A stretch of 64,000 bases of DNA, taken from contig JAUQWZ010000024.1 in the NCBI GenBank assembly GCA_030834905.1, positions 248,001 through 312,000 of the forward strand, given 5' to 3'. The stretch is from Aggregatilineales bacterium. GTDB taxonomy: Bacteria; Chloroflexota; Anaerolineae; Aggregatilineales; Phototrophicaceae. Shown here one piece after another: positions 1-64,000 of the stretch. Below the pieces are notes generated by a model. That model made no database searches. It worked only from the letters and a program-made list of their open reading frames with translations, and was not told the origin of the DNA. The position numbers and the translations under genes were made by a program. Numbering within the stretch: the stretch's first letter is position 1; each line of letters starts with the position of its first letter.

Positions 1-716
1 TTGAGATCGCCGATTCGCAGTTCATCATAGTGAAAGAGCGTTGCCGCCAGCGCTGCGTCTGCCCCGCCGTTGGTCAGCGCTTCGGCAAAGTGCTCTTTTT
101 TGCCCGCGCCGCCTGACGCAATGACCGGTATCGACACTGCGCTGGCGATGGCGTGAGTCAGCTCGATATTGTAGCCTGCCTTGGTGCCGTCGCGATCCAT
201 GCTCGTGAGCAGGATTTCGCCTCCGCCCCTGCTTTCGACCTCGCGCGCCCACTCGACCGCGTCTCTGCCGGTGTTGATGCGCCCGCCGTTGATGAACACC
301 TGCCATCTGCCATCGACCCATTTGGGATCGATGGCGACGACGATACACTGGCTGCCAAATGCCCATGCCCCCTGGTTGATTAGCTCCGGGCTGCGGATGG
401 CGGCGCTGTTGATCGACACTTTATCCGCGCCCGCCATCAGTGTCGCGCGGATGTCGTCGATGGCGCGAATACCGCCGCCAACGCAGAAGGGGATGAAGAT
501 GGTATCGGCGACGCGCCGAACCATATCCAGCGTGGTGCTGCGGTTTTCGTGCGAGGCGGTGATATCGAGAAAGACCAGTTCATCCGCGCCTTCGCGGTCA
601 TAAATGGCTGCCTGTTCTACCGGATCGCCCGCGTCGCGCAGGTTGACGAAATTAACGCCTTTGACGACGCGCCCGTTCAGCACGTCCAGACAGGGAATAA
701 TCCGTTTTGCGAGCAT
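1..716 (-). CDS. hisF: Imidazole glycerol phosphate synthase cyclase subunit HisF (3' end truncated by window edge)
   Basis: Manual minus-strand translation from ATG at 716: [59 protein letters not shown]..., typical HisF N-terminus; adjacent to hisA. Missing from ORF track because no stop is inside the window. Confidence 0.95.
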
Positions 717-717
717 A

Positions 718-1437
718 CTAACCCTCTGCTGCTTCCAAAGCCTGGCTCAATGTGAGGCGTTCTTCATACAGCGCCATGCCGATCACTGCCCCGGCGACGC
801 TGCCGCTGCGCGCCAACTGGCGGATTTCGTCGGCGGTGGTGACGCCGCCGGACGCAATTACCTGCAAGCCCGTCTCGCGCCCCAGGGCGATGGTGGCATC
901 AACGCTGCTGCCGCCGAGTCCGCCGTCACGGCTCACGTCGGTATAGAGGACGTGCCGGACGCCGTAGGCGCTCATCTGCCTGCCCAGTTCGGCGGGGGTG
1001 TAGCTGGTAGTTTGCTGCCAGCCGCGCGTCGTGACTTTGCCGTCGCGGGCGTCGAGCGCTATACAGATGGACTCCGCGCCCCACTGGATCACGGCTTGTT
1101 CCACGATTTCCGGCTGCTCGATAGCGACGGTGCCGAGTACGACACGGGATGCGCCTGCTTTCAGGGCGCGGGCGACGTCTTCCAGTGACCGGATGCCGCC
1201 GCCAAACTGGATCTTCGCCTTCAGTTGGGTGATGCGTTCAAGCACCGCGCCGCTGTCATTTGCCTGCGACAGCGCGCCGTCAAGATTGACGACATGAATC
1301 CACTCCGCGCCTTCGTCCTGCCATTTCGACGCGGCGGCTGCCGGATCATCGCCGAAGGTGATCTGGCGTTCGGGATCGCCTTCGCGCAGTCGCACGACCT
1401 TGCCGCCGCGAATATCAATTGCCGGGTAGATGATCAC
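718..1437 (-). CDS. hisA: HisA, phosphoribosylformimino-5-aminoimidazole carboxamide ribotide isomerase
   Basis: ORF 239 aa, [21 protein letters not shown]..., (beta/alpha)8 HisA motifs. Confidence 0.95.
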
Positions 1438-2366
1438 AAGACACCTGTTTTCTTTCTGGCACAGACCATGTAAGAGCCGCTTGCGCGAAGCTGAAGCCGC
1501 CGAACGCCTCGTTCGCCTATCAACAGGCGGTAGACTGTTTCAATTCCGTTTTGTAGGGCATAGCCGAAGCTACGGAAATGACCCGGTGTGAGAACGTGAG
1601 TGAGCGCGGCAGGCACAATGCCCCAGCCCGTCCAGAAATCAAGCCATTCCAAGCCTGAATTCACGAACAACGCATTCCAGCCGTCGGGCGTCAGGTGGAA
1701 ATGTGACGAACCATGCCAGCCTTCCCAGAAGCTGGCACCGCCCACGAAATAACCTCCTGGCTTGAGAATTCGCGCGATTTCCGCAGCAGCGATAAATGGA
1801 TTGTACAGATGCTCAAATACCGCAGTGCTGATAACAAGATCAGCGATGCCGGACTGAAGTGGCAGTCGGTGCGCGTCCACCAGAATATCTGCGCCTGAAG
1901 CAGCCCAATCCACGCAAAAGACGTTTCTGAACCCAAGCGAATTGAGATAGCGCCGGTTGCCCCCACTGCCGCATCCAAGATCGAGAATCGCCGCATTTTC
2001 CCCGAATTCTCTCAGCACCTGCTGGCAGTAATACTGAATGCCCTTGTCCAGCTTCGTGCCAAAGCGCTGGCGCACCTGTGAACGCGAATAGTGGTCGAAG
2101 TCCTGGTTCACTGCCTGAAACGAACGCTCCGCGAATTCATAGCGTTTCAGTGGTGCTAGGGGAAGCTCGAAGGCGAGCGTCCGCATTTGACGTTGATTCA
2201 GCGCGCGAAAATCGGTGATGTCACGGTTGGCAACTTTGGCATTCACTGTCTGAAATCCGCAGGTCGCGCATTCCCACTGTCCGTTTTGAAGGGACAATGG
2301 ATTCTGATCGACCGGGCAGCACAGTTTTTCCAGCCAAAAGGCGATGTTGTCAGTTGAAGTTTGCAT
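1434..2366 (-). CDS. Class I SAM-dependent methyltransferase with N-terminal Trm112-like zinc segment
   Basis: ILDLGCGSGGNRRYL motif; CCPVD...CATCG Cys pairs; ATG overlaps hisH stop and the gene overlaps hisA by 4 nt. Confidence 0.85.
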   Translation of the reverse strand: MQTSTDNIAFWLEKLCCPVDQNPLSLQNGQWECATCGFQTVNAKVANRDITDFRALNQRQMRTLAFELPLAPLKRYEFAERSFQAVNQDFDHYSRSQVRQRFGTKLDKGIQYYCQQVLREFGENAAILDLGCGSGGNRRYLNSLGFRNVFCVDWAASGADILVDAHRLPLQSGIADLVISTAVFEHLYNPFIAAAEIARILKPGGYFVGGASFWEGWHGSSHFHLTPDGWNALFVNSGLEWLDFWTGWGIVPAALTHVLTPGHFRSFGYALQNGIETVYRLLIGERGVRRLQLRASGSYMVCARKKTGVL

Positions 2367-2980
2367 TAGCCTTCCAGTTTCAGAAAGTTGGCGAGAATCT
2401 GCAAGCCGGTGCACTGGCTTTTCTCAGGATGAAACTGAACCCCATACATGTTGTCGCGCTGAACACCGGCTGTAAAGGGGATGCCGTAATCAGTCGTCAG
2501 CAGCACGTCGGTCTGGTTTGCCGGAGCGCAGTAATAACTGTGGACAAAGTAGGCATAGCTGCCGCTTTCAATGTCACCCAGCAGCGGCGAGGGGCGGTGC
2601 GTGCAGATCTGATTCCAGCCCATGTGCGGCACTTTCAGCCCCAGGTTATCGGGAAAGCGGGTGACTGTGCCGGGAAGCAGTCCGAGTCCTTCGTGCTCGC
2701 CCATCTCGTCGCTGCCTTCAAACAGAAACTGCATCCCAAGGCAGATGCCGAGGTACGGCACGCCGGTATGGACGGCATCGCGAATGGGCTGAACCAGATC
2801 CTGCTCGCGCAGCTTTTGCATTCCCGCGCCAAACGCGCCCACGCCCGGCAGGATGACCTTCGTCGCGCCGCGCAGATCGTGGGGCGAGCGGACAACCCGG
2901 ATGCTTTCAGCGCCCAGGTGGTTTAGCGCGTGCAGGACGCTGCGCAGGTTCCCCGCGCCATAATCAATGACAGCCAGCAT
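2366..2980 (-). CDS. hisH: Imidazole glycerol phosphate synthase glutamine amidotransferase subunit HisH
   Basis: MLAVIDYGAGNLRSVLHAL...GICLGMQ...VQFHPEKSQ; start chosen at internal Met matching HisH N-terminus. Confidence 0.95.
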   Translation of the reverse strand: MLAVIDYGAGNLRSVLHALNHLGAESIRVVRSPHDLRGATKVILPGVGAFGAGMQKLREQDLVQPIRDAVHTGVPYLGICLGMQFLFEGSDEMGEHEGLGLLPGTVTRFPDNLGLKVPHMGWNQICTHRPSPLLGDIESGSYAYFVHSYYCAPANQTDVLLTTDYGIPFTAGVQRDNMYGVQFHPEKSQCTGLQILANFLKLEG

Positions 2981-2993
2981 GTGATCCCCTCGA

Positions 2994-3023
2994 TAAAATA
3001 AAAATCCCCGCATTGGCGCGGGG
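2994..3023 (-). terminator. Rho-independent attenuator terminator upstream of hisH
   Basis: Minus strand TCCCCGC-GCCAAT-GCGGGGA followed by TTTTTATTTT; lies between leader peptide and hisH. Confidence 0.85.
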
Positions 3024-3055
3024 ACTGACGGGCAAAACATAAACACGTGACGGTC

Positions 3056-3109
3056 TCATGCCAACACTGGGAACTTGATATGTAGATGGTGATGGTGCTG
3101 AAACCGCAT
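3056..3109 (-). CDS. His operon leader peptide MRFQHHHHLHIKFPVLA
   Basis: ATG CGG TTT CAG CAC CAT CAC CAT CTA CAT ATC AAG TTC CCA GTG TTG GCA TGA; upstream AGAGG RBS; 5 of 6 consecutive codons are His; followed by terminator and hisH. Confidence 0.88.
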   Translation of the reverse strand: MRFQHHHHLHIKFPVLA

Positions 3110-3133
3110 GTTGTCGCCTCTTGATGATGTTCA

Positions 3134-3162
3134 AGTATAATGAGCGCTCGATTCATTGTCAA
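3134..3162 (-). promoter_or_regulatory. Sigma70-type promoter for the his leader
   Basis: Minus strand TTGACA (3162-3157), 17 nt, TATACT (3139-3134). Confidence 0.85.
3136..3141 (+). promoter_or_regulatory. Putative -10 element for the divergent SAM hydrolase gene, overlapping the his -10
   Basis: TATAAT on plus strand overlapping TATACT on minus strand; no strong plus-strand -35 seen. Confidence 0.45.
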
Positions 3163-3176
3163 CGCGGCGGAGAAAA

Positions 3177-4004
3177 ATGGTTATCGGACTGCTGACCGAT
3201 TTTGGAATGACCGACGCTTATGCCGGCGTGATGAAAGGCGTTATCCTGAATATCGCCCCGACGGCGCAAATCGTCGATATTACTCATGCGGTGCAGCCGC
3301 AGAACGTCCGTCAGGCGGCGCTGACGCTGGAGAGTGCGTATCGCTATTTCCCGCCGGGGACGATCTTTCTGGTGGTGGTCGATCCCGGCGTGGGCAGCGC
3401 CCGCCGTCCGGTGGCTGTGCAGGCGGGCGGCTGGGCGTTTGTCGCGCCGGATAACGGCGTTCTGAGCTACGCGCTGTCTGGCATGGGGGGATACCGCGCG
3501 GTGACGCTGACGAATTCCGCTTACCACCTGGCGGAGACGAGCAGCACCTTTCACGGGCGCGACATTTTCGCGCCAGCGGCGGGACATCTGGCGGCGGGCG
3601 CGGGGTTGGATCGGCTGGGTTCGCCGGTGGACGATCTGGTGATCCTCGAACGTCCGCGGCTGCTAGTGGGCGATCATCAGATCGAAGGCGAAGTGACGCA
3701 CATCGATCATTTTGGCAATATCGTGACCAGTATCGGGCAGTTTCGCTGGGAGTCACCGGATACACTTGCGCTATCGGCTGCGGGCGCTGACGCCGGGCGG
3801 TCTATCGCGGCTGACAGGGCACAGATGGCGCTGGGCGAAACGCGGCTGATGGGTATCAAACGAACCTACAGCGATACCGCGCCGGGTGAACTGCTATGTC
3901 TGATTGGCAGCAGCAGCTGGCTTGAGATGGCGGTGAACGGCGGCGATGCCGGGCGGCGGTTGGGCGCAAAGATCGGTGACGGTGTGGTATTGAGGATGGG
4001 ATAG
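3177..4004 (+). CDS. SAM hydroxide adenosyltransferase / SAM hydrolase (DUF62 family)
   Basis: MVIGLLTDFGMTDAYAGVMKGVILNIAPTAQIVDITH...; GGAG RBS ahead of ATG 3177. Confidence 0.9.
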   Translation: MVIGLLTDFGMTDAYAGVMKGVILNIAPTAQIVDITHAVQPQNVRQAALTLESAYRYFPPGTIFLVVVDPGVGSARRPVAVQAGGWAFVAPDNGVLSYALSGMGGYRAVTLTNSAYHLAETSSTFHGRDIFAPAAGHLAAGAGLDRLGSPVDDLVILERPRLLVGDHQIEGEVTHIDHFGNIVTSIGQFRWESPDTLALSAAGADAGRSIAADRAQMALGETRLMGIKRTYSDTAPGELLCLIGSSSWLEMAVNGGDAGRRLGAKIGDGVVLRMG

Positions 4005-4010
4005 GGCGAG

Positions 4011-5327
4011 ATGCAGCAGTTTGTGATTGAAGGTGGTTATCCACTGTCTGGCGAGGTAACGGCAGGCGGCAACAAAAACGCCGCCCTGAAGATGATCCCG
4101 GCGTGCCTGCTGACCGACGAGCCGGTGATACTGCGCAACGTGCCCGAAATAGGCGATGTGCGGGTGCTGTGCGAGATCATGCGCTCACTTGGAGTAGAAG
4201 TGGGCTGGATTGACGACAATGTGCTGCGCGTCCATGCGCGCGAAATCACTTCGACGACCATCGAAATGGGACTGGCGGGCAGGCTGCGGGCAAGTGTCAT
4301 TCTGGCGGGCCCGATGCTGGCGCGAATGGGCAGGCTGCTGCTGCCGGTTCCGGGTGGGGACGCTATCGGCGAGCGCCGGTTGGATATGCACGTTTTTGCG
4401 CTCCGCAAGCTGGGCGCGCAGATCGACTATCTGGGCGACGCTTTCGACATGCGCGCCGACGGCTTGCGCGGTGCCGATATTCTGCTCAGCGAAGCCAGCG
4501 TGACGGCGACCGAAAACACGATCATGGCGGCGGTGCTGGCGAAAGGCACGACGATATTACGCAATGCCGCCAGCGAGCCGCACGTGCAGAATTTGTGCCA
4601 GATGCTGAACGGCATGGGCGCGCAGATCGACGGCGTCGGCTCGAACCGGCTGATCATTACCGGCGTGGACAGGCTGCGCGGTGGTGAAGCGCGGGTGGGC
4701 GCGGACTTTATGGAAGTCGGCAGTTTCATCGGCGTGGCGGCGGTCACAGGCGGCGAAGTCACCATTAAGGACGCCGACCCGGAATATCTGGACATGATCG
4801 CGCTGGTCTACGAACGGCTGGGCGTTGGCTGGGAAGTGCGCGACAATGACATCTTCGTGCCAGCGCACCAATCGATGACGATTGTGCCGGATTTAGGCAG
4901 CCGGATTCCGTCGATTAAGGCGCAGCCGTGGCCCGCTTTTCCGCCCGACCTGATGAGCATTGCGCTGGTGATTGCCACCCAGAGCGCGGGCGCGGTTCTA
5001 TTCCACGACTGGATGTATGAAAGCCGCTTCTTCTTCACCGACCGGCTGGTGCGGATGGGCGCGCGCGTTACCATGTGCGACCCGCACCGCGTGCTGGTGC
5101 AGGGACCGACCGCGCTGAAAGGCACGCCGTACATTTCCAGCCCCGATATTCGGGCGGGGATGGCGCTGATTCTGGCGGCGCTGGCAGCCAAAGGCGAAAC
5201 GCGCATCTCGAACATCCAGCAGATTGACCGGGGCTATGAACGGGTTGAGGAAAAGCTGCAAGCGCTGGGCGCGCTCATCGTGCGTATTCAAATTGGCGAG
5301 CTGCCGCCTGAGCGCATCGAGGAGTAA
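4011..5327 (+). CDS. murA: UDP-N-acetylglucosamine 1-carboxyvinyltransferase (MurA) with Asp at the catalytic Cys position
   Basis: MQQFVIEGGYPLSGEVTAGGNKNAALK..., LLPVPGGDAIGERRLD, KAQPWPAFPPDLMS. Confidence 0.93.
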   Translation: MQQFVIEGGYPLSGEVTAGGNKNAALKMIPACLLTDEPVILRNVPEIGDVRVLCEIMRSLGVEVGWIDDNVLRVHAREITSTTIEMGLAGRLRASVILAGPMLARMGRLLLPVPGGDAIGERRLDMHVFALRKLGAQIDYLGDAFDMRADGLRGADILLSEASVTATENTIMAAVLAKGTTILRNAASEPHVQNLCQMLNGMGAQIDGVGSNRLIITGVDRLRGGEARVGADFMEVGSFIGVAAVTGGEVTIKDADPEYLDMIALVYERLGVGWEVRDNDIFVPAHQSMTIVPDLGSRIPSIKAQPWPAFPPDLMSIALVIATQSAGAVLFHDWMYESRFFFTDRLVRMGARVTMCDPHRVLVQGPTALKGTPYISSPDIRAGMALILAALAAKGETRISNIQQIDRGYERVEEKLQALGALIVRIQIGELPPERIEE

Positions 5328-5357
5328 AAAAGCCGGGACGCTGGCTGCGCCCCGACT
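5325..5357 (-). terminator. Rho-independent terminator for the minus-strand coiled-coil gene
   Basis: Minus strand AGTCGGG...CCCGGCT (one G:U) followed by TTTTTT. Confidence 0.6.
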
Positions 5358-5368
5358 GCTGTAGAGTG

Positions 5369-6631
5369 CTAGGTGGTTCCGTTGCTGCCGCTGCCAGTCG
5401 TGGTTGGGTTAACCGCTGGCATGGTGTTGGTTGTGGTCGCCCCGTTCTTTGGCGGGGTGGCGGTTGACGATGAGGTATCATACTCCATCAGCAGCGCCTG
5501 ATAGCGCTCGCGGTACAGTTGGGCGCGCTCGCGCTCAAGGCTCCACAGGCGGCTGAGGCTGTCCTGAAGCGGCGGGAACAATTCCTCGATCTCGCCGATC
5601 TGCTTGACATAACGCTCGAATTCCTTGTCGTGCAGCCGCCACACCTCGTCGCTGGACAGGGTGAACTGCTTCCAGCGCTTCTGGTCGTCGCTGCGCCAGT
5701 CGTTCCATTCCTGACGGAAGCGTTCTTCGCTCAGGCGCTGCATTTCGGCAACTTCGTTGATGCGCCGTTCCAGCCGGTCGCCGATGCGCTCGAAGTCGTC
5801 CACAATGCGCTTCATCTCGCGATAGGCTTCTGACCAGGTTTCGAAGCGCTCGATATTGTGCTGCATGACGTTTTCCTGCTCGCCAAAGCGGCGCAGCAAG
5901 TCCTGTACCTGCTGGTCTCGCTGCTGAAGCAGCAGGGTTTGCTGGTCAATAAACTGCTGAATCTGCTCGCGGCGGTCACGGTCACCGTTCTGGACTTCCT
6001 GAATCCGGCGTTCGTTCCGCAGCGACAGGTCTTCCAGAAGCGTTATTTTTGGCTTGATGCCATCAAACTGCTTGCGAACTTCCGGCAGTTCCGATTCAAC
6101 TTCCGACAGGCGGCGGGCGTCCTGGCGGCGCTGCTCCTCAAGGAACGCCAGGCGTCGATCCGGTTCTTCCAGCCGCTTGAACAAGTCATCTACTCGCTGC
6201 TGCTGTGCCGCGACGATGCTGGCGAGACGATCCTTCTCGACACTCATGGCGGGCAGCTCGGTGGTGGTGCGTTCCAGCTTGCCCAGCTTTTCGGTGATCT
6301 CGCGCACCGGGCGGGACACGGCTTCGCGCGCCAGTTCGGCGCGGCGGTCGGCTTCGCGTTCGGCGGTCAGGCGCTTGGCTTCGACCGATTCGATCATGTC
6401 GCGCATTTCCTTGCGCAGTTGATCGACCAGTTCGGTATCGCGTCCGGCGGGCGCGACCTGAGTACGTAGCACCGTCTGGTCGGACTCGACCGTGTTGAGT
6501 CGTTTGAGCAGGGTGTCTACCGTGTCCTGCTGCTGCGCAAGCCGTTCCTCAAGCGTGGAAATCGTCGCCTTGTCACGGCGGCGCTCTTCATCTAACCATT
6601 CAATCATCCGCGCAGCTTGATTTATATCCAT
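5369..6631 (-). CDS. Coiled-coil protein of unknown function
   Basis: 420 aa, Glu/Arg/Gln heptad-rich, Thr/Asn-rich C-terminus. Confidence 0.7.
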   Translation of the reverse strand: MDINQAARMIEWLDEERRRDKATISTLEERLAQQQDTVDTLLKRLNTVESDQTVLRTQVAPAGRDTELVDQLRKEMRDMIESVEAKRLTAEREADRRAELAREAVSRPVREITEKLGKLERTTTELPAMSVEKDRLASIVAAQQQRVDDLFKRLEEPDRRLAFLEEQRRQDARRLSEVESELPEVRKQFDGIKPKITLLEDLSLRNERRIQEVQNGDRDRREQIQQFIDQQTLLLQQRDQQVQDLLRRFGEQENVMQHNIERFETWSEAYREMKRIVDDFERIGDRLERRINEVAEMQRLSEERFRQEWNDWRSDDQKRWKQFTLSSDEVWRLHDKEFERYVKQIGEIEELFPPLQDSLSRLWSLERERAQLYRERYQALLMEYDTSSSTATPPKNGATTTNTMPAVNPTTTGSGSNGTT

Positions 6632-6762
6632 TACACCCTCCCGCGCAGGCTTCGATCCGATGGTCGGATTATAGCATACAACGCCAGCCGATCTCTAGCG
6701 CAGCCGAAGCGCCGACATAATTTTAGGGTACAATAATTGTCACTGGAGCAGGAGGTTGGTCA

Positions 6763-7914
6763 ATGTACCTCGAACGCGGTCGGCTGGAGGAGTTGGAAGC
6801 GCAGCGCCTTTCCCCTTACGCGCAGTTGAGCCGGGACAGCCGGGGACGTATTCACGAAGAACCGGAGTCGCGCTACCGGACGGCGTTTCAGCGCGACCGC
6901 GACCGCATCATCCATTCGGCGGCATTCCGGCGGCTGGAATACAAGACGCAGGTTTTCGTCAACGATGAAGGCGATTATTACCGCACCCGGCTGACGCACA
7001 CGCTGGAAGTGGCACAGATTGGGCGAACGATTGCGCGGGCGCTGTGGGTGAACGAAGACCTGGTCGAGACGATTTGCCTGGCGCACGATCTGGGGCATCC
7101 GCCGTTTGGACACGCGGGCGAACGGGCGCTGGACGCGATGATGGCGGAGCATGGCGGCTTCAACCACAACCACCAGAGCTATCGCGTCATCACCGAGCTT
7201 GAGCATCGCTATCCACAGTGGGCAGGGCTGAACCTGACCCGCGAAACCTTGTACGGCATTGCCAAGCACGAAACTAATTACGACCTCAGCCGCGTGGCTG
7301 GGCTTGATCCGGTGATGCGCGGCAGCCTTGAAGCGCAGATCGCCAACATCACCGACGAACTGGCGTATAATGCCCACGACCTGGACGATGGACTGAACGC
7401 GGACTTGTTCACGCCGCAGGACTTGCAACAGGTGGAAATCTGGCGTGAACTGTGCCGCCGGTTGGATTGGCACGGCTGGCAGATCGACGAGATCACGCGC
7501 CACGCCTTCATTCGCGAACTGATCGGCGTTCTGGTGGATGATGTGCTGCGGACTACCGAGCAAAATCTGGAACGGGTGCAGCCGCAGTCAGTGACAGATA
7601 TCCAGCGCCAGCCCCAGAATCTGGTGGGGTACAGCCAACACGTCGGCGCGATGAACAAGGCGCTAAAGCAGTTTCTCTATGAGAATATGTATACCAACTA
7701 CCGGGTTGTACGAATGCAGCGGCGCGCCGAACGGTTCATCGAGCAGATGTTTACTGCCTTTGCCGAAGACCCGCGCCAGCTCCCGAAGGAATGTCAGGAA
7801 GAGATGAAAGCGCGCGATATGTATCGCGTCGTTGCCGATTTTATTGCCGGTATGACAGATCGCAGCGCGCTGTTAGAATACCGGCGGCTGTTCGATCCGA
7901 TGATGCGCCCTTGA
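6763..7914 (+). CDS. dgt: Deoxyguanosinetriphosphate triphosphohydrolase-like HD protein
   Basis: TRLTHTLEVAQIGRTIARAL, CLAHDLGHPPFGHAGE HD motifs. Confidence 0.92.
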   Translation: MYLERGRLEELEAQRLSPYAQLSRDSRGRIHEEPESRYRTAFQRDRDRIIHSAAFRRLEYKTQVFVNDEGDYYRTRLTHTLEVAQIGRTIARALWVNEDLVETICLAHDLGHPPFGHAGERALDAMMAEHGGFNHNHQSYRVITELEHRYPQWAGLNLTRETLYGIAKHETNYDLSRVAGLDPVMRGSLEAQIANITDELAYNAHDLDDGLNADLFTPQDLQQVEIWRELCRRLDWHGWQIDEITRHAFIRELIGVLVDDVLRTTEQNLERVQPQSVTDIQRQPQNLVGYSQHVGAMNKALKQFLYENMYTNYRVVRMQRRAERFIEQMFTAFAEDPRQLPKECQEEMKARDMYRVVADFIAGMTDRSALLEYRRLFDPMMRP

Positions 7915-7923
7915 GAGAGTGCG

Positions 7924-9159
7924 ATGACGAATGAAACTGTGTTGAACAACCGCTACCGCCTGGTTGCCCAGCAGGGGTCGGGCGGAATGGCGGTCATCTA
8001 CAAAGCAACTGATCAGGCGCTTGGTCGCACCGTCGCGGTGAAGATTCTGCGCCCAAGCCTGACGAACGATCCGGCGTTTCTGGCGCGGTTTCGCAATGAA
8101 GCCCGCAGCGTCGCCAACCTGATGCACCCCAGCATCGTCACCGTCCACGACGTTGGCAACGATGGTCCGACGCATTACATCGTCATGGAATTCATCGAAG
8201 GACAGGATCTCAAGAAGATCATCAAGTCGGACGGCGCGCTGCCGGTTGAACGGGCGCTTAACCTTGCCATACAGATATGCGCTGGCATTGGCTTCGCCCA
8301 CCGAGCCGGTCTGGTTCACGCCGACGTCAAGCCGCAGAACATTCTTGTCACCCGCGATGACACGGTGAAAGTGACCGACTTTGGTATTGCCCAGGCGCTG
8401 AGTGATGTTCAGCCAGGCGAGAAGCAGTCGGTGGTGTGGGGCAGCCCGCACTACTTTGCGCCGGAACAGGCGCGGGGTGAAAAGCCGACTCCGGCGTCAG
8501 ACGTGTATTCTATCGGCATTGTCATGTTCGAGATGTTCACCGGACGGCTGCCGTACACCGGCGCGAACCAGCAGGAACTGGCGCTGGCGCATATCCGCGA
8601 CCGGGTGCCGATGGTGACCGAGTTCAACCCCACCATTCCCGAACCGCTGGCGCGGATCGTCTACAAGGTCATGAGCAAAGAGCCAGCGGCGCGCTACCGG
8701 ATGGCAGATCAGCTTGGGCATATCCTGATCAGCTACCGCGACCGGCGCGACTCAGCCCCGGTCATTTCGACGCCAGCGCCGACGTATCCACAAACTGAAC
8801 CCACCCCCTGGCAGCCAGCAGCGCCGCAGCCCGCCGCGCAGACACTGCCGCAGGGCGTCGAGCCGCTACCGACGCAGCGCTACGACCTCGCGCCGAACGC
8901 GCCTCAGGCGTCGCCGTTCAATCGGGGCGCGGCGCAGCAAACGCCCATGCCGCAGGCTTATCAGAATAATCCGTTCAACCAGCAGCAGTCCACTGGCAAT
9001 TCGGGTCCGTTCTATTCACAGCCGCTGTACGACCGAAAGCAGGACGTGCCGACGACACTGGATTTAGTGACGGTGGCGCTGGCAGTGCTGGCGTTTTTCG
9101 CGGTTGCGTGCCTGATTCCGCTGTATATTGCCGTGTTCCAGGCGCGTTTTGGCGGCTAA
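7924..9159 (+). CDS. Membrane-anchored Ser/Thr protein kinase (PknB-like)
   Basis: YRLVAQQGSGGMAVIYKATD, HADVKPQNILV, DFGIAQ; C-terminal TM segment. Confidence 0.92.
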   Translation: MTNETVLNNRYRLVAQQGSGGMAVIYKATDQALGRTVAVKILRPSLTNDPAFLARFRNEARSVANLMHPSIVTVHDVGNDGPTHYIVMEFIEGQDLKKIIKSDGALPVERALNLAIQICAGIGFAHRAGLVHADVKPQNILVTRDDTVKVTDFGIAQALSDVQPGEKQSVVWGSPHYFAPEQARGEKPTPASDVYSIGIVMFEMFTGRLPYTGANQQELALAHIRDRVPMVTEFNPTIPEPLARIVYKVMSKEPAARYRMADQLGHILISYRDRRDSAPVISTPAPTYPQTEPTPWQPAAPQPAAQTLPQGVEPLPTQRYDLAPNAPQASPFNRGAAQQTPMPQAYQNNPFNQQQSTGNSGPFYSQPLYDRKQDVPTTLDLVTVALAVLAFFAVACLIPLYIAVFQARFGG

Positions 9160-9200
9160 TCATCCGACGGCGCGATCAGGCGGGGTATTCGCGCGCGAAA

Positions 9201-9246
9201 ATTGATCCTGCTATATACTGCCTCTTACGTCGGCAGAGGGATCAAT
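9201..9246 (+). promoter_or_regulatory. Nested inverted repeats immediately upstream of the WYL regulator
   Basis: ATTGATCC (9201-9208)/GGATCAAT (9239-9246) enclosing CTGCC/GGCAG, with TATATACT between arms. Confidence 0.45.
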
Positions 9247-9248
9247 CC

Positions 9249-9920
9249 ATGACAACGCGCCTCACGTTGCGAACCGAACGCCTGATCGCTATGGAACAAC
9301 TGCTGTTCCACAGCGATACCGGCATGCGCGCGGTCGAGCTTGCGGAAGCCTGCGGCGTTGACAGGCGCACCGTCTATCGCGATCTCTCGTTGCTGAACGA
9401 AATTGGCGTGCCTATCTACCAGCAATCGGGGCGTTTTCACCTCAACAGGAAGCATTATCAGGCGACGGTACGGCTGAGCTTTGACGAGCTGCTGGCGCTG
9501 ATACTGCTGGCAGCACCGGCAGCGCGGCAGTCGGTGGGACCGCACCTGACCAGCGCGCTGGAGAAACTGAGCCGTATCCTGCCGCATTCGATTCGGTCAT
9601 ACGCCAATTCTCTGGTCGAACATACGCAGCGCCACCCGATGGATGCCTCGCAGGTCGAGGTGCTGGAGACTATCGCCCGCGCCTGGGGTGATCGGTCGCC
9701 GGTCAGAATTGTATATGCGTCGCGCGATGGCGCGAAGATGCGCAAGCGCGACGTTTCGCCACATGCCATCGAAATGACGACTTCCGGCAGTCTTCAGTTG
9801 ATCGGCTACGACAGCCTCTCCAGTCGAGTTCGCGTGTTCCAACTGCCGCGGATTCGCCGGGCGCAGAGGCTCAATGCTGGCTACAGCCCCCCCGATGGGC
9901 GGGCAGCTAATCAGCCGTGA
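9249..9920 (+). CDS. HTH/WYL-domain transcriptional regulator (DeoR/YafY-like)
   Basis: N-terminal HTH MRAVELAEACGVDRRTVYRDLSLLNEIGVPI; C-terminal WYL-like segment. Confidence 0.85.
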   Translation: MTTRLTLRTERLIAMEQLLFHSDTGMRAVELAEACGVDRRTVYRDLSLLNEIGVPIYQQSGRFHLNRKHYQATVRLSFDELLALILLAAPAARQSVGPHLTSALEKLSRILPHSIRSYANSLVEHTQRHPMDASQVEVLETIARAWGDRSPVRIVYASRDGAKMRKRDVSPHAIEMTTSGSLQLIGYDSLSSRVRVFQLPRIRRAQRLNAGYSPPDGRAANQP

Positions 9921-10077
9921 GCCTGAATTACAGGCTGAGCGCAGATGCCAGCACGCCCCAGCCTCAACCTCCTCGAAATTGGGTGTCCCTGAATTTTGGT
10001 ACGAAGTATACTCATAAGCTGGTTGATGAATCGATACACATGCGTGCTGTGTTTTGCACCCGTGTAGGAGTTTGATT

Positions 10078-12015
10078 ATGCAGCGTCGGTTTTTGCCTGT
10101 GCTGCTGCTGGCGGCGTGGCTGTTCCTGAGCCATACCGGGGTTTCGGCGCAGGCGCGTTCGGTTTTCTGGCGGCAGTGGGATGTTGTCATCGACAATGTT
10201 GATACCAGCGCCAATGTATTCAGAGTTACAGAGACGTATGACGTTTTGTTTTCGGGGACATTCCGCTTTGGCTCGGCGGTCATTCCCTACACCAATCTCG
10301 ACTCGATCCGTAATATCCAGGTCAGTGACAATGGCAAGCCGCTGCGCGAGTCCTGTTCGAGCGAGCAGGCGGGGACATACTGCGCCCGCCGCAGCGGTGA
10401 CGAGCTTTCGATTGTCTATTACTTCGCCGATGTGGTCACCAACAGCTCGCGGTTGATTGAGCTGTCCTATGAGGTCGCTGGCGCGCTGCGCGTGTACGAA
10501 GGCGGCGATCAACTGTGGTGGAATGCGATTCCCGAAGAACACTATGGCTATTCGATTGGCAGCAGCACGATTACGGTGAATCTGCCGGATGGCTACGCGC
10601 CACGTGAAGGCGTTGATCCGGTCGTGACCTATGGCGCGGCGAGCGACGTTCAGGTGAACGGTACCCGCGTTGTGGCGACCGCCACTGGGCAGATCGACGG
10701 CAACGAGAGCTTCAGCATCCGCGTGCAGTATCCACACGATCCGAACGCCCGCGCGCCGATATGGCAGTCAGATTTCGACAGCCAGCGCGAGTTTGAAGAA
10801 AACGTCGCGCCGCTGCTGAACATTGGCATCATCGGTGTTTCGCTGCTGGTCGCCATTGGCGGGACGCTGTTTCTGGTGACGCGCTGGCAGACCAAAGGAC
10901 GCGATCCGCAGATCGGTCCCGTTCCCACGTTCCTGACCGAGCCGCCGTCTGATCTGCCGCCAGCGGTTGTCGGGGCGCTGGTGGATGAGCGCGTTGACCT
11001 GCGGGATATTATGTCCACGCTGCTCGATCTGGCGCACCGGGGATACCTGGTGATTGAGGAGAACCAGAACGAAGGTTTGTTTGGCATTGGGCGGAGCAGC
11101 GAGTTCACCTTTAAGCGCACCAACCAGGCGGAAACCGATCTGCGGGCGTATGAACAGCAGATGCTGCGGAAGGTGTTCAACAGCAGCCTGGAACGGGGCA
11201 TGAACGCCATGAAGAATACGTTCTACACGGCGATACCAAAGCTGCAAAGCGATTTGTATGACGAACTGGTGACCGAGGGCTTCTTCTCGCGCAACCCGAA
11301 CACGACGCGAAACCTGTGGGGCGCGCTGGGTGGGGTGCTGCTGGTAGTGGCATTCGGGGTGTTCGTCCTGGCGATGCCGTTTGTCGAAAGCCTGTCCGGC
11401 GCGTTGATGTGCCTGCCATTTGCGGTCGGTCTGGTGGGTCTGGTCGCGCTGATGGTCGCGCAGGCTATGCCTGCCAAGACGCGCAAGGGCGCGGAAGAAG
11501 CCGCCAAGTGGAAGGCATTTGAGGAATATCTGCGCAATCTGGAGAAGTACCAGGGACTTGAGGAAGCCTCAAGCCGGTTTGACGACTATCTGCCATACGC
11601 GGTCGCTTTCGGGCTGGATCGCACCTGGATACGACGCTTCTCACAGGTGGACAACGTGCCGATCCCGACATGGTATTTCCCGACTTATCTTGGCGGACCC
11701 TACAGCCGGGGCTACATTCCCGGCAGCGCCGCGCCGCGCCCAATGGGCAGCGGCGGCTTACCCGGCGAACTGGCGCGGGCTGGTGATGGCGGGCTGTCGC
11801 TGGATAACATGTCGGGCGGTCTGGCGGGGGGACTGGAGTCGATTTCTGACGGCTTGACGAGCATGATGGACTCGGCGGCGCGGGTGATGACCAGCCGCCC
11901 GCAGTCGGCGTCCAGCGGCAGCAGTGGAAGCTGGCGCAGCGGTGGCAGCAGTTGGAGCGGCGGCGGCTTCAGCGGTGGTGGTGGCAGCGGCGGCGGCAGT
12001 CGGGGCTTTGGATAA
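10078..12015 (+). CDS. DUF2207-type predicted membrane protein with Gly/Ser-rich tail
   Basis: Signal peptide, ...FRVTETYDVLFSG..., TM segments, C-terminal SGGGFSGGGGSGGGSRGFG. Confidence 0.8.
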   Translation: MQRRFLPVLLLAAWLFLSHTGVSAQARSVFWRQWDVVIDNVDTSANVFRVTETYDVLFSGTFRFGSAVIPYTNLDSIRNIQVSDNGKPLRESCSSEQAGTYCARRSGDELSIVYYFADVVTNSSRLIELSYEVAGALRVYEGGDQLWWNAIPEEHYGYSIGSSTITVNLPDGYAPREGVDPVVTYGAASDVQVNGTRVVATATGQIDGNESFSIRVQYPHDPNARAPIWQSDFDSQREFEENVAPLLNIGIIGVSLLVAIGGTLFLVTRWQTKGRDPQIGPVPTFLTEPPSDLPPAVVGALVDERVDLRDIMSTLLDLAHRGYLVIEENQNEGLFGIGRSSEFTFKRTNQAETDLRAYEQQMLRKVFNSSLERGMNAMKNTFYTAIPKLQSDLYDELVTEGFFSRNPNTTRNLWGALGGVLLVVAFGVFVLAMPFVESLSGALMCLPFAVGLVGLVALMVAQAMPAKTRKGAEEAAKWKAFEEYLRNLEKYQGLEEASSRFDDYLPYAVAFGLDRTWIRRFSQVDNVPIPTWYFPTYLGGPYSRGYIPGSAAPRPMGSGGLPGELARAGDGGLSLDNMSGGLAGGLESISDGLTSMMDSAARVMTSRPQSASSGSSGSWRSGGSSWSGGGFSGGGGSGGGSRGFG

Positions 12016-12030
12016 CGCAGGGGGATAACT

Positions 12031-12549
12031 ATGAACAGCAGTCGGCTTATCGGCATCATTCTGTCGGTTGTAGGGTTAGGCATTGCCATCATCGCGGGAC
12101 TGTGGGTGGCGTCACAGGTGGCAGCGGGGTCGATGAGCAGCGGCGGGGCGCTGATTGGCGCGGGACTGGCGTTTATTCCGGTGGCGCTGCTGGTGGGCTT
12201 TGGCATCTACCTGTATTCGCGTGGCGGCACCGAAGCCAAACAGGAATCGATGATGCAGAAGCAGCGCCAGCTTCTGGACATCCTCAAGAGCCGGGGACAG
12301 GTATCGGTCGAGAATATGGCGCTGGAGATGAACGTCAGCGTGGCTATGGTTAAGGAGATGGTGCATCAGCTTGTCGGCTTGCAGGTGTTCAGCGGCTATA
12401 TCAACTGGGACGAAGGCACGCTGTATTCAGCAGAAGCGAGCAACCTGCGCGAGTTGAAGCAGTGCCGCAACTGCGGCGGCGAAATCACTCTGGCAGGCAA
12501 GGGGGTATTTGTCTGCCGGTTCTGCGGAACCGAATACTTTATCTCATAG
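12031..12549 (+). CDS. Membrane protein with winged-helix-like segment and C-terminal zinc ribbon
   Basis: Two TM helices, LLDILKSRGQVSVENMALEMNVSVAMVKEMV, CRNCGGE...CRFCGTEYF. Confidence 0.7.
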   Translation: MNSSRLIGIILSVVGLGIAIIAGLWVASQVAAGSMSSGGALIGAGLAFIPVALLVGFGIYLYSRGGTEAKQESMMQKQRQLLDILKSRGQVSVENMALEMNVSVAMVKEMVHQLVGLQVFSGYINWDEGTLYSAEASNLRELKQCRNCGGEITLAGKGVFVCRFCGTEYFIS

Positions 12550-12567
12550 ACAGGACGAAAGGAGCGA

Positions 12568-13104
12568 ATGATGTCTGAACTCTACGATCAGATCGTCAGC
12601 CAGCGCGGGTCATTTGAAGGGCTTCTGGCGCGGATTCCGGGCTTTCGAGGCTACATCGACAAGGCTTCACGGCGAACGGCAGACCGGATGATCCGCGATC
12701 ATATCGCCGGGCTGCTGACGCAGCGGGTAAACCGGCTGGCGCAGCTTGAAAGGCGGCTGCTGGATGACGGCGGCTTGTCGTACATGAGCAAAACCAGCAG
12801 CGTGAAGACCAAGCTGCAAACCTACCGCGATCGGGTCAAAGCGGCTGCGCCGGGCTATTCCGGCTTTATGGAAGCCATTAAAGTGGAAGCCGACGATTTG
12901 GAGCGCCTCTACGCCTTTGACGAGGCGCAGATTCGCTATGCTGATCGCTTTGACGAAGCGCTGACGGCGCTGGAGACGGCGATTACGAACGGCGAAGGCG
13001 TCGATGATGCGGTCGCCCAGCTTGACGCGCTTTCGATTGAAGCGAATGAAGCGTTCTCGCTGCGCGAGAATGTACTGACCGACCTTGACCGGAAAACACG
13101 CTGA
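12568..13104 (+). CDS. Helical hypothetical protein in the DUF2207/SPFH cluster
   Basis: 178 aa intact ORF with RBS, co-directional with short gaps. Confidence 0.7.
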   Translation: MMSELYDQIVSQRGSFEGLLARIPGFRGYIDKASRRTADRMIRDHIAGLLTQRVNRLAQLERRLLDDGGLSYMSKTSSVKTKLQTYRDRVKAAAPGYSGFMEAIKVEADDLERLYAFDEAQIRYADRFDEALTALETAITNGEGVDDAVAQLDALSIEANEAFSLRENVLTDLDRKTR

Positions 13105-13123
13105 GTAGAAAGGGTATTGATCC

Positions 13124-14218
13124 ATGCCGCGTATTATCGATGTAATTGATCATGTCAACGTTGCTGATGACGAACTGACGTACCGCGAGCCGCAGACCGG
13201 CAGCGGCGACTGGCGACTGGGATCGCAGGTGATTGTCGGCGAGAGCCAGGCGGCGGTGTTCGTGCGCGGCGGCGAAGCGCTGGACGCGCTGGGTCCCGGT
13301 CGGCACACGCTTTCGACCGCCAACATCCCGATTCTTTCCGGGCTGATTGGTCTGGCGACCAGCGGCAGGACGCCGTTCACCGCCGATCTGTACTTCGTCA
13401 ACCTGAAGGACATGCCGCAGGTGGGCTGGGGGACGAACCCGCCGATTGTCATGGAGACGCCGGGGCGCGGACTTGGAGTCGTGCTGCTGATTACGCATGG
13501 CGTGATCGACATTGGCGTGGACGACCCGATGCGTTTTGTGAAGCAGTACGGCGTTGGTAAGCCAATCGTGCGGCTGCGCGACATTAAAGATCGCATCCAG
13601 AGCATGTTGGTCGGTGAAATCAGCGAGTTGATCCTCAAGTCAGGGGCGCAGAGCGTGCCGGACGCGAACCGGATTCTAAGCGACCTTGAAGGCGCAATGC
13701 TGGCAAAGGTGAACGAGAAGTTCCAGGCGTTGGGGATGCGCATCAAGGCGTTTGAATCCAACCCCTTCCGCGCCAAGGAAGATGTGACGCTGGAAGAACT
13801 GCGCAATTACATCAGCCTGGAAGATTATGAGCGCGTGCAGCGGCTGAATATCGCCCAGCGCGCGGCGGAGAACGAGGGCATGGGCGGCGCGCTGGCGGGC
13901 GCTGGCGTTGGTCTGGGCGTCGGTCAGCAGATGGGCGCGGCGCTTAACCCGGAGGCGGCTGAACTACAGCGGCAGATGGCGCAGCAGCAGATGATGATGC
14001 AGCAAATGATGATGAATATGATGCAGAATCAGTCCGGCACGCAGGGCGCGGGGACAGCACCAGAGGCGGCGGTAGCCAGCACAAACCCGCAGACGAAGGC
14101 GGAAGTGCAGGCGCTGCTCGATTCGCTGGACGCGAAGCTGGTATCGGGTGAAATCTCGGAAGCCATCTACAACCGGCTGGTCGAAAAGTGGCAAAAGCGG
14201 CTTGAGGAACTGAGCTAG
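13124..14218 (+). CDS. SPFH/band 7-like protein (YdjI-type) with Met/Gln-rich linker and SHOCT-like C-terminus
   Basis: [41 protein letters not shown]...; AQQQMMMQQMMMNMMQ; TKAEVQALLDSLDAKLVSGEISEAIYNRL. Confidence 0.82.
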   Translation: MPRIIDVIDHVNVADDELTYREPQTGSGDWRLGSQVIVGESQAAVFVRGGEALDALGPGRHTLSTANIPILSGLIGLATSGRTPFTADLYFVNLKDMPQVGWGTNPPIVMETPGRGLGVVLLITHGVIDIGVDDPMRFVKQYGVGKPIVRLRDIKDRIQSMLVGEISELILKSGAQSVPDANRILSDLEGAMLAKVNEKFQALGMRIKAFESNPFRAKEDVTLEELRNYISLEDYERVQRLNIAQRAAENEGMGGALAGAGVGLGVGQQMGAALNPEAAELQRQMAQQQMMMQQMMMNMMQNQSGTQGAGTAPEAAVASTNPQTKAEVQALLDSLDAKLVSGEISEAIYNRLVEKWQKRLEELS

Positions 14219-14224
14219 GGGTAG

Positions 14225-14260
14225 CTACGTGGGCGTTCATCTGAACGCCCACGTAGTTTT
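14225..14260 (+). terminator. Rho-independent terminator after the SPFH gene
   Basis: Perfect 15-bp stem CTACGTGGGCGTTCA-TC-TGAACGCCCACGTAG then TTTT. Confidence 0.85.
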
Positions 14261-14287
14261 CATGAACGAACTGCAATGCCGAGCGCG

Positions 14288-16183
14288 CTAATTCGCATAG
14301 TCAGGCAGCATTATGGTTTGCAGCGCGAAGTATTCTTCACCTTCTACCGGAACACGCGCCTGTGTTTCAGGGTCGTACCATCCAACCGCCACGGTATACG
14401 TGCCCGCCGGAACTGCATCCACTGACAGGGTGTACACGTCGCGATAGACGGCATCTGGCGACCAGTTGGCGGTGCTGACGCGCCCATGCTGCGGAAAGTG
14501 GTCATCCTGCGCCAGCGGCGGCGCGTCCGGCGTCATCAGCAGGTGGACAAAAACCTTGAGTGGGGCAGGGGATGTTCCAAGCGGCTGCCAGTAGAGCAGG
14601 ACGGTCAGATCGCCGTCAGGGTCGGGCGGCAGCAGCACGTCAGCAGCGTTCAGGTCTGCGAGATCGCCAAAGGTTGCCAGCGGGGGTTGGTCGATAGCGT
14701 CGGTTTCCCGGTTCATGTACTGGTCAGCGCGCAAGCCATTGATGCTGGTCTGGCGCACCGGCTGCATATGCGCGCCGATCCAGGCTTCGACGACACCGGC
14801 GTTACTCCACGTCGGATCGGTTTGGGCGGCGAGCCAGATGCTGGTATAGCGCGGCTGGTATTCCGCCAACAGGTTCTGGATTTCGTCAACGGGTTGGTCA
14901 CCGCGCGCTGGCATACGGACAAAATCGGCGGCAACGCCGTATTCCTGATGGTAGAAGGTATACGCCTCGTCGGCGGTGGTGTTCAGGATCAGGTCATTGT
15001 CAGCAGTATTCTGCGCCAGGTAGGATGCCAGTGAACGCCAATCGGGGGATTTCGCATAGTCAAGCGGGAAATAGTAATTATTGAGACTTACCCCACCCAC
15101 ACACAGAACAACACCAAATCCAGTTACCGCAAACCCAGCCTGAAGCCTGCCGTTTCCCCTTAACCTCCAGAGTTTCAACAACAAGACTGCCACCAACAAC
15201 ACATAGACCGATGAGACAGACAGCACATATCTTGGCGTGAAGACCGACAGCCTAAGAGACACTACTGCCAACAAAAGAAGCGGTACTGTCCCTAAAAGAC
15301 CGAGCAACAGACCACTGCTTCTATCCCGTTTCCACACCACCCACCATCCGGCCAGCAGCGTAAGCACCAGCACCGCCAGCAGCCCAAGCCACAATATCGG
15401 CGTCAGCGCCTGAATGTGGCGGGCGAAATCCTCGCCCAGAAGCAGCGACGGCACAAACTGGGTGAACAGCAGCGATGGATCAAAGCGCGAAGCAGTACCG
15501 CCGTAACCACTGCCAACGAGCAAACGCTCCTGTAAATACCAGGGCGCGAGCGCCAGCCCGACCACCACCTGCGACGCCAGCCACTGCATCAGCAGCTTCC
15601 GATCACGGCGATACACAATCAGGACGTAGACATTAAGCACGAAAATGACAAACAGCTCAAGGTAGTAGAAGTATAGCGTCACTACCGCCGCGACGACATA
15701 CAGCAGCCAATCCACCCGCCGACGCTTCTGAAGCGCTCGCAGCGCCAGCCACAAAGCAGCAGGAGACAGCGCCGCCCAGACAGCGTAATTACGCGCGTCC
15801 TGCGCGTGCCAGATTTGATAGGGGTTGATTGACCACAGAAACGCCGCCAGCAGCCCCAGTCGCCGCCCACCAATGCGTTTGCCCAATCCATACAACGCCG
15901 GGATCCCGATCAGGTTGAGTAGGGCAGGCAGGAAGCGCACCTGATTCTCGTCACTGCCCACCGCCAGCGCATATAGTCGATACGTAATATACGCCAGCGG
16001 CGGCTGAGGATCGGTCGTCGCAATATTGGCAAGGGTATCCGCCAGCGGCTCGCGCATCCAGTGAATGACAGTGAAAGCTTCATCACCACGCAGCGGCACC
16101 ACATTGATGCGGTAGAGGCGCAGCGCGAAACCCAGGCACACCAACGCCACCATCGCAAACAGCGTAAGCGTTCGGGTCTTCAT
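14288..16183 (-). CDS. GT39/ArnT-like membrane glycosyltransferase
   Basis: PLRGDEAFTVIHWMREP...TDPQPPLAYI, multiple TM helices. Confidence 0.82.
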   Translation of the reverse strand: MKTRTLTLFAMVALVCLGFALRLYRINVVPLRGDEAFTVIHWMREPLADTLANIATTDPQPPLAYITYRLYALAVGSDENQVRFLPALLNLIGIPALYGLGKRIGGRRLGLLAAFLWSINPYQIWHAQDARNYAVWAALSPAALWLALRALQKRRRVDWLLYVVAAVVTLYFYYLELFVIFVLNVYVLIVYRRDRKLLMQWLASQVVVGLALAPWYLQERLLVGSGYGGTASRFDPSLLFTQFVPSLLLGEDFARHIQALTPILWLGLLAVLVLTLLAGWWVVWKRDRSSGLLLGLLGTVPLLLLAVVSLRLSVFTPRYVLSVSSVYVLLVAVLLLKLWRLRGNGRLQAGFAVTGFGVVLCVGGVSLNNYYFPLDYAKSPDWRSLASYLAQNTADNDLILNTTADEAYTFYHQEYGVAADFVRMPARGDQPVDEIQNLLAEYQPRYTSIWLAAQTDPTWSNAGVVEAWIGAHMQPVRQTSINGLRADQYMNRETDAIDQPPLATFGDLADLNAADVLLPPDPDGDLTVLLYWQPLGTSPAPLKVFVHLLMTPDAPPLAQDDHFPQHGRVSTANWSPDAVYRDVYTLSVDAVPAGTYTVAVGWYDPETQARVPVEGEEYFALQTIMLPDYAN

Positions 16184-16915
16184 TTAAGGGAGCGTTGCTT
16201 CCTCAAACGCGGCGATCTCATCAGGAGTGAGGGTAGGACGGCGCTCTTTGCCCACATCGCGCACATAGTCCTTAAAACTCGGATCGCGCTTTGGATGCGC
16301 GTACACCACCGGCACATCGGTACTGATGATATTGACCTGACCGCGCGGGTCGGTAAAGACAATCACCGGCTGCACCGGCACATCCGGCGCGATTGGCTCC
16401 AGCAGCTTCCTGACATGCTCGGCAGCGCGAACCGCATCGCGGGTTGGGTCGCCAATGCTGTCCATGCGGAACAGGCTGAAGACCTTGCCCAGACTGGAAC
16501 GATGGGTTATCCAGCGGTCGCCATCAACGGTAAACCTGCCATCCTGAAAACGGGTGACCACCGCAAAAACGCCCTGCGGCGCAATCAGCACGTGCCGGAC
16601 AGGGGAGTGGAAATAGTTGTAGAGAACCGCTTTATTGCCAATTCCCTTCAGCCCCTGGGGGATGATCTCCTCTGGACGCGGAGCGCGCACCCAGTTGTTC
16701 GCCATGCGCACCGAAATCATGGTAATCGCATAGGCGGCGGGCAGCACCAGCAGCGGAATAACGAAGCCGATCAACAGGCTGCTGTCTGTTGGCGCAGCAG
16801 CCTGCTGATTGATGAGCAGCAAACCAATAAGCGGAACCCCAAAACTGGCAAAAAAGAGATACTGCGCGATCTGCCGATTGCGACGCGCGAGCTTGATGTT
16901 GGTTTCGACGCGCAT
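16184..16915 (-). CDS. Membrane protein with NERD-like region
   Basis: Two TM helices; GNKAVLYNYFHSPVRHVLIAPQGVFAVVTR... Confidence 0.55.
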   Translation of the reverse strand: MRVETNIKLARRNRQIAQYLFFASFGVPLIGLLLINQQAAAPTDSSLLIGFVIPLLVLPAAYAITMISVRMANNWVRAPRPEEIIPQGLKGIGNKAVLYNYFHSPVRHVLIAPQGVFAVVTRFQDGRFTVDGDRWITHRSSLGKVFSLFRMDSIGDPTRDAVRAAEHVRKLLEPIAPDVPVQPVIVFTDPRGQVNIISTDVPVVYAHPKRDPSFKDYVRDVGKERRPTLTPDEIAAFEEATLP

Positions 16916-16926
16916 TATTGACTCAT

Positions 16927-17955
16927 TTATCCTGGTACGAAGTAAGCGAGATTGCCTCCGCGCCGAATTTCAGCGCAGACCACATCTCCATAGCGCTGCG
17001 TGGGCAGAATTCGCCACGTGCGCGGGAAGCCGTAAGCATTGCCAACCAGCGCGAGGTCGAGATCCTCGGCTGCCGGACGGATACAGTGGGTGACCGCAAT
17101 CGGCAGCCGCCCCGAAACAATGCCACTTTGCTGATAGAACTGCATGTCATATGCCACGCCGCGCCGGGTATAACCCTCAGGAGCAGGCGCGACATACTGC
17201 GACGACACTTCCCGACAGTGGACATTCAGATTATCGCGATAGCTGACGTATTCGTCGGCGGTATCCCACTGAAGCGCCTGACACTCGGCAAATGTCTGTA
17301 AGACCGACATGCTGACATCTGCCGCGCCAATTGTCTGCGCAACGGCATTCACGCCTTCGCCAGCCGCCGCGATTTCAAGGCTGATGCGGGCTTTGCCGCC
17401 CATATCGATGTTGACCGGCGCGGAACCATCAGAGGGACCCAGCACCTGAGCCGAGGCAAGATTGGTCACGTCAAAGCGCCCATTGGGCGTCCATGCCCAG
17501 TACGTGAGCACTGACGATCCCGAAGTATCCGCCAGAAACTCGAAATTGACCGGCAGGTAAAAGCCCACCCACACAGCGGGCTGCGAGACGGTCACTGGCG
17601 TTGGGAAATTAACGGTGAAGACACCCGCCTGAGTGATATCGACCTGGGTTTGCCCAGCAAGCGCCGCATCGACTGGCGAGCCGCCGTTGGCGTCCTGGAA
17701 GATGACCACATCCACCGCCGTTCCTGGCGTGGGGGTCTCAACCGAAATGCTCACCGCGCTGATGGTCGCTGGCAGCGCAATTCCAGCGGCGTTCAAATCA
17801 AATCCATTCATCACCAGCGACGCCTCGCCGGAAATGAACCAGACAGCATTCTGACTGTTACCATTCAAAGACAGGGTTTGTTCCTGGGCGCTGATAGGCA
17901 AGGCGGTCAACATCAGCAGACACAACAGAACCACCACGAATAGGCGCTTCATCAC
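16927..17955 (-). CDS. Secreted hypothetical protein
   Basis: Signal peptide MMKRLFVVVLLCLLMLTALPISAQ; 342 aa. Confidence 0.7.
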   Translation of the reverse strand: MMKRLFVVVLLCLLMLTALPISAQEQTLSLNGNSQNAVWFISGEASLVMNGFDLNAAGIALPATISAVSISVETPTPGTAVDVVIFQDANGGSPVDAALAGQTQVDITQAGVFTVNFPTPVTVSQPAVWVGFYLPVNFEFLADTSGSSVLTYWAWTPNGRFDVTNLASAQVLGPSDGSAPVNIDMGGKARISLEIAAAGEGVNAVAQTIGAADVSMSVLQTFAECQALQWDTADEYVSYRDNLNVHCREVSSQYVAPAPEGYTRRGVAYDMQFYQQSGIVSGRLPIAVTHCIRPAAEDLDLALVGNAYGFPRTWRILPTQRYGDVVCAEIRRGGNLAYFVPG

Positions 17956-18094
17956 GCGACTCCCTCATTCAGAATGCCACAACGCACCGTATTTTAGGTA
18001 CAATAGGGCGCTGGGTCAAGCACACTGGCAGATTACCTCCGATCTTACCAATGGTACGCCGCCCAAACACGACTATAATTTCCTGAGGTTCGAC

Positions 18095-18409
18095 ATGGAA
18101 GAAATTGCATTTGTAGGTCTGCTGCTGCTGTTAGGCTTGGGCGCTTACTGGTCGATGGTGATCTTTCCGCGCCAGCGCGAATTCCAGAAACAACAGCAGT
18201 ACGTGCGCTCGCTGCAGGAAGGTGACGAGATGATCACCTTTGGCGGCATCATCGGGCGCGTGCTGAAGATTGAGGCTGACAAAGGTATCGCCCAGGTCGA
18301 AATTGCCGATGGGGTGATCGTGCGCGTGGTCACAGCATCGCTGCTGCGCCCGTATGATCCGGCTGAACTGGCGGTCAGCGCCCAGCAGACAGCGGCACAG
18401 CAGGAATAG
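18095..18409 (+). CDS. yajC: Preprotein translocase subunit YajC
   Basis: Single TM, RQREFQKQQQYVRSLQEGDEMITFGGIIGRV; upstream of secDF. Confidence 0.9.
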   Translation: MEEIAFVGLLLLLGLGAYWSMVIFPRQREFQKQQQYVRSLQEGDEMITFGGIIGRVLKIEADKGIAQVEIADGVIVRVVTASLLRPYDPAELAVSAQQTAAQQE

Positions 18410-18466
18410 ACAACTCTGGCAGTCACGGGGCGCGTATGCCCCGCAATTTTTGTGAAAGGGTAAAAT

Positions 18467-19915
18467 GTGAGTCGGCAGGCTGGCTGGCTAATCGTCATTA
18501 TCATACTATGTTTGTTTTGCGGCTGGGTGAGCTTACCGGAGACAGACGGTATTCACTGGGATACCGATGGCGACGGTACGCCCGATATCAATTTCAACAT
18601 TCGTCAAAGTCTCGGTCTGGATCTGGTCGGGGGGCTGCGGGTGCTGCTCACCGCCGAACTGCCGCCCGGCTCGTTCACGGTTGACGATCTGCGGCAGGCT
18701 GCCAATAACGTTGCCCGCCGCGTAAACGCGCTCGGCGTCACTGAACCAACCGTTCAGGTACAGGGCAGCAACCGGATTCTGGTGGAGCTTCCTGGCATCT
18801 CCAACCGTGAAGAAGCGATTGACACCATTCAGCAGACCGCCGCGCTGGAGTTCGTCGATTTCAGCGGGCTTGGCAGTCAGGCACAGCAGCTTGAAGGGCA
18901 TAAAGTCCTCACGACGCAGCAGGTGCTGATCGAGCAGCAGCGCCAGGCAAACGCTGCCGCGGCGGAAAACGGACAGAACGGCGTCGAAAGCGCGTTACCC
19001 GAAACTCAGGAAGAAGCGCCGGTCGTCAATCCGCTCACCGGGCAGCCGTTTGAAACAGTGCTGACCGGCGCCGATCTGCAAGCTGCGGTGGCGCAGACCA
19101 ATCTGGGGCAGTGGTTTATCAGCTTCGAGCTGACGCCAGCGGGGGCGCAGATTTTTGGTCCCTACACCGAATCGCGCCTGAACCAGCCAATGGCGCTCGT
19201 CCTCGATGGCGTGGTTCTGTCGGCTCCGGTCATCCGCGCCCGCCTGGATACGGGCGGCGTCATTGAAGGCGACTTCGATGAGCAGGAAGCCAAACAACTG
19301 GCGCTGCAACTGCGTTCCGGCGCGCTGCCGATTCCGCTGCGGGTCGAAAGCGCCGAGACGGTTGGCGCGACACTGGGACAGGAATCGGTCAACCTGAGCA
19401 TTCGCGCGGGCATCATCGGCGTGATCGTGGTGCTGCTGTTCATGCTCATCTACTACCGCGTGCCGGGCATCGCCGCTGACCTGGCGCTGCTGGTCTTTAT
19501 CCTGATGAACTTCGCCGTCTTCAAGCTGGTACCGATTACGCTGACGCTGCCCGCCATTACCGGCTTCCTGATCTCGATTGGCACAGCGGTTGATGGCAAC
19601 ATCCTGATCTTCGAGCGCATCAAAGAAGAAATGCGGGCGGGTAGTGAACTGGACGCAGCACTGGAAGCTGGCTTCTATCGCGCCTGGCATTCTATTCGCG
19701 ACTCCAACTTCTCCACTATCATCATCTGCGGCATTCTGTTCATGTTCGGGCAGACGCCGGGCGCAAGCGTGGTTGCCGGTTTCGCGGTGACGCTCGCCAT
19801 CGGTCTGATTATCAACCTGTTCACCGCCGTGGTGGTGACACGAACCTTTCTCCATATCCTGGTGAGCCTGCTGCGCCAGCCGCTTCGGCAGCGCGCCTGG
19901 CTGCTGGGCGCGTAA
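18467..19915 (+). CDS. secD: Protein translocase subunit SecD (GTG start)
   Basis: SLGLDLVGGLRVLL, VDGNILIFERIKEE. Confidence 0.95.
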   Translation: MSRQAGWLIVIIILCLFCGWVSLPETDGIHWDTDGDGTPDINFNIRQSLGLDLVGGLRVLLTAELPPGSFTVDDLRQAANNVARRVNALGVTEPTVQVQGSNRILVELPGISNREEAIDTIQQTAALEFVDFSGLGSQAQQLEGHKVLTTQQVLIEQQRQANAAAAENGQNGVESALPETQEEAPVVNPLTGQPFETVLTGADLQAAVAQTNLGQWFISFELTPAGAQIFGPYTESRLNQPMALVLDGVVLSAPVIRARLDTGGVIEGDFDEQEAKQLALQLRSGALPIPLRVESAETVGATLGQESVNLSIRAGIIGVIVVLLFMLIYYRVPGIAADLALLVFILMNFAVFKLVPITLTLPAITGFLISIGTAVDGNILIFERIKEEMRAGSELDAALEAGFYRAWHSIRDSNFSTIIICGILFMFGQTPGASVVAGFAVTLAIGLIINLFTAVVVTRTFLHILVSLLRQPLRQRAWLLGA

Positions 19916-19930
19916 AGAAGAGATTCGACT

Positions 19931-20893
19931 ATGTTCAATCTGGTTCAAAAACGCCGGTACTTCTTCCTGATCTCGGCTGCGATCATCATTCCGGGGCTGC
20001 TCATTATGCTCTACTCCCTGGTAACGACCGGCAGTCTCTTCCGCCTGAGTAATGACTTCGTTGGCGGCAGCATTTATGAGTTCCAATTCACTGGTGATAC
20101 CGGCAGCGATACCGAGGCGAGCCTGCGCGATGTGTTTGAGCGCAACGGCAACGCCGATATTTCGGTGCAGCGGCTGGGCGATCCTGAGGCGAACCGATGG
20201 TCGGTGCGGGCTTCGTTTCAGGATCAAGCTATTACTGAGCGCATCATCTCCGAACTGAATGCTATCGCGCCGCTGGACGAGGGCAGCCTGCGGGTTGAGC
20301 AGGTATCCGGCACTGTCGGGCAGGAAGTGACCCAGGCGGCGGTGCTGGCGGTTTTCGTCGCCACGCTGGTCGTCACCGGCTATATCGTGCTGGCGTTCCG
20401 TCAGGTGCCGTATGCCATCCGCTACGGTGCCTGTGCCGTCGCGGCGATGTTTCACGACGTGCTGGTAGTGTGTGGGATTATGTCGCTGGCGGGGCTGCTG
20501 CTCGGCTGGGAAGTCGATGCGCTGTTCCTGACGGCAGTGCTTACCGTAGTCGGTTTCTCGGTGCAGGACACGATTGTCCTGTTCGACCGCATCCGCGAGA
20601 ACATTCCCAAGCATCTGGGCGAGCCTTACGAGACGATTGTTAACCGCAGTATGCTGGAGACGATTCACCGGTCGCTGGCAACGCAGCTTAACGCCTTCTT
20701 CATCATGGCGGCGATCCTGCTGTTTGGCGGCGATTCGATTAAGCAGTTCATCGCGATCCTGTTTCTGGGGCTGCTCACGGGCACGTATTCGTCGCTGTTC
20801 GTCGCTGTGCCGCTGCTGGTGGCGTGGGAAAAAGGTGAACTGCCGCTGACACGCCGTCCGCGTCCAGCCGTTGAAGCTAAAGCGGGGGCTTAA
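19931..20893 (+). CDS. secF: Protein translocase subunit SecF
   Basis: NDFVGGSIYEFQF, VVGFSVQDTIVLFDRIREN. Confidence 0.95.
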   Translation: MFNLVQKRRYFFLISAAIIIPGLLIMLYSLVTTGSLFRLSNDFVGGSIYEFQFTGDTGSDTEASLRDVFERNGNADISVQRLGDPEANRWSVRASFQDQAITERIISELNAIAPLDEGSLRVEQVSGTVGQEVTQAAVLAVFVATLVVTGYIVLAFRQVPYAIRYGACAVAAMFHDVLVVCGIMSLAGLLLGWEVDALFLTAVLTVVGFSVQDTIVLFDRIRENIPKHLGEPYETIVNRSMLETIHRSLATQLNAFFIMAAILLFGGDSIKQFIAILFLGLLTGTYSSLFVAVPLLVAWEKGELPLTRRPRPAVEAKAGA

Positions 20894-20899
20894 CCGATC

Positions 20900-21841
20900 A
20901 TGCGCGCAGTTATGTACGAAAACGTGCTGCGATTGGACACGACTGTTCCAAAGCCAGAGCCGACAAGCGAGCAGTCGCTGCTGAAGATTCGTCGCGCTGG
21001 CATCTGCAATACCGACCTCGAACTGATGGCGGGCTACAAGGAGTTTTCTGGCATTCTGGGGCATGAATTTGTCGCTGAAGTGGTTGGCGGTGAACTGGCG
21101 GGGCGGCGTGTGGTTGGCGAGATCAACGTTACCGACGGCACCTGCGAGATGTGCCAGCGGGGAATCCCGAGCCAGTGTCTGAATCGCAACGCCATCGGCA
21201 TTGACGATCATCCGGGCGCGTTTGCCGATTATCTGGCGCTGGTATCTCGCAATCTGTATCCTGTGCCGGACGACGTATCCGACGATATGGCGGTTTTTGT
21301 CGAGCCGCTGGCAGCCGCTTTGCAGGTTACTGAAGGCGTGCATATTTCGCCGCGCGACCGGGTGGTCCTGATCGGCGCGGGCAAGCTGGGGCTGCTGGTC
21401 GCTCAGGTGCTGAAGCTGACCGGAGCCGATCTGTCGGTGGTGGCGCGGCGTGAGAAACCGGCGGCGCTGCTGCAAAAATGGGGCATTCGCGCTGTGACCG
21501 CCGACGAACTTGCCAGGCGCAGCGCGCAGGTGGTGGTGGACTGCACCGGCAACGCGGAAGGCTTCGCGCAGGCGCTCGAACTGGTGCAGCCGCGCGGTAC
21601 TATCGTCCTCAAAAGCACTTACGTTGGCACCCCGGCTGCGAACCTGACACGGGTCGCCGTCGATGAAATCAGGGTGGTTGGCAGCCGCTGCGGACCTTTC
21701 GACGCGGCGCTGCGCCTGCTGTCCCACGGGCTGATTGATACCGAGTCGATGATTGACGGGCGCTACAGCATCGATGCCGCGCTGGCGGCGTTTGACCACG
21801 CCGCCAAGCCCGGCGCGCTGAAGGTGCTGCTGGAATTCTGA
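20900..21841 (+). CDS. Zinc-type alcohol dehydrogenase (MDR family)
   Basis: ICNTDLELMAGYKEFSGILGHEFVAEV, VVLIGAGKLGLLVAQVLKL. Confidence 0.87.
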   Translation: MRAVMYENVLRLDTTVPKPEPTSEQSLLKIRRAGICNTDLELMAGYKEFSGILGHEFVAEVVGGELAGRRVVGEINVTDGTCEMCQRGIPSQCLNRNAIGIDDHPGAFADYLALVSRNLYPVPDDVSDDMAVFVEPLAAALQVTEGVHISPRDRVVLIGAGKLGLLVAQVLKLTGADLSVVARREKPAALLQKWGIRAVTADELARRSAQVVVDCTGNAEGFAQALELVQPRGTIVLKSTYVGTPAANLTRVAVDEIRVVGSRCGPFDAALRLLSHGLIDTESMIDGRYSIDAALAAFDHAAKPGALKVLLEF

Positions 21842-21876
21842 CAGTGTGGTGAATTAAACCATCGGATCGATGTAGC

Positions 21877-21894
21877 GGCGCAGCGTGCTGCGCC
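21877..21894. terminator. Possible hairpin between convergent genes
   Basis: GGCGCAGC-GT-GCTGCGCC, weak T tract downstream. Confidence 0.4.
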
Positions 21895-21920
21895 CTTTCA
21901 ATTATCAACCTGGACGGCGG

Positions 21921-23131
<1,211 letters not shown>

Positions 23132-23135
<4 letters not shown>

Positions 23136-23887
23136 TCCAGGTGGCGCATGATTTCAGGCAAAACCTCCGCCGCATCGCCGTGAATTACCACACAGGCGGA
23201 TTGGTCGAAGGGCGTAGGTTCACGATTGATAATCACCAGCCGCGCGCCGTGACGCAGCGCCAGACGCGGAATGTCGCTGGCGGGCGCTACTTCCAGCGAT
23301 GTCCCAATCACCAGCATCAGATCGGAATGTCGGGCGGCGACCTGGGCGGCATGAAACACCTGATGCGGAAGCTGCTCCCCGAACAGAATCACGTTGGGCT
23401 TGATGATACCCCCGCAGGCGGGACAGCGCGGAATCACCCGGTCGCTCAGAAACTGGCGCAGGATTGGCTCTCCGGGATAGATTTTGAAGCAGTGGGTGCA
23501 GGTCGCCTCACGCAGATGCCCGTGAAGCTCGAAAACGCGGCTGCTGCCAGCGCGGGTGTGCAGCGCATCGATGTTCTGGGTGATGATGCTCTGCAGGCTG
23601 GCGCGCGTTTCAAGTTCCGCCAGGGCGTAATGCGCGACATTGGGTTTAGCGTCACAGGTTATCTGCGCCAGCGTATACACCCAATCATAAAACAACTGCG
23701 GATTCTGGCGAAAGCCGTAGATGCTGGCAACCGCCATCGGATCGACATTGTTCCACAATCCTGAGCTTGGACTGCGGAAATCGGGGATACCAGACGAAGT
23801 GCTGATGCCAGCGCCAGTAAAAGCCACCGCAGCGCGTGAATGTTTTAACAGGCGGGCGATCTCGGCAATTCGGTCAATCGCTGCCAT
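23132..23887 (-). CDS. Sir2-family NAD-dependent protein deacylase
   Basis: VAFTGAGISTSSGIPDFRS, TQNIDALHTRAG, CTHC...CPAC. Confidence 0.95.
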
Positions 23888-23888
23888 A

Positions 23889-25052
23889 TCAGGTTGCCGA
23901 TTCACCACCCACGGGGGCGCGTACACGCAGGTGAATATCTTCTGAGAGTTTGATGATTTGCGAAGAGGCAATCGCGGTTGGCTGGTAGAGCACAACCGGC
24001 GTGTGGGCGTATGTCGCCTGGTACATCAACTCTGATGCCAGCGAGACGATGGCGCGGATCTCGTGCCCGACCATCTGCTCGACTTCACTCCATGAGGGCG
24101 GGTTGCTCGACGCCGCGCGGTTGACGACAACCACGTGGATATTGCTCGGTTCCGGGCGTGTTGGCTCGATTTCCGCCATGATTTCGCGCGCCATCGTCAG
24201 GGTGATCGTGCTCGAATCGACGACCACGATCAGGTGATCCATTTCCGCTTGAAGCCTCGTCACCTGCTGAGATAAGCCGCTGCCGAGATCGAACACCAGC
24301 GGGCGTCCCATCGTCCGCAGCGTATCAATGACCGCCAGCTCGGACTCCAGTGGATAGTTATGGTACGATTCCAGCGGGCGCGTGGACGACAGCAGCACGC
24401 GCAAGCCGCTGCTGTGCGTCGCCAGCTCGCTTTCGATAAGGCGCGAATGAATTTCTTCCACCGACTTACTGAGTACGTTCGCCATGCCGCGGGCATTGTT
24501 GAAACCGAGCGTCAAGCCGAGACTGCCAGCGCCGGGTCGAAAATCAGCCAGGATGGGGTTGTCGCCTGCCATCAGACGCGCGGCGGCGATGTTCATCGCG
24601 ATTGTAGTTGCGCCGACGCCGCCTTTTGCCCCCAGAACGCCAATCGTCGTGCCTCGATTCAGCGCCACCGGACGCTGCGTGTTGTTACGTCCCAGAATGG
24701 CTTTCACGCGCGAGGCAAGCTCAGCCGGGTGGGTGGGTTTTGTAAGGTAGTCGTCGGCTCCGGCTTCAAAGCCAGCCACCTTATCGTCGATCAGAGTCTT
24801 GGCGGTAAACATAATGATCGGAATAGCTTTGGTTTCGGGATTCTTACGAAGACGACGGCAGACCTCATAGCCGTTCATATCTGGCATCATCACATCCAGA
24901 ATGATCAGATCGGGACGGTCGCTGACAGCTTTGGCAATCGCCTGATTGCCAGCGTTGGCAGCAATCACGTCGTACCCATTACGCTGGAGCATAAGCCCAA
25001 TCAGTTTCAGGCTATCGAGATCATCATCTACCACCAGTATTTTTTCAGCCAT
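23889..25052 (-). CDS. Response regulator receiver fused to CpaE/MinD-like ATPase
   Basis: REC domain EKILVVDDD...LIILDVMMPDMNG; GVLGAKGGVGATTIAMNIAA. Confidence 0.92.
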   Translation of the reverse strand: MAEKILVVDDDLDSLKLIGLMLQRNGYDVIAANAGNQAIAKAVSDRPDLIILDVMMPDMNGYEVCRRLRKNPETKAIPIIMFTAKTLIDDKVAGFEAGADDYLTKPTHPAELASRVKAILGRNNTQRPVALNRGTTIGVLGAKGGVGATTIAMNIAAARLMAGDNPILADFRPGAGSLGLTLGFNNARGMANVLSKSVEEIHSRLIESELATHSSGLRVLLSSTRPLESYHNYPLESELAVIDTLRTMGRPLVFDLGSGLSQQVTRLQAEMDHLIVVVDSSTITLTMAREIMAEIEPTRPEPSNIHVVVVNRAASSNPPSWSEVEQMVGHEIRAIVSLASELMYQATYAHTPVVLYQPTAIASSQIIKLSEDIHLRVRAPVGGESAT

Positions 25053-25236
25053 GTTGTCGCCATCTAAGTTGACCGTAAGCATCTTTATTAAAAGTCTAGC
25101 ATGAAAGAATTAGCGCTGCAAGAAAGGTGATGGGGAGTTTGCGCGGCAGAATTTGCAGCCTTATAATAGGAGTCTATTACAGCAAGCCGCCGCGAACGCA
25201 ATCCCCTGCTGGATGCAGGCGCAAAAAGGCTCCCAC

Positions 25237-26343
25237 ATGCTTGACAACCTGACGTTGAATTCTGATGATGACTCCCAGGAACTGCGACGGCTAACGTCAG
25301 CGCTTCTGGAGGTTGTGCCCGATCCGGTTCTGGTCTGGGATCAGGATTATAAGCTGCATCTGTATAATGCCTCGGCGGCGGCGCTGTTTGCGCTGAGCGA
25401 CGAATCTCTTGGTAAGCCGCTGAAGGCTGTGGTTCGATCTGAGGCGCTGACCGCCTTTGCGCGGGGCAGCCAGATGCTGTCTGAGTGGACGCCTGACTGG
25501 GACGGCTCAAACAGGTTGGCGGCATACGTGCCGCATCTTCAGCCAGTGGCTGGTCGCGCTAGCGAAACGCTGGGTTGGGTGCTGCTGCTGCACGATATCA
25601 CTCAGCTTAAAGGCGTAAATCGCAGCCAGAACGAGTTCATCCATCTCGTTTCGCACGATCTGCGCTCTCCACTGACGGTGATGCGCGGTTTCGCCAGTAT
25701 GCTGGAAGCTGGCGCGCCCGGTCCCGTCAATGCCAAACAGATGGAATACATTCAGAAAATCCTGTCGGGAATCGCCCAGATGACCGCGCAGGTCGAAAAC
25801 ATTCAGGATGCCGGGCGCTTCGATCCCGATACCGGCTTCTATGAGATGCGGCGGTCGCCCTGTGACCTGGGCGAAATCGCGGTGCGGATCGTGCAGGATC
25901 ATCTGATACCCGCTGAGAAGCAGGAGATCGAAATTTCGGTGAGCGTCGCTGACGACGTGCCGATCATCAACGTTGACAGCCTGATGATGGAACGCGCTAT
26001 CAGCAACCTGATCGACAACGCCATCAAATACACTCCCAACGGCGGCAAGATCGAGGTCGCGGTACGCGCCACCGGCAGCCAGGTTCAACTGGCGGTACAC
26101 GATAACGGCTTTGGCGTCAGCCCGGACAACCAGAAGCTGCTGTTTCAGCGTCATGTGCGTATTCCACGCGCCGAGCATAAAAAAGTCAAAGGCTCCGGGT
26201 TAGGTTTGTTCATCGTTCGGAGCGTGGCGCGGCAGCACGGCGGCAGCACCTGGGTGGAGAGCGCCGAAGGGCAGGGCAGCACTTTTGGGTTGACTATTCC
26301 ACTTCAGGGTGCCAACCTCATCCTGCCGCCGTCAAACGATTGA
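25237..26343 (+). CDS. PAS-domain sensor histidine kinase
   Basis: VSHDLRSPLTVMRGFASM H-box, N/G boxes; start may be 25213 or 25237. Confidence 0.9.
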   Translation: MLDNLTLNSDDDSQELRRLTSALLEVVPDPVLVWDQDYKLHLYNASAAALFALSDESLGKPLKAVVRSEALTAFARGSQMLSEWTPDWDGSNRLAAYVPHLQPVAGRASETLGWVLLLHDITQLKGVNRSQNEFIHLVSHDLRSPLTVMRGFASMLEAGAPGPVNAKQMEYIQKILSGIAQMTAQVENIQDAGRFDPDTGFYEMRRSPCDLGEIAVRIVQDHLIPAEKQEIEISVSVADDVPIINVDSLMMERAISNLIDNAIKYTPNGGKIEVAVRATGSQVQLAVHDNGFGVSPDNQKLLFQRHVRIPRAEHKKVKGSGLGLFIVRSVARQHGGSTWVESAEGQGSTFGLTIPLQGANLILPPSND

Positions 26344-26440
26344 AAGCCCGTTAGAATTCCGGTAAACTAAACATTATTCATCGCACAAGTGTTCGCTTTT
26401 CTGGCGGCGCGCGTTGGGTGTTGTGTTAGAGGTGGATATT

Positions 26441-28207
26441 ATGGCGATTCAAATCCTGGCGGAAGACGTTGTCGCGCAGATCGCGGCGGGCGAGGTCGTC
26501 GAGCGACCGGCGGCGGTGGTCAAAGAGCTGGTCGAAAACGCGGTTGACGCTGGCGCGACGTTTATTCGCATCGCCATCCAGAGTGACGGACGGCGCAGGA
26601 TACAGATCAGCGACAACGGCAGCGGCATTCCCGCCGACGAGATTGAACTGGCATTCGCCCGCCACGCCACCAGCAAACTGCGGGCAGCCGACGACCTCTA
26701 CCACATCGAAACGCTTGGTTTTCGTGGCGAGGCGCTGGCGAGCATCGCCTCGGTCAGCCAGCTTTCGATGACCACCCGCCACGAAACTGACCCGTCGGGC
26801 ACGCTCCTGCGGCTGGAAGGCGGGCACATTCAGCAGAAGCGCTCGGTGGGCGCGCCTCGTGGAACGACCATCACCGTCGAAAACCTCTTTTTCAACATGC
26901 CCGCGCGGTTGAAATTCCTGAAATCTGAGAACACCGAGAAGCGCCAGATCGCCATGATCATCACCCGCTATGCCATGGCATATCCGTTCGTGCGTTTTGA
27001 ACTGGAGCAGGATGGTCGTGAGGTCTTTCGCACCAATGGCAGCGGGCAGCTTCTCGACGTGATGATGAACGCGCTTGGGCTTGACCAGATCAAGAACATG
27101 TTCGAGGTCAACGACACGCATCTGAATATCCATGTACGCGGCTACACGTCCGCGCCCAGCTACAACCGGTCGGATCGGTCACGGATTACGTTGTTTGTCA
27201 ATGGGCGCTGGATACAGGATACCAGCCTGACGTATGCCGTCGTGCAAGCCTATCACACGCTGCTGATGACTGGACGCTTTCCGGTGGCGGTGCTGCTGGT
27301 GAACATTGCGCCTGAAGAGGTCGATGTCAACGTGCATCCAACCAAAGCCGAAGTCCGGTTCCGCGACAGCGACTCGGTGTTTTCGGCGATACAGCGGGCG
27401 GTTCGCCGGGCGGTTATCGACCAGGCGGAATCGCCGATGCTGCGCGGGCGACTGGCGAACGGCGGCGCGGAACGGGTGTGGAATCCGGCGGCTGACCCGG
27501 TGCAGTTGGATATGCGCCTGCCGATGCAGGGAACGGGGCAGTATGCTGTCCAGCAGCACGCCGACGCGCCCGCGCCCGACGATACGGAATTCCCCGACGG
27601 TCCCCAGGGACCCGCGCGACCGCGCACGCTGCCCATGCTGCGGGTGGTCGGGCAGATTGGTGCCAGCTACATTATCGCGGAAGGTCCGGCGGGACTCTAT
27701 CTTATCGACCAGCACGCAGCCCATGAACGGGTGCTGTACGAGCAGTTTATGGCGGAACACGCTCGCAAAGACACGATATCGCAGTATGCGCTGGCGGCGC
27801 AGACAATCCAGGTCGCGCCGCCGGAAGCCCGCCTGCTTGAAGAAAACATTGACGCGCTGGCAGAGCTTGGTTTTGGGATCGAGCCATTTGGACCCAACGT
27901 GTTTGTCATTCGTGGCGTGCCGGCGATGCTCGCCGACAGCGATCCCATCGAGACGATGGCGGGTATACTCGACGATCTGGTACAGGGGAACAAACCCGGT
28001 CAGCAGGCGGTTGAAGACCGAATTGTGCTGCGGGTATGCAAGCAGGCGGCAATCAAAGCCGGGCAGGTGCTGAGTCTGGAGCAGATGCAGGCGTTGATCC
28101 GCCAGCTTGAGCGCTGTAACACGCCGCTAACCTGCCCACACGGGCGACCAACCATGATTCACATGACCAGCGACCAACTGGCGCGGGAATTCGGGCGAAT
28201 GGGATAG
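26441..28207 (+). CDS. mutL: DNA mismatch repair protein MutL with endonuclease motif
   Basis: MAIQILAEDVVAQIAAGEVVERPAAVVKELVENAVDAGA; DQHAAHERVLYE; CPHGRP. Confidence 0.96.
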   Translation: MAIQILAEDVVAQIAAGEVVERPAAVVKELVENAVDAGATFIRIAIQSDGRRRIQISDNGSGIPADEIELAFARHATSKLRAADDLYHIETLGFRGEALASIASVSQLSMTTRHETDPSGTLLRLEGGHIQQKRSVGAPRGTTITVENLFFNMPARLKFLKSENTEKRQIAMIITRYAMAYPFVRFELEQDGREVFRTNGSGQLLDVMMNALGLDQIKNMFEVNDTHLNIHVRGYTSAPSYNRSDRSRITLFVNGRWIQDTSLTYAVVQAYHTLLMTGRFPVAVLLVNIAPEEVDVNVHPTKAEVRFRDSDSVFSAIQRAVRRAVIDQAESPMLRGRLANGGAERVWNPAADPVQLDMRLPMQGTGQYAVQQHADAPAPDDTEFPDGPQGPARPRTLPMLRVVGQIGASYIIAEGPAGLYLIDQHAAHERVLYEQFMAEHARKDTISQYALAAQTIQVAPPEARLLEENIDALAELGFGIEPFGPNVFVIRGVPAMLADSDPIETMAGILDDLVQGNKPGQQAVEDRIVLRVCKQAAIKAGQVLSLEQMQALIRQLERCNTPLTCPHGRPTMIHMTSDQLAREFGRMG

Positions 28208-28271
28208 ATGAAGGAGGGCGACGGCAGTCCTTCGGGCTGCCTGCGAGTCGTCCCTACAATGCGGCGCGTCG

Positions 28272-29351
28272 TCAGCGGCTTTGCCACTGGAAGCTGCGCC
28301 ATTCACTCTCGCCACTGACAATCCGCCATGATCCCTGTTCAGTCGGCTCGCCGATGCTGACGCGCCAGCGGATGCTGTGCGGCTGACCGTCGGCGGGAAC
28401 CATCGAGTCGGGAAGCTCGTAGGACTGCGCGCGAGTCGTATCGAGATGGGTCGCGCCAGAGGTGGTGTCCTCAATCTGGACGATATACGCCTGGTTGTCT
28501 TCAAGGATGCCCGCGCTGACCCACTGAAGCGGGAAGGTTCGGGCGGCGGCATTGGCGTCCTGCGGTGGGAAGATCATCGCCGGAGAGGCATAGGTCGGCG
28601 TGATCGTCGGTGTTTCGCTGCCAGAGAAGGTCGGCGAGAGCGTTGGGGTTGGCGTGGGCATGGGCACGTTCACCTGCTGCCCGACCTGAAGCGACACCGT
28701 ACAGTCGGGTCCGCCGCTTGGATTGCTGTAATCACAGTTGAAGAAGCCAATATCGGGATTCAGCGTTGCCAGAATGACCAGCGTGGTGTTGTACTGCCCG
28801 GCGACGCCGATAATTGTCTCACCTTCGCCCACGGTGTGCTGGGTGACGGGCGCGCTGGAGTTCTCAGGCGTCGCGGTCGCCGGATCTGCCGTCTGGGTCA
28901 GGTCATAACCTTCGGGCGTGTTCGAGGGCGTTGGTAGCGGAATCAGGATTGTCGAGCCGGGGGGCGGCAGCCGGTCAATACTGGTAATGAGTGGGTTGAG
29001 CCGCAAAATCTCGGCAATGACGTTGGTGTTGGTGTAATTAAACGGATTCTGCTGGATGATGTAGAGCATGGTGTCGCCGGGCTGAATTTCGTACTCCACC
29101 GGTCCCGGCGTTGGACTCGCTGTATAGGTAAATGTTGGCTGTCCGGGCGTATAAGTTGGCGACGGACTTTCAAGCTGCGGCACCGCCGTTTCGCTCGGGG
29201 GCAGCGTCGCGCTCGCTTCAACCGCCGCCGTTGGCGACTCGATATTTTCGAGGATCGTCGGCGTAGGACCGCCGCGCGGAAGCCCAAAATCGCAGGCGGA
29301 CAGCGCAACTGTACCCGCGAGCAGAAACGTTAGAACGGCTCTTTTCAGCAT
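28272..29351 (-). CDS. LysM-domain lipoprotein
   Basis: Lipobox LSAC; two LysM-like segments; Pro/Thr-rich linkers. Confidence 0.8.
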   Translation of the reverse strand: MLKRAVLTFLLAGTVALSACDFGLPRGGPTPTILENIESPTAAVEASATLPPSETAVPQLESPSPTYTPGQPTFTYTASPTPGPVEYEIQPGDTMLYIIQQNPFNYTNTNVIAEILRLNPLITSIDRLPPPGSTILIPLPTPSNTPEGYDLTQTADPATATPENSSAPVTQHTVGEGETIIGVAGQYNTTLVILATLNPDIGFFNCDYSNPSGGPDCTVSLQVGQQVNVPMPTPTPTLSPTFSGSETPTITPTYASPAMIFPPQDANAAARTFPLQWVSAGILEDNQAYIVQIEDTTSGATHLDTTRAQSYELPDSMVPADGQPHSIRWRVSIGEPTEQGSWRIVSGESEWRSFQWQSR

Positions 29352-30709
29352 CAGGAGTCTCCACGCCCGTCCCAGGAAAAGAGGCGGGCTTCAGTGGTAA
29401 AAGTTGGATTTTCAGGATCGTCAAGCCGAATGACGCTTACCGACCAGCGGTATTCATGCCGCCCACCGTCCTGTCCCTGCCAGCCGGTCGGCACGATGTA
29501 AAACAGATCGCTGGTGTCGGCAGTATAAACCGTGTTGGTCGTTAAGTCCTCTACCGTCACACGGTAGGCTTCGCCAGCGTTCAACAAGCCGGAAGCCACC
29601 CAGCGCAGCGTGATCAGGTCATCGCGTCCAAAGCGCGCGCGGCTTCCCGGACTCAGGGCGCTGGGCGCGTTGTAAGTAGCGGTTGGCGTGAAGGTAGGCG
29701 TTTCGCTGCCGGAAAGCGTGGGCGACAGGGTGGCGGTTGGCGTGGGCGCGGGAACGCGCACCTGCTGTCCCACTTGCAGCAGCACAGTGCAGCTATCCCC
29801 GCCCGAATCGTATTTATAATCACACAGTGAGAACGAGATCTCGGGATTAAGCTGCGACAGCGTCTCGGCGTTGGTGTGATAGGTGTAGGCAATCGCCGCC
29901 ATGCTCTCGTTCGCCTGAACGACGTGCCAGGCGACGCCGGGCAGCAAAGTTGCCGAGGGGATGGGCGTGCGCGTCCCCGGCACTGGATTGACCGCGTCTG
30001 CCCCGTCAGCGCTGCCAGCAACCTGCTGGCTGCCACTCTGCCCGGCATCGACTCCCTCGGTGCTGTCGGCGCTGCCTTCAACTGTTGGCGCTTCGGCTTC
30101 GCCTGTCGGCGTGGGCCAGGGGATCAGCAGCGTTTGCCCCGCCTGAAGCTGCTCCGGCGCGGACAGGTCATTCATCTCCAGCACTAACGGGATGACATCC
30201 TGGCTGCGGTGACCGCAGGCAAAGACGAGACTGAGCAGGTCATCGCCCGCCTGCACCTGCCGGGTACAGGGTCCTTCGGTGGGCGTGGCGGTGGCGGTTG
30301 GCGGCGCGGGGGTCACGGTCGAAAGCGCCATAGTGGCGCGGGTCGTATTGGTGACGACCAGAATCGGCTGTTCGGTGCCGTCCGCCGAGCGCGACATAAC
30401 GGTGACAGTCGGCGTCGGCACGCTGTTGGCAGTATCCAGAATACGAGTCGCCGCGTACAGGACGGCAGCGCCGCAGACCAGCAGCGCGATGACCAGCATG
30501 ACACTGAACAGGTACAGGCGTCCCCGGCTGCCGACTTCGCCTTCCAGCAGGTCGGCTTCGCCATAGCGGCGGTCATAACGCTGCGACTGCGTTGGCTTGG
30601 CGTCACTTTTGACGGTGGCGACGTTAGTCAGGGTTGTCCCACAGGTCGTGCACAGAGTCGCGTTGGGATGCGCTGGCGTGCCACAGATAGGACAAACTTT
30701 GTAGGACAA
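29351..30709 (-). CDS. Zinc-ribbon, single-TM, LysM-domain protein
   Basis: CPICGTPAHPNATLCTTCG; TM; CTRQVQAGDDLLSLVFACG and WHVVQANESMAAIAYTYHTNAETLSQLNP. Confidence 0.82.
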   Translation of the reverse strand: MSYKVCPICGTPAHPNATLCTTCGTTLTNVATVKSDAKPTQSQRYDRRYGEADLLEGEVGSRGRLYLFSVMLVIALLVCGAAVLYAATRILDTANSVPTPTVTVMSRSADGTEQPILVVTNTTRATMALSTVTPAPPTATATPTEGPCTRQVQAGDDLLSLVFACGHRSQDVIPLVLEMNDLSAPEQLQAGQTLLIPWPTPTGEAEAPTVEGSADSTEGVDAGQSGSQQVAGSADGADAVNPVPGTRTPIPSATLLPGVAWHVVQANESMAAIAYTYHTNAETLSQLNPEISFSLCDYKYDSGGDSCTVLLQVGQQVRVPAPTPTATLSPTLSGSETPTFTPTATYNAPSALSPGSRARFGRDDLITLRWVASGLLNAGEAYRVTVEDLTTNTVYTADTSDLFYIVPTGWQGQDGGRHEYRWSVSVIRLDDPENPTFTTEARLFSWDGRGDS

Positions 30710-30895
30710 TCGGACGACCTCTGCACAGGATTCAAAGCGCCGCCATTATAACCACTCGTAACATAAGAGCGTAAGGGTTGATCTCGCGGTGGGCGGCTGG
30801 CATCAAACGGGCAGGATTTCGGGGCGCGAAGGAACGAAGTGTGGTTATAATGTGAGGAATACTGAACGCTGTCTACACTTAAAGGGTTGTTTATC

Positions 30896-31117
30896 GTGGG
30901 TGTCAGCAAGAAGCTGGTAGCATATCATATCGCGCGCCTGCGTGATCGCAGTCCTGATGTGCGGCTGCGCTCCATTCAGGAACTGGCGCAGCTAGGCGAT
31001 CCGGAAGCGCTGGAAGCCCTGCACGCCGTCTACACGACCGACGTGGACGCTGAAGTGCGGCAGGCGGCACAGGACGCCGGGCGCGTCATCTATCGCAGGC
31101 AGCAGGGCAGCCGCTAG
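30896..31117 (+). CDS. Small HEAT-repeat protein
   Basis: RLRDRSPDVRLRSIQELAQLGDPEALEALHAVYTTDVDAEVRQAAQDA; GTG start. Confidence 0.72.
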   Translation: MGVSKKLVAYHIARLRDRSPDVRLRSIQELAQLGDPEALEALHAVYTTDVDAEVRQAAQDAGRVIYRRQQGSR

Positions 31118-31118
31118 G

Positions 31119-31150
31119 GCAGGGGCGCGAGATACTTCCCGCGCCCCTGC
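31119..31150. terminator. Hairpin between convergent genes
   Basis: GCAGGGGCGCG...CGCGCCCCTGC 11-bp stem without clear T tract. Confidence 0.5.
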
Positions 31151-31157
31151 TACGCTG

Positions 31158-33797
31158 TTAGCGGGTGGTGGCGCTGTCTAAGGCGCTTAGGCGCTCGGCA
31201 ATCTGAGTGACGCTGGCTTGCAGATCGGCGAGTTTGGTGCGTTCGCGTTCGATCACCTCCGGTCGCGCCCGCGCCATAAACTGGTCGTTGCCCAACATGC
31301 CCTGTGACCGGGCGATCTGGTCTTGCAGTTTGGTCTGCTCTTTCGTCAGGCGCTCGCGTTCGGCTTGCAGATCAACAAAGTCCGCCAGTGGCAGATAGAG
31401 GGTGATATCGCCTGCCACCACCGAAGCGACCTGCGCGGGGATTTCCTCGCCAGCATCCAGCAGCCGCAGCGCCGAGACATTACACAGCCGCGAGAACAGA
31501 TAAGCGTAGCCCTCGATCAGATGCTCGCTGTCGCTGCGCGCCGCCAGCGCGGTGATCCTGCGCGCAGGCTCGACGCTGTACTCGTCGCGCACGTTGCGCA
31601 CGCCGCGCACCAGATCGATCAGCAGCAGCATGTCGCGCTCGGCATTGTCGTCATAGTAGCGCTCGTCTGGCTGGGGCCACGCCGCCATGATCAGGGCTTG
31701 TCCTTCGTGCGGCAGATAGCTCCAGATCTCCTCAGTCACAAACGGCATGTACGGATGCAGCAGCCGCAGGCTGGTATCCAGCACGTGCAGCAGCACGCGC
31801 CGCGCCGCCGTCTTTTCGGCACCGGTGCCCTGATACAGCGGGTGTTTGCTCACTTCGATGTACCAATCGGCAAAGTCGCCCCACAGAAAGTCGTCAAGCT
31901 GGCGACCGGCTTCACCGTACTGATAGGTTTCAAACAGCCGCTGGACTGTACTCACCAGCCGGTTGAGGCGGCTGAGAATCCAGCGCGAAGGCAGATCGAG
32001 TTCATTGGGCGGGGGCGCGCCCGGCGGCAGGCTCTCGGCATCCTCGCCCAGATTCTGGGTGACGAAGTTCGACATCTGCCAAATCTTGTTGACGAAGCGC
32101 CAGTTGCGCTCGACACGATCAGCGTCGAGGTTAATGTCATTGCCGGGCGTGCTCCCGGTCACCAGCGTAAAGCGCAGCGGATCGGCGCCGTATTTATCGA
32201 CCAGTTCCAGCGGATCGATGACGTTGCCCAGCGTCTTGCTGATCTTGCGCCCGTTTTTGTCACGCACTAACCCATGCAGATACACCGTCCTGAACGGCAC
32301 GTCGTCGGTGAACCACAGCCCAAGCATGATCATACGCGCCACCCAGAAGAACAGGATATCGTAGCCTGTCTCCATGATGGTGGTCGGGTAGTAGCGCGCC
32401 AGATCGGGCGTTTGTTCGGGCCAGCCCAGCGTGCTGAAGGGCCACAAGCCGCTGCTGAACCAGGTATCGAGCACATCTTCTTCGGGCGTCCAGCCGTCGC
32501 CTTTGGGCGCGGTCTTGCCGACATAGATCTCGCCGTCGGGTCCATACCATACCGGGATGCGATGCCCCCACCACAACTGGCGGCTGATACACCAGTCTTC
32601 GATGTTCTCCAGCCAGTGGAAATAGATCTTCTCGAAGCGTTCGGGCACGATTTCGATGCGCCCGTCGCGCACCGCTTCCAGAGCCTGTTCCGCCAGTGGC
32701 TTGATCCTGAGGAACCACTGATCGCTGACCATCGGCTCGACGACTTCGCCACCACGCTGCGTGCGCGGCACGACCATGGTGTGATCCTGCGCCCGGATGG
32801 TCAGTCCGGCGGCGGTCATATCCGTCCACAGCTTCTGCCGCGCCTCGAAGCGATCCAGACCGTCATACGGACCGGCGTTTTCGTTGAGGGTGGCGTCCTT
32901 GTTCATGATGTTGATGAGCTGCAGGTTGTGCCGCTTGCCGATCTCGTAGTCGTTGAAGTCGTGTCCCGGCGTGATTTTGACCGCGCCCGTGCCAAACTCT
33001 CGATCCACGTACTCGTCGGCAATCACCGGAATCCGGCGGTTGAGCACCGGCACCAGCGCCATTTTGCCGATCAGGTGTTGGTAGCGCGGGTCTTCCGGGT
33101 GAACCGCCAGCGCCGTATCGCCGAGGATGGTTTCCGGTCGCGTGGTCGCCACCGGGATAAATTCGCCGCCTTCAATCGGATAGTTGAAGAAGTACAGTTT
33201 GCCGGTTTCTTCCTCGCGCTCCACTTCAAGATCTGAGACAGCCGTCCGCAGACCGGGACTCCAGTTCACGAGACGCGGTCCACGGTAGATCAGTCCCTGT
33301 TCGTAGAGACGCATGAAGACTTCCAGCACCGCGTTCGATAAGCCTTCGTCAAGCGTAAAGCGCTCGCGATCCCAGTCGCAGCTTGCGCCGAGGCGTCGAA
33401 GCTGGCGGTTGATCTCGCCGCCGTATTTTTCCTTCCAATCCCAGGTGCGGGCGAGAAACGCCTCGCGCCCGATTTCTTCGCGGCTGGTGCCTTCTTCATG
33501 CAGCATCTTCTCGATCTGAAGCTGGGTAGCAATTCCGGCGTGATCCATGCCCGGCACCCACAGCGCCGCTCTGCCGTTCATGCGGGCATGGCGGATCATC
33601 AGGTCTTCCAGCGTGCTGAACAGCGCGTGACCCACATGCAGCGCGCCGGTCACATTAGGGGGTGGCATACTGATGACGAAGGGTTCGGCATCCGGTGGCG
33701 CGGCTTCCGGCTTAAACCAACCGCTGCTCTGCCACCAGTTATAAAGCCGTCCTTCGGCTTCGCTAAAGTCAAACGTCCTGGGCATCGTCCTGAGCAT
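31158..33797 (-). CDS. valS: Valyl-tRNA synthetase
   Basis: PPPNVTGALHVGHAL (HIGH-type), NGRKISKTLGNVIDP (KMSKS-type). Confidence 0.97.
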   Translation of the reverse strand: MLRTMPRTFDFSEAEGRLYNWWQSSGWFKPEAAPPDAEPFVISMPPPNVTGALHVGHALFSTLEDLMIRHARMNGRAALWVPGMDHAGIATQLQIEKMLHEEGTSREEIGREAFLARTWDWKEKYGGEINRQLRRLGASCDWDRERFTLDEGLSNAVLEVFMRLYEQGLIYRGPRLVNWSPGLRTAVSDLEVEREEETGKLYFFNYPIEGGEFIPVATTRPETILGDTALAVHPEDPRYQHLIGKMALVPVLNRRIPVIADEYVDREFGTGAVKITPGHDFNDYEIGKRHNLQLINIMNKDATLNENAGPYDGLDRFEARQKLWTDMTAAGLTIRAQDHTMVVPRTQRGGEVVEPMVSDQWFLRIKPLAEQALEAVRDGRIEIVPERFEKIYFHWLENIEDWCISRQLWWGHRIPVWYGPDGEIYVGKTAPKGDGWTPEEDVLDTWFSSGLWPFSTLGWPEQTPDLARYYPTTIMETGYDILFFWVARMIMLGLWFTDDVPFRTVYLHGLVRDKNGRKISKTLGNVIDPLELVDKYGADPLRFTLVTGSTPGNDINLDADRVERNWRFVNKIWQMSNFVTQNLGEDAESLPPGAPPPNELDLPSRWILSRLNRLVSTVQRLFETYQYGEAGRQLDDFLWGDFADWYIEVSKHPLYQGTGAEKTAARRVLLHVLDTSLRLLHPYMPFVTEEIWSYLPHEGQALIMAAWPQPDERYYDDNAERDMLLLIDLVRGVRNVRDEYSVEPARRITALAARSDSEHLIEGYAYLFSRLCNVSALRLLDAGEEIPAQVASVVAGDITLYLPLADFVDLQAERERLTKEQTKLQDQIARSQGMLGNDQFMARARPEVIERERTKLADLQASVTQIAERLSALDSATTR

Positions 33798-33800
33798 GTT

Positions 33801-34634
33801 CTATCCTCGTTTTCCGTTCTTCTGTCCATCTTGTCGCAGCCATGACGGCGGGTGTTTGATTGCCAGCGGTTTGCGCGCTACCAGAATGCGCTCCGTCCGA
33901 TCAAAAGTATCGGCGATTTCCTCAAAGCCAATTTCCAGCAGGACAACCTTGACCTCGTCGGTCGAAAGCGGGCGGAAGACGACGCTGCGCTTGATCGCGC
34001 CGTAATGTTCGCCCTGTCCCTTGACGATAAACAGGTTACAGGTGGCGATCACCGGGGGACCGTCTTCCCATTCCCAGGTTTCAAAAGTAATGTGCTCGCC
34101 GCCGCCGGGAATCGCATGGATGAAGCCAGGCAGGAAGCGCGGGCGGTCTTCCATGAACTGTCCGAAGTCGCGCATCCCGATGACGAGCGTGCCGCCCGGG
34201 CGAAGCAGCTCGAAGAAGATCAGCAGCGTGGTTTCGATTTCGTCGTCGGTGAGCAAATGGGGCAGGGAATTGCCTTTGGTGATGACCGCATCAAAGGGAC
34301 CGGTTACCACGTCGAAAAGGTGAATGAAGTCGCCGCGAAAGAACTCGATCTTGTCGTCCACGCCGCAGGCTGCCGCGATCTCCTGCGCCTTGCGCAGCAT
34401 ACCGATGCTTGGATCGACCGCGAAGACTTCAAAGCCAAGCTGCGCCAGTGGAATCGCCTGGGCACCCGCGCCGCACGAAGCATCCAGGACGCGCAGCACG
34501 CCGCGATTGCGAAAGATGGTGCGCAGTCCGAGTCCTTCTCGCTCCATCTGGGTTTCCCAGTCCCGATAGAACAAAGTGTACGATTCAGCGATGGCGTCGT
34601 AGAAGTCGTTGGTTTCTTCGGTACTGGTCTGCAT
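33801..34634 (-). CDS. Class I SAM-dependent methyltransferase between T-box and valS
   Basis: VLRVLDASCGAGAQAIPLAQLGFEVFAVDPS; RBS GGAGG ahead of ATG 34634. Confidence 0.88.
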   Translation of the reverse strand: MQTSTEETNDFYDAIAESYTLFYRDWETQMEREGLGLRTIFRNRGVLRVLDASCGAGAQAIPLAQLGFEVFAVDPSIGMLRKAQEIAAACGVDDKIEFFRGDFIHLFDVVTGPFDAVITKGNSLPHLLTDDEIETTLLIFFELLRPGGTLVIGMRDFGQFMEDRPRFLPGFIHAIPGGGEHITFETWEWEDGPPVIATCNLFIVKGQGEHYGAIKRSVVFRPLSTDEVKVVLLEIGFEEIADTFDRTERILVARKPLAIKHPPSWLRQDGQKNGKRG

Positions 34635-34655
34635 CGCGAGCCTCCTGAACGAATC

Positions 34656-34687
34656 AAAAACCCCTCTTGACACAAGGACGAGAGGGG
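34656..34687 (-). terminator. Intrinsic terminator of the T-box leader
   Basis: Minus strand CCCCTCT...AGAGGGG then TTTTT. Confidence 0.88.
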
Positions 34688-34913
34688 CTGCCTTCGCGGT
34701 ACCACCTTGATTCTGGGAATGCCACGCATTCCATCAGCGCTCTGACGCGATAACGGGCGTACCCGACCTCACTTCAGGCGAAGCGTTCGGCGAGGCAACT
34801 CCTGGGCGACCTTCGGCAGCTACTGCGAGTGGGCTTCCAGCCCTCGACCCACACTCTCTCGCGCAGGGAAGCTGCGTACTCCTCCCATTCATCGTTGTTA
34901 CGAATTTCCAATT
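34656..34913 (-). ncRNA. T-box leader (predicted tRNA-Val responsive) controlling methyltransferase-valS
   Basis: Minus strand AACGATGAATGGGAGGAGTACG...GCGAGAGAGTGTGGG...GAAG-GTC-GCCCAGGAG...AAGGTGGTACCGCG, then terminator. Confidence 0.92.
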
Positions 34914-34919
34914 AGATTG

Positions 34920-34949
34920 AGTATAGCATCGTCCGCTAAATGCCGTCAA
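34920..34949 (-). promoter_or_regulatory. Sigma70-type promoter for the T-box transcript
   Basis: Minus strand TTGACG (34949-34944), 18 nt, TATACT (34925-34920). Confidence 0.8.
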
Positions 34950-34999
34950 TCCCTGCCCGGATTCGGGAGTGGGGAATTGTAAGGATACAGCAACCGTCT

Positions 35000-35025
35000 T
35001 GACAGTGGGTTTAAACCCACTGTCA
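35000..35025. repeat. Perfect 26-nt palindrome overlapping the udk stop codon
   Basis: TGACAGTGGGTTTAAACCCACTGTCA. Confidence 0.8.
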
Positions 35026-35691
35026 CCGCGATTTTCCCCATTCCCCCGGATTCGCCTTTAACTGGGCGCGCAGCAGACTTCGGATGCGGTCAGACACCAT
35101 ATCGATGGCGACCATGTTAAAGCCACCTTCGGGGATGATGACGTCGGCATAGCGCTTGCTCGGCTCGACAAATTCAAGATGCATGGGACGGACGGTTTCC
35201 AGATACTGCGAAATGACCGATTCGGCGGTGCGTCCGCGCTCCTGAATATCACGTCTCAGGCGGCGAATCAGACGCAGATCCGGATCGGTGTCCACGAAGA
35301 TCTTCACATCGAACAGCGGGCGCAGCGAGGACTCCGCCAGTACTAAAATCCCCTCTACCAGAATGATTGGCTGCGGCGCAACCACGATGCTCTCATCCGT
35401 TCGCCGGTGTTTGGTGAAATCGTAGACCGGGATATGCACCGGCTGCCAATTCTGAAGCTGGATGATATGCTCACGCATCAGCGGCGTATCCAGCGCGTCG
35501 GGATGGTCAAAGTTGATGGCGGTACGGTCGAGCAGCGCGACGTGACCCAGATCCCTGTAGTAAGCGTCATGCGGAATGTAGGCGATGTGATCGCTGCCGA
35601 CACGTTCGAGGATGGCGTTCGACACGGTTGTCTTGCCGGAACCACTGCCACCGGCAACGGCAATAGTGACTGGACGGGGATGATCGTTCAT
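35023..35691 (-). CDS. udk: Uridine kinase
   Basis: MNDHPRPVTIAVAGGSGSGKTTVSNAILERVG, YYRDLGHV, FDHPDALDTPL. Confidence 0.93.
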   Translation of the reverse strand: MNDHPRPVTIAVAGGSGSGKTTVSNAILERVGSDHIAYIPHDAYYRDLGHVALLDRTAINFDHPDALDTPLMREHIIQLQNWQPVHIPVYDFTKHRRTDESIVVAPQPIILVEGILVLAESSLRPLFDVKIFVDTDPDLRLIRRLRRDIQERGRTAESVISQYLETVRPMHLEFVEPSKRYADVIIPEGGFNMVAIDMVSDRIRSLLRAQLKANPGEWGKSR

Positions 35692-35711
35692 CGGAGTCTC
35701 TCTGGGCATAC

Positions 35712-35739
35712 AAAAAGCGCCCGCGCGAACAGGGCGGGC
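35712..35739 (-). terminator. Terminator between tRNA-Thr and udk
   Basis: Minus strand GCCCGC...GCGGGC then GCTTTTT. Confidence 0.65.
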
Positions 35740-35748
35740 ACCAAGGAG

Positions 35749-35820
35749 AGCCACCTTTCGGATTTGAACCGAAAACCTAACGCTTACGAAGCGTTTGCTC
35801 TACCGTTGAGCTAAGGTGGC
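35749..35820 (-). tRNA. tRNA-Thr (CGT anticodon)
   Basis: Minus strand GCCACCTTAGCTCAACGGTAGAGCAAACGCTTCGTAAGCGTTAGGTTTTCGGTTCAAATCCGAAAGGTGGCT; acceptor GCCACCT/AGGTGGC, anticodon loop TTCGTAA, T-loop GGTTCAAATCC. Confidence 0.95.
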
Positions 35821-35920
35821 AACAAAGGCGATTATAACAAGTGGAGACTCCGCTTTCAAGACCGGAATTCCTCTGGGAGCAGGGAAAATCGCGGAACGGA
35901 ATAAGTCCCCAGCGCCATCG

Positions 35921-37459
35921 CTAGTGCCGGAAGTGACGCACGCCGGTAAAGATCATGGCAGCGCCCGCGTTATCCGCCGCCGCGATCACTTCACTATCGC
36001 GAATCGAGCCGCCCGGCTGGATGATGGCGGTGACACCGGCTTCAAGCGCCGCCTCGATGCCATCGGCAAACGGGAAAAACGCATCCGACGCCAGTACCGA
36101 ACCGGCGGCTTGTTGACCTGCCTTCGTGATCGCCAGATTGACCGCGTCAACCCGGCTGGACAGCCCGCCGCCGATACCAACCGTTGCCCGGTTGGCGGCG
36201 AGGACAATCGCATTCGATTTGACGAACTGTACCGACTTCCAGGCAAAACGCAGGTTTTCGACTTCTTCGGGCGTGGGCGCGCGCTGGGTCACAGTGCGAA
36301 AGCCGGTATGATCGGGGTCGCCTGCGTCCGGGTACTGCACCAGAAGCCCGCGATGGACGCTGCGAATTTCGATTTCCGTCCCGTCAAAAGTGGCGGGAAC
36401 CTGCAGCAGACGGCAGTTCTTGCGCCGTTCGGTCAGCAGTTCCTGCGCGCGCGCCGTAAAGCTGGGGGCGGCGATAGCCTCGATGAACAGCGTTCCGACG
36501 GCTTCGACAAATTCCTCGTCCACCGGACGGTTGACCGCGATGACGCCGCCAAAGGCGGATACCGGGTCAGACGCCAGCGCTGGCGCGAAGGCTTCCGCCA
36601 GCGACGCGGCGCTGGCAATGCCGCATGGATTCAGATGCTTGACGATGATAACGGCGGGCTGGGTGAAGCTGCACGCGGCGCGCCAGGCAGCATCCAGATC
36701 GAGAATGTTGTTATACGAAAGCTGTTTACCGCCCAGCACCGTTCCGCCGAGGGGTCCGCCGTTGGCGCGGCGGCTGTAGTAACCGGCTGCCTGATGCGGG
36801 TTTTCGCCGTAGCGCAGCACATCAACCAGATGCATCCCCACCGAAAGCTGGCGCGGAAGCTCCTCGCTGAGGATGGTCGAGGCGAGATCCTGCGAGAGGA
36901 AGGCGTGAATGGCAGTGTCATAGTCGCGGGTGTGGGCGAACGCCTTGACGGCAAGCTCGCGGCGCAGCGCCAGATCAACCTGACCGGTGCTGTTGAGCGC
37001 GTCAGTCACGCGGGTGTAGTCCGCCGGATCGCAGATCACGACGGTATGGAGGAAATTTTTTGCCGCCGCCCGCAGCAGCGTCACGCCGCCAATGTCGATC
37101 TGCTCGACTGCATCCTGAAGCGAGACGCCCGGTTGGGCGACCGTCTCCTGAAAGGGATAGAGGTTGCAGACGACCATCGTGATCGGCGCGTAGCCATGCT
37201 GGCGCAGGTCTTCGAGATCGTCCTCGCGGTCGCGCGCCATGATCCCGGCGTGAATGGCAGGATGAAGGGTCTTGACGCGCCCGCCAAGCAGTTGGCTGAA
37301 GCCCGTAAGCTGCTCGACAGCGGTGACCGCCAGATCTGACTTGCGCAGAGTCTGCTCAGTGCCGCCGCTGGCGACGAGATCATAGCCGTGTTCGAGCAGG
37401 GCAGTGGCAAGCTCAATCAAGCCAGTTTTGTCAAAGACGCTCAATAGCGCGCGTGGCAT
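35921..37459 (-). CDS. purH: Bifunctional AICAR transformylase/IMP cyclohydrolase
   Basis: [39 protein letters not shown]...[13 protein letters not shown]...KHLNPCG. Confidence 0.97.
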
Positions 37460-38865
37460 CAGACATTTTCCTTTAGCTGAGTCATGAGGATAGCGGCGAA
37501 CTGGCGAGCGCGCTGAGGCGCGTCGCCCACATAGGCGGAAGCATTGAGCAGGGCGCGAATTTCATCGGCTGACAGCGCCGCTTGAAGCATGCTGCTCTGG
37601 GTGAGCAAATCGACCAGCGGGTTTGGCTGTCCCTGCGCCACTGCCGCCCATGCCGTCATGCTGTGCTGGCGCAGGTGTTCGTGCAGAAGCTGGCGATTGG
37701 CACCACGTTTGGCGGCGCTCATCAGCACCCGTTCGATGGCGGCGAAGACGCCGTAGCGCTCCAGGTTACGGGCGGCGGCGGTTTCATCGATTCGGATGTC
37801 GGTCAGGATTCGGGTTGAGACGTGCAGGATTTCGTCGGCTGCCAGAAAAGCCACCGGCAGCATTTCGCGGCGGTTCGCCGAATCATCGAGCGTGCGCTCC
37901 AGCAGCGAATGGGCGTGGTTGTTCCAGGTGACTTCAACCAGCGAGGCGATCAGGCGGCTGAGGCTGTCGATCTTTTCGGCGTTGATGGGGTTGCGCTTGA
38001 ACGGCATCGCCGACGAGCCAACCTGCTGGCTTCCGAACGGCTCGCCCCATTCGCCAATTACCGGCGATTGCAGCAGCCGCAGGTCAAAAGCGAACTTGTA
38101 GAGGCTGCCTGCGATACCGGAAAGCGCCGACAGCACCTGCCAGTCCTGTTTGCGGGTGTAGGTCTGGGTAGCAATAGGGTAGGCGGGCAGATCGAGCGCC
38201 TCCATGATCCAGCGTTCAAGCTGCGCCGGGCTAATGCCGGTGCCGTCAAGCAGTTCGGCGTAAGAGGCAGATGTGCCCACCGCGCCTTTGAAGCCCTTGC
38301 CGCGAATAGTTCCGCGCAGCAGGCGCAGCGTCGTTCGGTCTTCAAGCAGATCCTGGGCGTACATGGCGAGGCGGTAGCCCATCGTCGTCGGCTCGGCTGG
38401 CTGGATATGAGTGAATGCCATCACCGGCACATCGGCGAGGCGCTCGATCTGCCGCGCCAGCACTGCCAGCAGATCATCCAAAGCCGCCGCGATCAGATCG
38501 AGGCTGGCGCGAATCCGCAGGGCATCGGCGTTATCTTCCACGTCCATACTGGTCGCGCCAAGATGGATGATGCCGCCGCCGACTGCCGCCTGTTCGGCGA
38601 AGGTCTGTACTTCAGCCATCAGGTCGTGGTGAATATGGGCTTCGATTTCGAGCGCCCGGTTTATGTCCACATCACCGGCGCGCGCTTCGAGATCGGCGAC
38701 CTGCTCGGCAGTGACCAGACCGGCGTGCTGCTGGGCGCGGGCAAGCTCTACCCACAGCCGCCGCCAGGTCAGGCGCTTGTTTCGTTCGCTCCAGATGGCG
38801 CGCATCTCGGGGGAGCCGTAGCGCCAGGAGAACGGAGAAACGAACTGATCGTGAGTAAATGACAT
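37459..38865 (-). CDS. purB: Adenylosuccinate lyase
   Basis: SSAMPFKRNPINAEKI signature; adjacent to purH. Confidence 0.95.
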   Translation of the reverse strand: MSFTHDQFVSPFSWRYGSPEMRAIWSERNKRLTWRRLWVELARAQQHAGLVTAEQVADLEARAGDVDINRALEIEAHIHHDLMAEVQTFAEQAAVGGGIIHLGATSMDVEDNADALRIRASLDLIAAALDDLLAVLARQIERLADVPVMAFTHIQPAEPTTMGYRLAMYAQDLLEDRTTLRLLRGTIRGKGFKGAVGTSASYAELLDGTGISPAQLERWIMEALDLPAYPIATQTYTRKQDWQVLSALSGIAGSLYKFAFDLRLLQSPVIGEWGEPFGSQQVGSSAMPFKRNPINAEKIDSLSRLIASLVEVTWNNHAHSLLERTLDDSANRREMLPVAFLAADEILHVSTRILTDIRIDETAAARNLERYGVFAAIERVLMSAAKRGANRQLLHEHLRQHSMTAWAAVAQGQPNPLVDLLTQSSMLQAALSADEIRALLNASAYVGDAPQRARQFAAILMTQLKENV

Positions 38866-38999
38866 GGGCAAATATCCGCGAAGGCTGATTTCCGGCGCAA
38901 TTATAACGAGTGCCAAGCGGTTGCACAGGGGAAAGCTAAAAGCGTATCCGAGCTATAATATTTGTGCAATAGAAACTATAAGTCAGAAGGAGATTGATG

Positions 39000-39737
39000 A
39001 TGCGAACCCAATTTCCAGGACTTCTTAGCGGGGCGTTGATCGCAGCAGTACTGGGATTACTCATAGTTCCAAGTCCCGCCATCGCACAGAATATACCGCC
39101 ACTTCCAAACCTTCCTAACGGCACAATTGTTTATTTAATAGATGAAACGGTGTTGGCTCAGGACTCAACTGTGCCTATTGATTTGCCGAATCTCCTTCAG
39201 CAAACACTTGGGGCACAGATTTCCACATCCTGGGAGCAGGTGGTATCGCTTAACCAACAGAACTCCATTGATGCCTTAATCATTGACGAGACAGCCATTG
39301 AAATGGTTGATCAGCAATGGGTGAGTGGAGCATATCGACAGGGTGTTGTCATCGCAGGCTTGGATATTCCTATAGAGCAGTTCTCTAATCTTGTCGGCAA
39401 TGACGGTCTCACTCGTGATGGCTTTGCGTCTGAGCTGTACCCGGGCAGGTTTTTTATTATCACTACCTACGTGATTCAGGCAGACTATCCCGAAGATGCG
39501 GCGGCAGTTATGGATGCACAGCGAAATAACTGTGGAGGTAGACCTGCATCCGGTATTCGTGGTTCCGTTGTAGCTGCGGCAGCTAGATCTGCCGGGTCGC
39601 TCGATACTCAGGATGATTTCAACGTTTTTGCTCACGTCATCGCTGACCACTTAGAGGATGTTGAAACGGTTCGGCAGGATTTTGCGCGCGGCACTCATCT
39701 TCAGCCCATTCAGCCCAGCCAAAATATTCAGAAGTAA
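39000..39737 (+). CDS. Secreted hypothetical protein
   Basis: Signal peptide ...LSGALIAAVLGLLIVPSPAIAQ; RBS GGAG; lower GC than neighbours. Confidence 0.65.
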   Translation: MRTQFPGLLSGALIAAVLGLLIVPSPAIAQNIPPLPNLPNGTIVYLIDETVLAQDSTVPIDLPNLLQQTLGAQISTSWEQVVSLNQQNSIDALIIDETAIEMVDQQWVSGAYRQGVVIAGLDIPIEQFSNLVGNDGLTRDGFASELYPGRFFIITTYVIQADYPEDAAAVMDAQRNNCGGRPASGIRGSVVAAAARSAGSLDTQDDFNVFAHVIADHLEDVETVRQDFARGTHLQPIQPSQNIQK

Positions 39738-39739
39738 GA

Positions 39740-39757
39740 TTGTGTAAGTTTACACAA
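39740..39757. promoter_or_regulatory. Rex-like operator upstream of NDH-2
   Basis: TTGTGTAAGTTTACACAA (TTGTG-N8-CACAA) within an 11-bp inverted repeat 39737-39760; TATAGT at 39765-39770. Confidence 0.7.
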
Positions 39758-39801
39758 TCTATGTTATAGTGAATATTATCACAAGCGGTGAGGGCAAAAC
39801 C

Positions 39802-41127
39802 ATGCAGAAGCGTCCCCGTATCGTTATCATCGGCGCAGGTTTCGGCGGACTCTACGCCGCGCGAACGCTGGAGCAAAAAGCCGTCGATGTGCTGTTGATT
39901 GACAGGCAGAATTATCACACCTTCACGCCGCTGCTGTATCAGGTCGCGACTGCCGGTCTGGAGCCTGAAGAAATCGGCTATCCGGTGCGCGGCATCTTTC
40001 GCGCCAAATCAAATATCGCCTTCCTGATGGGGGAGGTCATCGGCGTCAACACGGCTGAGAAATATGTCGAAGTCATTACCAGCGAACGGACACGCCACGA
40101 GCATTATGACTATCTGATCGTAGCAGCGGGCAGCGTGACCAATGACTTCAACCTGCCCACGCTGGCGCGCGATTCGTTTGAGCTGAAGACGCTGCCCGAT
40201 GCTATCGCGCTGCGCAACCACATCCTGCGCTCCTTCGAAACGGCAGCCTGGACGGACGATGAAGACTACCGGCGCGCGCTCATCACCCTGGTGGTGGTCG
40301 GCGGCGGCGCGACCGGGCTGGAGACGGCGGGGGCGCTGGTCGAATTGTTCAAGAACGTCCTCAGCAAGGAATATCCGTTCCTGCGCGACATCACGCCGCG
40401 AGTCGTTCTGGTCGAAGCGACCGACCGGCTGCTGATTCCGTATCCGAAGTCGCTGCAGGCTGCGGCGCTGCGGCAGCTTAAATCGCTGGGTGTGGAAGTC
40501 ATTCTCGGCAGCCCGGTGAAGGCAACCGCGCCCGACCATGTCACCCTGAGCGATGATCGCGTTATCCCAACCTACACCCTGATCTGGGCAGCGGGCGTCA
40601 AAGCCAGCCCAATGGGCGCGCTGCTCGATCTGCCATTGAACCGCGGCGGGCGGGTGCCGGTCACGGCAACGCTGGAGGCTGCGCCGCTGGACGGCGTCTA
40701 TGTCATCGGTGACATGGCATATCTGGAAGATGCCAGCGGGCATCCATACCCGATGCTCATCCCGGTCGCCAAGCAGCAGGGAATCCTGGCGGCGAAAAAC
40801 ATCCTGCGGCGGATTGAGGGGCGGAATCAGGAAGCTTTCAGGTACGCTGATCGGGGCATTATGGCAACGATTGGACGCAGCCGCGCCGTCGCCTGGATTT
40901 TCAACAAAGTTGAGCTGACCGGCTACCTTGCCTGGCTCTCGTGGCTGGGGCTGCATCTGATCGCGCTGCTCGGCTTCCGCAATCGCCTCAACGTCTTCAT
41001 CAACTGGGTATGGAATTACTTCACCTATGACCACTCAGTGCGCCTGATTGTTGAGGTGCCCGATGAGACGGGCGGGATACCCGCTATGGTGATGGATGAG
41101 CCGGAGACTGACCTGATTACACGCTAG
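39802..41127 (+). CDS. ndh: Type II NADH:quinone oxidoreductase (NDH-2)
   Basis: RIVIIGAGFGGLYAARTLEQ, LLYQVATAGLEPEEI, VVVGGGATGLETAGAL, VYVIGDMAYLED. Confidence 0.93.
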   Translation: MQKRPRIVIIGAGFGGLYAARTLEQKAVDVLLIDRQNYHTFTPLLYQVATAGLEPEEIGYPVRGIFRAKSNIAFLMGEVIGVNTAEKYVEVITSERTRHEHYDYLIVAAGSVTNDFNLPTLARDSFELKTLPDAIALRNHILRSFETAAWTDDEDYRRALITLVVVGGGATGLETAGALVELFKNVLSKEYPFLRDITPRVVLVEATDRLLIPYPKSLQAAALRQLKSLGVEVILGSPVKATAPDHVTLSDDRVIPTYTLIWAAGVKASPMGALLDLPLNRGGRVPVTATLEAAPLDGVYVIGDMAYLEDASGHPYPMLIPVAKQQGILAAKNILRRIEGRNQEAFRYADRGIMATIGRSRAVAWIFNKVELTGYLAWLSWLGLHLIALLGFRNRLNVFINWVWNYFTYDHSVRLIVEVPDETGGIPAMVMDEPETDLITR

Positions 41128-41264
41128 AACGCGCTGACGGTTCTGGCACAAAGCGCACATATCCGGGCAAAACGGGCAGCATTCCTAACGCGCGCCTTGT
41201 CGAATTTCGCTACTGCTCGTTACAATAGGGACATTCAACGAATCAACTGTAGAAGGGGCAGCGA

Positions 41265-41576
41265 ATGAAGAGCAGCGAGCAGGTGATGATCGATAGGCGC
41301 GATGCCAAGGCGAAACCACATCTCGAACAGTACGCGCCGGTGTGGTTAGTCAACCAGCGCATTATCCCCGAAGATGAAGCGGTGCTGTTCGATGTCGTTT
41401 TCCAGAACAATCTCTATGGCTGGGTGCGCCGCCGCTATCGGTTTGATGCCTTCAACAATGTGCTCTACTACAGCGGGCAGACGACGATTACCGAACGCGA
41501 GGCAGTGACGATTCAGGAAGCTGTCCCGTACCTCTCGGTCGAAGTGGCTGACATTCCAAACGCCAGCGGCGGCTAA
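41265..41576 (+). CDS. Hypothetical protein, 103 aa
   Basis: Intact ORF followed directly by phosphotriesterase-like gene. Confidence 0.6.
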   Translation: MKSSEQVMIDRRDAKAKPHLEQYAPVWLVNQRIIPEDEAVLFDVVFQNNLYGWVRRRYRFDAFNNVLYYSGQTTITEREAVTIQEAVPYLSVEVADIPNASGG

Positions 41577-41599
41577 TTGCAAGCGAAGGTGAAATCATT

Positions 41600-42520
41600 A
41601 TGCCCAATCTGATCACAACGCTCGGTCCGAAGTCGGCTGATGATCTCGGTTTCATCCTGCCGCACGAACACGTCTTTGTCGATCTGCGCCAGTGGCATGA
41701 GCCGGGCTACGCGCAGGCGAACGCTGCCGACGTCGTGGCGCTAATGAAGCCTGAGATTGCCCGAATCCAGGCGCAGGGCGTGACTGCTGTTGTGGAGTGC
41801 AGCACCGTTGGGGTGGGGCGGCGCGCCGATCTGGATCAGGCGGTATCCGAGGCGTCGGGACTGCCCATCGTCGTGCCGACGGGCGTCTACCGCGAACAGT
41901 GGATTCCTGACGCGATGCGCGAGAAAAGTGAAGACGCCCTGCGTGACTGGATGCTGAGCGAACTAGAGGACGGAATCGAGGACAGCGGCGTTCAGGCGGC
42001 TTGGGTAAAGCTGGGCGCCAGTGATGACGGCTTGACTCCGGCGGAAACCAAAAACCTGCGCGCCGCCGCCCGGGCTGCCCGCGAAGTGAACGCCGTGATC
42101 GGCATCCATACTATCCGGGGTAGGGTAGCGCTTGACGAGATTCGGATTATCGAGGAAGCGGGGTATACCGCTGGACGGTACATCTGGATTCACGCCAACC
42201 AGGAACCTGATTTTGATCTGCACCTGGAAGCGGCGCGGCGCGGTGCCTGGATTGAGTATGACAGTATCGGCGCTGAGAATGCGGCTGATGAAGATTTTAT
42301 CGGGCGCATCCAGCGCCTGCTTGACGCCGGATATGGTGACCGGCTGCTGCTCAGTCACGACCGGGGATGGTACGATCCGGCTCAGCCGGGTGGCGGCACA
42401 CCGCTGCCGTTTACGTATCTGGCGGAGACGTTTCTGCCGAAACTAAGCGCCGCTGGCGTCGATGAGACGACTATCCGGCAGATTACTCACACCAATCCAT
42501 TCAACGCCTTCGCGCGGTAG
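41600..42520 (+). CDS. Phosphotriesterase-family metal-dependent hydrolase
   Basis: LGFILPHEHVFVDLRQW, VIGIHT, LLLSHDRG. Confidence 0.88.
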   Translation: MPNLITTLGPKSADDLGFILPHEHVFVDLRQWHEPGYAQANAADVVALMKPEIARIQAQGVTAVVECSTVGVGRRADLDQAVSEASGLPIVVPTGVYREQWIPDAMREKSEDALRDWMLSELEDGIEDSGVQAAWVKLGASDDGLTPAETKNLRAAARAAREVNAVIGIHTIRGRVALDEIRIIEEAGYTAGRYIWIHANQEPDFDLHLEAARRGAWIEYDSIGAENAADEDFIGRIQRLLDAGYGDRLLLSHDRGWYDPAQPGGGTPLPFTYLAETFLPKLSAAGVDETTIRQITHTNPFNAFAR

Positions 42521-42548
42521 CGCTGTCTCCGGCGCGGCTTGCCGGGGG

Positions 42549-43589
42549 CTATTCCTCGCGGCTCATTCTGCCGTTGGGGCGAGCGACAAGTTTATAAACG
42601 CGGGTATCCTGAGCGCCCATCCGGTATTTGTAGGTTTCATTGCCGCGCAGAAAGTCGTACACCGTCCGCTGGTTTTCAATCGCGTGGCGGATGTTATAGG
42701 ACAGCAGCACGATGCCGGTGCTGAGATGGGCGTAAGCCTCAGGCAGCAGCCCGGAATTGTAGACCAGGATCTGGCGGTTGTAGTCAAAATCACAGTATGC
42801 CGCCGCGTAGGTGTCGTTGACCTTCAGGAAGCTCAGCCTCAGCCAGCCTCTGGCAAAGGTAAATTCCAGCACCTGTCTCAGGAATCGGCGGTTATTATCG
42901 TCCTGCAGGAATTCGGCTTTTGCCGGTTGGCTGGCAGCCATCAGCTTCATGAACTGATCGGCTTCAGCTTCGAAATCGTGTTCCGATCCCACGATGTACC
43001 ACTCCAGCTTTGCCTCGCTTTCGGCGCGGCGCAGCTTTCGCCGTATTTCGTGCCGCTGCTTCTTGTCAAGCATCGCAAGGTAGTCTTCCCACTCGCCAGG
43101 CAGATGAATGACCGGACACACTTCCTGAAGCACCATGTCGGCGTCAAAGTGCTGCATACGCAGGCGATCAGGAAATCGAACGTAGGTTGGCGAAGATTCG
43201 GGGATATTGCACAGGTTGATGCGGTCATAGTCGCGGGTGTGATCCGCCAGGAAACGCGCAAACTCCACCTGAACCGGATCGACACAGTCTTTGTGGACGA
43301 TAATGTCCACGTAGTCGGTTACATCGACACAGCCAATGGTGCGCACGACCCGTTCACCATCCACCTGCTGAATGAACCACGGTCCAATCGCCATTAACCG
43401 CCCATCGTCATCGCGGCAGGTGACTACCCACAGATCGCCCGCCTCATACGTCTTCCACCAGGTAGACTGCCACTCCCATGTCAAAAAGATCACGTCGGTT
43501 GGGCTGCTGCCGAGCAGTTCGTTCCACTCCGGCTCAAGTTCTTCAAAAACACTGGGGTTGGTGTAGACGCTGATATTCACGAGATTCAA
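42549..43589 (-). CDS. GNAT/BioF2-like (CelD-type) acetyltransferase
   Basis: FEELEPEWNELLGSSPTDVIFLTWEWQSTWWKTY...; KKQRHEIRRKLRRAE. Confidence 0.85.
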   Translation of the reverse strand: MNLVNISVYTNPSVFEELEPEWNELLGSSPTDVIFLTWEWQSTWWKTYEAGDLWVVTCRDDDGRLMAIGPWFIQQVDGERVVRTIGCVDVTDYVDIIVHKDCVDPVQVEFARFLADHTRDYDRINLCNIPESSPTYVRFPDRLRMQHFDADMVLQEVCPVIHLPGEWEDYLAMLDKKQRHEIRRKLRRAESEAKLEWYIVGSEHDFEAEADQFMKLMAASQPAKAEFLQDDNNRRFLRQVLEFTFARGWLRLSFLKVNDTYAAAYCDFDYNRQILVYNSGLLPEAYAHLSTGIVLLSYNIRHAIENQRTVYDFLRGNETYKYRMGAQDTRVYKLVARPNGRMSREE

Positions 43590-43644
43590 ATTCCTCTAAC
43601 GGGACGCCCGCTTATTATAGACAGCTTACCTGATAAACAAATTA

Positions 43645-43677
43645 AAAAGCCGCCAGAGAATGACCTCGGCGGCTTTT
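43645..43677. terminator. Bidirectional rho-independent terminator
   Basis: AAAAGCCGCC...GGCGGCTTTT. Confidence 0.85.
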
Positions 43678-43695
43678 GCCGGGTGAAAACTCAGA

Positions 43696-44832
43696 CTACG
43701 CGGGCATTGTTTCTTTCTGCTGCTTGTGGTCATAGGTGATCGACAGCTCGGTGTCGGCGTCGAAGACATGAAGGTTATCGAGGTTGAGCGCCACACCCAT
43801 GCGCTGCCCAACGCGCGCCTGCGTGCGCGGGTCAGTGCGGGCGAGGAATGTCTTGCCGCGCTCTTCCAGATACAGGATCATTTCGTTGCCCATCTGCTCG
43901 ACCACGTCAACGTTGGCTTCGATGACCGCCGGTGTAATACCGCTGGGCTGGAATTCGGCGTCGTGAATATCTTCAGGGCGGATGCCAGCGATGACGCGCT
44001 TGCCGACATAGCCCTTGAAGGCGTCGGCTACGGAGACCGGAATTGGCAGTTCGAAGGTCGAAGTGTGGACGACGATACGCCCATCCACCGACTTAAGTTC
44101 GGCGTCGAAGAAATTCATTGACGGGCTGCCCATGAAACCGGCAACAAACAGATTGCGCGGGTTGTGGTATAAATTGAACGGCGTATCAATCTGCTGTAGT
44201 TCGCCAGCGTTCAACACGCAGATGCGGCTTCCCATCGTCATGGCTTCGACCTGGTCGTGGGTGACATACACGAAAGTCGTTCCGAGGCGTTGGTGCAGCT
44301 TGCTGATGAATGACCGGGCTTCTACGCGCAGTTTGGCGTCCAGGTTCGACAGCGGCTCGTCCATCAGGAAGACGGCAGGCTCACGGACGATGGCGCGACC
44401 GACGGCGACACGCTGGCGCTGACCACCCGAAAGCTGGCGGGGGCGGCGATCCAGCAGATTTTCGATGCCGAGATTCTTGGCGGTTTCACGCACGCGCTGG
44501 TCAATAATCTGCTTCGGCGTCTTGCGCAGGCGCAGACCAAATGCCATGTTGTCGTATACCGTCATGTGCGGGTAAAGGGCGTAGCTCTGGAACACCATCG
44601 CCACGTCACGATCCTTCGGTGCTACGTTGTTGACCACGCGGTCGCCGATGAGGATTTCACCTTCGCTGATCTCTTCCAGACCTGCCAGCATACGCAGGCT
44701 GGTGGATTTCCCGCAGCCGGAAGGTCCTACTAAGACTAAAAACTCCTTATCGAAAACTTCAATATTGAGATCTTTTACAGCGACGGTATTTCCAAATCGC
44801 TTCCAGACATTACGGAAAGTCACACTTGCCAC
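43696..44832 (-). CDS. Sugar ABC transporter ATP-binding protein (UgpC/MsmX-like, GTG start)
   Basis: GPSGCGKSTSLRMLAGLE, LSGGQRQRVAVGRAI, FLMDEPLSNLD; GGAGG before GTG. Confidence 0.93.
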   Translation of the reverse strand: MASVTFRNVWKRFGNTVAVKDLNIEVFDKEFLVLVGPSGCGKSTSLRMLAGLEEISEGEILIGDRVVNNVAPKDRDVAMVFQSYALYPHMTVYDNMAFGLRLRKTPKQIIDQRVRETAKNLGIENLLDRRPRQLSGGQRQRVAVGRAIVREPAVFLMDEPLSNLDAKLRVEARSFISKLHQRLGTTFVYVTHDQVEAMTMGSRICVLNAGELQQIDTPFNLYHNPRNLFVAGFMGSPSMNFFDAELKSVDGRIVVHTSTFELPIPVSVADAFKGYVGKRVIAGIRPEDIHDAEFQPSGITPAVIEANVDVVEQMGNEMILYLEERGKTFLARTDPRTQARVGQRMGVALNLDNLHVFDADTELSITYDHKQQKETMPA

Positions 44833-44888
44833 GAGTTTTCCTCCATAAGACAATATGTCGGCTTAGGTGATGGGCATATTGAATGAAT

Positions 44889-44923
44889 TTGTGGAACATG
44901 CACAAATATATTGCATTCCACAA
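44889..44923. promoter_or_regulatory. Imperfect inverted repeat in the ABC ATPase 5' leader / cinA intergenic region
   Basis: TTGTGGA-AC-ATGCA-CAAATATAT-TGCAT-TCCACAA. Confidence 0.5.
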
Positions 44924-44988
44924 GCTTCAAATATTGCGGTGAATTATAGTGTGCCACGCGAATTTTGCAAACTTTCATTTGAGGTAAT

Positions 44989-46227
44989 ATGTCACAAGAT
45001 ATCAATGCAGAAGTCATTGCTATTGGAACTGAGATTTTACTCGGAGAAATCACAGACACAAATTCTGTCTATATTGCGCGAATGCTGCGCGATATCGGCG
45101 TCAATCTCTATTACATGACGTCGGTTGGCGACAACGAAGCGCGCATTGCCGATGCGCTCCGCATTGCCCTCGGACGCGCGCAGGTGGTGATCACCTGCGG
45201 TGGACTTGGACCTACCGTTGACGACATGACGCGCCAGGCGGTCGCCGCCGCTACCAGCCGAGGGCTGACTTTTCACCAGCACCTGCTGGAGAAAATCGCC
45301 GAGCGCTTTGTCGGCTTTCGCACCCAGATGACGGAAAACAACCGCCGTCAGGCATACGTACCGGACGACGCCCTGATCATCGAGAATCCGGTTGGAACTG
45401 CGCCCAGCTTTATTGTTGAACAGGGCGAGCAGTGCGTCATCAGCCTGCCCGGAGTCCCGCGGGAAATGAAATTCCTGCTGGTGGAAAACGTAGTGCCGTA
45501 TCTGCGTGAGAGGTATCAGCTTGGCGGCAAAATCATCAAAGCGCGCGTGCTGCGCACCGCCGGAATCGGTGAGAGCACGCTGGACGACACTATCGGCAGC
45601 GCGCTGCTTCAGGCGGGCAACCCGACGGTTGGATTGGCGGCGCACAGCGGGCAGGTGGATGTGCGGATTACCGCCAAAGCCGACAGCGAAGCTGAAGCTG
45701 ACGGCATGATCGCGGCGGTAGAGGCGCATCTGCGCGAGCGCATCGGCAGGTATGTTTTTGGCGTGGATGCCGAAACGGTTGAGGAAGCGCTGATCCGCAG
45801 CCTGCGCGAAGCCGACGGAACCATCGCCATCAACGAAAGCGGCGTTCCCCCAGTACTGAGTGAGCGACTGCAAGCGCTGCCGGATAGCGAAGGGCTGATC
45901 AGGGCAGTACGCCATTTTGACGATCTGGCGGCGCTGGCACAATCACTTGGGCTGGAAGACGGCTCGATTCGCATGATTGCCGAGAAAGCCGCCGAACAGT
46001 TGGCAGTCGAGACGGGCGCGGCGCTGGCGATTGCCGTGGTCAGCCGGTTGGGAGCAGAGGAAGACCGCGCCGACAGCGATGAGATGAGCGCGCTGGCGGT
46101 TTACAGCTATGGACAGGTGCGTTCCCGCGCCTATGGTTTCAGCGGATCATCGGAAGTGGCGCGGTCGTGGACGAGCACCTGGGCGGCGTCGATGGGCTGG
46201 CGCATGTTGAGGGAACGCCTTGAATAG
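44989..46227 (+). CDS. cinA: CinA-like protein (MoCF-like N-terminus; divergent PncC-like C-terminus)
   Basis: AEVIAIGTEILLGEITDTNSVYIARMLRDIGV, VITCGGLGPTVDDMTRQA. Confidence 0.88.
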   Translation: MSQDINAEVIAIGTEILLGEITDTNSVYIARMLRDIGVNLYYMTSVGDNEARIADALRIALGRAQVVITCGGLGPTVDDMTRQAVAAATSRGLTFHQHLLEKIAERFVGFRTQMTENNRRQAYVPDDALIIENPVGTAPSFIVEQGEQCVISLPGVPREMKFLLVENVVPYLRERYQLGGKIIKARVLRTAGIGESTLDDTIGSALLQAGNPTVGLAAHSGQVDVRITAKADSEAEADGMIAAVEAHLRERIGRYVFGVDAETVEEALIRSLREADGTIAINESGVPPVLSERLQALPDSEGLIRAVRHFDDLAALAQSLGLEDGSIRMIAEKAAEQLAVETGAALAIAVVSRLGAEEDRADSDEMSALAVYSYGQVRSRAYGFSGSSEVARSWTSTWAASMGWRMLRERLE

Positions 46228-46228
46228 G

Positions 46229-46774
46229 ATGATGATAAAACTCAGCCAGCGGAAGGGCAATTGGGTGCTGGCGTTTCGCCCGCGCCTGATACAGATGCCC
46301 GCGCCAATTCAGCCAGTTGACGACCCGTTTCTGCCCTTCGGCAAGGCGATCATCAATGCGACAGCCGATCTGGTTGCTGGCTATCTGTTCGATCTGGCTT
46401 CATACATGGCGCTGGGCGCGGCAGGTCTGATCGCGCTGGAACGGACGATTGCCTACGTGCCTGATCCGGCGATTACAATCCTTCACGGACCCTTCGCCTC
46501 GCCCGACTACGCGGCGGCAGCCGGAGCAGCTGTGTTCAGCGTCGATGCTGTCACCGTTTCCGACGCCCGTTTTGCCGGAACTTACCTCAAGGCTGGCGTC
46601 GGGGTCTTCGCGCCCGTTGGCGCGGATGACGTCGGTCTGTATGTCCCAGAAGAGTCCCGGCTGACCTACGGACAAATCGCGCTGCATCTGATCGGCGACG
46701 AGGTGGTATATGCCGACAGCACTGACCAGTTTGCCAGCGCGATTCGAGCAGCGTTGAAGGCGAAAACAATATGA
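46229..46774 (+). CDS. Degenerate type 2 orotidine-5'-phosphate decarboxylase-like protein, catalytic motif absent
   Basis: DPFLPFGKAIINATADLVAGYLFDLASYMALGAAGLIALERTIAYVPD resembles PyrF type 2; expected DAKRGDI position reads HGPFASPDY. Confidence 0.72.
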   Translation: MMIKLSQRKGNWVLAFRPRLIQMPAPIQPVDDPFLPFGKAIINATADLVAGYLFDLASYMALGAAGLIALERTIAYVPDPAITILHGPFASPDYAAAAGAAVFSVDAVTVSDARFAGTYLKAGVGVFAPVGADDVGLYVPEESRLTYGQIALHLIGDEVVYADSTDQFASAIRAALKAKTI

Positions 46775-47331
46775 ACCTGCTGGATCAACTGATGTCGGCG
46801 GGACTCATTCAGTTCGGTTGGTTCGCCGCTGACGGGCAGACTGAGCCGATTCGGTTTCAACTGGAGATGCTGGCGTCGTATCCTGATATTCTGATCGAGG
46901 TGGCGGATCGTCTGGCACAGCGGCTGCCGAGGGCAGAACGGCTGTTGAGTCCGGCGGATGCGGTGCCGCTGGCTACAGCGGTGGCAGTAAAGGCAGGCAT
47001 TCCGCTGGTTTACAGCCAGGGTGGCGAGGACGAGCCAGCCTTTGATCTGGTGGGTGCCTACGACATCGGGCACCCGGCGGTGCTGGTGACCAGCGTCAGC
47101 GGATACGCGCCGTATACTCGGCTGCTGGAAACGGCGCGGCGCGTTGGGCTGAATGTCCACGCCTACGCCGCCATCATCGATCTGGGGATGGCGTCATCGC
47201 TGCCCGTCGTCTCTCTCTTCCAGATGACGGAAGTGCTGTCCGGCTTGCACGCAGGCGGCGTCATTCCGGCAGGACAGGCGGAAGCAGTTGAAAGCTGGCT
47301 TATTCGTCGTCCAGGCTCAACAGCGCCATAA
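46771..47331 (+). CDS. Degenerate orotate phosphoribosyltransferase (PyrE)-like protein lacking PRPP motif
   Basis: [18 protein letters not shown]...[22 protein letters not shown]...[39 protein letters not shown] overlap with upstream gene. Confidence 0.72.
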
Positions 47332-49105
47332 AGGCTTCCTGCGGCACTTCGACTGCACCGATCATCTTCATGCGCTTCTTACCCTTCTTCTGCTTCTCCA
47401 GCAGTTTCTTCTTGCGGGTAATGTCGCCGCCATAACACTTGGCGAGCACGTCCTTGCGCATTGCCTTCACGTCGGCGCGCGAGATAACTTTCTTGCCCAC
47501 GGCTGCCTGAATGGGCACCGAGAACATCTGCCGCGGGATGAGTTCCTTGAGCTTCGTCACCAGCCGCTGCCCTTTATGGTAGGCGTCTTCGCGGTGGACG
47601 ATCATGCCCAGCGCATCCACCGGCTCGCCGTTGACGAGCACGTCCAGCTTGACCAGATCTTCGGTTCGATACTCGTCAAACTGGTAGTCAAGGCTGGCAT
47701 AACCGCGCGTGGTGCTCTTGAGGCGGTCATAAAAATCGACGATCAGTTCCGACAGGGGGAGGCGATAGGTCAGAATGACGCGCGATTTGTCGAGATACTC
47801 CATGTTGACGTATTCGCCGCGCTTCTTGATGACCATTTCCATCAACGCGCCGATGAATTCTTCGGGGGCGTAAATCTGAATCTTCATCCAGGGTTCGCGG
47901 ATTTCGGCATAGACGCTCGGATCGTCGGGCAGGTCGGCGGGGCTGTCGATAGTTACCATCGTGCCGTCGCGCATGATCACCTGATATTCCACGCTCGGGG
48001 CGGTGGCGATAATATCGAGTTCATACTCGCGTTCCAGCCGTTCCTGGATGATGTCCATGTGGAACAGACCGAGGAAGCCAACGCGGAAGCCAAAATTGAG
48101 CGCCTGCGAATTTTCAGGCTGAAAGACCAGCGAGGCATCGTTGAGCTGGAGCTTTTCCAGCGCGTCGCGCAGGGCACCGTAATCATCGTTGTTGACCGGA
48201 TAGATGCCCGCGAATACCATCGGCTTGACCTGCTTGTAACCGGGCAGGCTCTCAGCCGCGCCGCCCAGCGCCAGCGTGATGGTATCGCCGACGCGGCACT
48301 CGCGCACCGACTTAAAGCCGGTTGCCACGTAGCCGACCTCGCCGACGCCCAGCGATTCGGTCACCACCATGCCGGGGCTGAAGATGCCAATCTCGACCGG
48401 CTCAAAGCGGGCGTCGGTCGCCATCAGCTTATACATGGCGTTTTTGGTCAGCTTGCCGTCAATGATGCGCACATAGGCGACCACGCCCTTGTACGAGTCG
48501 TAGTGCGAGTCAAAGACCAGCGCTCGCAGCGGCGTGTCGTCGTTACCGGTTGGCGGCGGCACGTGCTCAATCACGGCTTCAAGCACGTCCTGAATGCCCA
48601 ATCCCTGCTTGGCGGAAATGCGTATGATGTCTTCGGCGGGGACGCTGAGCAGGTTTTCGATTTCCTGCGCCACGTCATCCGGGCTGGCAGCCGGAAGATC
48701 GATCTTGTTGAGCACCGGAATGATTTCGAGATCGTGCTCCAGCGCCAGATAGACGTTCGCCAGTGTCTGCGCCTCAATACCCTGGCTGGCGTCCACGATT
48801 AACACCGCGCCTTCGCAGGCTTGCAGCGCCCGGCTGACTTCGTAGGCGAAGTCTACGTGACCGGGGGTATCGATGAGGTTGATCTCGTACTGGCTGCCCG
48901 CGCGGGAGGTATACAGCATCCGTACTGCTGATGCCTTGATCGTCACACCGCGCTCGCGTTCCAGATCCATCGTATCAAGCAGTTGTTCCTGCATGTCGCG
49001 GTCAGCCACAGTGCCGGTAAGCTGAAGCAGCCGATCTGCCAGCGTGCTTTTGCCGTGGTCAATATGAGCAATAATGCAGAAATTGCGGATGTTTTCGCGC
49101 TTCAT
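47300..49105 (-). CDS. lepA: Elongation factor 4 (LepA)
   Basis: [46 protein letters not shown]-terminal LepA region. Confidence 0.97.
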
Positions 49106-49163
49106 CGAATGAGGCAACCTGTTGTTGAATAGTGGCGCAAGTATAGCAGAACGCGGGAGGTTA

Positions 49164-49940
49164 TTATATGACGGATTGCACCAGGCTCGGCAGCGAAGGC
49201 GCGGGCGAGTTATCGCCCCAGGTGAGCCACGTCAGGAACTCGATATTGCCTGCCGGTCCCTTTAGCGGCGAGCGAATCAGACCGCGCGGCGTGAAGCCGA
49301 ATCCCTGCGCCGAAGCCAGCACTTCTTCCAGCACGCGCTGATGCACGCCAGCGTCACGGACAACGCCGCCTCTGCCGACATCGTCGCGCCCCGCTTCAAA
49401 CTGCGGCTTGATCAGCGGGATGATGTCGGCTGGCGAGGTCAGCCAGCCCTTGAGCGCTGGCAGCAGCAGCCGCAGCGAAATAAATGACGCATCCATAACA
49501 ACCAGGCTGACCGGCTCCGCCAGCGTTTCCAGATAACGGGCGTTGGTACGTTCGAGCAGCACCACCCGCGCATCCTGCCTCAGACCATAATCAAGCTGCC
49601 CGTAGCCCACGTCAATGGCATAGACACGCGCCGCGCCGTTTTGCAGCAGGCAGTCGGTGAAGCCGCCAGTGCTCGCGCCAACATCGGCGCATATTCGCCC
49701 GCTGGCGTCCACCGGAAAGGTTTCCAGCGCTGCCGCCAGCTTGTCTCCGCCGCGGCTGACAAAGCGCGGTCTTGATTTGACCGCTACCTGCGCGTCAGCG
49801 TTCACGCGGGTACCCGGCTTATCGACCATCTCTCCGTTGACCAGCACCTGACCCGCCATGATGATAGCGCGCGCTTTTTCTCGGCTGGGGGCAAGCCCGC
49901 TTTGATGCACCAGAATGTCCAACCGCTGTTTTTCCGCCAT
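49164..49940 (-). CDS. tlyA: TlyA family rRNA 2'-O-methyltransferase / hemolysin-like
   Basis: S4 domain [77 protein letters not shown]. Confidence 0.94.
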
Positions 49941-49946
49941 CCGCCG

Positions 49947-52208
49947 TTAGCCTCGCGTCAGATGCAGCGTGATGTCGATGGGCGAATTATCCGGGTGGGT
50001 GTCATCGTTCACTTCGACGGCATCGGCGGTGATCGGCAGATAGCCTTCAGCGAGAATGACGATGCTGTAGAGGGTGTCACGCTGTAGGGGGCGCTCGATC
50101 TGAAACCGCCCATTGCGGTCAGAGATCGTCATGTCATAAAGCTGATCCTGCCGCCAGTCACGGGTGAAATCGGCGACCGAGTAATCGGCGCTGATGAGCA
50201 GCACCGAAACGCCAGATACGCCTTCCAGTGTTTCCGAATCGAGAAGCTGCCCGCGAAGCTGCACGCCGCCCGTCGTGGCAAAGCGGTCAATCGGAAGCTG
50301 CCCGATGCCGACGCGCGCCTGGGTAGACGCCAACCGCACCGCGCCGACCGAGAGGTTCATCTCATAGGTGCCGTCGGGAACGCCGCCGGTGTTGAACAGC
50401 CGGATGAGGAAATTCTCGCCGGTGCCGGGTCCGTTCCAGGGAACGGTACGCCGATAGAAGGGATTGCCATCGACCGTAAATTCGAGCGTCCACAGCGTTC
50501 CAGCGGCAAGCTGTTCCCAGTCAAACAGGGTATAGATCGACTGCGTGCCGGTCGAGAAACTGGAGATACGCGCCGCATTTCGGGCTTCGTCGGGTGTGCT
50601 GGCAGTCGTGAAATGCTCGCCGGTGAAAATACGCGCAAAGGCACCGCCCGCCTGCGCGCCTGCCAGCGTGAAGTTGGATACCGCCGCCAGACGATTTTCA
50701 ATATAGAGTTCCAGCCGGTAGCTGCCCGGAAGCAGCCCACCGGCAGATTCAACCGAAATGTCTTTGGTGCCGTCCGTCCCATCTTCGGCAAGCCACTGGG
50801 CTTCGATGCGCTGAACTTCCTCGCCCTCGTAGTACCAGATTTGCGCCCAGGGCGTGCCTTCAGCCATGTTGCGATAGAGAAAGCGCGCGAAGGCGACGTT
50901 GCCGGTGGGCAGCACAAAGCTGTTACCGAGAATGTTGCCCTGCAAGTCGCGCAGACCAAAGATCAGATCGCTGAACTGGGCATTCCCCTGGGTGACTTCG
51001 CCCACCACCAGACGGGTGTTATCTGCCGCCACGCCGTTGACCAGCAGCGTAAAATCGTAGACGCCGTTGGGCCAGGTCTGACCGCTGCTGCCGATATACC
51101 ACAAGCCGCTGCTGCCGCCGCTCCATCGGACGGGCGACAGCGAGAAATTGGCGTTCTGGACGCCGTTGGTGAACACCTGAAGCTCATAAACCGTTTCCGG
51201 CGTCATGTTGTCGTAGTCAAAAAACAGATAGAGGCTGTTCGCGCCGGTAGGCAGGCTGCGGATGATCGAAGTGGGCATACCCGCTTCGTTGACCGACGGC
51301 GAAAAGCCGATATAGCGCAGGTCAGGCGCGCCGCCGGACTGCTGCGGCTGGGTGAAGCTGGTCACCATCTCGACGCTGATGCCCAGCGCCGCGGCGCGCA
51401 GCAGCGGGCTGACGAAGTTGGCTGGACGCAGTGAGTTGATGAAGCCGCCCACCGGAATGCACGAATCGCTGCTGTTGACCAGATCATCGCCGTTGGTATC
51501 CTGCACGATCAGGCAGGTTGCTTCCGGTGACGATGACGACAGCGGCGCGGTCGTCGGCACACCGATGAGCTGCCCCCGCTGATTGTATGCGCCGCCGCCG
51601 GACATAGTGCCGCGAATGGTGGCGCTGGTCTTGATCCATGACTTGCTGCCGCCGCTTGGCTCCGCCATAAAGCCGGTCACGGTTCCCCGTTCGACCGCAA
51701 TCGGGTCGTCACCGATATTTGGGTAGCCGACAACGGTGATGGTGTCGTCAAGCTGCAATGCCGACGAATCGCCCACCTCCACATAGGGCAGGGTGAGGCT
51801 TCCCGGTTCAATCAGCTTGCCGTCGCTTTCGCGGGTGATACGCAGCAGCGCAAGGTCAAGTCCCGGGTCAGCCTGCACAATCTCCGCCTGAAAGCGCGGC
51901 ACTGGCGGCTCTGCCAAGTGCACATTCAGCGCGACGACCAGGGTGTCGCCGGGGCAGTTGGCGTTTGAAACGGTGCTGTGGGCGTTGGTGAGGATCAGCC
52001 CATCACGGCTGACAATCGTGCCGGTGCCGACGCACGAGATGATTAGATTGTTGCCGACGTTGCGGGTCTGCATGATAAAGACGGTCGCGCGCTGGATATA
52101 TTCCAGATCGAGCGCCGCCACCTGCTGGCTGGACAGGCTGCCCGCGGTCACCAGCAGCACGCTCAGATAGATGAGCAGGCTCAGGCGACGCTTAAAACTC
52201 AAAATCAT
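49947..52208 (-). CDS. Secreted trypsin-like (HtrA-type) serine protease with large C-terminal region
   Basis: GLILTNAHSTV (His), DLALLRI (Asp), GTMSGGGAYNQRGQLIGV (Ser). Confidence 0.85.
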   Translation of the reverse strand: MILSFKRRLSLLIYLSVLLVTAGSLSSQQVAALDLEYIQRATVFIMQTRNVGNNLIISCVGTGTIVSRDGLILTNAHSTVSNANCPGDTLVVALNVHLAEPPVPRFQAEIVQADPGLDLALLRITRESDGKLIEPGSLTLPYVEVGDSSALQLDDTITVVGYPNIGDDPIAVERGTVTGFMAEPSGGSKSWIKTSATIRGTMSGGGAYNQRGQLIGVPTTAPLSSSSPEATCLIVQDTNGDDLVNSSDSCIPVGGFINSLRPANFVSPLLRAAALGISVEMVTSFTQPQQSGGAPDLRYIGFSPSVNEAGMPTSIIRSLPTGANSLYLFFDYDNMTPETVYELQVFTNGVQNANFSLSPVRWSGGSSGLWYIGSSGQTWPNGVYDFTLLVNGVAADNTRLVVGEVTQGNAQFSDLIFGLRDLQGNILGNSFVLPTGNVAFARFLYRNMAEGTPWAQIWYYEGEEVQRIEAQWLAEDGTDGTKDISVESAGGLLPGSYRLELYIENRLAAVSNFTLAGAQAGGAFARIFTGEHFTTASTPDEARNAARISSFSTGTQSIYTLFDWEQLAAGTLWTLEFTVDGNPFYRRTVPWNGPGTGENFLIRLFNTGGVPDGTYEMNLSVGAVRLASTQARVGIGQLPIDRFATTGGVQLRGQLLDSETLEGVSGVSVLLISADYSVADFTRDWRQDQLYDMTISDRNGRFQIERPLQRDTLYSIVILAEGYLPITADAVEVNDDTHPDNSPIDITLHLTRG

Positions 52209-52797
52209 TCAGAAACCTCTCAAAGATTGGAAGCGTTTCCTCGTAATTGTCGGCGTCAGAAAGGAAGGTGATGACGATTGCCTGATCGCCCTCAAACGAC
52301 AGAATATCCAGCCCTTCGACGACCACTGGTACGCTCTCAAGGAACGCGCCGCTGCCGACATCCTCGACAAAGACATAGGTCATGGCGGTGCCTTCGCGCT
52401 CGTCGGGCAGAATATACAGTTCGCCGCGCGAAATGGTGCGAAACATCGACAGAATCTGCGAGCGATTCAGGATCAGGCTGTCGAACAGGTTGCGCGCCGT
52501 CGTACTGGGTGTAATCGGCTGCACATCGACCTGGATAGTCGTCTTGAAGCCGGTCTGCGACATATCGCGTACCCGAAAGATATAGTCGCCCTCGGTGTCG
52601 ATCATCCAGTTCTGCGGGTAGAAGGCACGAACACCTACCTGCGTATTGACGTAGGGCACTGACGAAAACAGGGCGGCTTCGCGAAGCTGCAAGCCGATAA
52701 AGATGGCAACTGCCGCGTAGATGAGGACAAAATAATGACTCCAGCGCTGGCGCTGAGTCAGTTCGGACGGCTGCTCGACAACTTCGATGACTGCCAT
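52192..52797 (-). CDS. Membrane-anchored hypothetical protein
   Basis: Single N-terminal TM then extracytoplasmic domain; overlaps protease gene. Confidence 0.7.
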   Translation of the reverse strand: MAVIEVVEQPSELTQRQRWSHYFVLIYAAVAIFIGLQLREAALFSSVPYVNTQVGVRAFYPQNWMIDTEGDYIFRVRDMSQTGFKTTIQVDVQPITPSTTARNLFDSLILNRSQILSMFRTISRGELYILPDEREGTAMTYVFVEDVGSGAFLESVPVVVEGLDILSFEGDQAIVITFLSDADNYEETLPIFERFLNDFEF

Positions 52798-52803
52798 AGG
52801 CGA

Positions 52804-53706
52804 TTATGCCTCACGCGCCGCAGCGACTTCACGCTCGCGGCGCTCTGCATTATTGAACAGAAATCCGATGATCACGATCACTGCCAGCAGAATGATGGCG
52901 GCGACCGCCACGCTGAAGATCGGCGTTGCCGCGCCACCATCCAGTGAGAAACCCGCGTTGACCAACCCGGATCGTACTGGAATGAAGATGCCGTTCGTGA
53001 GCGCGGCAAGGGCGACGGTGATCGCTGCCAGAAATGCCGAAGGGTTGTCGAAACGCACTTCCGCCAGCCCATAGCCAACAATGATGCTGGATGCCAGTTG
53101 AACCGCCATTGTGCTGAAGACGTAGATTGCCACTATCTCCGGCAGGACAGCGCCATCGAGCACGAAGCGCACCGTCAGCACCGTCGTGTAGCCCACGGCG
53201 CTGGCGGCGCAGTATGCCACGCCGTCGAGACGGGTTCGGAACTGATCGGGCCAGACCAGGTAGCGCACGACCAGGTATTTGAACACTTCCTGAACGATGC
53301 CAACCGTGAAGGTGTAGCCCATGATGCGGTCAAGGGCGCTGGCAAGCGACAGCCAGCGATCTGGCTGAAAGACGCCTTCAATCAGTGGGATACTGAGCGC
53401 GTTGGCAACCAGCGCGCTGATAACGGCGACGGCGAGCAGGCGACTGCGCGGCTGGAGGGCGAAACGCTCGCGCCAGAGCGAGAAGACGAGCCACAACCCC
53501 GCCGGAAGCAGCGCCACCAACAGGTTAAAAGGTTGAGTCAGGGCAGCGGGCAGACTGAAGTTGAGGAAGCCGAAGACGACAAAACTGGCTGCGGCTACGG
53601 CAAGCAGGATACCGCTTTCGAGCGCGATACTCTGCCAGACGCGCCGGTAGGGGTAGACTTCTTCTTCTTCGGGCGGGATGAGGAGGCGATAATCGTAAGT
53701 AGACAC
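52804..53706 (-). CDS. PrsW-like multi-pass membrane protein, active-site residues apparently altered
   Basis: GIVQEVFKYLVVRYLV...RLDGVAYCAASAVGYTTVLTVRFVL. Confidence 0.62.
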   Translation of the reverse strand: MSTYDYRLLIPPEEEEVYPYRRVWQSIALESGILLAVAAASFVVFGFLNFSLPAALTQPFNLLVALLPAGLWLVFSLWRERFALQPRSRLLAVAVISALVANALSIPLIEGVFQPDRWLSLASALDRIMGYTFTVGIVQEVFKYLVVRYLVWPDQFRTRLDGVAYCAASAVGYTTVLTVRFVLDGAVLPEIVAIYVFSTMAVQLASSIIVGYGLAEVRFDNPSAFLAAITVALAALTNGIFIPVRSGLVNAGFSLDGGAATPIFSVAVAAIILLAVIVIIGFLFNNAERREREVAAAREA

Positions 53707-53783
53707 GTACCCTTATCTCTGAAAAATGGTTGCGTTATACTGTCTCAATCCTAACGCGGAGCGCCAAAACCGGAAAGGCAATC

Positions 53784-55382
53784 ATGCATTCGCGATTAAT
53801 GGTCGGGGTGCTGGCGTTCGTGCTGCTGACCGCAGCCTGTTCGCCAGCCGCATCGTTACAATCGAACGAGCCGCGCAACAGCATTACCTACGGGCTGACG
53901 CTTCAGCCTACCGGATTCGATCCGCACATCCACGCTTCGTCGGAACTGGGTATTCCACTGCGCCAGGTATACGACACACTGGTGTACCGCAGCCCGGAGA
54001 CGCAGGCGTTTGAAGCTGGTCTGGCTGCCAGTTGGACGACCAGCGAAGATGGGCTTTCCTATACCTTTACGCTGCGCCAGAATGTTTTGTTCCACGACGG
54101 CACGCCGTTCAATGCGCAAGCCGTCGGCGTGAACCTGGATCGCATCACCAACCCGGACACCGGCTCGCAGAAGGCTGTTTTTCTGCTGGGCACCTACACC
54201 GGCTATGAAATCGTGGACGATTATACCATTCGCCTGCTGCTATCTGAACCCTACAGTCCGCTGCTGGATGGGTTAAGCCAGGTGTATCTGGGCATCGCCA
54301 GCCCGGCTGCCCTTCAGGAATACGGCAATGATGTATATCAGTTCCATCAGGTGGGGACGGGACCGTTTCGCTTCGTCGGATACGTCCCCGGCAACCGGCT
54401 GGTGATCCGCCGCAGCACCGATTATGCCTGGGGACCTTCGTTCTACCAGCCCGTACAGGCGAATTCGGTGGATGAAGTGATCTTCCGCTTCTTCGACGAC
54501 GTTGGCACGCGGGCGATTGCGCTGGAGAACGGCGACGCGCAGGTGATGGGCGAACTGCTGCCAACCGACGCGCGGGCGCTGGCGGCAAACAGCGATGTGC
54601 GCATCGCGCCAGCCAATATCCCCGGACAGCCGCTTCAGTTCCTGATGAACACGAATCGTTTCCCGACCGATGAACTGGGCGTGCGGCAGGCACTGCTGTT
54701 CGCAACCAACCGCGAAGCGATCATCGACGCGGTGTTCCAGCGCTTCTCGCCGGTTGCCTGGGGACCGGTGTCGCGGAGCACCCAGTTCTATTTCGGCGAT
54801 CTGGCGGGGGCATATTCCTACGATCCTGAGCAGGCGCGCGCGCTGCTGGCGCAAGTCGGATTTACGGATACGGACGGCAGCGGCTACGTGGATTTTGGCG
54901 GTCTGGATGTCGAGGTGACGATGATCATCCCGCCCTGGGGCTTGATCCCGGAGGTGGCGCAGCTTATCCAGGATCAGTGGCGTGCCGTCGGCATCCGCCT
55001 CAATCTCGATCAGGTGCCCAGCCGAGGCTTGCTGACCGAGCACGTGCAGGCGGGCGAATACAACCTCGTCGCCTGGTACGAGTTTGGCGTCGATCCCTCA
55101 TTCCTGAACCGCTACTTCACGTCGAGAGGGGCGAACAACTGGACGGGTTTTGCCGACAGCAGCGTTGATGGGCTGCTGGCAGACGCGACGCGCCAGAAGG
55201 ACCCGGCGCTGCGCGGCAATCTCTACAGTCAGGCGCAGCGGCTCATCATGGAACAGGCGCTGATCCTGCCCATTCGCGATTACGTCAACATCAACGGCGT
55301 CAGCACCAGCCTTCAGGGGCTGACCTTTGACGCTTACGGCTGGTTTCCGCTGCTGAACAATGTGACGGTGGGTAGCGGTTGA
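53784..55382 (+). CDS. Peptide/oligopeptide ABC transporter substrate-binding lipoprotein
   Basis: Lipobox LTAAC; SBP_bac_5-like sequence ITYGLTLQPTGFDPHIHASSELG. Confidence 0.9.
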   Translation: MHSRLMVGVLAFVLLTAACSPAASLQSNEPRNSITYGLTLQPTGFDPHIHASSELGIPLRQVYDTLVYRSPETQAFEAGLAASWTTSEDGLSYTFTLRQNVLFHDGTPFNAQAVGVNLDRITNPDTGSQKAVFLLGTYTGYEIVDDYTIRLLLSEPYSPLLDGLSQVYLGIASPAALQEYGNDVYQFHQVGTGPFRFVGYVPGNRLVIRRSTDYAWGPSFYQPVQANSVDEVIFRFFDDVGTRAIALENGDAQVMGELLPTDARALAANSDVRIAPANIPGQPLQFLMNTNRFPTDELGVRQALLFATNREAIIDAVFQRFSPVAWGPVSRSTQFYFGDLAGAYSYDPEQARALLAQVGFTDTDGSGYVDFGGLDVEVTMIIPPWGLIPEVAQLIQDQWRAVGIRLNLDQVPSRGLLTEHVQAGEYNLVAWYEFGVDPSFLNRYFTSRGANNWTGFADSSVDGLLADATRQKDPALRGNLYSQAQRLIMEQALILPIRDYVNINGVSTSLQGLTFDAYGWFPLLNNVTVGSG

Positions 55383-56293
55383 ACCTGTTACGCCTGCTGG
55401 TATCGACCCTGCTGATCATCTGGCTGGCGGCGACGCTGTCTTTCCTGCTGCTGCGCGTGATACCCGGCGACGCCGTCGAAACACAGCTTATCGAAAGCGG
55501 CGCGAGCGAGCGAACCATCGCCGACCGCCGAGCTGCTGCCGGACTCGATCAGCCGCTGATCAGCCAGTACGCGCAGTTTATGGGCGGGCTGCTGCGCGGC
55601 GATCTGGGCGTATCGCTGCTCGACGGGCGTCAGGTCAATGCCATCATCGGCGAACAACTGACGCCAACGCTGGAGCTGGCGGGCAGCGCGCTGGTCATCG
55701 CGCTGGCGGTCGGGTTAAGCCTGGGCTGCCTGGCGGGCTTGGATGTGGGCTGGGGAATTTCGACCCTATGCCAGATGCTGATAGGACTTGGATTGAGCGT
55801 GCCGATTTACTGGACGGGGACGATAGCCATCTTTATCTTCACCGCCCAGTTCAACCTGCTGCCGTCTGGCGGGGCAGGGCGATTAGCCAGCCTGGTGCTG
55901 CCCGCGGCTATCCTCGGCTTTCATACTGCCGGAGCCATCGGTCAGGTGGTGCAGGCAGGCGTGCGTGAAACGCGGTCAGCCGAATTCGTGCGCACCGCCC
56001 GCGCCAAAGGACTGGACGAACGGCGAATTGCCCTGCGCCATATTCTGCGGGCGGGCTTGCTGCCGGTGATCACCGTCGTCGCCATCCAGATGGGGTTCCT
56101 GCTTAGCGGCGTCGTCATCACCGAGGCGCTGTTTAATCGCCCTGGCATCGGGCGCGTGCTGCTGGATGCGACGCTGCGCCAGAATTACCCGGTGGTGCAG
56201 GGCGTGGTCGTCTGGTCAGCGCTGGTCTACGCGGTCATGAACGGGCTGGCGGACGCGCTGTATCATGTCGCTGACCCGCGTCTAAAACCCTGA
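55379..56293 (+). CDS. Peptide ABC transporter permease (DppB-like, TTG start)
   Basis: LRVIPGDAVETQL, FVRTARAKGLDERRIALRHILRAGLLPV. Confidence 0.9.
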   Translation: MNLLRLLVSTLLIIWLAATLSFLLLRVIPGDAVETQLIESGASERTIADRRAAAGLDQPLISQYAQFMGGLLRGDLGVSLLDGRQVNAIIGEQLTPTLELAGSALVIALAVGLSLGCLAGLDVGWGISTLCQMLIGLGLSVPIYWTGTIAIFIFTAQFNLLPSGGAGRLASLVLPAAILGFHTAGAIGQVVQAGVRETRSAEFVRTARAKGLDERRIALRHILRAGLLPVITVVAIQMGFLLSGVVITEALFNRPGIGRVLLDATLRQNYPVVQGVVVWSALVYAVMNGLADALYHVADPRLKP

Positions 56294-56297
56294 ACCA

Positions 56298-57074
56298 ATG
56301 ATGTTTCGCATTCTTGTGCTGCTGTTTGTCGCCTTTGTCCTGCTTGCGCCGCTGGCTGCGCCGTATGACCCGATGGCGACCGAGCCGTTCAACCAGCTTC
56401 AGTCGCCAGACGCGGCGCATCTGCTGGGAACCGATCTGTTGGGGCGCGATGTCCTCAGCCGCGCGCTGTATGGCGGGCAGCGCACGCTGTTGATCGCCGT
56501 CGCAGCGACGGTGGTGGCGTTTGTGCCGGGGGTGCTGCTGGGGGTTCTCAGCGGGCTGGCACCTCATTGGCTGGATGGCGGCGTGCAAATTCTGATCAGC
56601 GCGGCGCTGGCATTTCCTGGTTTGCTGCTGGCGCTGGTGATCCTGACGCTGGTCGGTACTGGCGCGGTTCCGCTGGCACTGGCAACGGGAATGACACAGA
56701 TCGCGCCAGTCGCGCGAGTCACGCGGGCAGCCGTGATGGAAGTGCAATCCTATCTCTACCTGCAGGCAGCCGAATCGCTTGGCGCGGGTCGTATGCGCCT
56801 TGTGATGTATCACATCCTTCCGAATACCGCGCCGACACTGCTCGCCTATGTGGTGGTCGTCTTTAGCTACAGCGTGCTGAACAACACCGCTTTGAGCTTC
56901 CTCGGACTTAGCGGCGATCCGGGTATTCCAGACTGGGGAATGATGCTTGCCGAGGCGCGAACGGCATTCCGCGCCGCGCCCTGGATTGGTCTGATGCCGG
57001 GGTTGGGTATCACGCTGCTGGTGGTGCTGCTGAACCGTCTGTCGCGCGCATTTGCGGCTGTCAGCCAGCCGTGA
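56298..57074 (+). CDS. Peptide ABC transporter permease (DppC-like)
   Basis: LLGTDLLGRDVLSRALYGGQRTL, AAESLGAGRMRLVMYHILPN. Confidence 0.9.
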   Translation: MMFRILVLLFVAFVLLAPLAAPYDPMATEPFNQLQSPDAAHLLGTDLLGRDVLSRALYGGQRTLLIAVAATVVAFVPGVLLGVLSGLAPHWLDGGVQILISAALAFPGLLLALVILTLVGTGAVPLALATGMTQIAPVARVTRAAVMEVQSYLYLQAAESLGAGRMRLVMYHILPNTAPTLLAYVVVVFSYSVLNNTALSFLGLSGDPGIPDWGMMLAEARTAFRAAPWIGLMPGLGITLLVVLLNRLSRAFAAVSQP

Positions 57075-57849
57075 TGAGCGTGCCGGGCGCAGCCTGATTG
57101 AGCAGTGTGTCGCGCAGCAGCCCCGGCGTTTGTCCGTTCATGATGCGGATGGTGATGTTTGGCTGTTCCTGAACCAGAGCCAGCATGTCGTGCACTTTGG
57201 TTTCCATGCCGCCGGTGACGTCGGTTCCGGCAGACCCGCCGAGGGCGCGTTCCACGTTGTCCAGCGTTTGCGGCGTGATAGTGGGGATGACGGTGCCGCT
57301 GGCGTCGTAAACGCCGTCCACTTCGCCCAATAACAGTATCCGGCTCACCGGCAGATAGCGGGCAAGATAGAAGAAGATGGTTTCAGTCGAGATGATCGTA
57401 CCGCCGCGGCGGCTGTCAATGGCGACATCGCCGTAAACGAGTGGGACGAGCCGCCCCATCAGCGCGCGCCGGATTGGCTCAACTGCCATTTCGTCAATAC
57501 GCCCGTCTACAGCCAGCGCCGATGCTGACGGCTGAAAACGCATGACCGGCACGCCTGCTTCGTGAAGCGCCTTCGCCATCAGATAGTTGAGTTCCGCCGC
57601 CACCGTGGCGACGTGGGCGAAGCCGCGCCACTGCTCCGGCGTTTCGACGCCGTGAATAGTATCGTACTCTTTCGCAGCCACATGTCCGAACGATCCGCTT
57701 CCGTGTCCCACCAGCAGCGGATACCAGTCCCGCCGTGAGTAGACTTCGTACAATTCGCTGGCGACGCGCTGCGCTACGTCGGCGCGGAAGCTGTTTTCGA
57801 CCCGCTTGTCGGTGATCAGCGAACCGCCTAGTTTCACAAACGTCAGCAT
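57061..57849 (-). CDS. Isopentenyl phosphate kinase
   Basis: MLTFVKLGGSLITDKR...VGHGSGSFGHVAAKEY...YGDVAIDSRRGGTIISTETI...GEVDGVYD. Confidence 0.9.
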   Translation of the reverse strand: MLTFVKLGGSLITDKRVENSFRADVAQRVASELYEVYSRRDWYPLLVGHGSGSFGHVAAKEYDTIHGVETPEQWRGFAHVATVAAELNYLMAKALHEAGVPVMRFQPSASALAVDGRIDEMAVEPIRRALMGRLVPLVYGDVAIDSRRGGTIISTETIFFYLARYLPVSRILLLGEVDGVYDASGTVIPTITPQTLDNVERALGGSAGTDVTGGMETKVHDMLALVQEQPNITIRIMNGQTPGLLRDTLLNQAAPGTLITAG

Positions 57850-58787
57850 CGCGCCCTCCGACCCAGAATTGTGGTGAACACACGGGCAGCGCCTGCCCGT
57901 GTCAGCGCGTCAGTCACCTTGCCTTCACTGTCCGGCGCGACGAGGGCGATCATGTTGCCGCCGCGCCCACCGCCGGAGAGCTTCGCGCCGAACGCGCCAG
58001 CATCCAGCGCCGCCTTGACCAGTCGATCCAGTTCGGGCGAGGACACCGTAAGCTGTTGGAGCAGCGCATGATTGCGGTTCATCAGATCGCCGAGCGCCTG
58101 CGCCTGCCCACGCTCGATACAGCCCCGAGCTTGCGCGACCAGTTCCCCGATGTCATCCAGCAGCGCCTGTACCTGCTCGTGGCGGCTGTCATAAAGCGCC
58201 CGGACGCCATCGACGGCGCTGCGCGTAGAGGCTGACCTGCCGGTATCGGCAATGACCAGCATAAAGTCGCCGCCTATCACGACGGTTTGAATCGGCTGCT
58301 GACGCACAAAATACACCGGATGTTCGTAGACGATAACGGTGTTGTCGATGCCGCTGGGTGTGCCGTGATAGACCTTTTCAACTTCGTAGATCAGGGCGTT
58401 CAGTTCCGCTTCGGGCAGGGCGGCGTTGAGCGCGGCGCACAAGGCGCGGGCGAGGGCTGTTGAAACCGCCGCGCCGCTGCCCAGCCCGCTGGCAATCGGG
58501 ATATCGGAGTGCAGCCGGATGGTGACTTCGGGTGGAGACGCCGCCAGCTTTTGCAGCACCAGCCGGGCGGTCAGCGCCAGCGCGTTGTCAATGGTTGCGG
58601 CGCTGATATCGACCGGCACCATTTCGTCAAGGTCGGCAGAGGCGATTTGCAAGCCGCCCGACGAAGGCTCGACCTCGGCATAGGCGCGAAGGCTGGACAC
58701 GGGGACGGCGATGGCGGGTTTGCCATAGACGACGGCGTGTTCGCCTACAAGAATGATTTTCGCCGGGGCGCTGGTCTGGATATTCAT
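57843..58787 (-). CDS. Mevalonate kinase
   Basis: APAKIILVGEHAVVYGKPAIAVPV, PIASGLGSGAAVSTAL, GAFGAKLSGGGRGGNMIAL. Confidence 0.93.
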   Translation of the reverse strand: MNIQTSAPAKIILVGEHAVVYGKPAIAVPVSSLRAYAEVEPSSGGLQIASADLDEMVPVDISAATIDNALALTARLVLQKLAASPPEVTIRLHSDIPIASGLGSGAAVSTALARALCAALNAALPEAELNALIYEVEKVYHGTPSGIDNTVIVYEHPVYFVRQQPIQTVVIGGDFMLVIADTGRSASTRSAVDGVRALYDSRHEQVQALLDDIGELVAQARGCIERGQAQALGDLMNRNHALLQQLTVSSPELDRLVKAALDAGAFGAKLSGGGRGGNMIALVAPDSEGKVTDALTRAGAARVFTTILGRRARC

Positions 58788-59674
58788 GTCAGGGTGGGCA
58801 GATAGAGGATAATGACGAACGTAAGACCCCACAGCAGCAGCGTAACCTGTAACGGTCGGTCTTTCAGCAGCACCTCGTCGGGGGCGCTGCCTTCGCCTTT
58901 TACGTGAATCAGGTACAGATAGCGAAACATGCCGTACAGTACAAACGGTGTTGTCAGCAGGGCAAGATTTGTCCCTTCCAGCAGTGCTGAAGGCGCTTCA
59001 ATGGTGTAGAGCAGATACGACATCATGGTGATGATCATGGCGATGCGCAGCATATCGTCCAGCAGCGCCAGGTTATAGTGCTTGAAGATCACCCGAATCG
59101 AACCCGCCTGATCTGCCAGTTCGAGCAGTTCCTGCCGCCGCTTGCCAATCGCCAGAAACAGCGCCAGCATCCCGGCGCAGCCATACAGCCAGGGCGAAAA
59201 CTGTGCCACCTGAATGACGACAACGCCCGCCGCTACGCGAAGTATGAAGCCCGCCGTAATCGAAAGCACGTCGAGGATGACGATATGTTTGAGCCTGAAG
59301 CTGTAGGCGAGATGCAGGACGAGATACATGACCAGCACCAGCGCAAATGCCGGGCTGTACAGCAGCGCCATCCCGACAGCAACGATGGGAATGATGACCG
59401 ACGCCGCAATCGCCAGCGGGACGGGAAGCTGACCGGAAGGCAGCGGACGCTTGCGCTTGCGCGGGTGCTGCCGGTCGCTCTCGATATCGACCAGATCATT
59501 GACAATGTAAATCGTGCTTGAAACAAGGCATAATAAGATGAAACTAACCGTCACTCGCAGGAACGAATCGGGCACCAGAAGCTGCCCATCAAAGACCAGC
59601 CCCGCATAAATGATGCCATTTTTTGTCCATTGCTTGGGGCGCATTGTGCGGATCAAACCGATGAAGGCTGGCAC
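58784..59674 (-). CDS. UbiA-family prenyltransferase (decaprenyl-phosphate phosphoribosyltransferase-like)
   Basis: LIRTMRPKQWTKNGIIYAGLVFDGQL...NDLVDIESDRQHPRKRKRPLPSG; GTG start 59674 preceded by GGAG. Confidence 0.87.
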   Translation of the reverse strand: MPAFIGLIRTMRPKQWTKNGIIYAGLVFDGQLLVPDSFLRVTVSFILLCLVSSTIYIVNDLVDIESDRQHPRKRKRPLPSGQLPVPLAIAASVIIPIVAVGMALLYSPAFALVLVMYLVLHLAYSFRLKHIVILDVLSITAGFILRVAAGVVVIQVAQFSPWLYGCAGMLALFLAIGKRRQELLELADQAGSIRVIFKHYNLALLDDMLRIAMIITMMSYLLYTIEAPSALLEGTNLALLTTPFVLYGMFRYLYLIHVKGEGSAPDEVLLKDRPLQVTLLLWGLTFVIILYLPTLT

Positions 59675-59762
59675 GATTACTCCAGTGATTGCGGCGACAC
59701 CGTAAAGTGAGATTATATAACCCGGTTGTCGTGACCGACAATCCCAAAACGAAAGTGCAGCC

Positions 59763-60737
59763 ATGTCCACAGCCACCGCCCGCGCCAACGCCAACATCGC
59801 CTTTATCAAATACTGGGGCAACACCGATAACGATCTTCGGCTTCCGGTCAATTCATCCATCAGCATGAATCTTGACGGGCTGCACGCCCAGACGACCGTA
59901 ACCTGGGATGATGGACTGGAGGCGGACACCTTCGCCCTCAATGGCAAGGCTCATTTTGGTGAAGCCCTGCGCCGCGTTTCGAGACACCTTGACGTGCTGC
60001 GCCAACGGCTGAATATCGAAGCGCGCGCGCGGGTTGAATCGAGCAACAACTTTCCGACCGGCGCGGGAATTGCCTCGTCGGCAGCGGCATTTGCCGCATT
60101 GACCGTGGCAGGCGTGGCGGCGGCGGGCGCGGCGCTGACCGAGCGCGAATTGACGACCATCGCCCGGCTTGGCTCAGGTTCGGCGTCGCGGTCAGTGCCG
60201 ACTGGCTTTGTAGAATGGCACGCTGGGTCAACCCATGACGAGTCGTTTGCCGAAAGCTTCGCCCCGCCCGATTACTGGGATATCGTCGACGTGATCGCCG
60301 TCGTCAGCCAGCAGCACAAACAGGTTGGCTCAAGCGCCGGTCACCATTCAGCCCTGACCAGCGATTTGCAGGCGGCGCGCGTCGCCGGGGCAGAGCAGCG
60401 GTTTGAGACGTGCAGGCGTACCATCCTGGAACGCGACTTCGCCGCTTTTGCCGACGTCGTCGAACACGACAGCAACCTGATGCACGCGGTCATGATGACC
60501 AGCCGTCCGCCGTTGTTCTACTGGCTGCCGCCGACGCTGACGATTATGGAACAGGTGCGACAGTGGCGCGCCGAAGGCTTGCGCGTCTGTTACACGCTGG
60601 ACGCTGGTCCTAACGTGCATTGTATTTGCGTAAGAGATGACGCCGAACAGGTAAGCCAGCGGCTTCACGCCATATCTGATGTTTTAGATGTTCGGCTGGC
60701 GCGCCCCGGCGCTGGCGCAACAATCATCAATATCTAA
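59763..60737 (+). CDS. Diphosphomevalonate/phosphomevalonate decarboxylase family
   Basis: ANANIAFIKYWGNTDNDLRLPVNSSISMNLD; NNFPTGAGIASSAAAFAAL; GSGSASRSVPTGFVEW. Confidence 0.9.
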   Translation: MSTATARANANIAFIKYWGNTDNDLRLPVNSSISMNLDGLHAQTTVTWDDGLEADTFALNGKAHFGEALRRVSRHLDVLRQRLNIEARARVESSNNFPTGAGIASSAAAFAALTVAGVAAAGAALTERELTTIARLGSGSASRSVPTGFVEWHAGSTHDESFAESFAPPDYWDIVDVIAVVSQQHKQVGSSAGHHSALTSDLQAARVAGAEQRFETCRRTILERDFAAFADVVEHDSNLMHAVMMTSRPPLFYWLPPTLTIMEQVRQWRAEGLRVCYTLDAGPNVHCICVRDDAEQVSQRLHAISDVLDVRLARPGAGATIINI

Positions 60738-60829
60738 GGTAATTCCGATATTAGTACGCCTGGAAAACCATTATAATGATAGCCACTTCTGTGTCATAAC
60801 CTGGTGAGGTGGGCGAAAAGGCAGTATGA

Positions 60830-62269
60830 ATGTTTGATTTTCTCCTCGAAAGCGATGCGCTGTCCGCGATTGTAGCGTTTATTGTGGTGCTCATTCCGGC
60901 GGTGCTGGTGCATGAGATCGGGCACTTTCTGGCAGCGAAAGCCGTTGGCATCACCATTCTGGAGTTTGGAATCGGGCTGCCGCCGCGAATATTCAAGATG
61001 TTCACCTGGAGAGGCACCGATTACACGCTCAACTGGCTGCCGTTGGGCGGCTTTGTGCGCCCCCTCGGCGAAGACATGGTGCGGCAGTTGGGCGATGAAG
61101 CGCTGGATCAGGATCGATCCGAAGCCGAAATGCGCGGCATCTCCAAAGCGGTGTCGGTCAATGAAGCCAAACCGCTGGCGCGGATCATCTTCATGGCGGC
61201 GGGCGCGTTTGCCAATTTCGTAACGGCGTTCGCTATCTTCGTGCTGATCGCGCTGATCGGCATCCCCGAAGTGATCGGCGGGCGGGTGAACGTGCTGTAC
61301 GTCGATCCCGATTCCACCTTCGCGGCGGCGGGTTTGCAGCCCAACGACGTGATCGAAGATGTCAATGGGCGCTACTTCGGCAACTACGACGAATTTGTCG
61401 GGCTGCTGTACGCGGCGAACGGAGAAGATGTCACCTTCACGGTGCGCCGGATTGACGTGGACGAGCCGTTTACGATTACGGCTGCGTCTGATCTGACAGG
61501 CGAGGTACAGGTCGTTCCGCACCCGGCAATCGGCGACGTGGCAGAAGGCTCACCAGCGGCGCGCGCCGGACTGCAAGCGGGCGATCTGGTGGTTGCGCTG
61601 AACGACGAGCCGACTGAAACCTACGAAGAACTACAGGCGCTGACTCGCCAGCATCTGGACGAGGAAATCAACCTGACTATCTGGCGTGAGGGGCAGGAAC
61701 AGGTTGTCACCCTGACGCCGCGCAGCAGCCCGCCGTCCGGGCAGGGCGCGATGGGAATCATCATCGGCGCAGCCACCCTGGCACCGGAAGCCGGGCTGGC
61801 GCTCGAAAATGCCATCCCGCAGCGGGTGATTCAGCCGCAGCCGTTAGGGGCTGCCGTTCAGTACAGTGTTGACCGGATCGGGCAGGTCTTTAACACGATT
61901 GCCAGCATCCCCGGTCAAATCATCGGCGGCACAGCCGATCCGGATTCCCTGCGTCTGACCAGCCCGCTGGGCATTAGTCAGGCGGGGGCGGTGTTTCTGC
62001 AAGAGAGTATCGTCCAGGATCAGCCGACGATCATGCTGGAATTTGTGGCGCTGATCAGCCTTGCCCTCGGATGGACAAACCTGCTGCCGATTCCCGCGCT
62101 GGACGGCGGACGGATTCTATTCGTCCTGCTGGAGATCGTCCGTGGTCGCCCCATTGCGCCGGAACGCGAAGGCGTGGTGCATCTGATCGGGCTTGTACTG
62201 CTGTTATCGCTGATGGTGGTTGTTCTGCTGAACGACATCGCCAACCCGTTGACCAATTTGCTGAGATAA
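60830..62269 (+). CDS. RseP/S2P-type intramembrane zinc metalloprotease with PDZ domain
   Basis: VLVHEIGHFLAAKAVGI (HExxH), GSPAARAGLQAGDLVVALND, LLPIPALDGGRILFVLLE. Confidence 0.93.
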   Translation: MFDFLLESDALSAIVAFIVVLIPAVLVHEIGHFLAAKAVGITILEFGIGLPPRIFKMFTWRGTDYTLNWLPLGGFVRPLGEDMVRQLGDEALDQDRSEAEMRGISKAVSVNEAKPLARIIFMAAGAFANFVTAFAIFVLIALIGIPEVIGGRVNVLYVDPDSTFAAAGLQPNDVIEDVNGRYFGNYDEFVGLLYAANGEDVTFTVRRIDVDEPFTITAASDLTGEVQVVPHPAIGDVAEGSPAARAGLQAGDLVVALNDEPTETYEELQALTRQHLDEEINLTIWREGQEQVVTLTPRSSPPSGQGAMGIIIGAATLAPEAGLALENAIPQRVIQPQPLGAAVQYSVDRIGQVFNTIASIPGQIIGGTADPDSLRLTSPLGISQAGAVFLQESIVQDQPTIMLEFVALISLALGWTNLLPIPALDGGRILFVLLEIVRGRPIAPEREGVVHLIGLVLLLSLMVVVLLNDIANPLTNLLR

Positions 62270-62273
62270 AACA

Positions 62274-63257
62274 ATGACAGATATTCAGAATCTAAATCCA
62301 TCCAACGCGCCTTCCAGCTTCGCAATTGCGCTTGAAGCGCTGCTATCGAGTGGGCAAAGCGCGGCGGATTCGACGATCTTTTACGGACTGTCGATGCTGC
62401 AAGTGGAACATGTCGAGCAGCTTCATCCGGTATGGCAGTCGCTGCCAGCGCCGTACCGCCGCCGCCTGATGCGGGCGCTGGTTGAAGTCGCCGAGACAAA
62501 TTTTGAGCTGGACTACACCGCGTTCGGGCGCTATGGACTTGAAGACAGCGATCCCGGCGTGCGCGAAGCCGCGATTGAAGTCCTGTGGGAAAACGAGTCG
62601 CTTGAACTGATGAATGCGCTCATTACCATGGCGCAGCACGATGACTCGCGCGAGGTTCGGGCGGCTGCGACCAGCGCGCTTGGACGGTTTATACTCGCCG
62701 GTGAACTCGGCGACCTGCCAGAATCTGAAACGGTGAAAGCGCAGGATGCCGCCATCGATATCCTCGAAGATCCGTCGGAAGATATTGACGTGCGCCGCCG
62801 GGCGCTCGAATCGATTGCCAACTGCGGACATGAAATCGTTGAAGAAGCAATTGACGCGGCTTACAACGGCGACGAACACCGGATGCAGATCAGTTCTGTC
62901 TTTGCGATGGGGCGTACCTGCGACGACCGTTGGGGCGACGTTGTTATCCATGAACTGGACAGCGACAACGCCGAAATGCGCTATGAAGCGGCGCGCGCCG
63001 CAGGCGAACTCGAACTCCAGGAAGCCGTTCCGCACCTGTCGCGGCTGGCGTTTGACGACGACGTCGAGATCAAGGACGTGGCGGTCTGGGCGCTAGGCGA
63101 GATCGGCGGCAGGGAAGCGACGCGCATCCTCAACCTGCTCGCTAATGATGCTCAGGCGCGTGGCGATCAGGATGCAGCCAACGCGATTGACGAGGCGCTG
63201 GCGAACGCTGAGCTTGGCGGAGACTCATTGTATCTGATGAGTTACGACGAGGAATAA
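62274..63257 (+). CDS. HEAT-repeat protein
   Basis: Repeated D(S/P)xxEVRxAAxxALG units. Confidence 0.85.
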   Translation: MTDIQNLNPSNAPSSFAIALEALLSSGQSAADSTIFYGLSMLQVEHVEQLHPVWQSLPAPYRRRLMRALVEVAETNFELDYTAFGRYGLEDSDPGVREAAIEVLWENESLELMNALITMAQHDDSREVRAAATSALGRFILAGELGDLPESETVKAQDAAIDILEDPSEDIDVRRRALESIANCGHEIVEEAIDAAYNGDEHRMQISSVFAMGRTCDDRWGDVVIHELDSDNAEMRYEAARAAGELELQEAVPHLSRLAFDDDVEIKDVAVWALGEIGGREATRILNLLANDAQARGDQDAANAIDEALANAELGGDSLYLMSYDEE

Positions 63258-63271
63258 ACAGACAGCAGGAC

Positions 63272-63305
63272 ATACCGCCCGGTACGATGCCGGGCGGTAT
63301 TTTTA
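63272..63305 (+). terminator. Rho-independent terminator
   Basis: ATACCGCCCGG-TACGATG-CCGGGCGGTAT then TTTTT. Confidence 0.88.
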
Positions 63306-63632
63306 TCCGTTGATGAGGGGCATCAACTTGAGTGCCAGCCCGGTATCGCCTTGAATCTTGATTTTGCCAGTCATAAATGCCTGCATAGGGTTCAAGGTGC
63401 CGTTGAGCATTGAGTAAAAGTCATCCGCGCTGGCGCGCAGGGTCATGCGTGGGTTTTCCGCCGCGCCTTCGCCTGTCTGCGCGGCGTCCTTGCCGAGGCG
63501 CAGCCAATAATTGCCGCCGTTATCACCCGTCAGATCGAACTGGATAGTGGCGTCAATGCCTTCAGTCTTCTGCGGATCGAAGCGCTCCGCCATCTTGGGG
63601 AAAACGCCTGCCACTTCTTCGCGTGTTGCCAT
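63303..63632 (-). CDS. SCP2 sterol-binding domain protein
   Basis: ATIQFDLTGDNGGNYWLRL...MTLRASADDFYSMLNGTLNPMQAFMTGKIKIQGDTGLALKL. Confidence 0.9.
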   Translation of the reverse strand: MATREEVAGVFPKMAERFDPQKTEGIDATIQFDLTGDNGGNYWLRLGKDAAQTGEGAAENPRMTLRASADDFYSMLNGTLNPMQAFMTGKIKIQGDTGLALKLMPLING

Positions 63633-63766
63633 AAATCCGTACTCCTATCCTCAGGTAAAGCAGTGTTGTTAAGCCGGGCAATAGTATACAATCTATTGCT
63701 GTCGATGCCCATAATCAAGAACGTGGGCAGTTTCGAGCGATGTGGAGTTCTCATACACTGTAGTCT

Positions 63767-64000
63767 ATGCGTAACCTTGCCATTGCGATTTTGATGCTGG
63801 CGCTTGCCGCTTTAGCCTGCGTTCGCGATCAGCCCGAAGTCATCGTCATTACCGCTACGTTCCTGCCTGAACCGGGCGCGCCCCAGGGAACACCGCTGCC
63901 GGTCATGCCGCCGGTGGATACGGGAACGTTGATTGTCCCTACGGCAGATCCAACCCGGGTTGCCGTTGCGATTCCATCCGCTGAGGAATATGTCGTCCAG
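63767..64000 (+). CDS. Lipoprotein, N-terminal fragment truncated by window edge
   Basis: MRNLAIAILMLALAALACVRDQPEVIVITATFLPEPGAPQGTPL..., lipobox LAAC-like ALAC, Pro-rich linker. Confidence 0.6.
   Translation, partial: MRNLAIAILMLALAALACVRDQPEVIVITATFLPEPGAPQGTPLPVMPPVDTGTLIVPTADPTRVAVAIPSAEEYVVQ

Follow-up and report, generated by a model that had tools for sequence, protein, structure and literature searches.

The hisH upstream region and its genes

The 64,000-nucleotide stretch of DNA analyzed here, hereafter the window, belongs to a draft genome of 5.29 Mb and opens with a cluster of his genes on the minus strand (Table 1). In the direction of transcription, hisH is followed by a methyltransferase gene, hisA and hisF, and hisI and hisE lie just beyond the window on the same contig, after hisF (PF01502 and PF01503 in L091). 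The cluster had been described, from the sequence alone, as a four-gene his segment; inside the window it has three his genes, hisH, hisA and hisF, accompanied by the methyltransferase gene, whose ORF overlaps both hisH and hisA. On the other side, HMM searches identified the product of the divergent gene at 3156-4004 as a SAM hydroxide adenosyltransferase/SAM hydrolase family protein.

Direct reading of the minus strand upstream of hisH located each part of the leader that the sequence-only reading had proposed. These are a near-consensus promoter with an AGAGG ribosome-binding site, a short ORF with four consecutive His codons plus a fifth (3109-3056), and a GC hairpin with a T tract (3026-2994) just before the start of hisH at 2980. 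The leader ATG stands 24 nt from the promoter, and this gap contains the Shine-Dalgarno-like sequence. Among ORFs of 7-45 codons on both strands of the window, this one alone has four consecutive His codons, and 30 simulated 64-kb sequences (first-order Markov) yielded no tetra-His short ORF. The fold of 2985-3130 scored z = -2.96 against dinucleotide shuffles.

Table 1. Features of the his leader and the genes behind it, in window coordinates.
Feature	Position	Strand	Evidence or detail
Promoter TTGACA-17-TATACT	3134..3162	-	TTGACA 3162-3157, 17-nt spacer, TATACT 3139-3134; 11/12 consensus
AGAGG, Shine-Dalgarno-like, for leader ORF	3117..3121	-	sequence
Leader peptide ORF MRFQHHHHLHIKFPVLA	3056..3109	-	ATG 3109; stop TGA 3058-3056
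Sensor codons CAC CAT CAC CAT CTA CAT	3080..3097	-	sequence; CAG codon just before
Segment 1 ACCATCACC, inside the His codons	3088..3096	-	near-complementary to segment 2; support for 1:2 weak
Segment 2 GTGTTGGCATG, antiterminator strand, final ORF codons	3057..3067	-	duplex and alignment analysis
Segment 3 CGCGCCAATGC, terminator 5' arm and loop, partner of segment 2	3010..3020	-	
Terminator hairpin (segments 3:4)	3003..3026	-	10 pairs, 6 G-C; then T-rich tract TTTATTTTAT to about 2994
Conserved ACCGTCACG just 3' of the leader stop	3045..3053	-	YGTCACR motif in family leaders
hisH	2366..2980	-	TIGR01855, 232.6 bits; ATG 2980
Methyltransferase gene between hisH and hisA	1434..2414	-	PF08241; start codon uncertain
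hisA	718..1437	-	TIGR00007
hisF	3..716	-	TIGR00735; runs off window

Conservation of the leader before hisH

We gathered hisH upstream regions from relatives among 101 genomes and counted a leader wherever an ORF in the correct place had three or more His in a stretch of eight codons. Within the window's GTDB family, where HisH identity ranges from 60 to 78%, 48 of 56 upstream regions contained such a His-rich leader ORF; of the other eight, L024 was without any leader and seven had one or two His codons. A terminator followed the leader ORF in nearly all of the family's upstream regions, and the promoter TTGACA-17/18-TATACT was matched at 10 or more of its 12 positions in 49 of 55 leaders, compared with 0.9% of Markov controls. 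What the sequence-only reading had proposed to look for in orthologous leaders, a kept His run and terminator, is therefore present in most of the family. At the peptide level, the His run and a C-terminal PVLA/V are conserved among relatives, and the rest varies widely. The motif YGTCACR, located 4-13 nt past the leader stop, occurs in 11 of the family's 55 leaders, where 0.2 would be expected, and is possibly an RNA polymerase pause site.

These data bear on the simplest alternative, in which an ordinary promoter and terminator operate without sensing histidine and the His run is incidental, of the kind that chance can produce in short ORFs. We regard it as very improbable, given that the His run, promoter, terminator and antiterminator (below) stay together in the family while the flanking sequence diverges, and that the simulated windows were free of tetra-His ORFs.

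In other families of the same order we found no leader at hisH, and in many of their genomes hisH comes directly after the end of hisB by our own reading of the upstream sequence. A covariance model built from 34 leaders found one strong copy in the window's genome (E = 7e-20). The next match (L174, E = 0.003) was considered as a second his attenuator and rejected, as it consists of a terminator and the tail of a coding sequence. A genome scan with CAYCAYCAYCAY gave 115 raw matches, versus 10 with the reversed control. One MAG record, JAHHHY010000001.1 (L093), is titled as the cyanobacterium Pleurocapsa minor and encodes a HisH 76% identical to that of the window; the title looks wrong.

An alternative pairing with compensatory changes

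The leader ORF ends in codons, usually CGGTGTTGG (Pro-Val-Leu), that are complementary to the 5' arm and loop of the terminator (CCCCGCACCG). In a sequence alignment of 34 leaders, 68% of the cells of this segment 2:3 helix are paired, versus 33-49% with one strand slid, and nine pairs of the helix show compensatory changes. That level of pairing was reached in none of 1000 permutations, and the best duplex between leader and terminator arm had a mean z of -1.69 against dinucleotide shuffles (55 leaders, 73% below -1; window z = -2.7), figures that overstate significance because the relatives are not independent. The loop sequence shifts this helix in the window, where GTGTTGGCATG (3067-3057) pairs with CGCGCCAATGC (3020-3010) at 10 of 11 positions. 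Within the terminator itself the loop pairs with nothing, and an antiterminator is therefore the best explanation for the conservation of the loop's CACC and for the covariation of that CACC with the end of the ORF. The mutually exclusive structure that the earlier reading had proposed to look for by folding thus exists in the window and is conserved in its relatives. Pairing of segments 1 and 2 was weak across the family (mean z = -0.4, among the same non-independent relatives).

The 2:3 pairing also accounts for the conserved C-terminal residues of a peptide that, apart from these and the His run, is highly variable in the family. Both points weigh against an additional action in trans of the leader peptide or of the terminated leader RNA; S. 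meliloti trpL provides a precedent for each, as peTrpL and rnTrpL (PMC7298713), and we give such a role here little chance.

Predicted switch and proposed mechanism

We modeled the ribosome as a cover of 13 nt, counted from the first base of the A-site codon, and obtained terminator probabilities by partition-function folding. For the window terminator this gave a probability of 0.14 for a stall at the first His codon, 0.11 for one at the second and 0.99 for a ribosome at the stop; the corresponding family means were 0.56, 0.57 and 0.93. Shuffling segment 2 raised the stalled-state terminator probability to about 0.86. Placing the ribosome at the fifth His codon, which CTA separates from the other four, left the window terminator at 0.99, so only stalls on the tetra-His run are predicted to switch this leader. 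For some family members the equilibrium model predicted little switching, though the 5' arm was sequestered in the prefix. When the untranslated leader was folded, it formed a long hairpin and the terminator was still present.

The comparison with relatives and the conserved alternative pairing support, at the level of sequence, the earlier reading of his leader-peptide attenuation. The tandem-His leader ORF, the intrinsic terminator before the first structural gene and the conserved, mutually exclusive antiterminator make the leader a predicted member of the functional class of ribosome-mediated his attenuators. We consider it highly likely that it is a ribosome-mediated, trp-type transcription attenuator that would sense charged tRNA-His and control hisH, the methyltransferase gene, hisA, hisF, hisI and hisE, presumably on one transcript.

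In this mechanism, plentiful histidine would allow the leading ribosome to reach the TGA at 3058 and cover segment 2, upon which segments 3 and 4 would pair and transcription would end at the T tract; the model suggests that a ribosome covering segment 2 from the stop codon suffices for termination. When charged tRNA-His is scarce, the ribosome would stall on the His codons and leave segment 2 free to capture the emerging terminator 5' arm and loop, and RNA polymerase would continue into hisH. If the leader is not translated, it would fold on itself and the terminator would form anyway.

Relation to known regulatory leaders

The attenuation mechanism itself is textbook. New here are the phylum, for which we found no earlier report, and the unusual target, hisH. 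The open-access literature searched, in which subscription papers are mostly not covered, contained no report of his attenuation in Chloroflexota. A 2013 survey that used the Rfam attenuator motifs and included five Chloroflexi genomes proposed a possible gamma-proteobacterial origin of these motifs, with very few transfers (PMC3766115). Since then, his attenuators have been reported beyond the proteobacteria, from a few Firmicutes (PMC9413887).

The leader had been likened to enterobacterial hisL (RF00514), and the likeness holds for its predicted mode of working: both have a short leader ORF with a His run and an intrinsic terminator before the operon, and in both the position of the ribosome sets the alternative pairing. 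It does not extend to the family model or to the gene controlled. RF00514 had no match at its gathering score anywhere in the window; at E ≤ 10 it had none in 2900-3300, and at E ≤ 1 none in 20 leader-bearing loci. The leader, moreover, precedes hisH, not hisG, in a Chloroflexota genome. It also has fewer pairing segments than hisL (1:2, 2:3 and 3:4), with segment 2 inside the end of the ORF. In Firmicutes, too, RF00514 gave no match, and the his attenuators there were detected in other ways (PMC9413887). Those of the Bacillus cereus group, Peptostreptococcaceae and Lutispora, and Erysipelotrichales, compared here by their described features, share with our leader 3-5 His codons in a row, a terminator and antiterminator before his genes, and the absence of an RF00514 match; they differ from it in phylum and operon. 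The overlapping pairings 1:2, 2:3 and 3:4, and the blocking of segment 2 by a ribosome at the stop, resemble the trp attenuator (trpL), although His rather than Trp would be sensed and the 1:2 helix is weakly supported.

The window does contain a T-box leader, at 34671-34901 on the minus strand (105.3 bits). Downstream of it are a methyltransferase-like gene (33801-34673) and what reads as a valyl-tRNA synthetase gene (31158-33797), so the genome appears to combine T-box control with ribosome-mediated attenuation. With his T-boxes and a HisR repressor known from other phyla (PMC9413887), and with three pairs of the minimum-energy fold touching the hisH ribosome site, we also weighed whether the hisH leader works by translational control or through another ligand (a T-box, a riboswitch or a protein), the leader ORF being auxiliary. 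This too appears most unlikely. The T-box at 34671-34901 is the sole RF00230 match in the window, none being found in 2900-3300 at E ≤ 10, and the leader matches no other Rfam family. Moreover, the intrinsic terminator and its T tract stand before the hisH ribosome site, and it is on this terminator that the conserved alternative pairing acts.

Histidine leaders before hisG in other Anaerolineae

We searched 399 genomes of the phylum with a covariance model and then searched for hisG. In families of the order and class beyond the window's own, His-run leaders turned out to precede hisG, at 34 of 59 hisG loci under a loose criterion by which a few are probably chance ORFs. In 34 selected hisG leaders of other families we found terminators and the 2:3 pairing (mean z = -2.1, 29 below -1). 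They therefore share the His-run leader ORF, terminator and antiterminator pairing with the hisH leader, and differ in the gene they precede and in the spacing of the start codon. The -10 box ended 7-11 nt before the start codon in 25 of the 32 hisG leaders with a recognizable promoter, a spacing that implies a transcript beginning at or beside the AUG and that recurred in 10 of 55 hisH leaders; the window's leader has instead its 24-nt gap and Shine-Dalgarno-like sequence. Judging from these promoter positions, many of the hisG leader peptides at L183-L195 and L210-L249 are probably translated from leaderless transcripts. Leaderless attenuator ORFs have precedents in S. meliloti trpL (PMC7298713) and, as cited in PMC13236596, in mycobacterial cysteine attenuators.

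In the window's own family, none of 18 hisG upstream regions had a His leader. There hisG follows another gene, which reads as hisZ in the three genomes examined further, the window's included; in these three the region before the hisZ-like gene had no His leader either. We lean, with some reserve, toward a history in which His leader attenuation is old or widespread in Anaerolineae before hisG, often in leaderless form, and in which the window's family lost control at hisG and carries the switch on hisH-A-F-I-E; the leader at hisH could either have moved from hisG or arisen anew. If this is true, control would have left the committed first step for the imidazole-glycerol-phosphate branch.

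A his attenuator that is conserved across a family of Chloroflexota and unrecognized by the Rfam model, with relatives before hisG in the same class, argues that such switches arose or persisted more widely, and that they escape notice since neither family models nor gene callers detect them.

Follow-up and report, generated by a model that had tools for sequence, protein, structure and literature searches.

Valine-type T-box leader preceding a methyltransferase gene and valS in an Aggregatilineales bacterium

A T-box leader upstream of a methyltransferase gene and valS

The leader that precedes a methyltransferase gene and valS on the minus strand of the window (the whole 64-kb stretch of DNA analysed) is almost certainly a transcriptional, long-Stem-I T-box riboswitch specific for tRNA-Val(GAC) and controlling both genes. 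The RNA family match, the structure, the specifier, the cognate tRNA, the bases common to the antiterminator and terminator, and the gene order were all observed. The leader and operon features described below lie on the minus strand.

Searching the window with Infernal and Rfam 15 gave a full-length match to the T-box family RF00230 at 34901-34671, with model positions 1-219 complete. Its score of 105.3 bits (gathering score 93) and E value of 3.3e-22 for 64 kb exclude chance as an explanation of the match. The only further RNA-family match in the window was tRNA-Thr(CGT) at 35820-35749. The T-box identity put forward in the original prediction was thereby upheld by the covariance model, and the minus-strand motifs quoted there were all found in place: AACGATGAATGGGAGGAGTACG, GCGAGAGAG, GAAG-GTC-GCCCAGGAG (GTC at 34810-34808), AAGGTGGTACCGCG, TTGACG-18-TATACT and CCCCTCT/AGAGGGG-TTTTT (34687-34656). 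The TTGACG-18-TATACT element is a promoter-like site at 34920-34949, with TG before the -10 hexamer and 10/12 matches in the scan; it is a sequence match, one of two such sites found compared with 0.3 expected by shuffling.

Leader secondary structure

RNAalifold recovered the canonical T-box architecture from the alignment without a supplied structure: Stem I with its specifier loop, Stems II, IIA/B and III, and an antiterminator with a 7-nt bulge. Stem I (34797-34896) contains the AGUA-box side of the specifier loop (34883-34876) together with AG-rich and distal loop motifs, and its helices show compensatory changes. All seven pairs of Stem II (GCCUCGC/GUGAGGU, 34766-34796) have changed on both sides. 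The Stem IIA/B region (CGGG/CCCG, 34754-34765) was taken from the alignment-derived structure. Stem III was misplaced for the window row by the alignment fold, and the perfect 7-bp hairpin GGAAUGC-GUG-GCAUUCC of the single-sequence fold (34716-34732) was taken in its stead.

Compensatory changes were observed in 32/44 pairs of the alignment-derived structure. Paired cells amounted to 93.2%, compared with 75.0% in shuffled alignments, which do not control for relatedness, and 38-43% with partners slid, a control that does so and gives much lower pairing, though slid controls tend to be exceeded in any case by a structure taken from the same alignment. Cells changed on both sides numbered 285 versus 88 after shuffling, and the covariation score was 0.531 versus 0.196. 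The single-sequence folding energy of the leader is ordinary (z about -1 against shuffles); support for the structure therefore comes from covariation and the match to the family rather than from stability. The specifier loop is absent from the single-sequence fold of the isolated leader.

Specifier and cognate tRNA

The specifier triplet GUC (Val) occupies 34808-34810 on the 3' side of the Stem I specifier loop. As aligned to the Rfam model, this side of the internal loop reads GAAG-GUC-G, followed by CCCAGGAG. GUC is present in 49/49 Val leaders compared (two of these, L068 and L069, were read separately), and it forms invariant columns in a 33-row alignment, corresponding to columns 92-94 of the window row. 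The specifier loop exceeds three bases and T-boxes with shifted specifier frames are known (PMC7778990), leaving room for a genuine T-box that reads GGU (Gly, frame -1) or UCG (Ser, frame +1). Among the relatives, however, the base before GUC may be A, C, G or U, as may the base after it, while GUC itself is constant, which excludes frames -1 and +1; the GUC frame alone is conserved, and every intact case has valS downstream. A reading of either neighboring triplet is accordingly extremely improbable.

The valine assignment was also approached through the spacing of the specifier, using a rule (triplet, 6 nt, GAG) calibrated on T-boxes before genes of known amino acid. In the source genome the rule yields UGG before trpE (L002) and trpS (L003) and UUC before pheS (L004), these targets having been named by eye from translations and not by family search. 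Among relatives, the triplet that it picks out is UGG where trp genes follow and GUC where methyltransferase-valS or valS follows. The strict GAG anchor missed or misread the specifier in ten leaders in which the anchor is shifted or changed (L035, L037, L038, L041, L054, L065, L067, L072, L073 and L095); reading of the sequences and Rfam alignments showed GUC in all ten. The original prediction had placed a Val specifier at 34810-34808 on the strength of a consensus spacing. That spacing was borne out by the UGG and UUC readings in the source genome, and structure modelling puts GUC, and no non-Val codon, in the Stem I specifier loop.

The source genome encodes a tRNA-Val with anticodon GAC and discriminator A. 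This tRNA is complementary to GUC and, by its 3' end, to the UGGU of the antiterminator bulge (34704-34701). The tRNA survey of this genome gave 45 matches, of which all but 15 lower-scoring ones were taken as separate loci.

The other T-boxes of the source genome show some features of their own. The bulge of the trpS T-box is UGGU though the discriminator of tRNA-Trp is G (wobble), and that of the trpE T-box is UGGC; a UGGU/UGGC mix has been noted for Trp T-boxes (PMC7778990). The Stem II loop of both the trpS and the pheS T-box is interrupted by a purine/pyrimidine inverted repeat built from AAGTAAAAAGT-type units. In the source genome 49 occurrences of the unit pattern were counted, compared with 0 for the reversed control; this is a dispersed palindromic repeat, and T-boxes tolerate its insertion.

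Antiterminator, terminator and proposed mechanism

The antiterminator (34673-34709), as defined by the fold and alignment, consists of helix A1 (CAAGG/CCUUG), the 7-nt bulge UGGUACC (34704-34698) that would receive the 3' end of the tRNA, and helix A2. The base of A2 is a G-U pair (34697-34678), and a G-U pair at the start of A2 has been described for T-box discriminators (PMC7583486). The intrinsic terminator (34656-34689) was located from the sequence, the fold and relatives. It comprises CCCCUCU (34687-34681), a 13-nt loop, AGAGGGG (34667-34661) and the tract UUUUU (34660-34656). By sequence and fold, bases 34681-34685 are common to both structures.

A simple terminator scan with a loop limit of 3-8 nt reported no terminator for the leader, because the 13-nt loop exceeds this limit. 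The CCCCTCT/AGAGGGG-TTTTT terminator that had been proposed is present, and a hairpin of the same type with a U-tract was found in 44/49 Val leaders. These have 40 different 5' arms, indicating that the hairpin is conserved by compensation. In most relatives an upper stem is also paired (CGUC with GACG-like bases); this pairing is lost in the window copy, leaving the 13-nt loop. Such a loss at the terminator apex, together with one relative (L070) that is wholly without a T-box, would suit a decayed element that is still recognisable but no longer switches, with valS expressed constitutively from the promoter. Decay is nevertheless very unlikely given that all domains, the specifier, the bulge, the 7-bp terminator core and the U-tract are intact and that the RF00230 score exceeds the gathering cut-off.

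For the functional T-box, tRNA-dependent switching and its direction would be those of the known T-box family. When valine is scarce, uncharged tRNA-Val(GAC) is predicted to pair with the leader at two points: its anticodon with the GUC at 34810-34808, and its 3'-terminal ACCA with the UGGU of the antiterminator bulge (34704-34701). The docked tRNA would stabilise the antiterminator (34709-34673). As this structure takes up 34681-34685, which the terminator also requires, transcription would run on into the methyltransferase gene and valS. With charged tRNA-Val the 3' end could not dock; the CCCCUCU/AGAGGGG hairpin and U-tract would then form and transcription would stop.

Operon genes and identity of the methyltransferase

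A Shine-Dalgarno-like AGGAGG (34641-34646) lies 6 nt before the ATG at 34634 of the first gene, which encodes a class I SAM-dependent methyltransferase of 277 aa (33801-34634; Pfam Methyltransf_25, 1e-15) with a GNMT/GSMT-like model. The first ATG of valS (31158-33797; valine--tRNA ligase, 879 aa) is 3 nt past the methyltransferase stop. ValS scored above the curated cut-offs of both NF004349 (1178 versus 704 bits) and TIGR00422 (1065 versus 612 bits). The predicted methyltransferase-valS operon is in agreement with these assignments, the downstream genes being a Methyltransf_25 methyltransferase and a bona fide valS. Downstream of valS, two neighboring genes on the minus strand (30709-28272) encode LysM-domain proteins and are convergent with mutL.

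The AlphaFold2 model of the methyltransferase, calculated with 12 homologues, has a Rossmann core and a beta lid (pLDDT 88). The nearest structures are P. horikoshii 1WZN and the N-methyltransferases of the glycine and glycine-sarcosine type (TM 0.6-0.8, about 20-25% identity); the glycine sarcosine and glycine enzymes (5GWX, 1KIA) share the class I fold with a beta lid, at TM-scores of 0.6-0.75 and about 25% identity. The glycine/sarcosine enzymes are also its best sequence relatives, with the similarity confined to residues 12-162. That activity was not assigned, because the protein fails the equivalog cut-off of NF051855 by a wide margin (74 versus 350 bits). The tRNA1(Val) m6A37 methyltransferase TrmN6 was considered as well. 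Adenine-N6 methyltransferases carry the catalytic motif (N/D)PP(Y/F/W) in motif IV; the corresponding region here reads TKGNSLPHL, without that motif, and TrmN6 is absent from the NCBIfam matches of the protein. The TrmN6 identity was accordingly rejected.

Distribution among Anaerolineae

When 84,980 species genomes were scanned with the methyltransferase alignment, 44 loci were identified, almost all of them listed under Chloroflexota/Anaerolineae and one in a MAG labelled Pleurocapsa. All 43 loci that reach far enough have valS downstream, with one extra gene between in L098. A Val T-box lies upstream in 41 of the 44; L102 and L105 start inside the methyltransferase gene at a contig edge, and L070 is truly without a T-box, its uridine kinase gene running into the methyltransferase gene and then valS. 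L070 is an apparent natural loss of the switch, and T-box control is dispensable there. The order T-box, methyltransferase, valS, with a methyltransferase of the window clade, occurs in about 40 Anaerolineae genomes of several families.

Upstream of the Val T-box, as in the window, there is often a uridine kinase gene and, where examined, tRNA-Thr(CGT). In four relatives (L035, L037, L038 and L041) the intervening uridine kinase gene of the window is absent, and tRNA-Thr(CGT) is separated by just some tens of bases from the Val T-box that follows it; the two may be co-transcribed there.

T-boxes were found in 61/61 relatives of the source genome. Sixteen Val leaders were inspected, that of the source genome included, and 12 precede the methyltransferase gene while 4 precede valS directly. 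Across 100 genomes of the class, a match to the methyltransferase profile within about 1.5 kb upstream of valS on the same strand was observed in 12. Twenty regions upstream of valS were fetched, 8 of them chosen for such a profile match, and 19/20 contained a T-box match, one of them weak (L115, 35 bits). With a T-box in 19/20 regions and a methyltransferase in several families, T-box-valS is the common state in the class and the intervening methyltransferase is recurrent.

The intervening genes are not all alike. In family f40 the methyltransferases align with that of the window from end to end (226 columns); in f17 and f27 the alignment is limited to the Rossmann core. In the tree, the f17, f27 and f21 proteins fall on a separate long branch, so that three further families of the sample have a different methyltransferase subfamily in the same T-box/valS slot. 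With the exception of unlinked paralogues, one of which is in the source genome (L129), the window clade is monophyletic (support 99/95). The slot also holds other genes: a membrane protein gene in L125 and, in L123 from another Anaerolineae family, a DinB-like gene identified by eye.

Relation of the methyltransferase to valS

T-box control of the operon is compatible with a methyltransferase that has no functional tie to valine or ValRS, the gene order reflecting the age of the operon. We lean slightly toward this reading: 4/16 inspected Val leaders precede valS directly, DinB-like and membrane proteins fill the slot elsewhere, which lessens the support for a functional link, and no further operon member points to a pathway. 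It accounts less readily for a clade that has stayed beside valS in about 40 genomes of several families, or for a second methyltransferase subfamily in the same slot in f17, f21 and f27. A dedicated partner of valyl-tRNA synthetase or of valine metabolism in Anaerolineae, induced with valS by uncharged tRNA-Val, is a more tentative suggestion. If it were true, two distinct methyltransferase subfamilies in one slot would point to an undescribed methylation step linked to valine or tRNA-Val. The conserved methyltransferase, the expression of which should follow tRNA-Val charging, provides a functional lead.

Comparison with known T-boxes

The original type of the transcriptional long-Stem-I T-box is that of B. 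subtilis tyrS. The window leader shares with the RF00230 transcriptional type the Stem I specifier loop, Stems II, IIA/B and III, a 7-nt bulge starting UGGN, and an antiterminator exclusive with an intrinsic terminator. It differs in its long-looped terminator, and in its lineage the specifier is sometimes followed by a pyrimidine instead of a purine (GUCC and GUCU in L066 and L072). Specifiers ending in C are the favoured type (PMC7778990), and GUC is one of these.

T-box control of ileS, leuS and valS is the most widespread (PMC2494555), and the taxonomic distribution of T-boxes has been covered elsewhere (PMC3766115). A search of the literature, excluding TBDB and RegPrecise, found nothing on T-boxes with Anaerolineae or on an operon of valyl-tRNA synthetase and a methyltransferase. 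In the same phylum, T-boxes have been reported for Dehalococcoides ileS, trpE and trpB-like genes (PMC2494555). trpE is T-box-controlled in the source genome too, whereas the valS, trpS and pheS targets are not in that list. The Val T-box before valS is also found in Firmicutes, but the window has a methyltransferase gene between the leader and valS. T-boxes in Chloroflexi and T-box control of valS are thus known, and the intervening methyltransferase is the less expected feature. Val T-box control of valS is confirmed as widespread in Anaerolineae, outside the Firmicutes in which the mechanism has mostly been studied.
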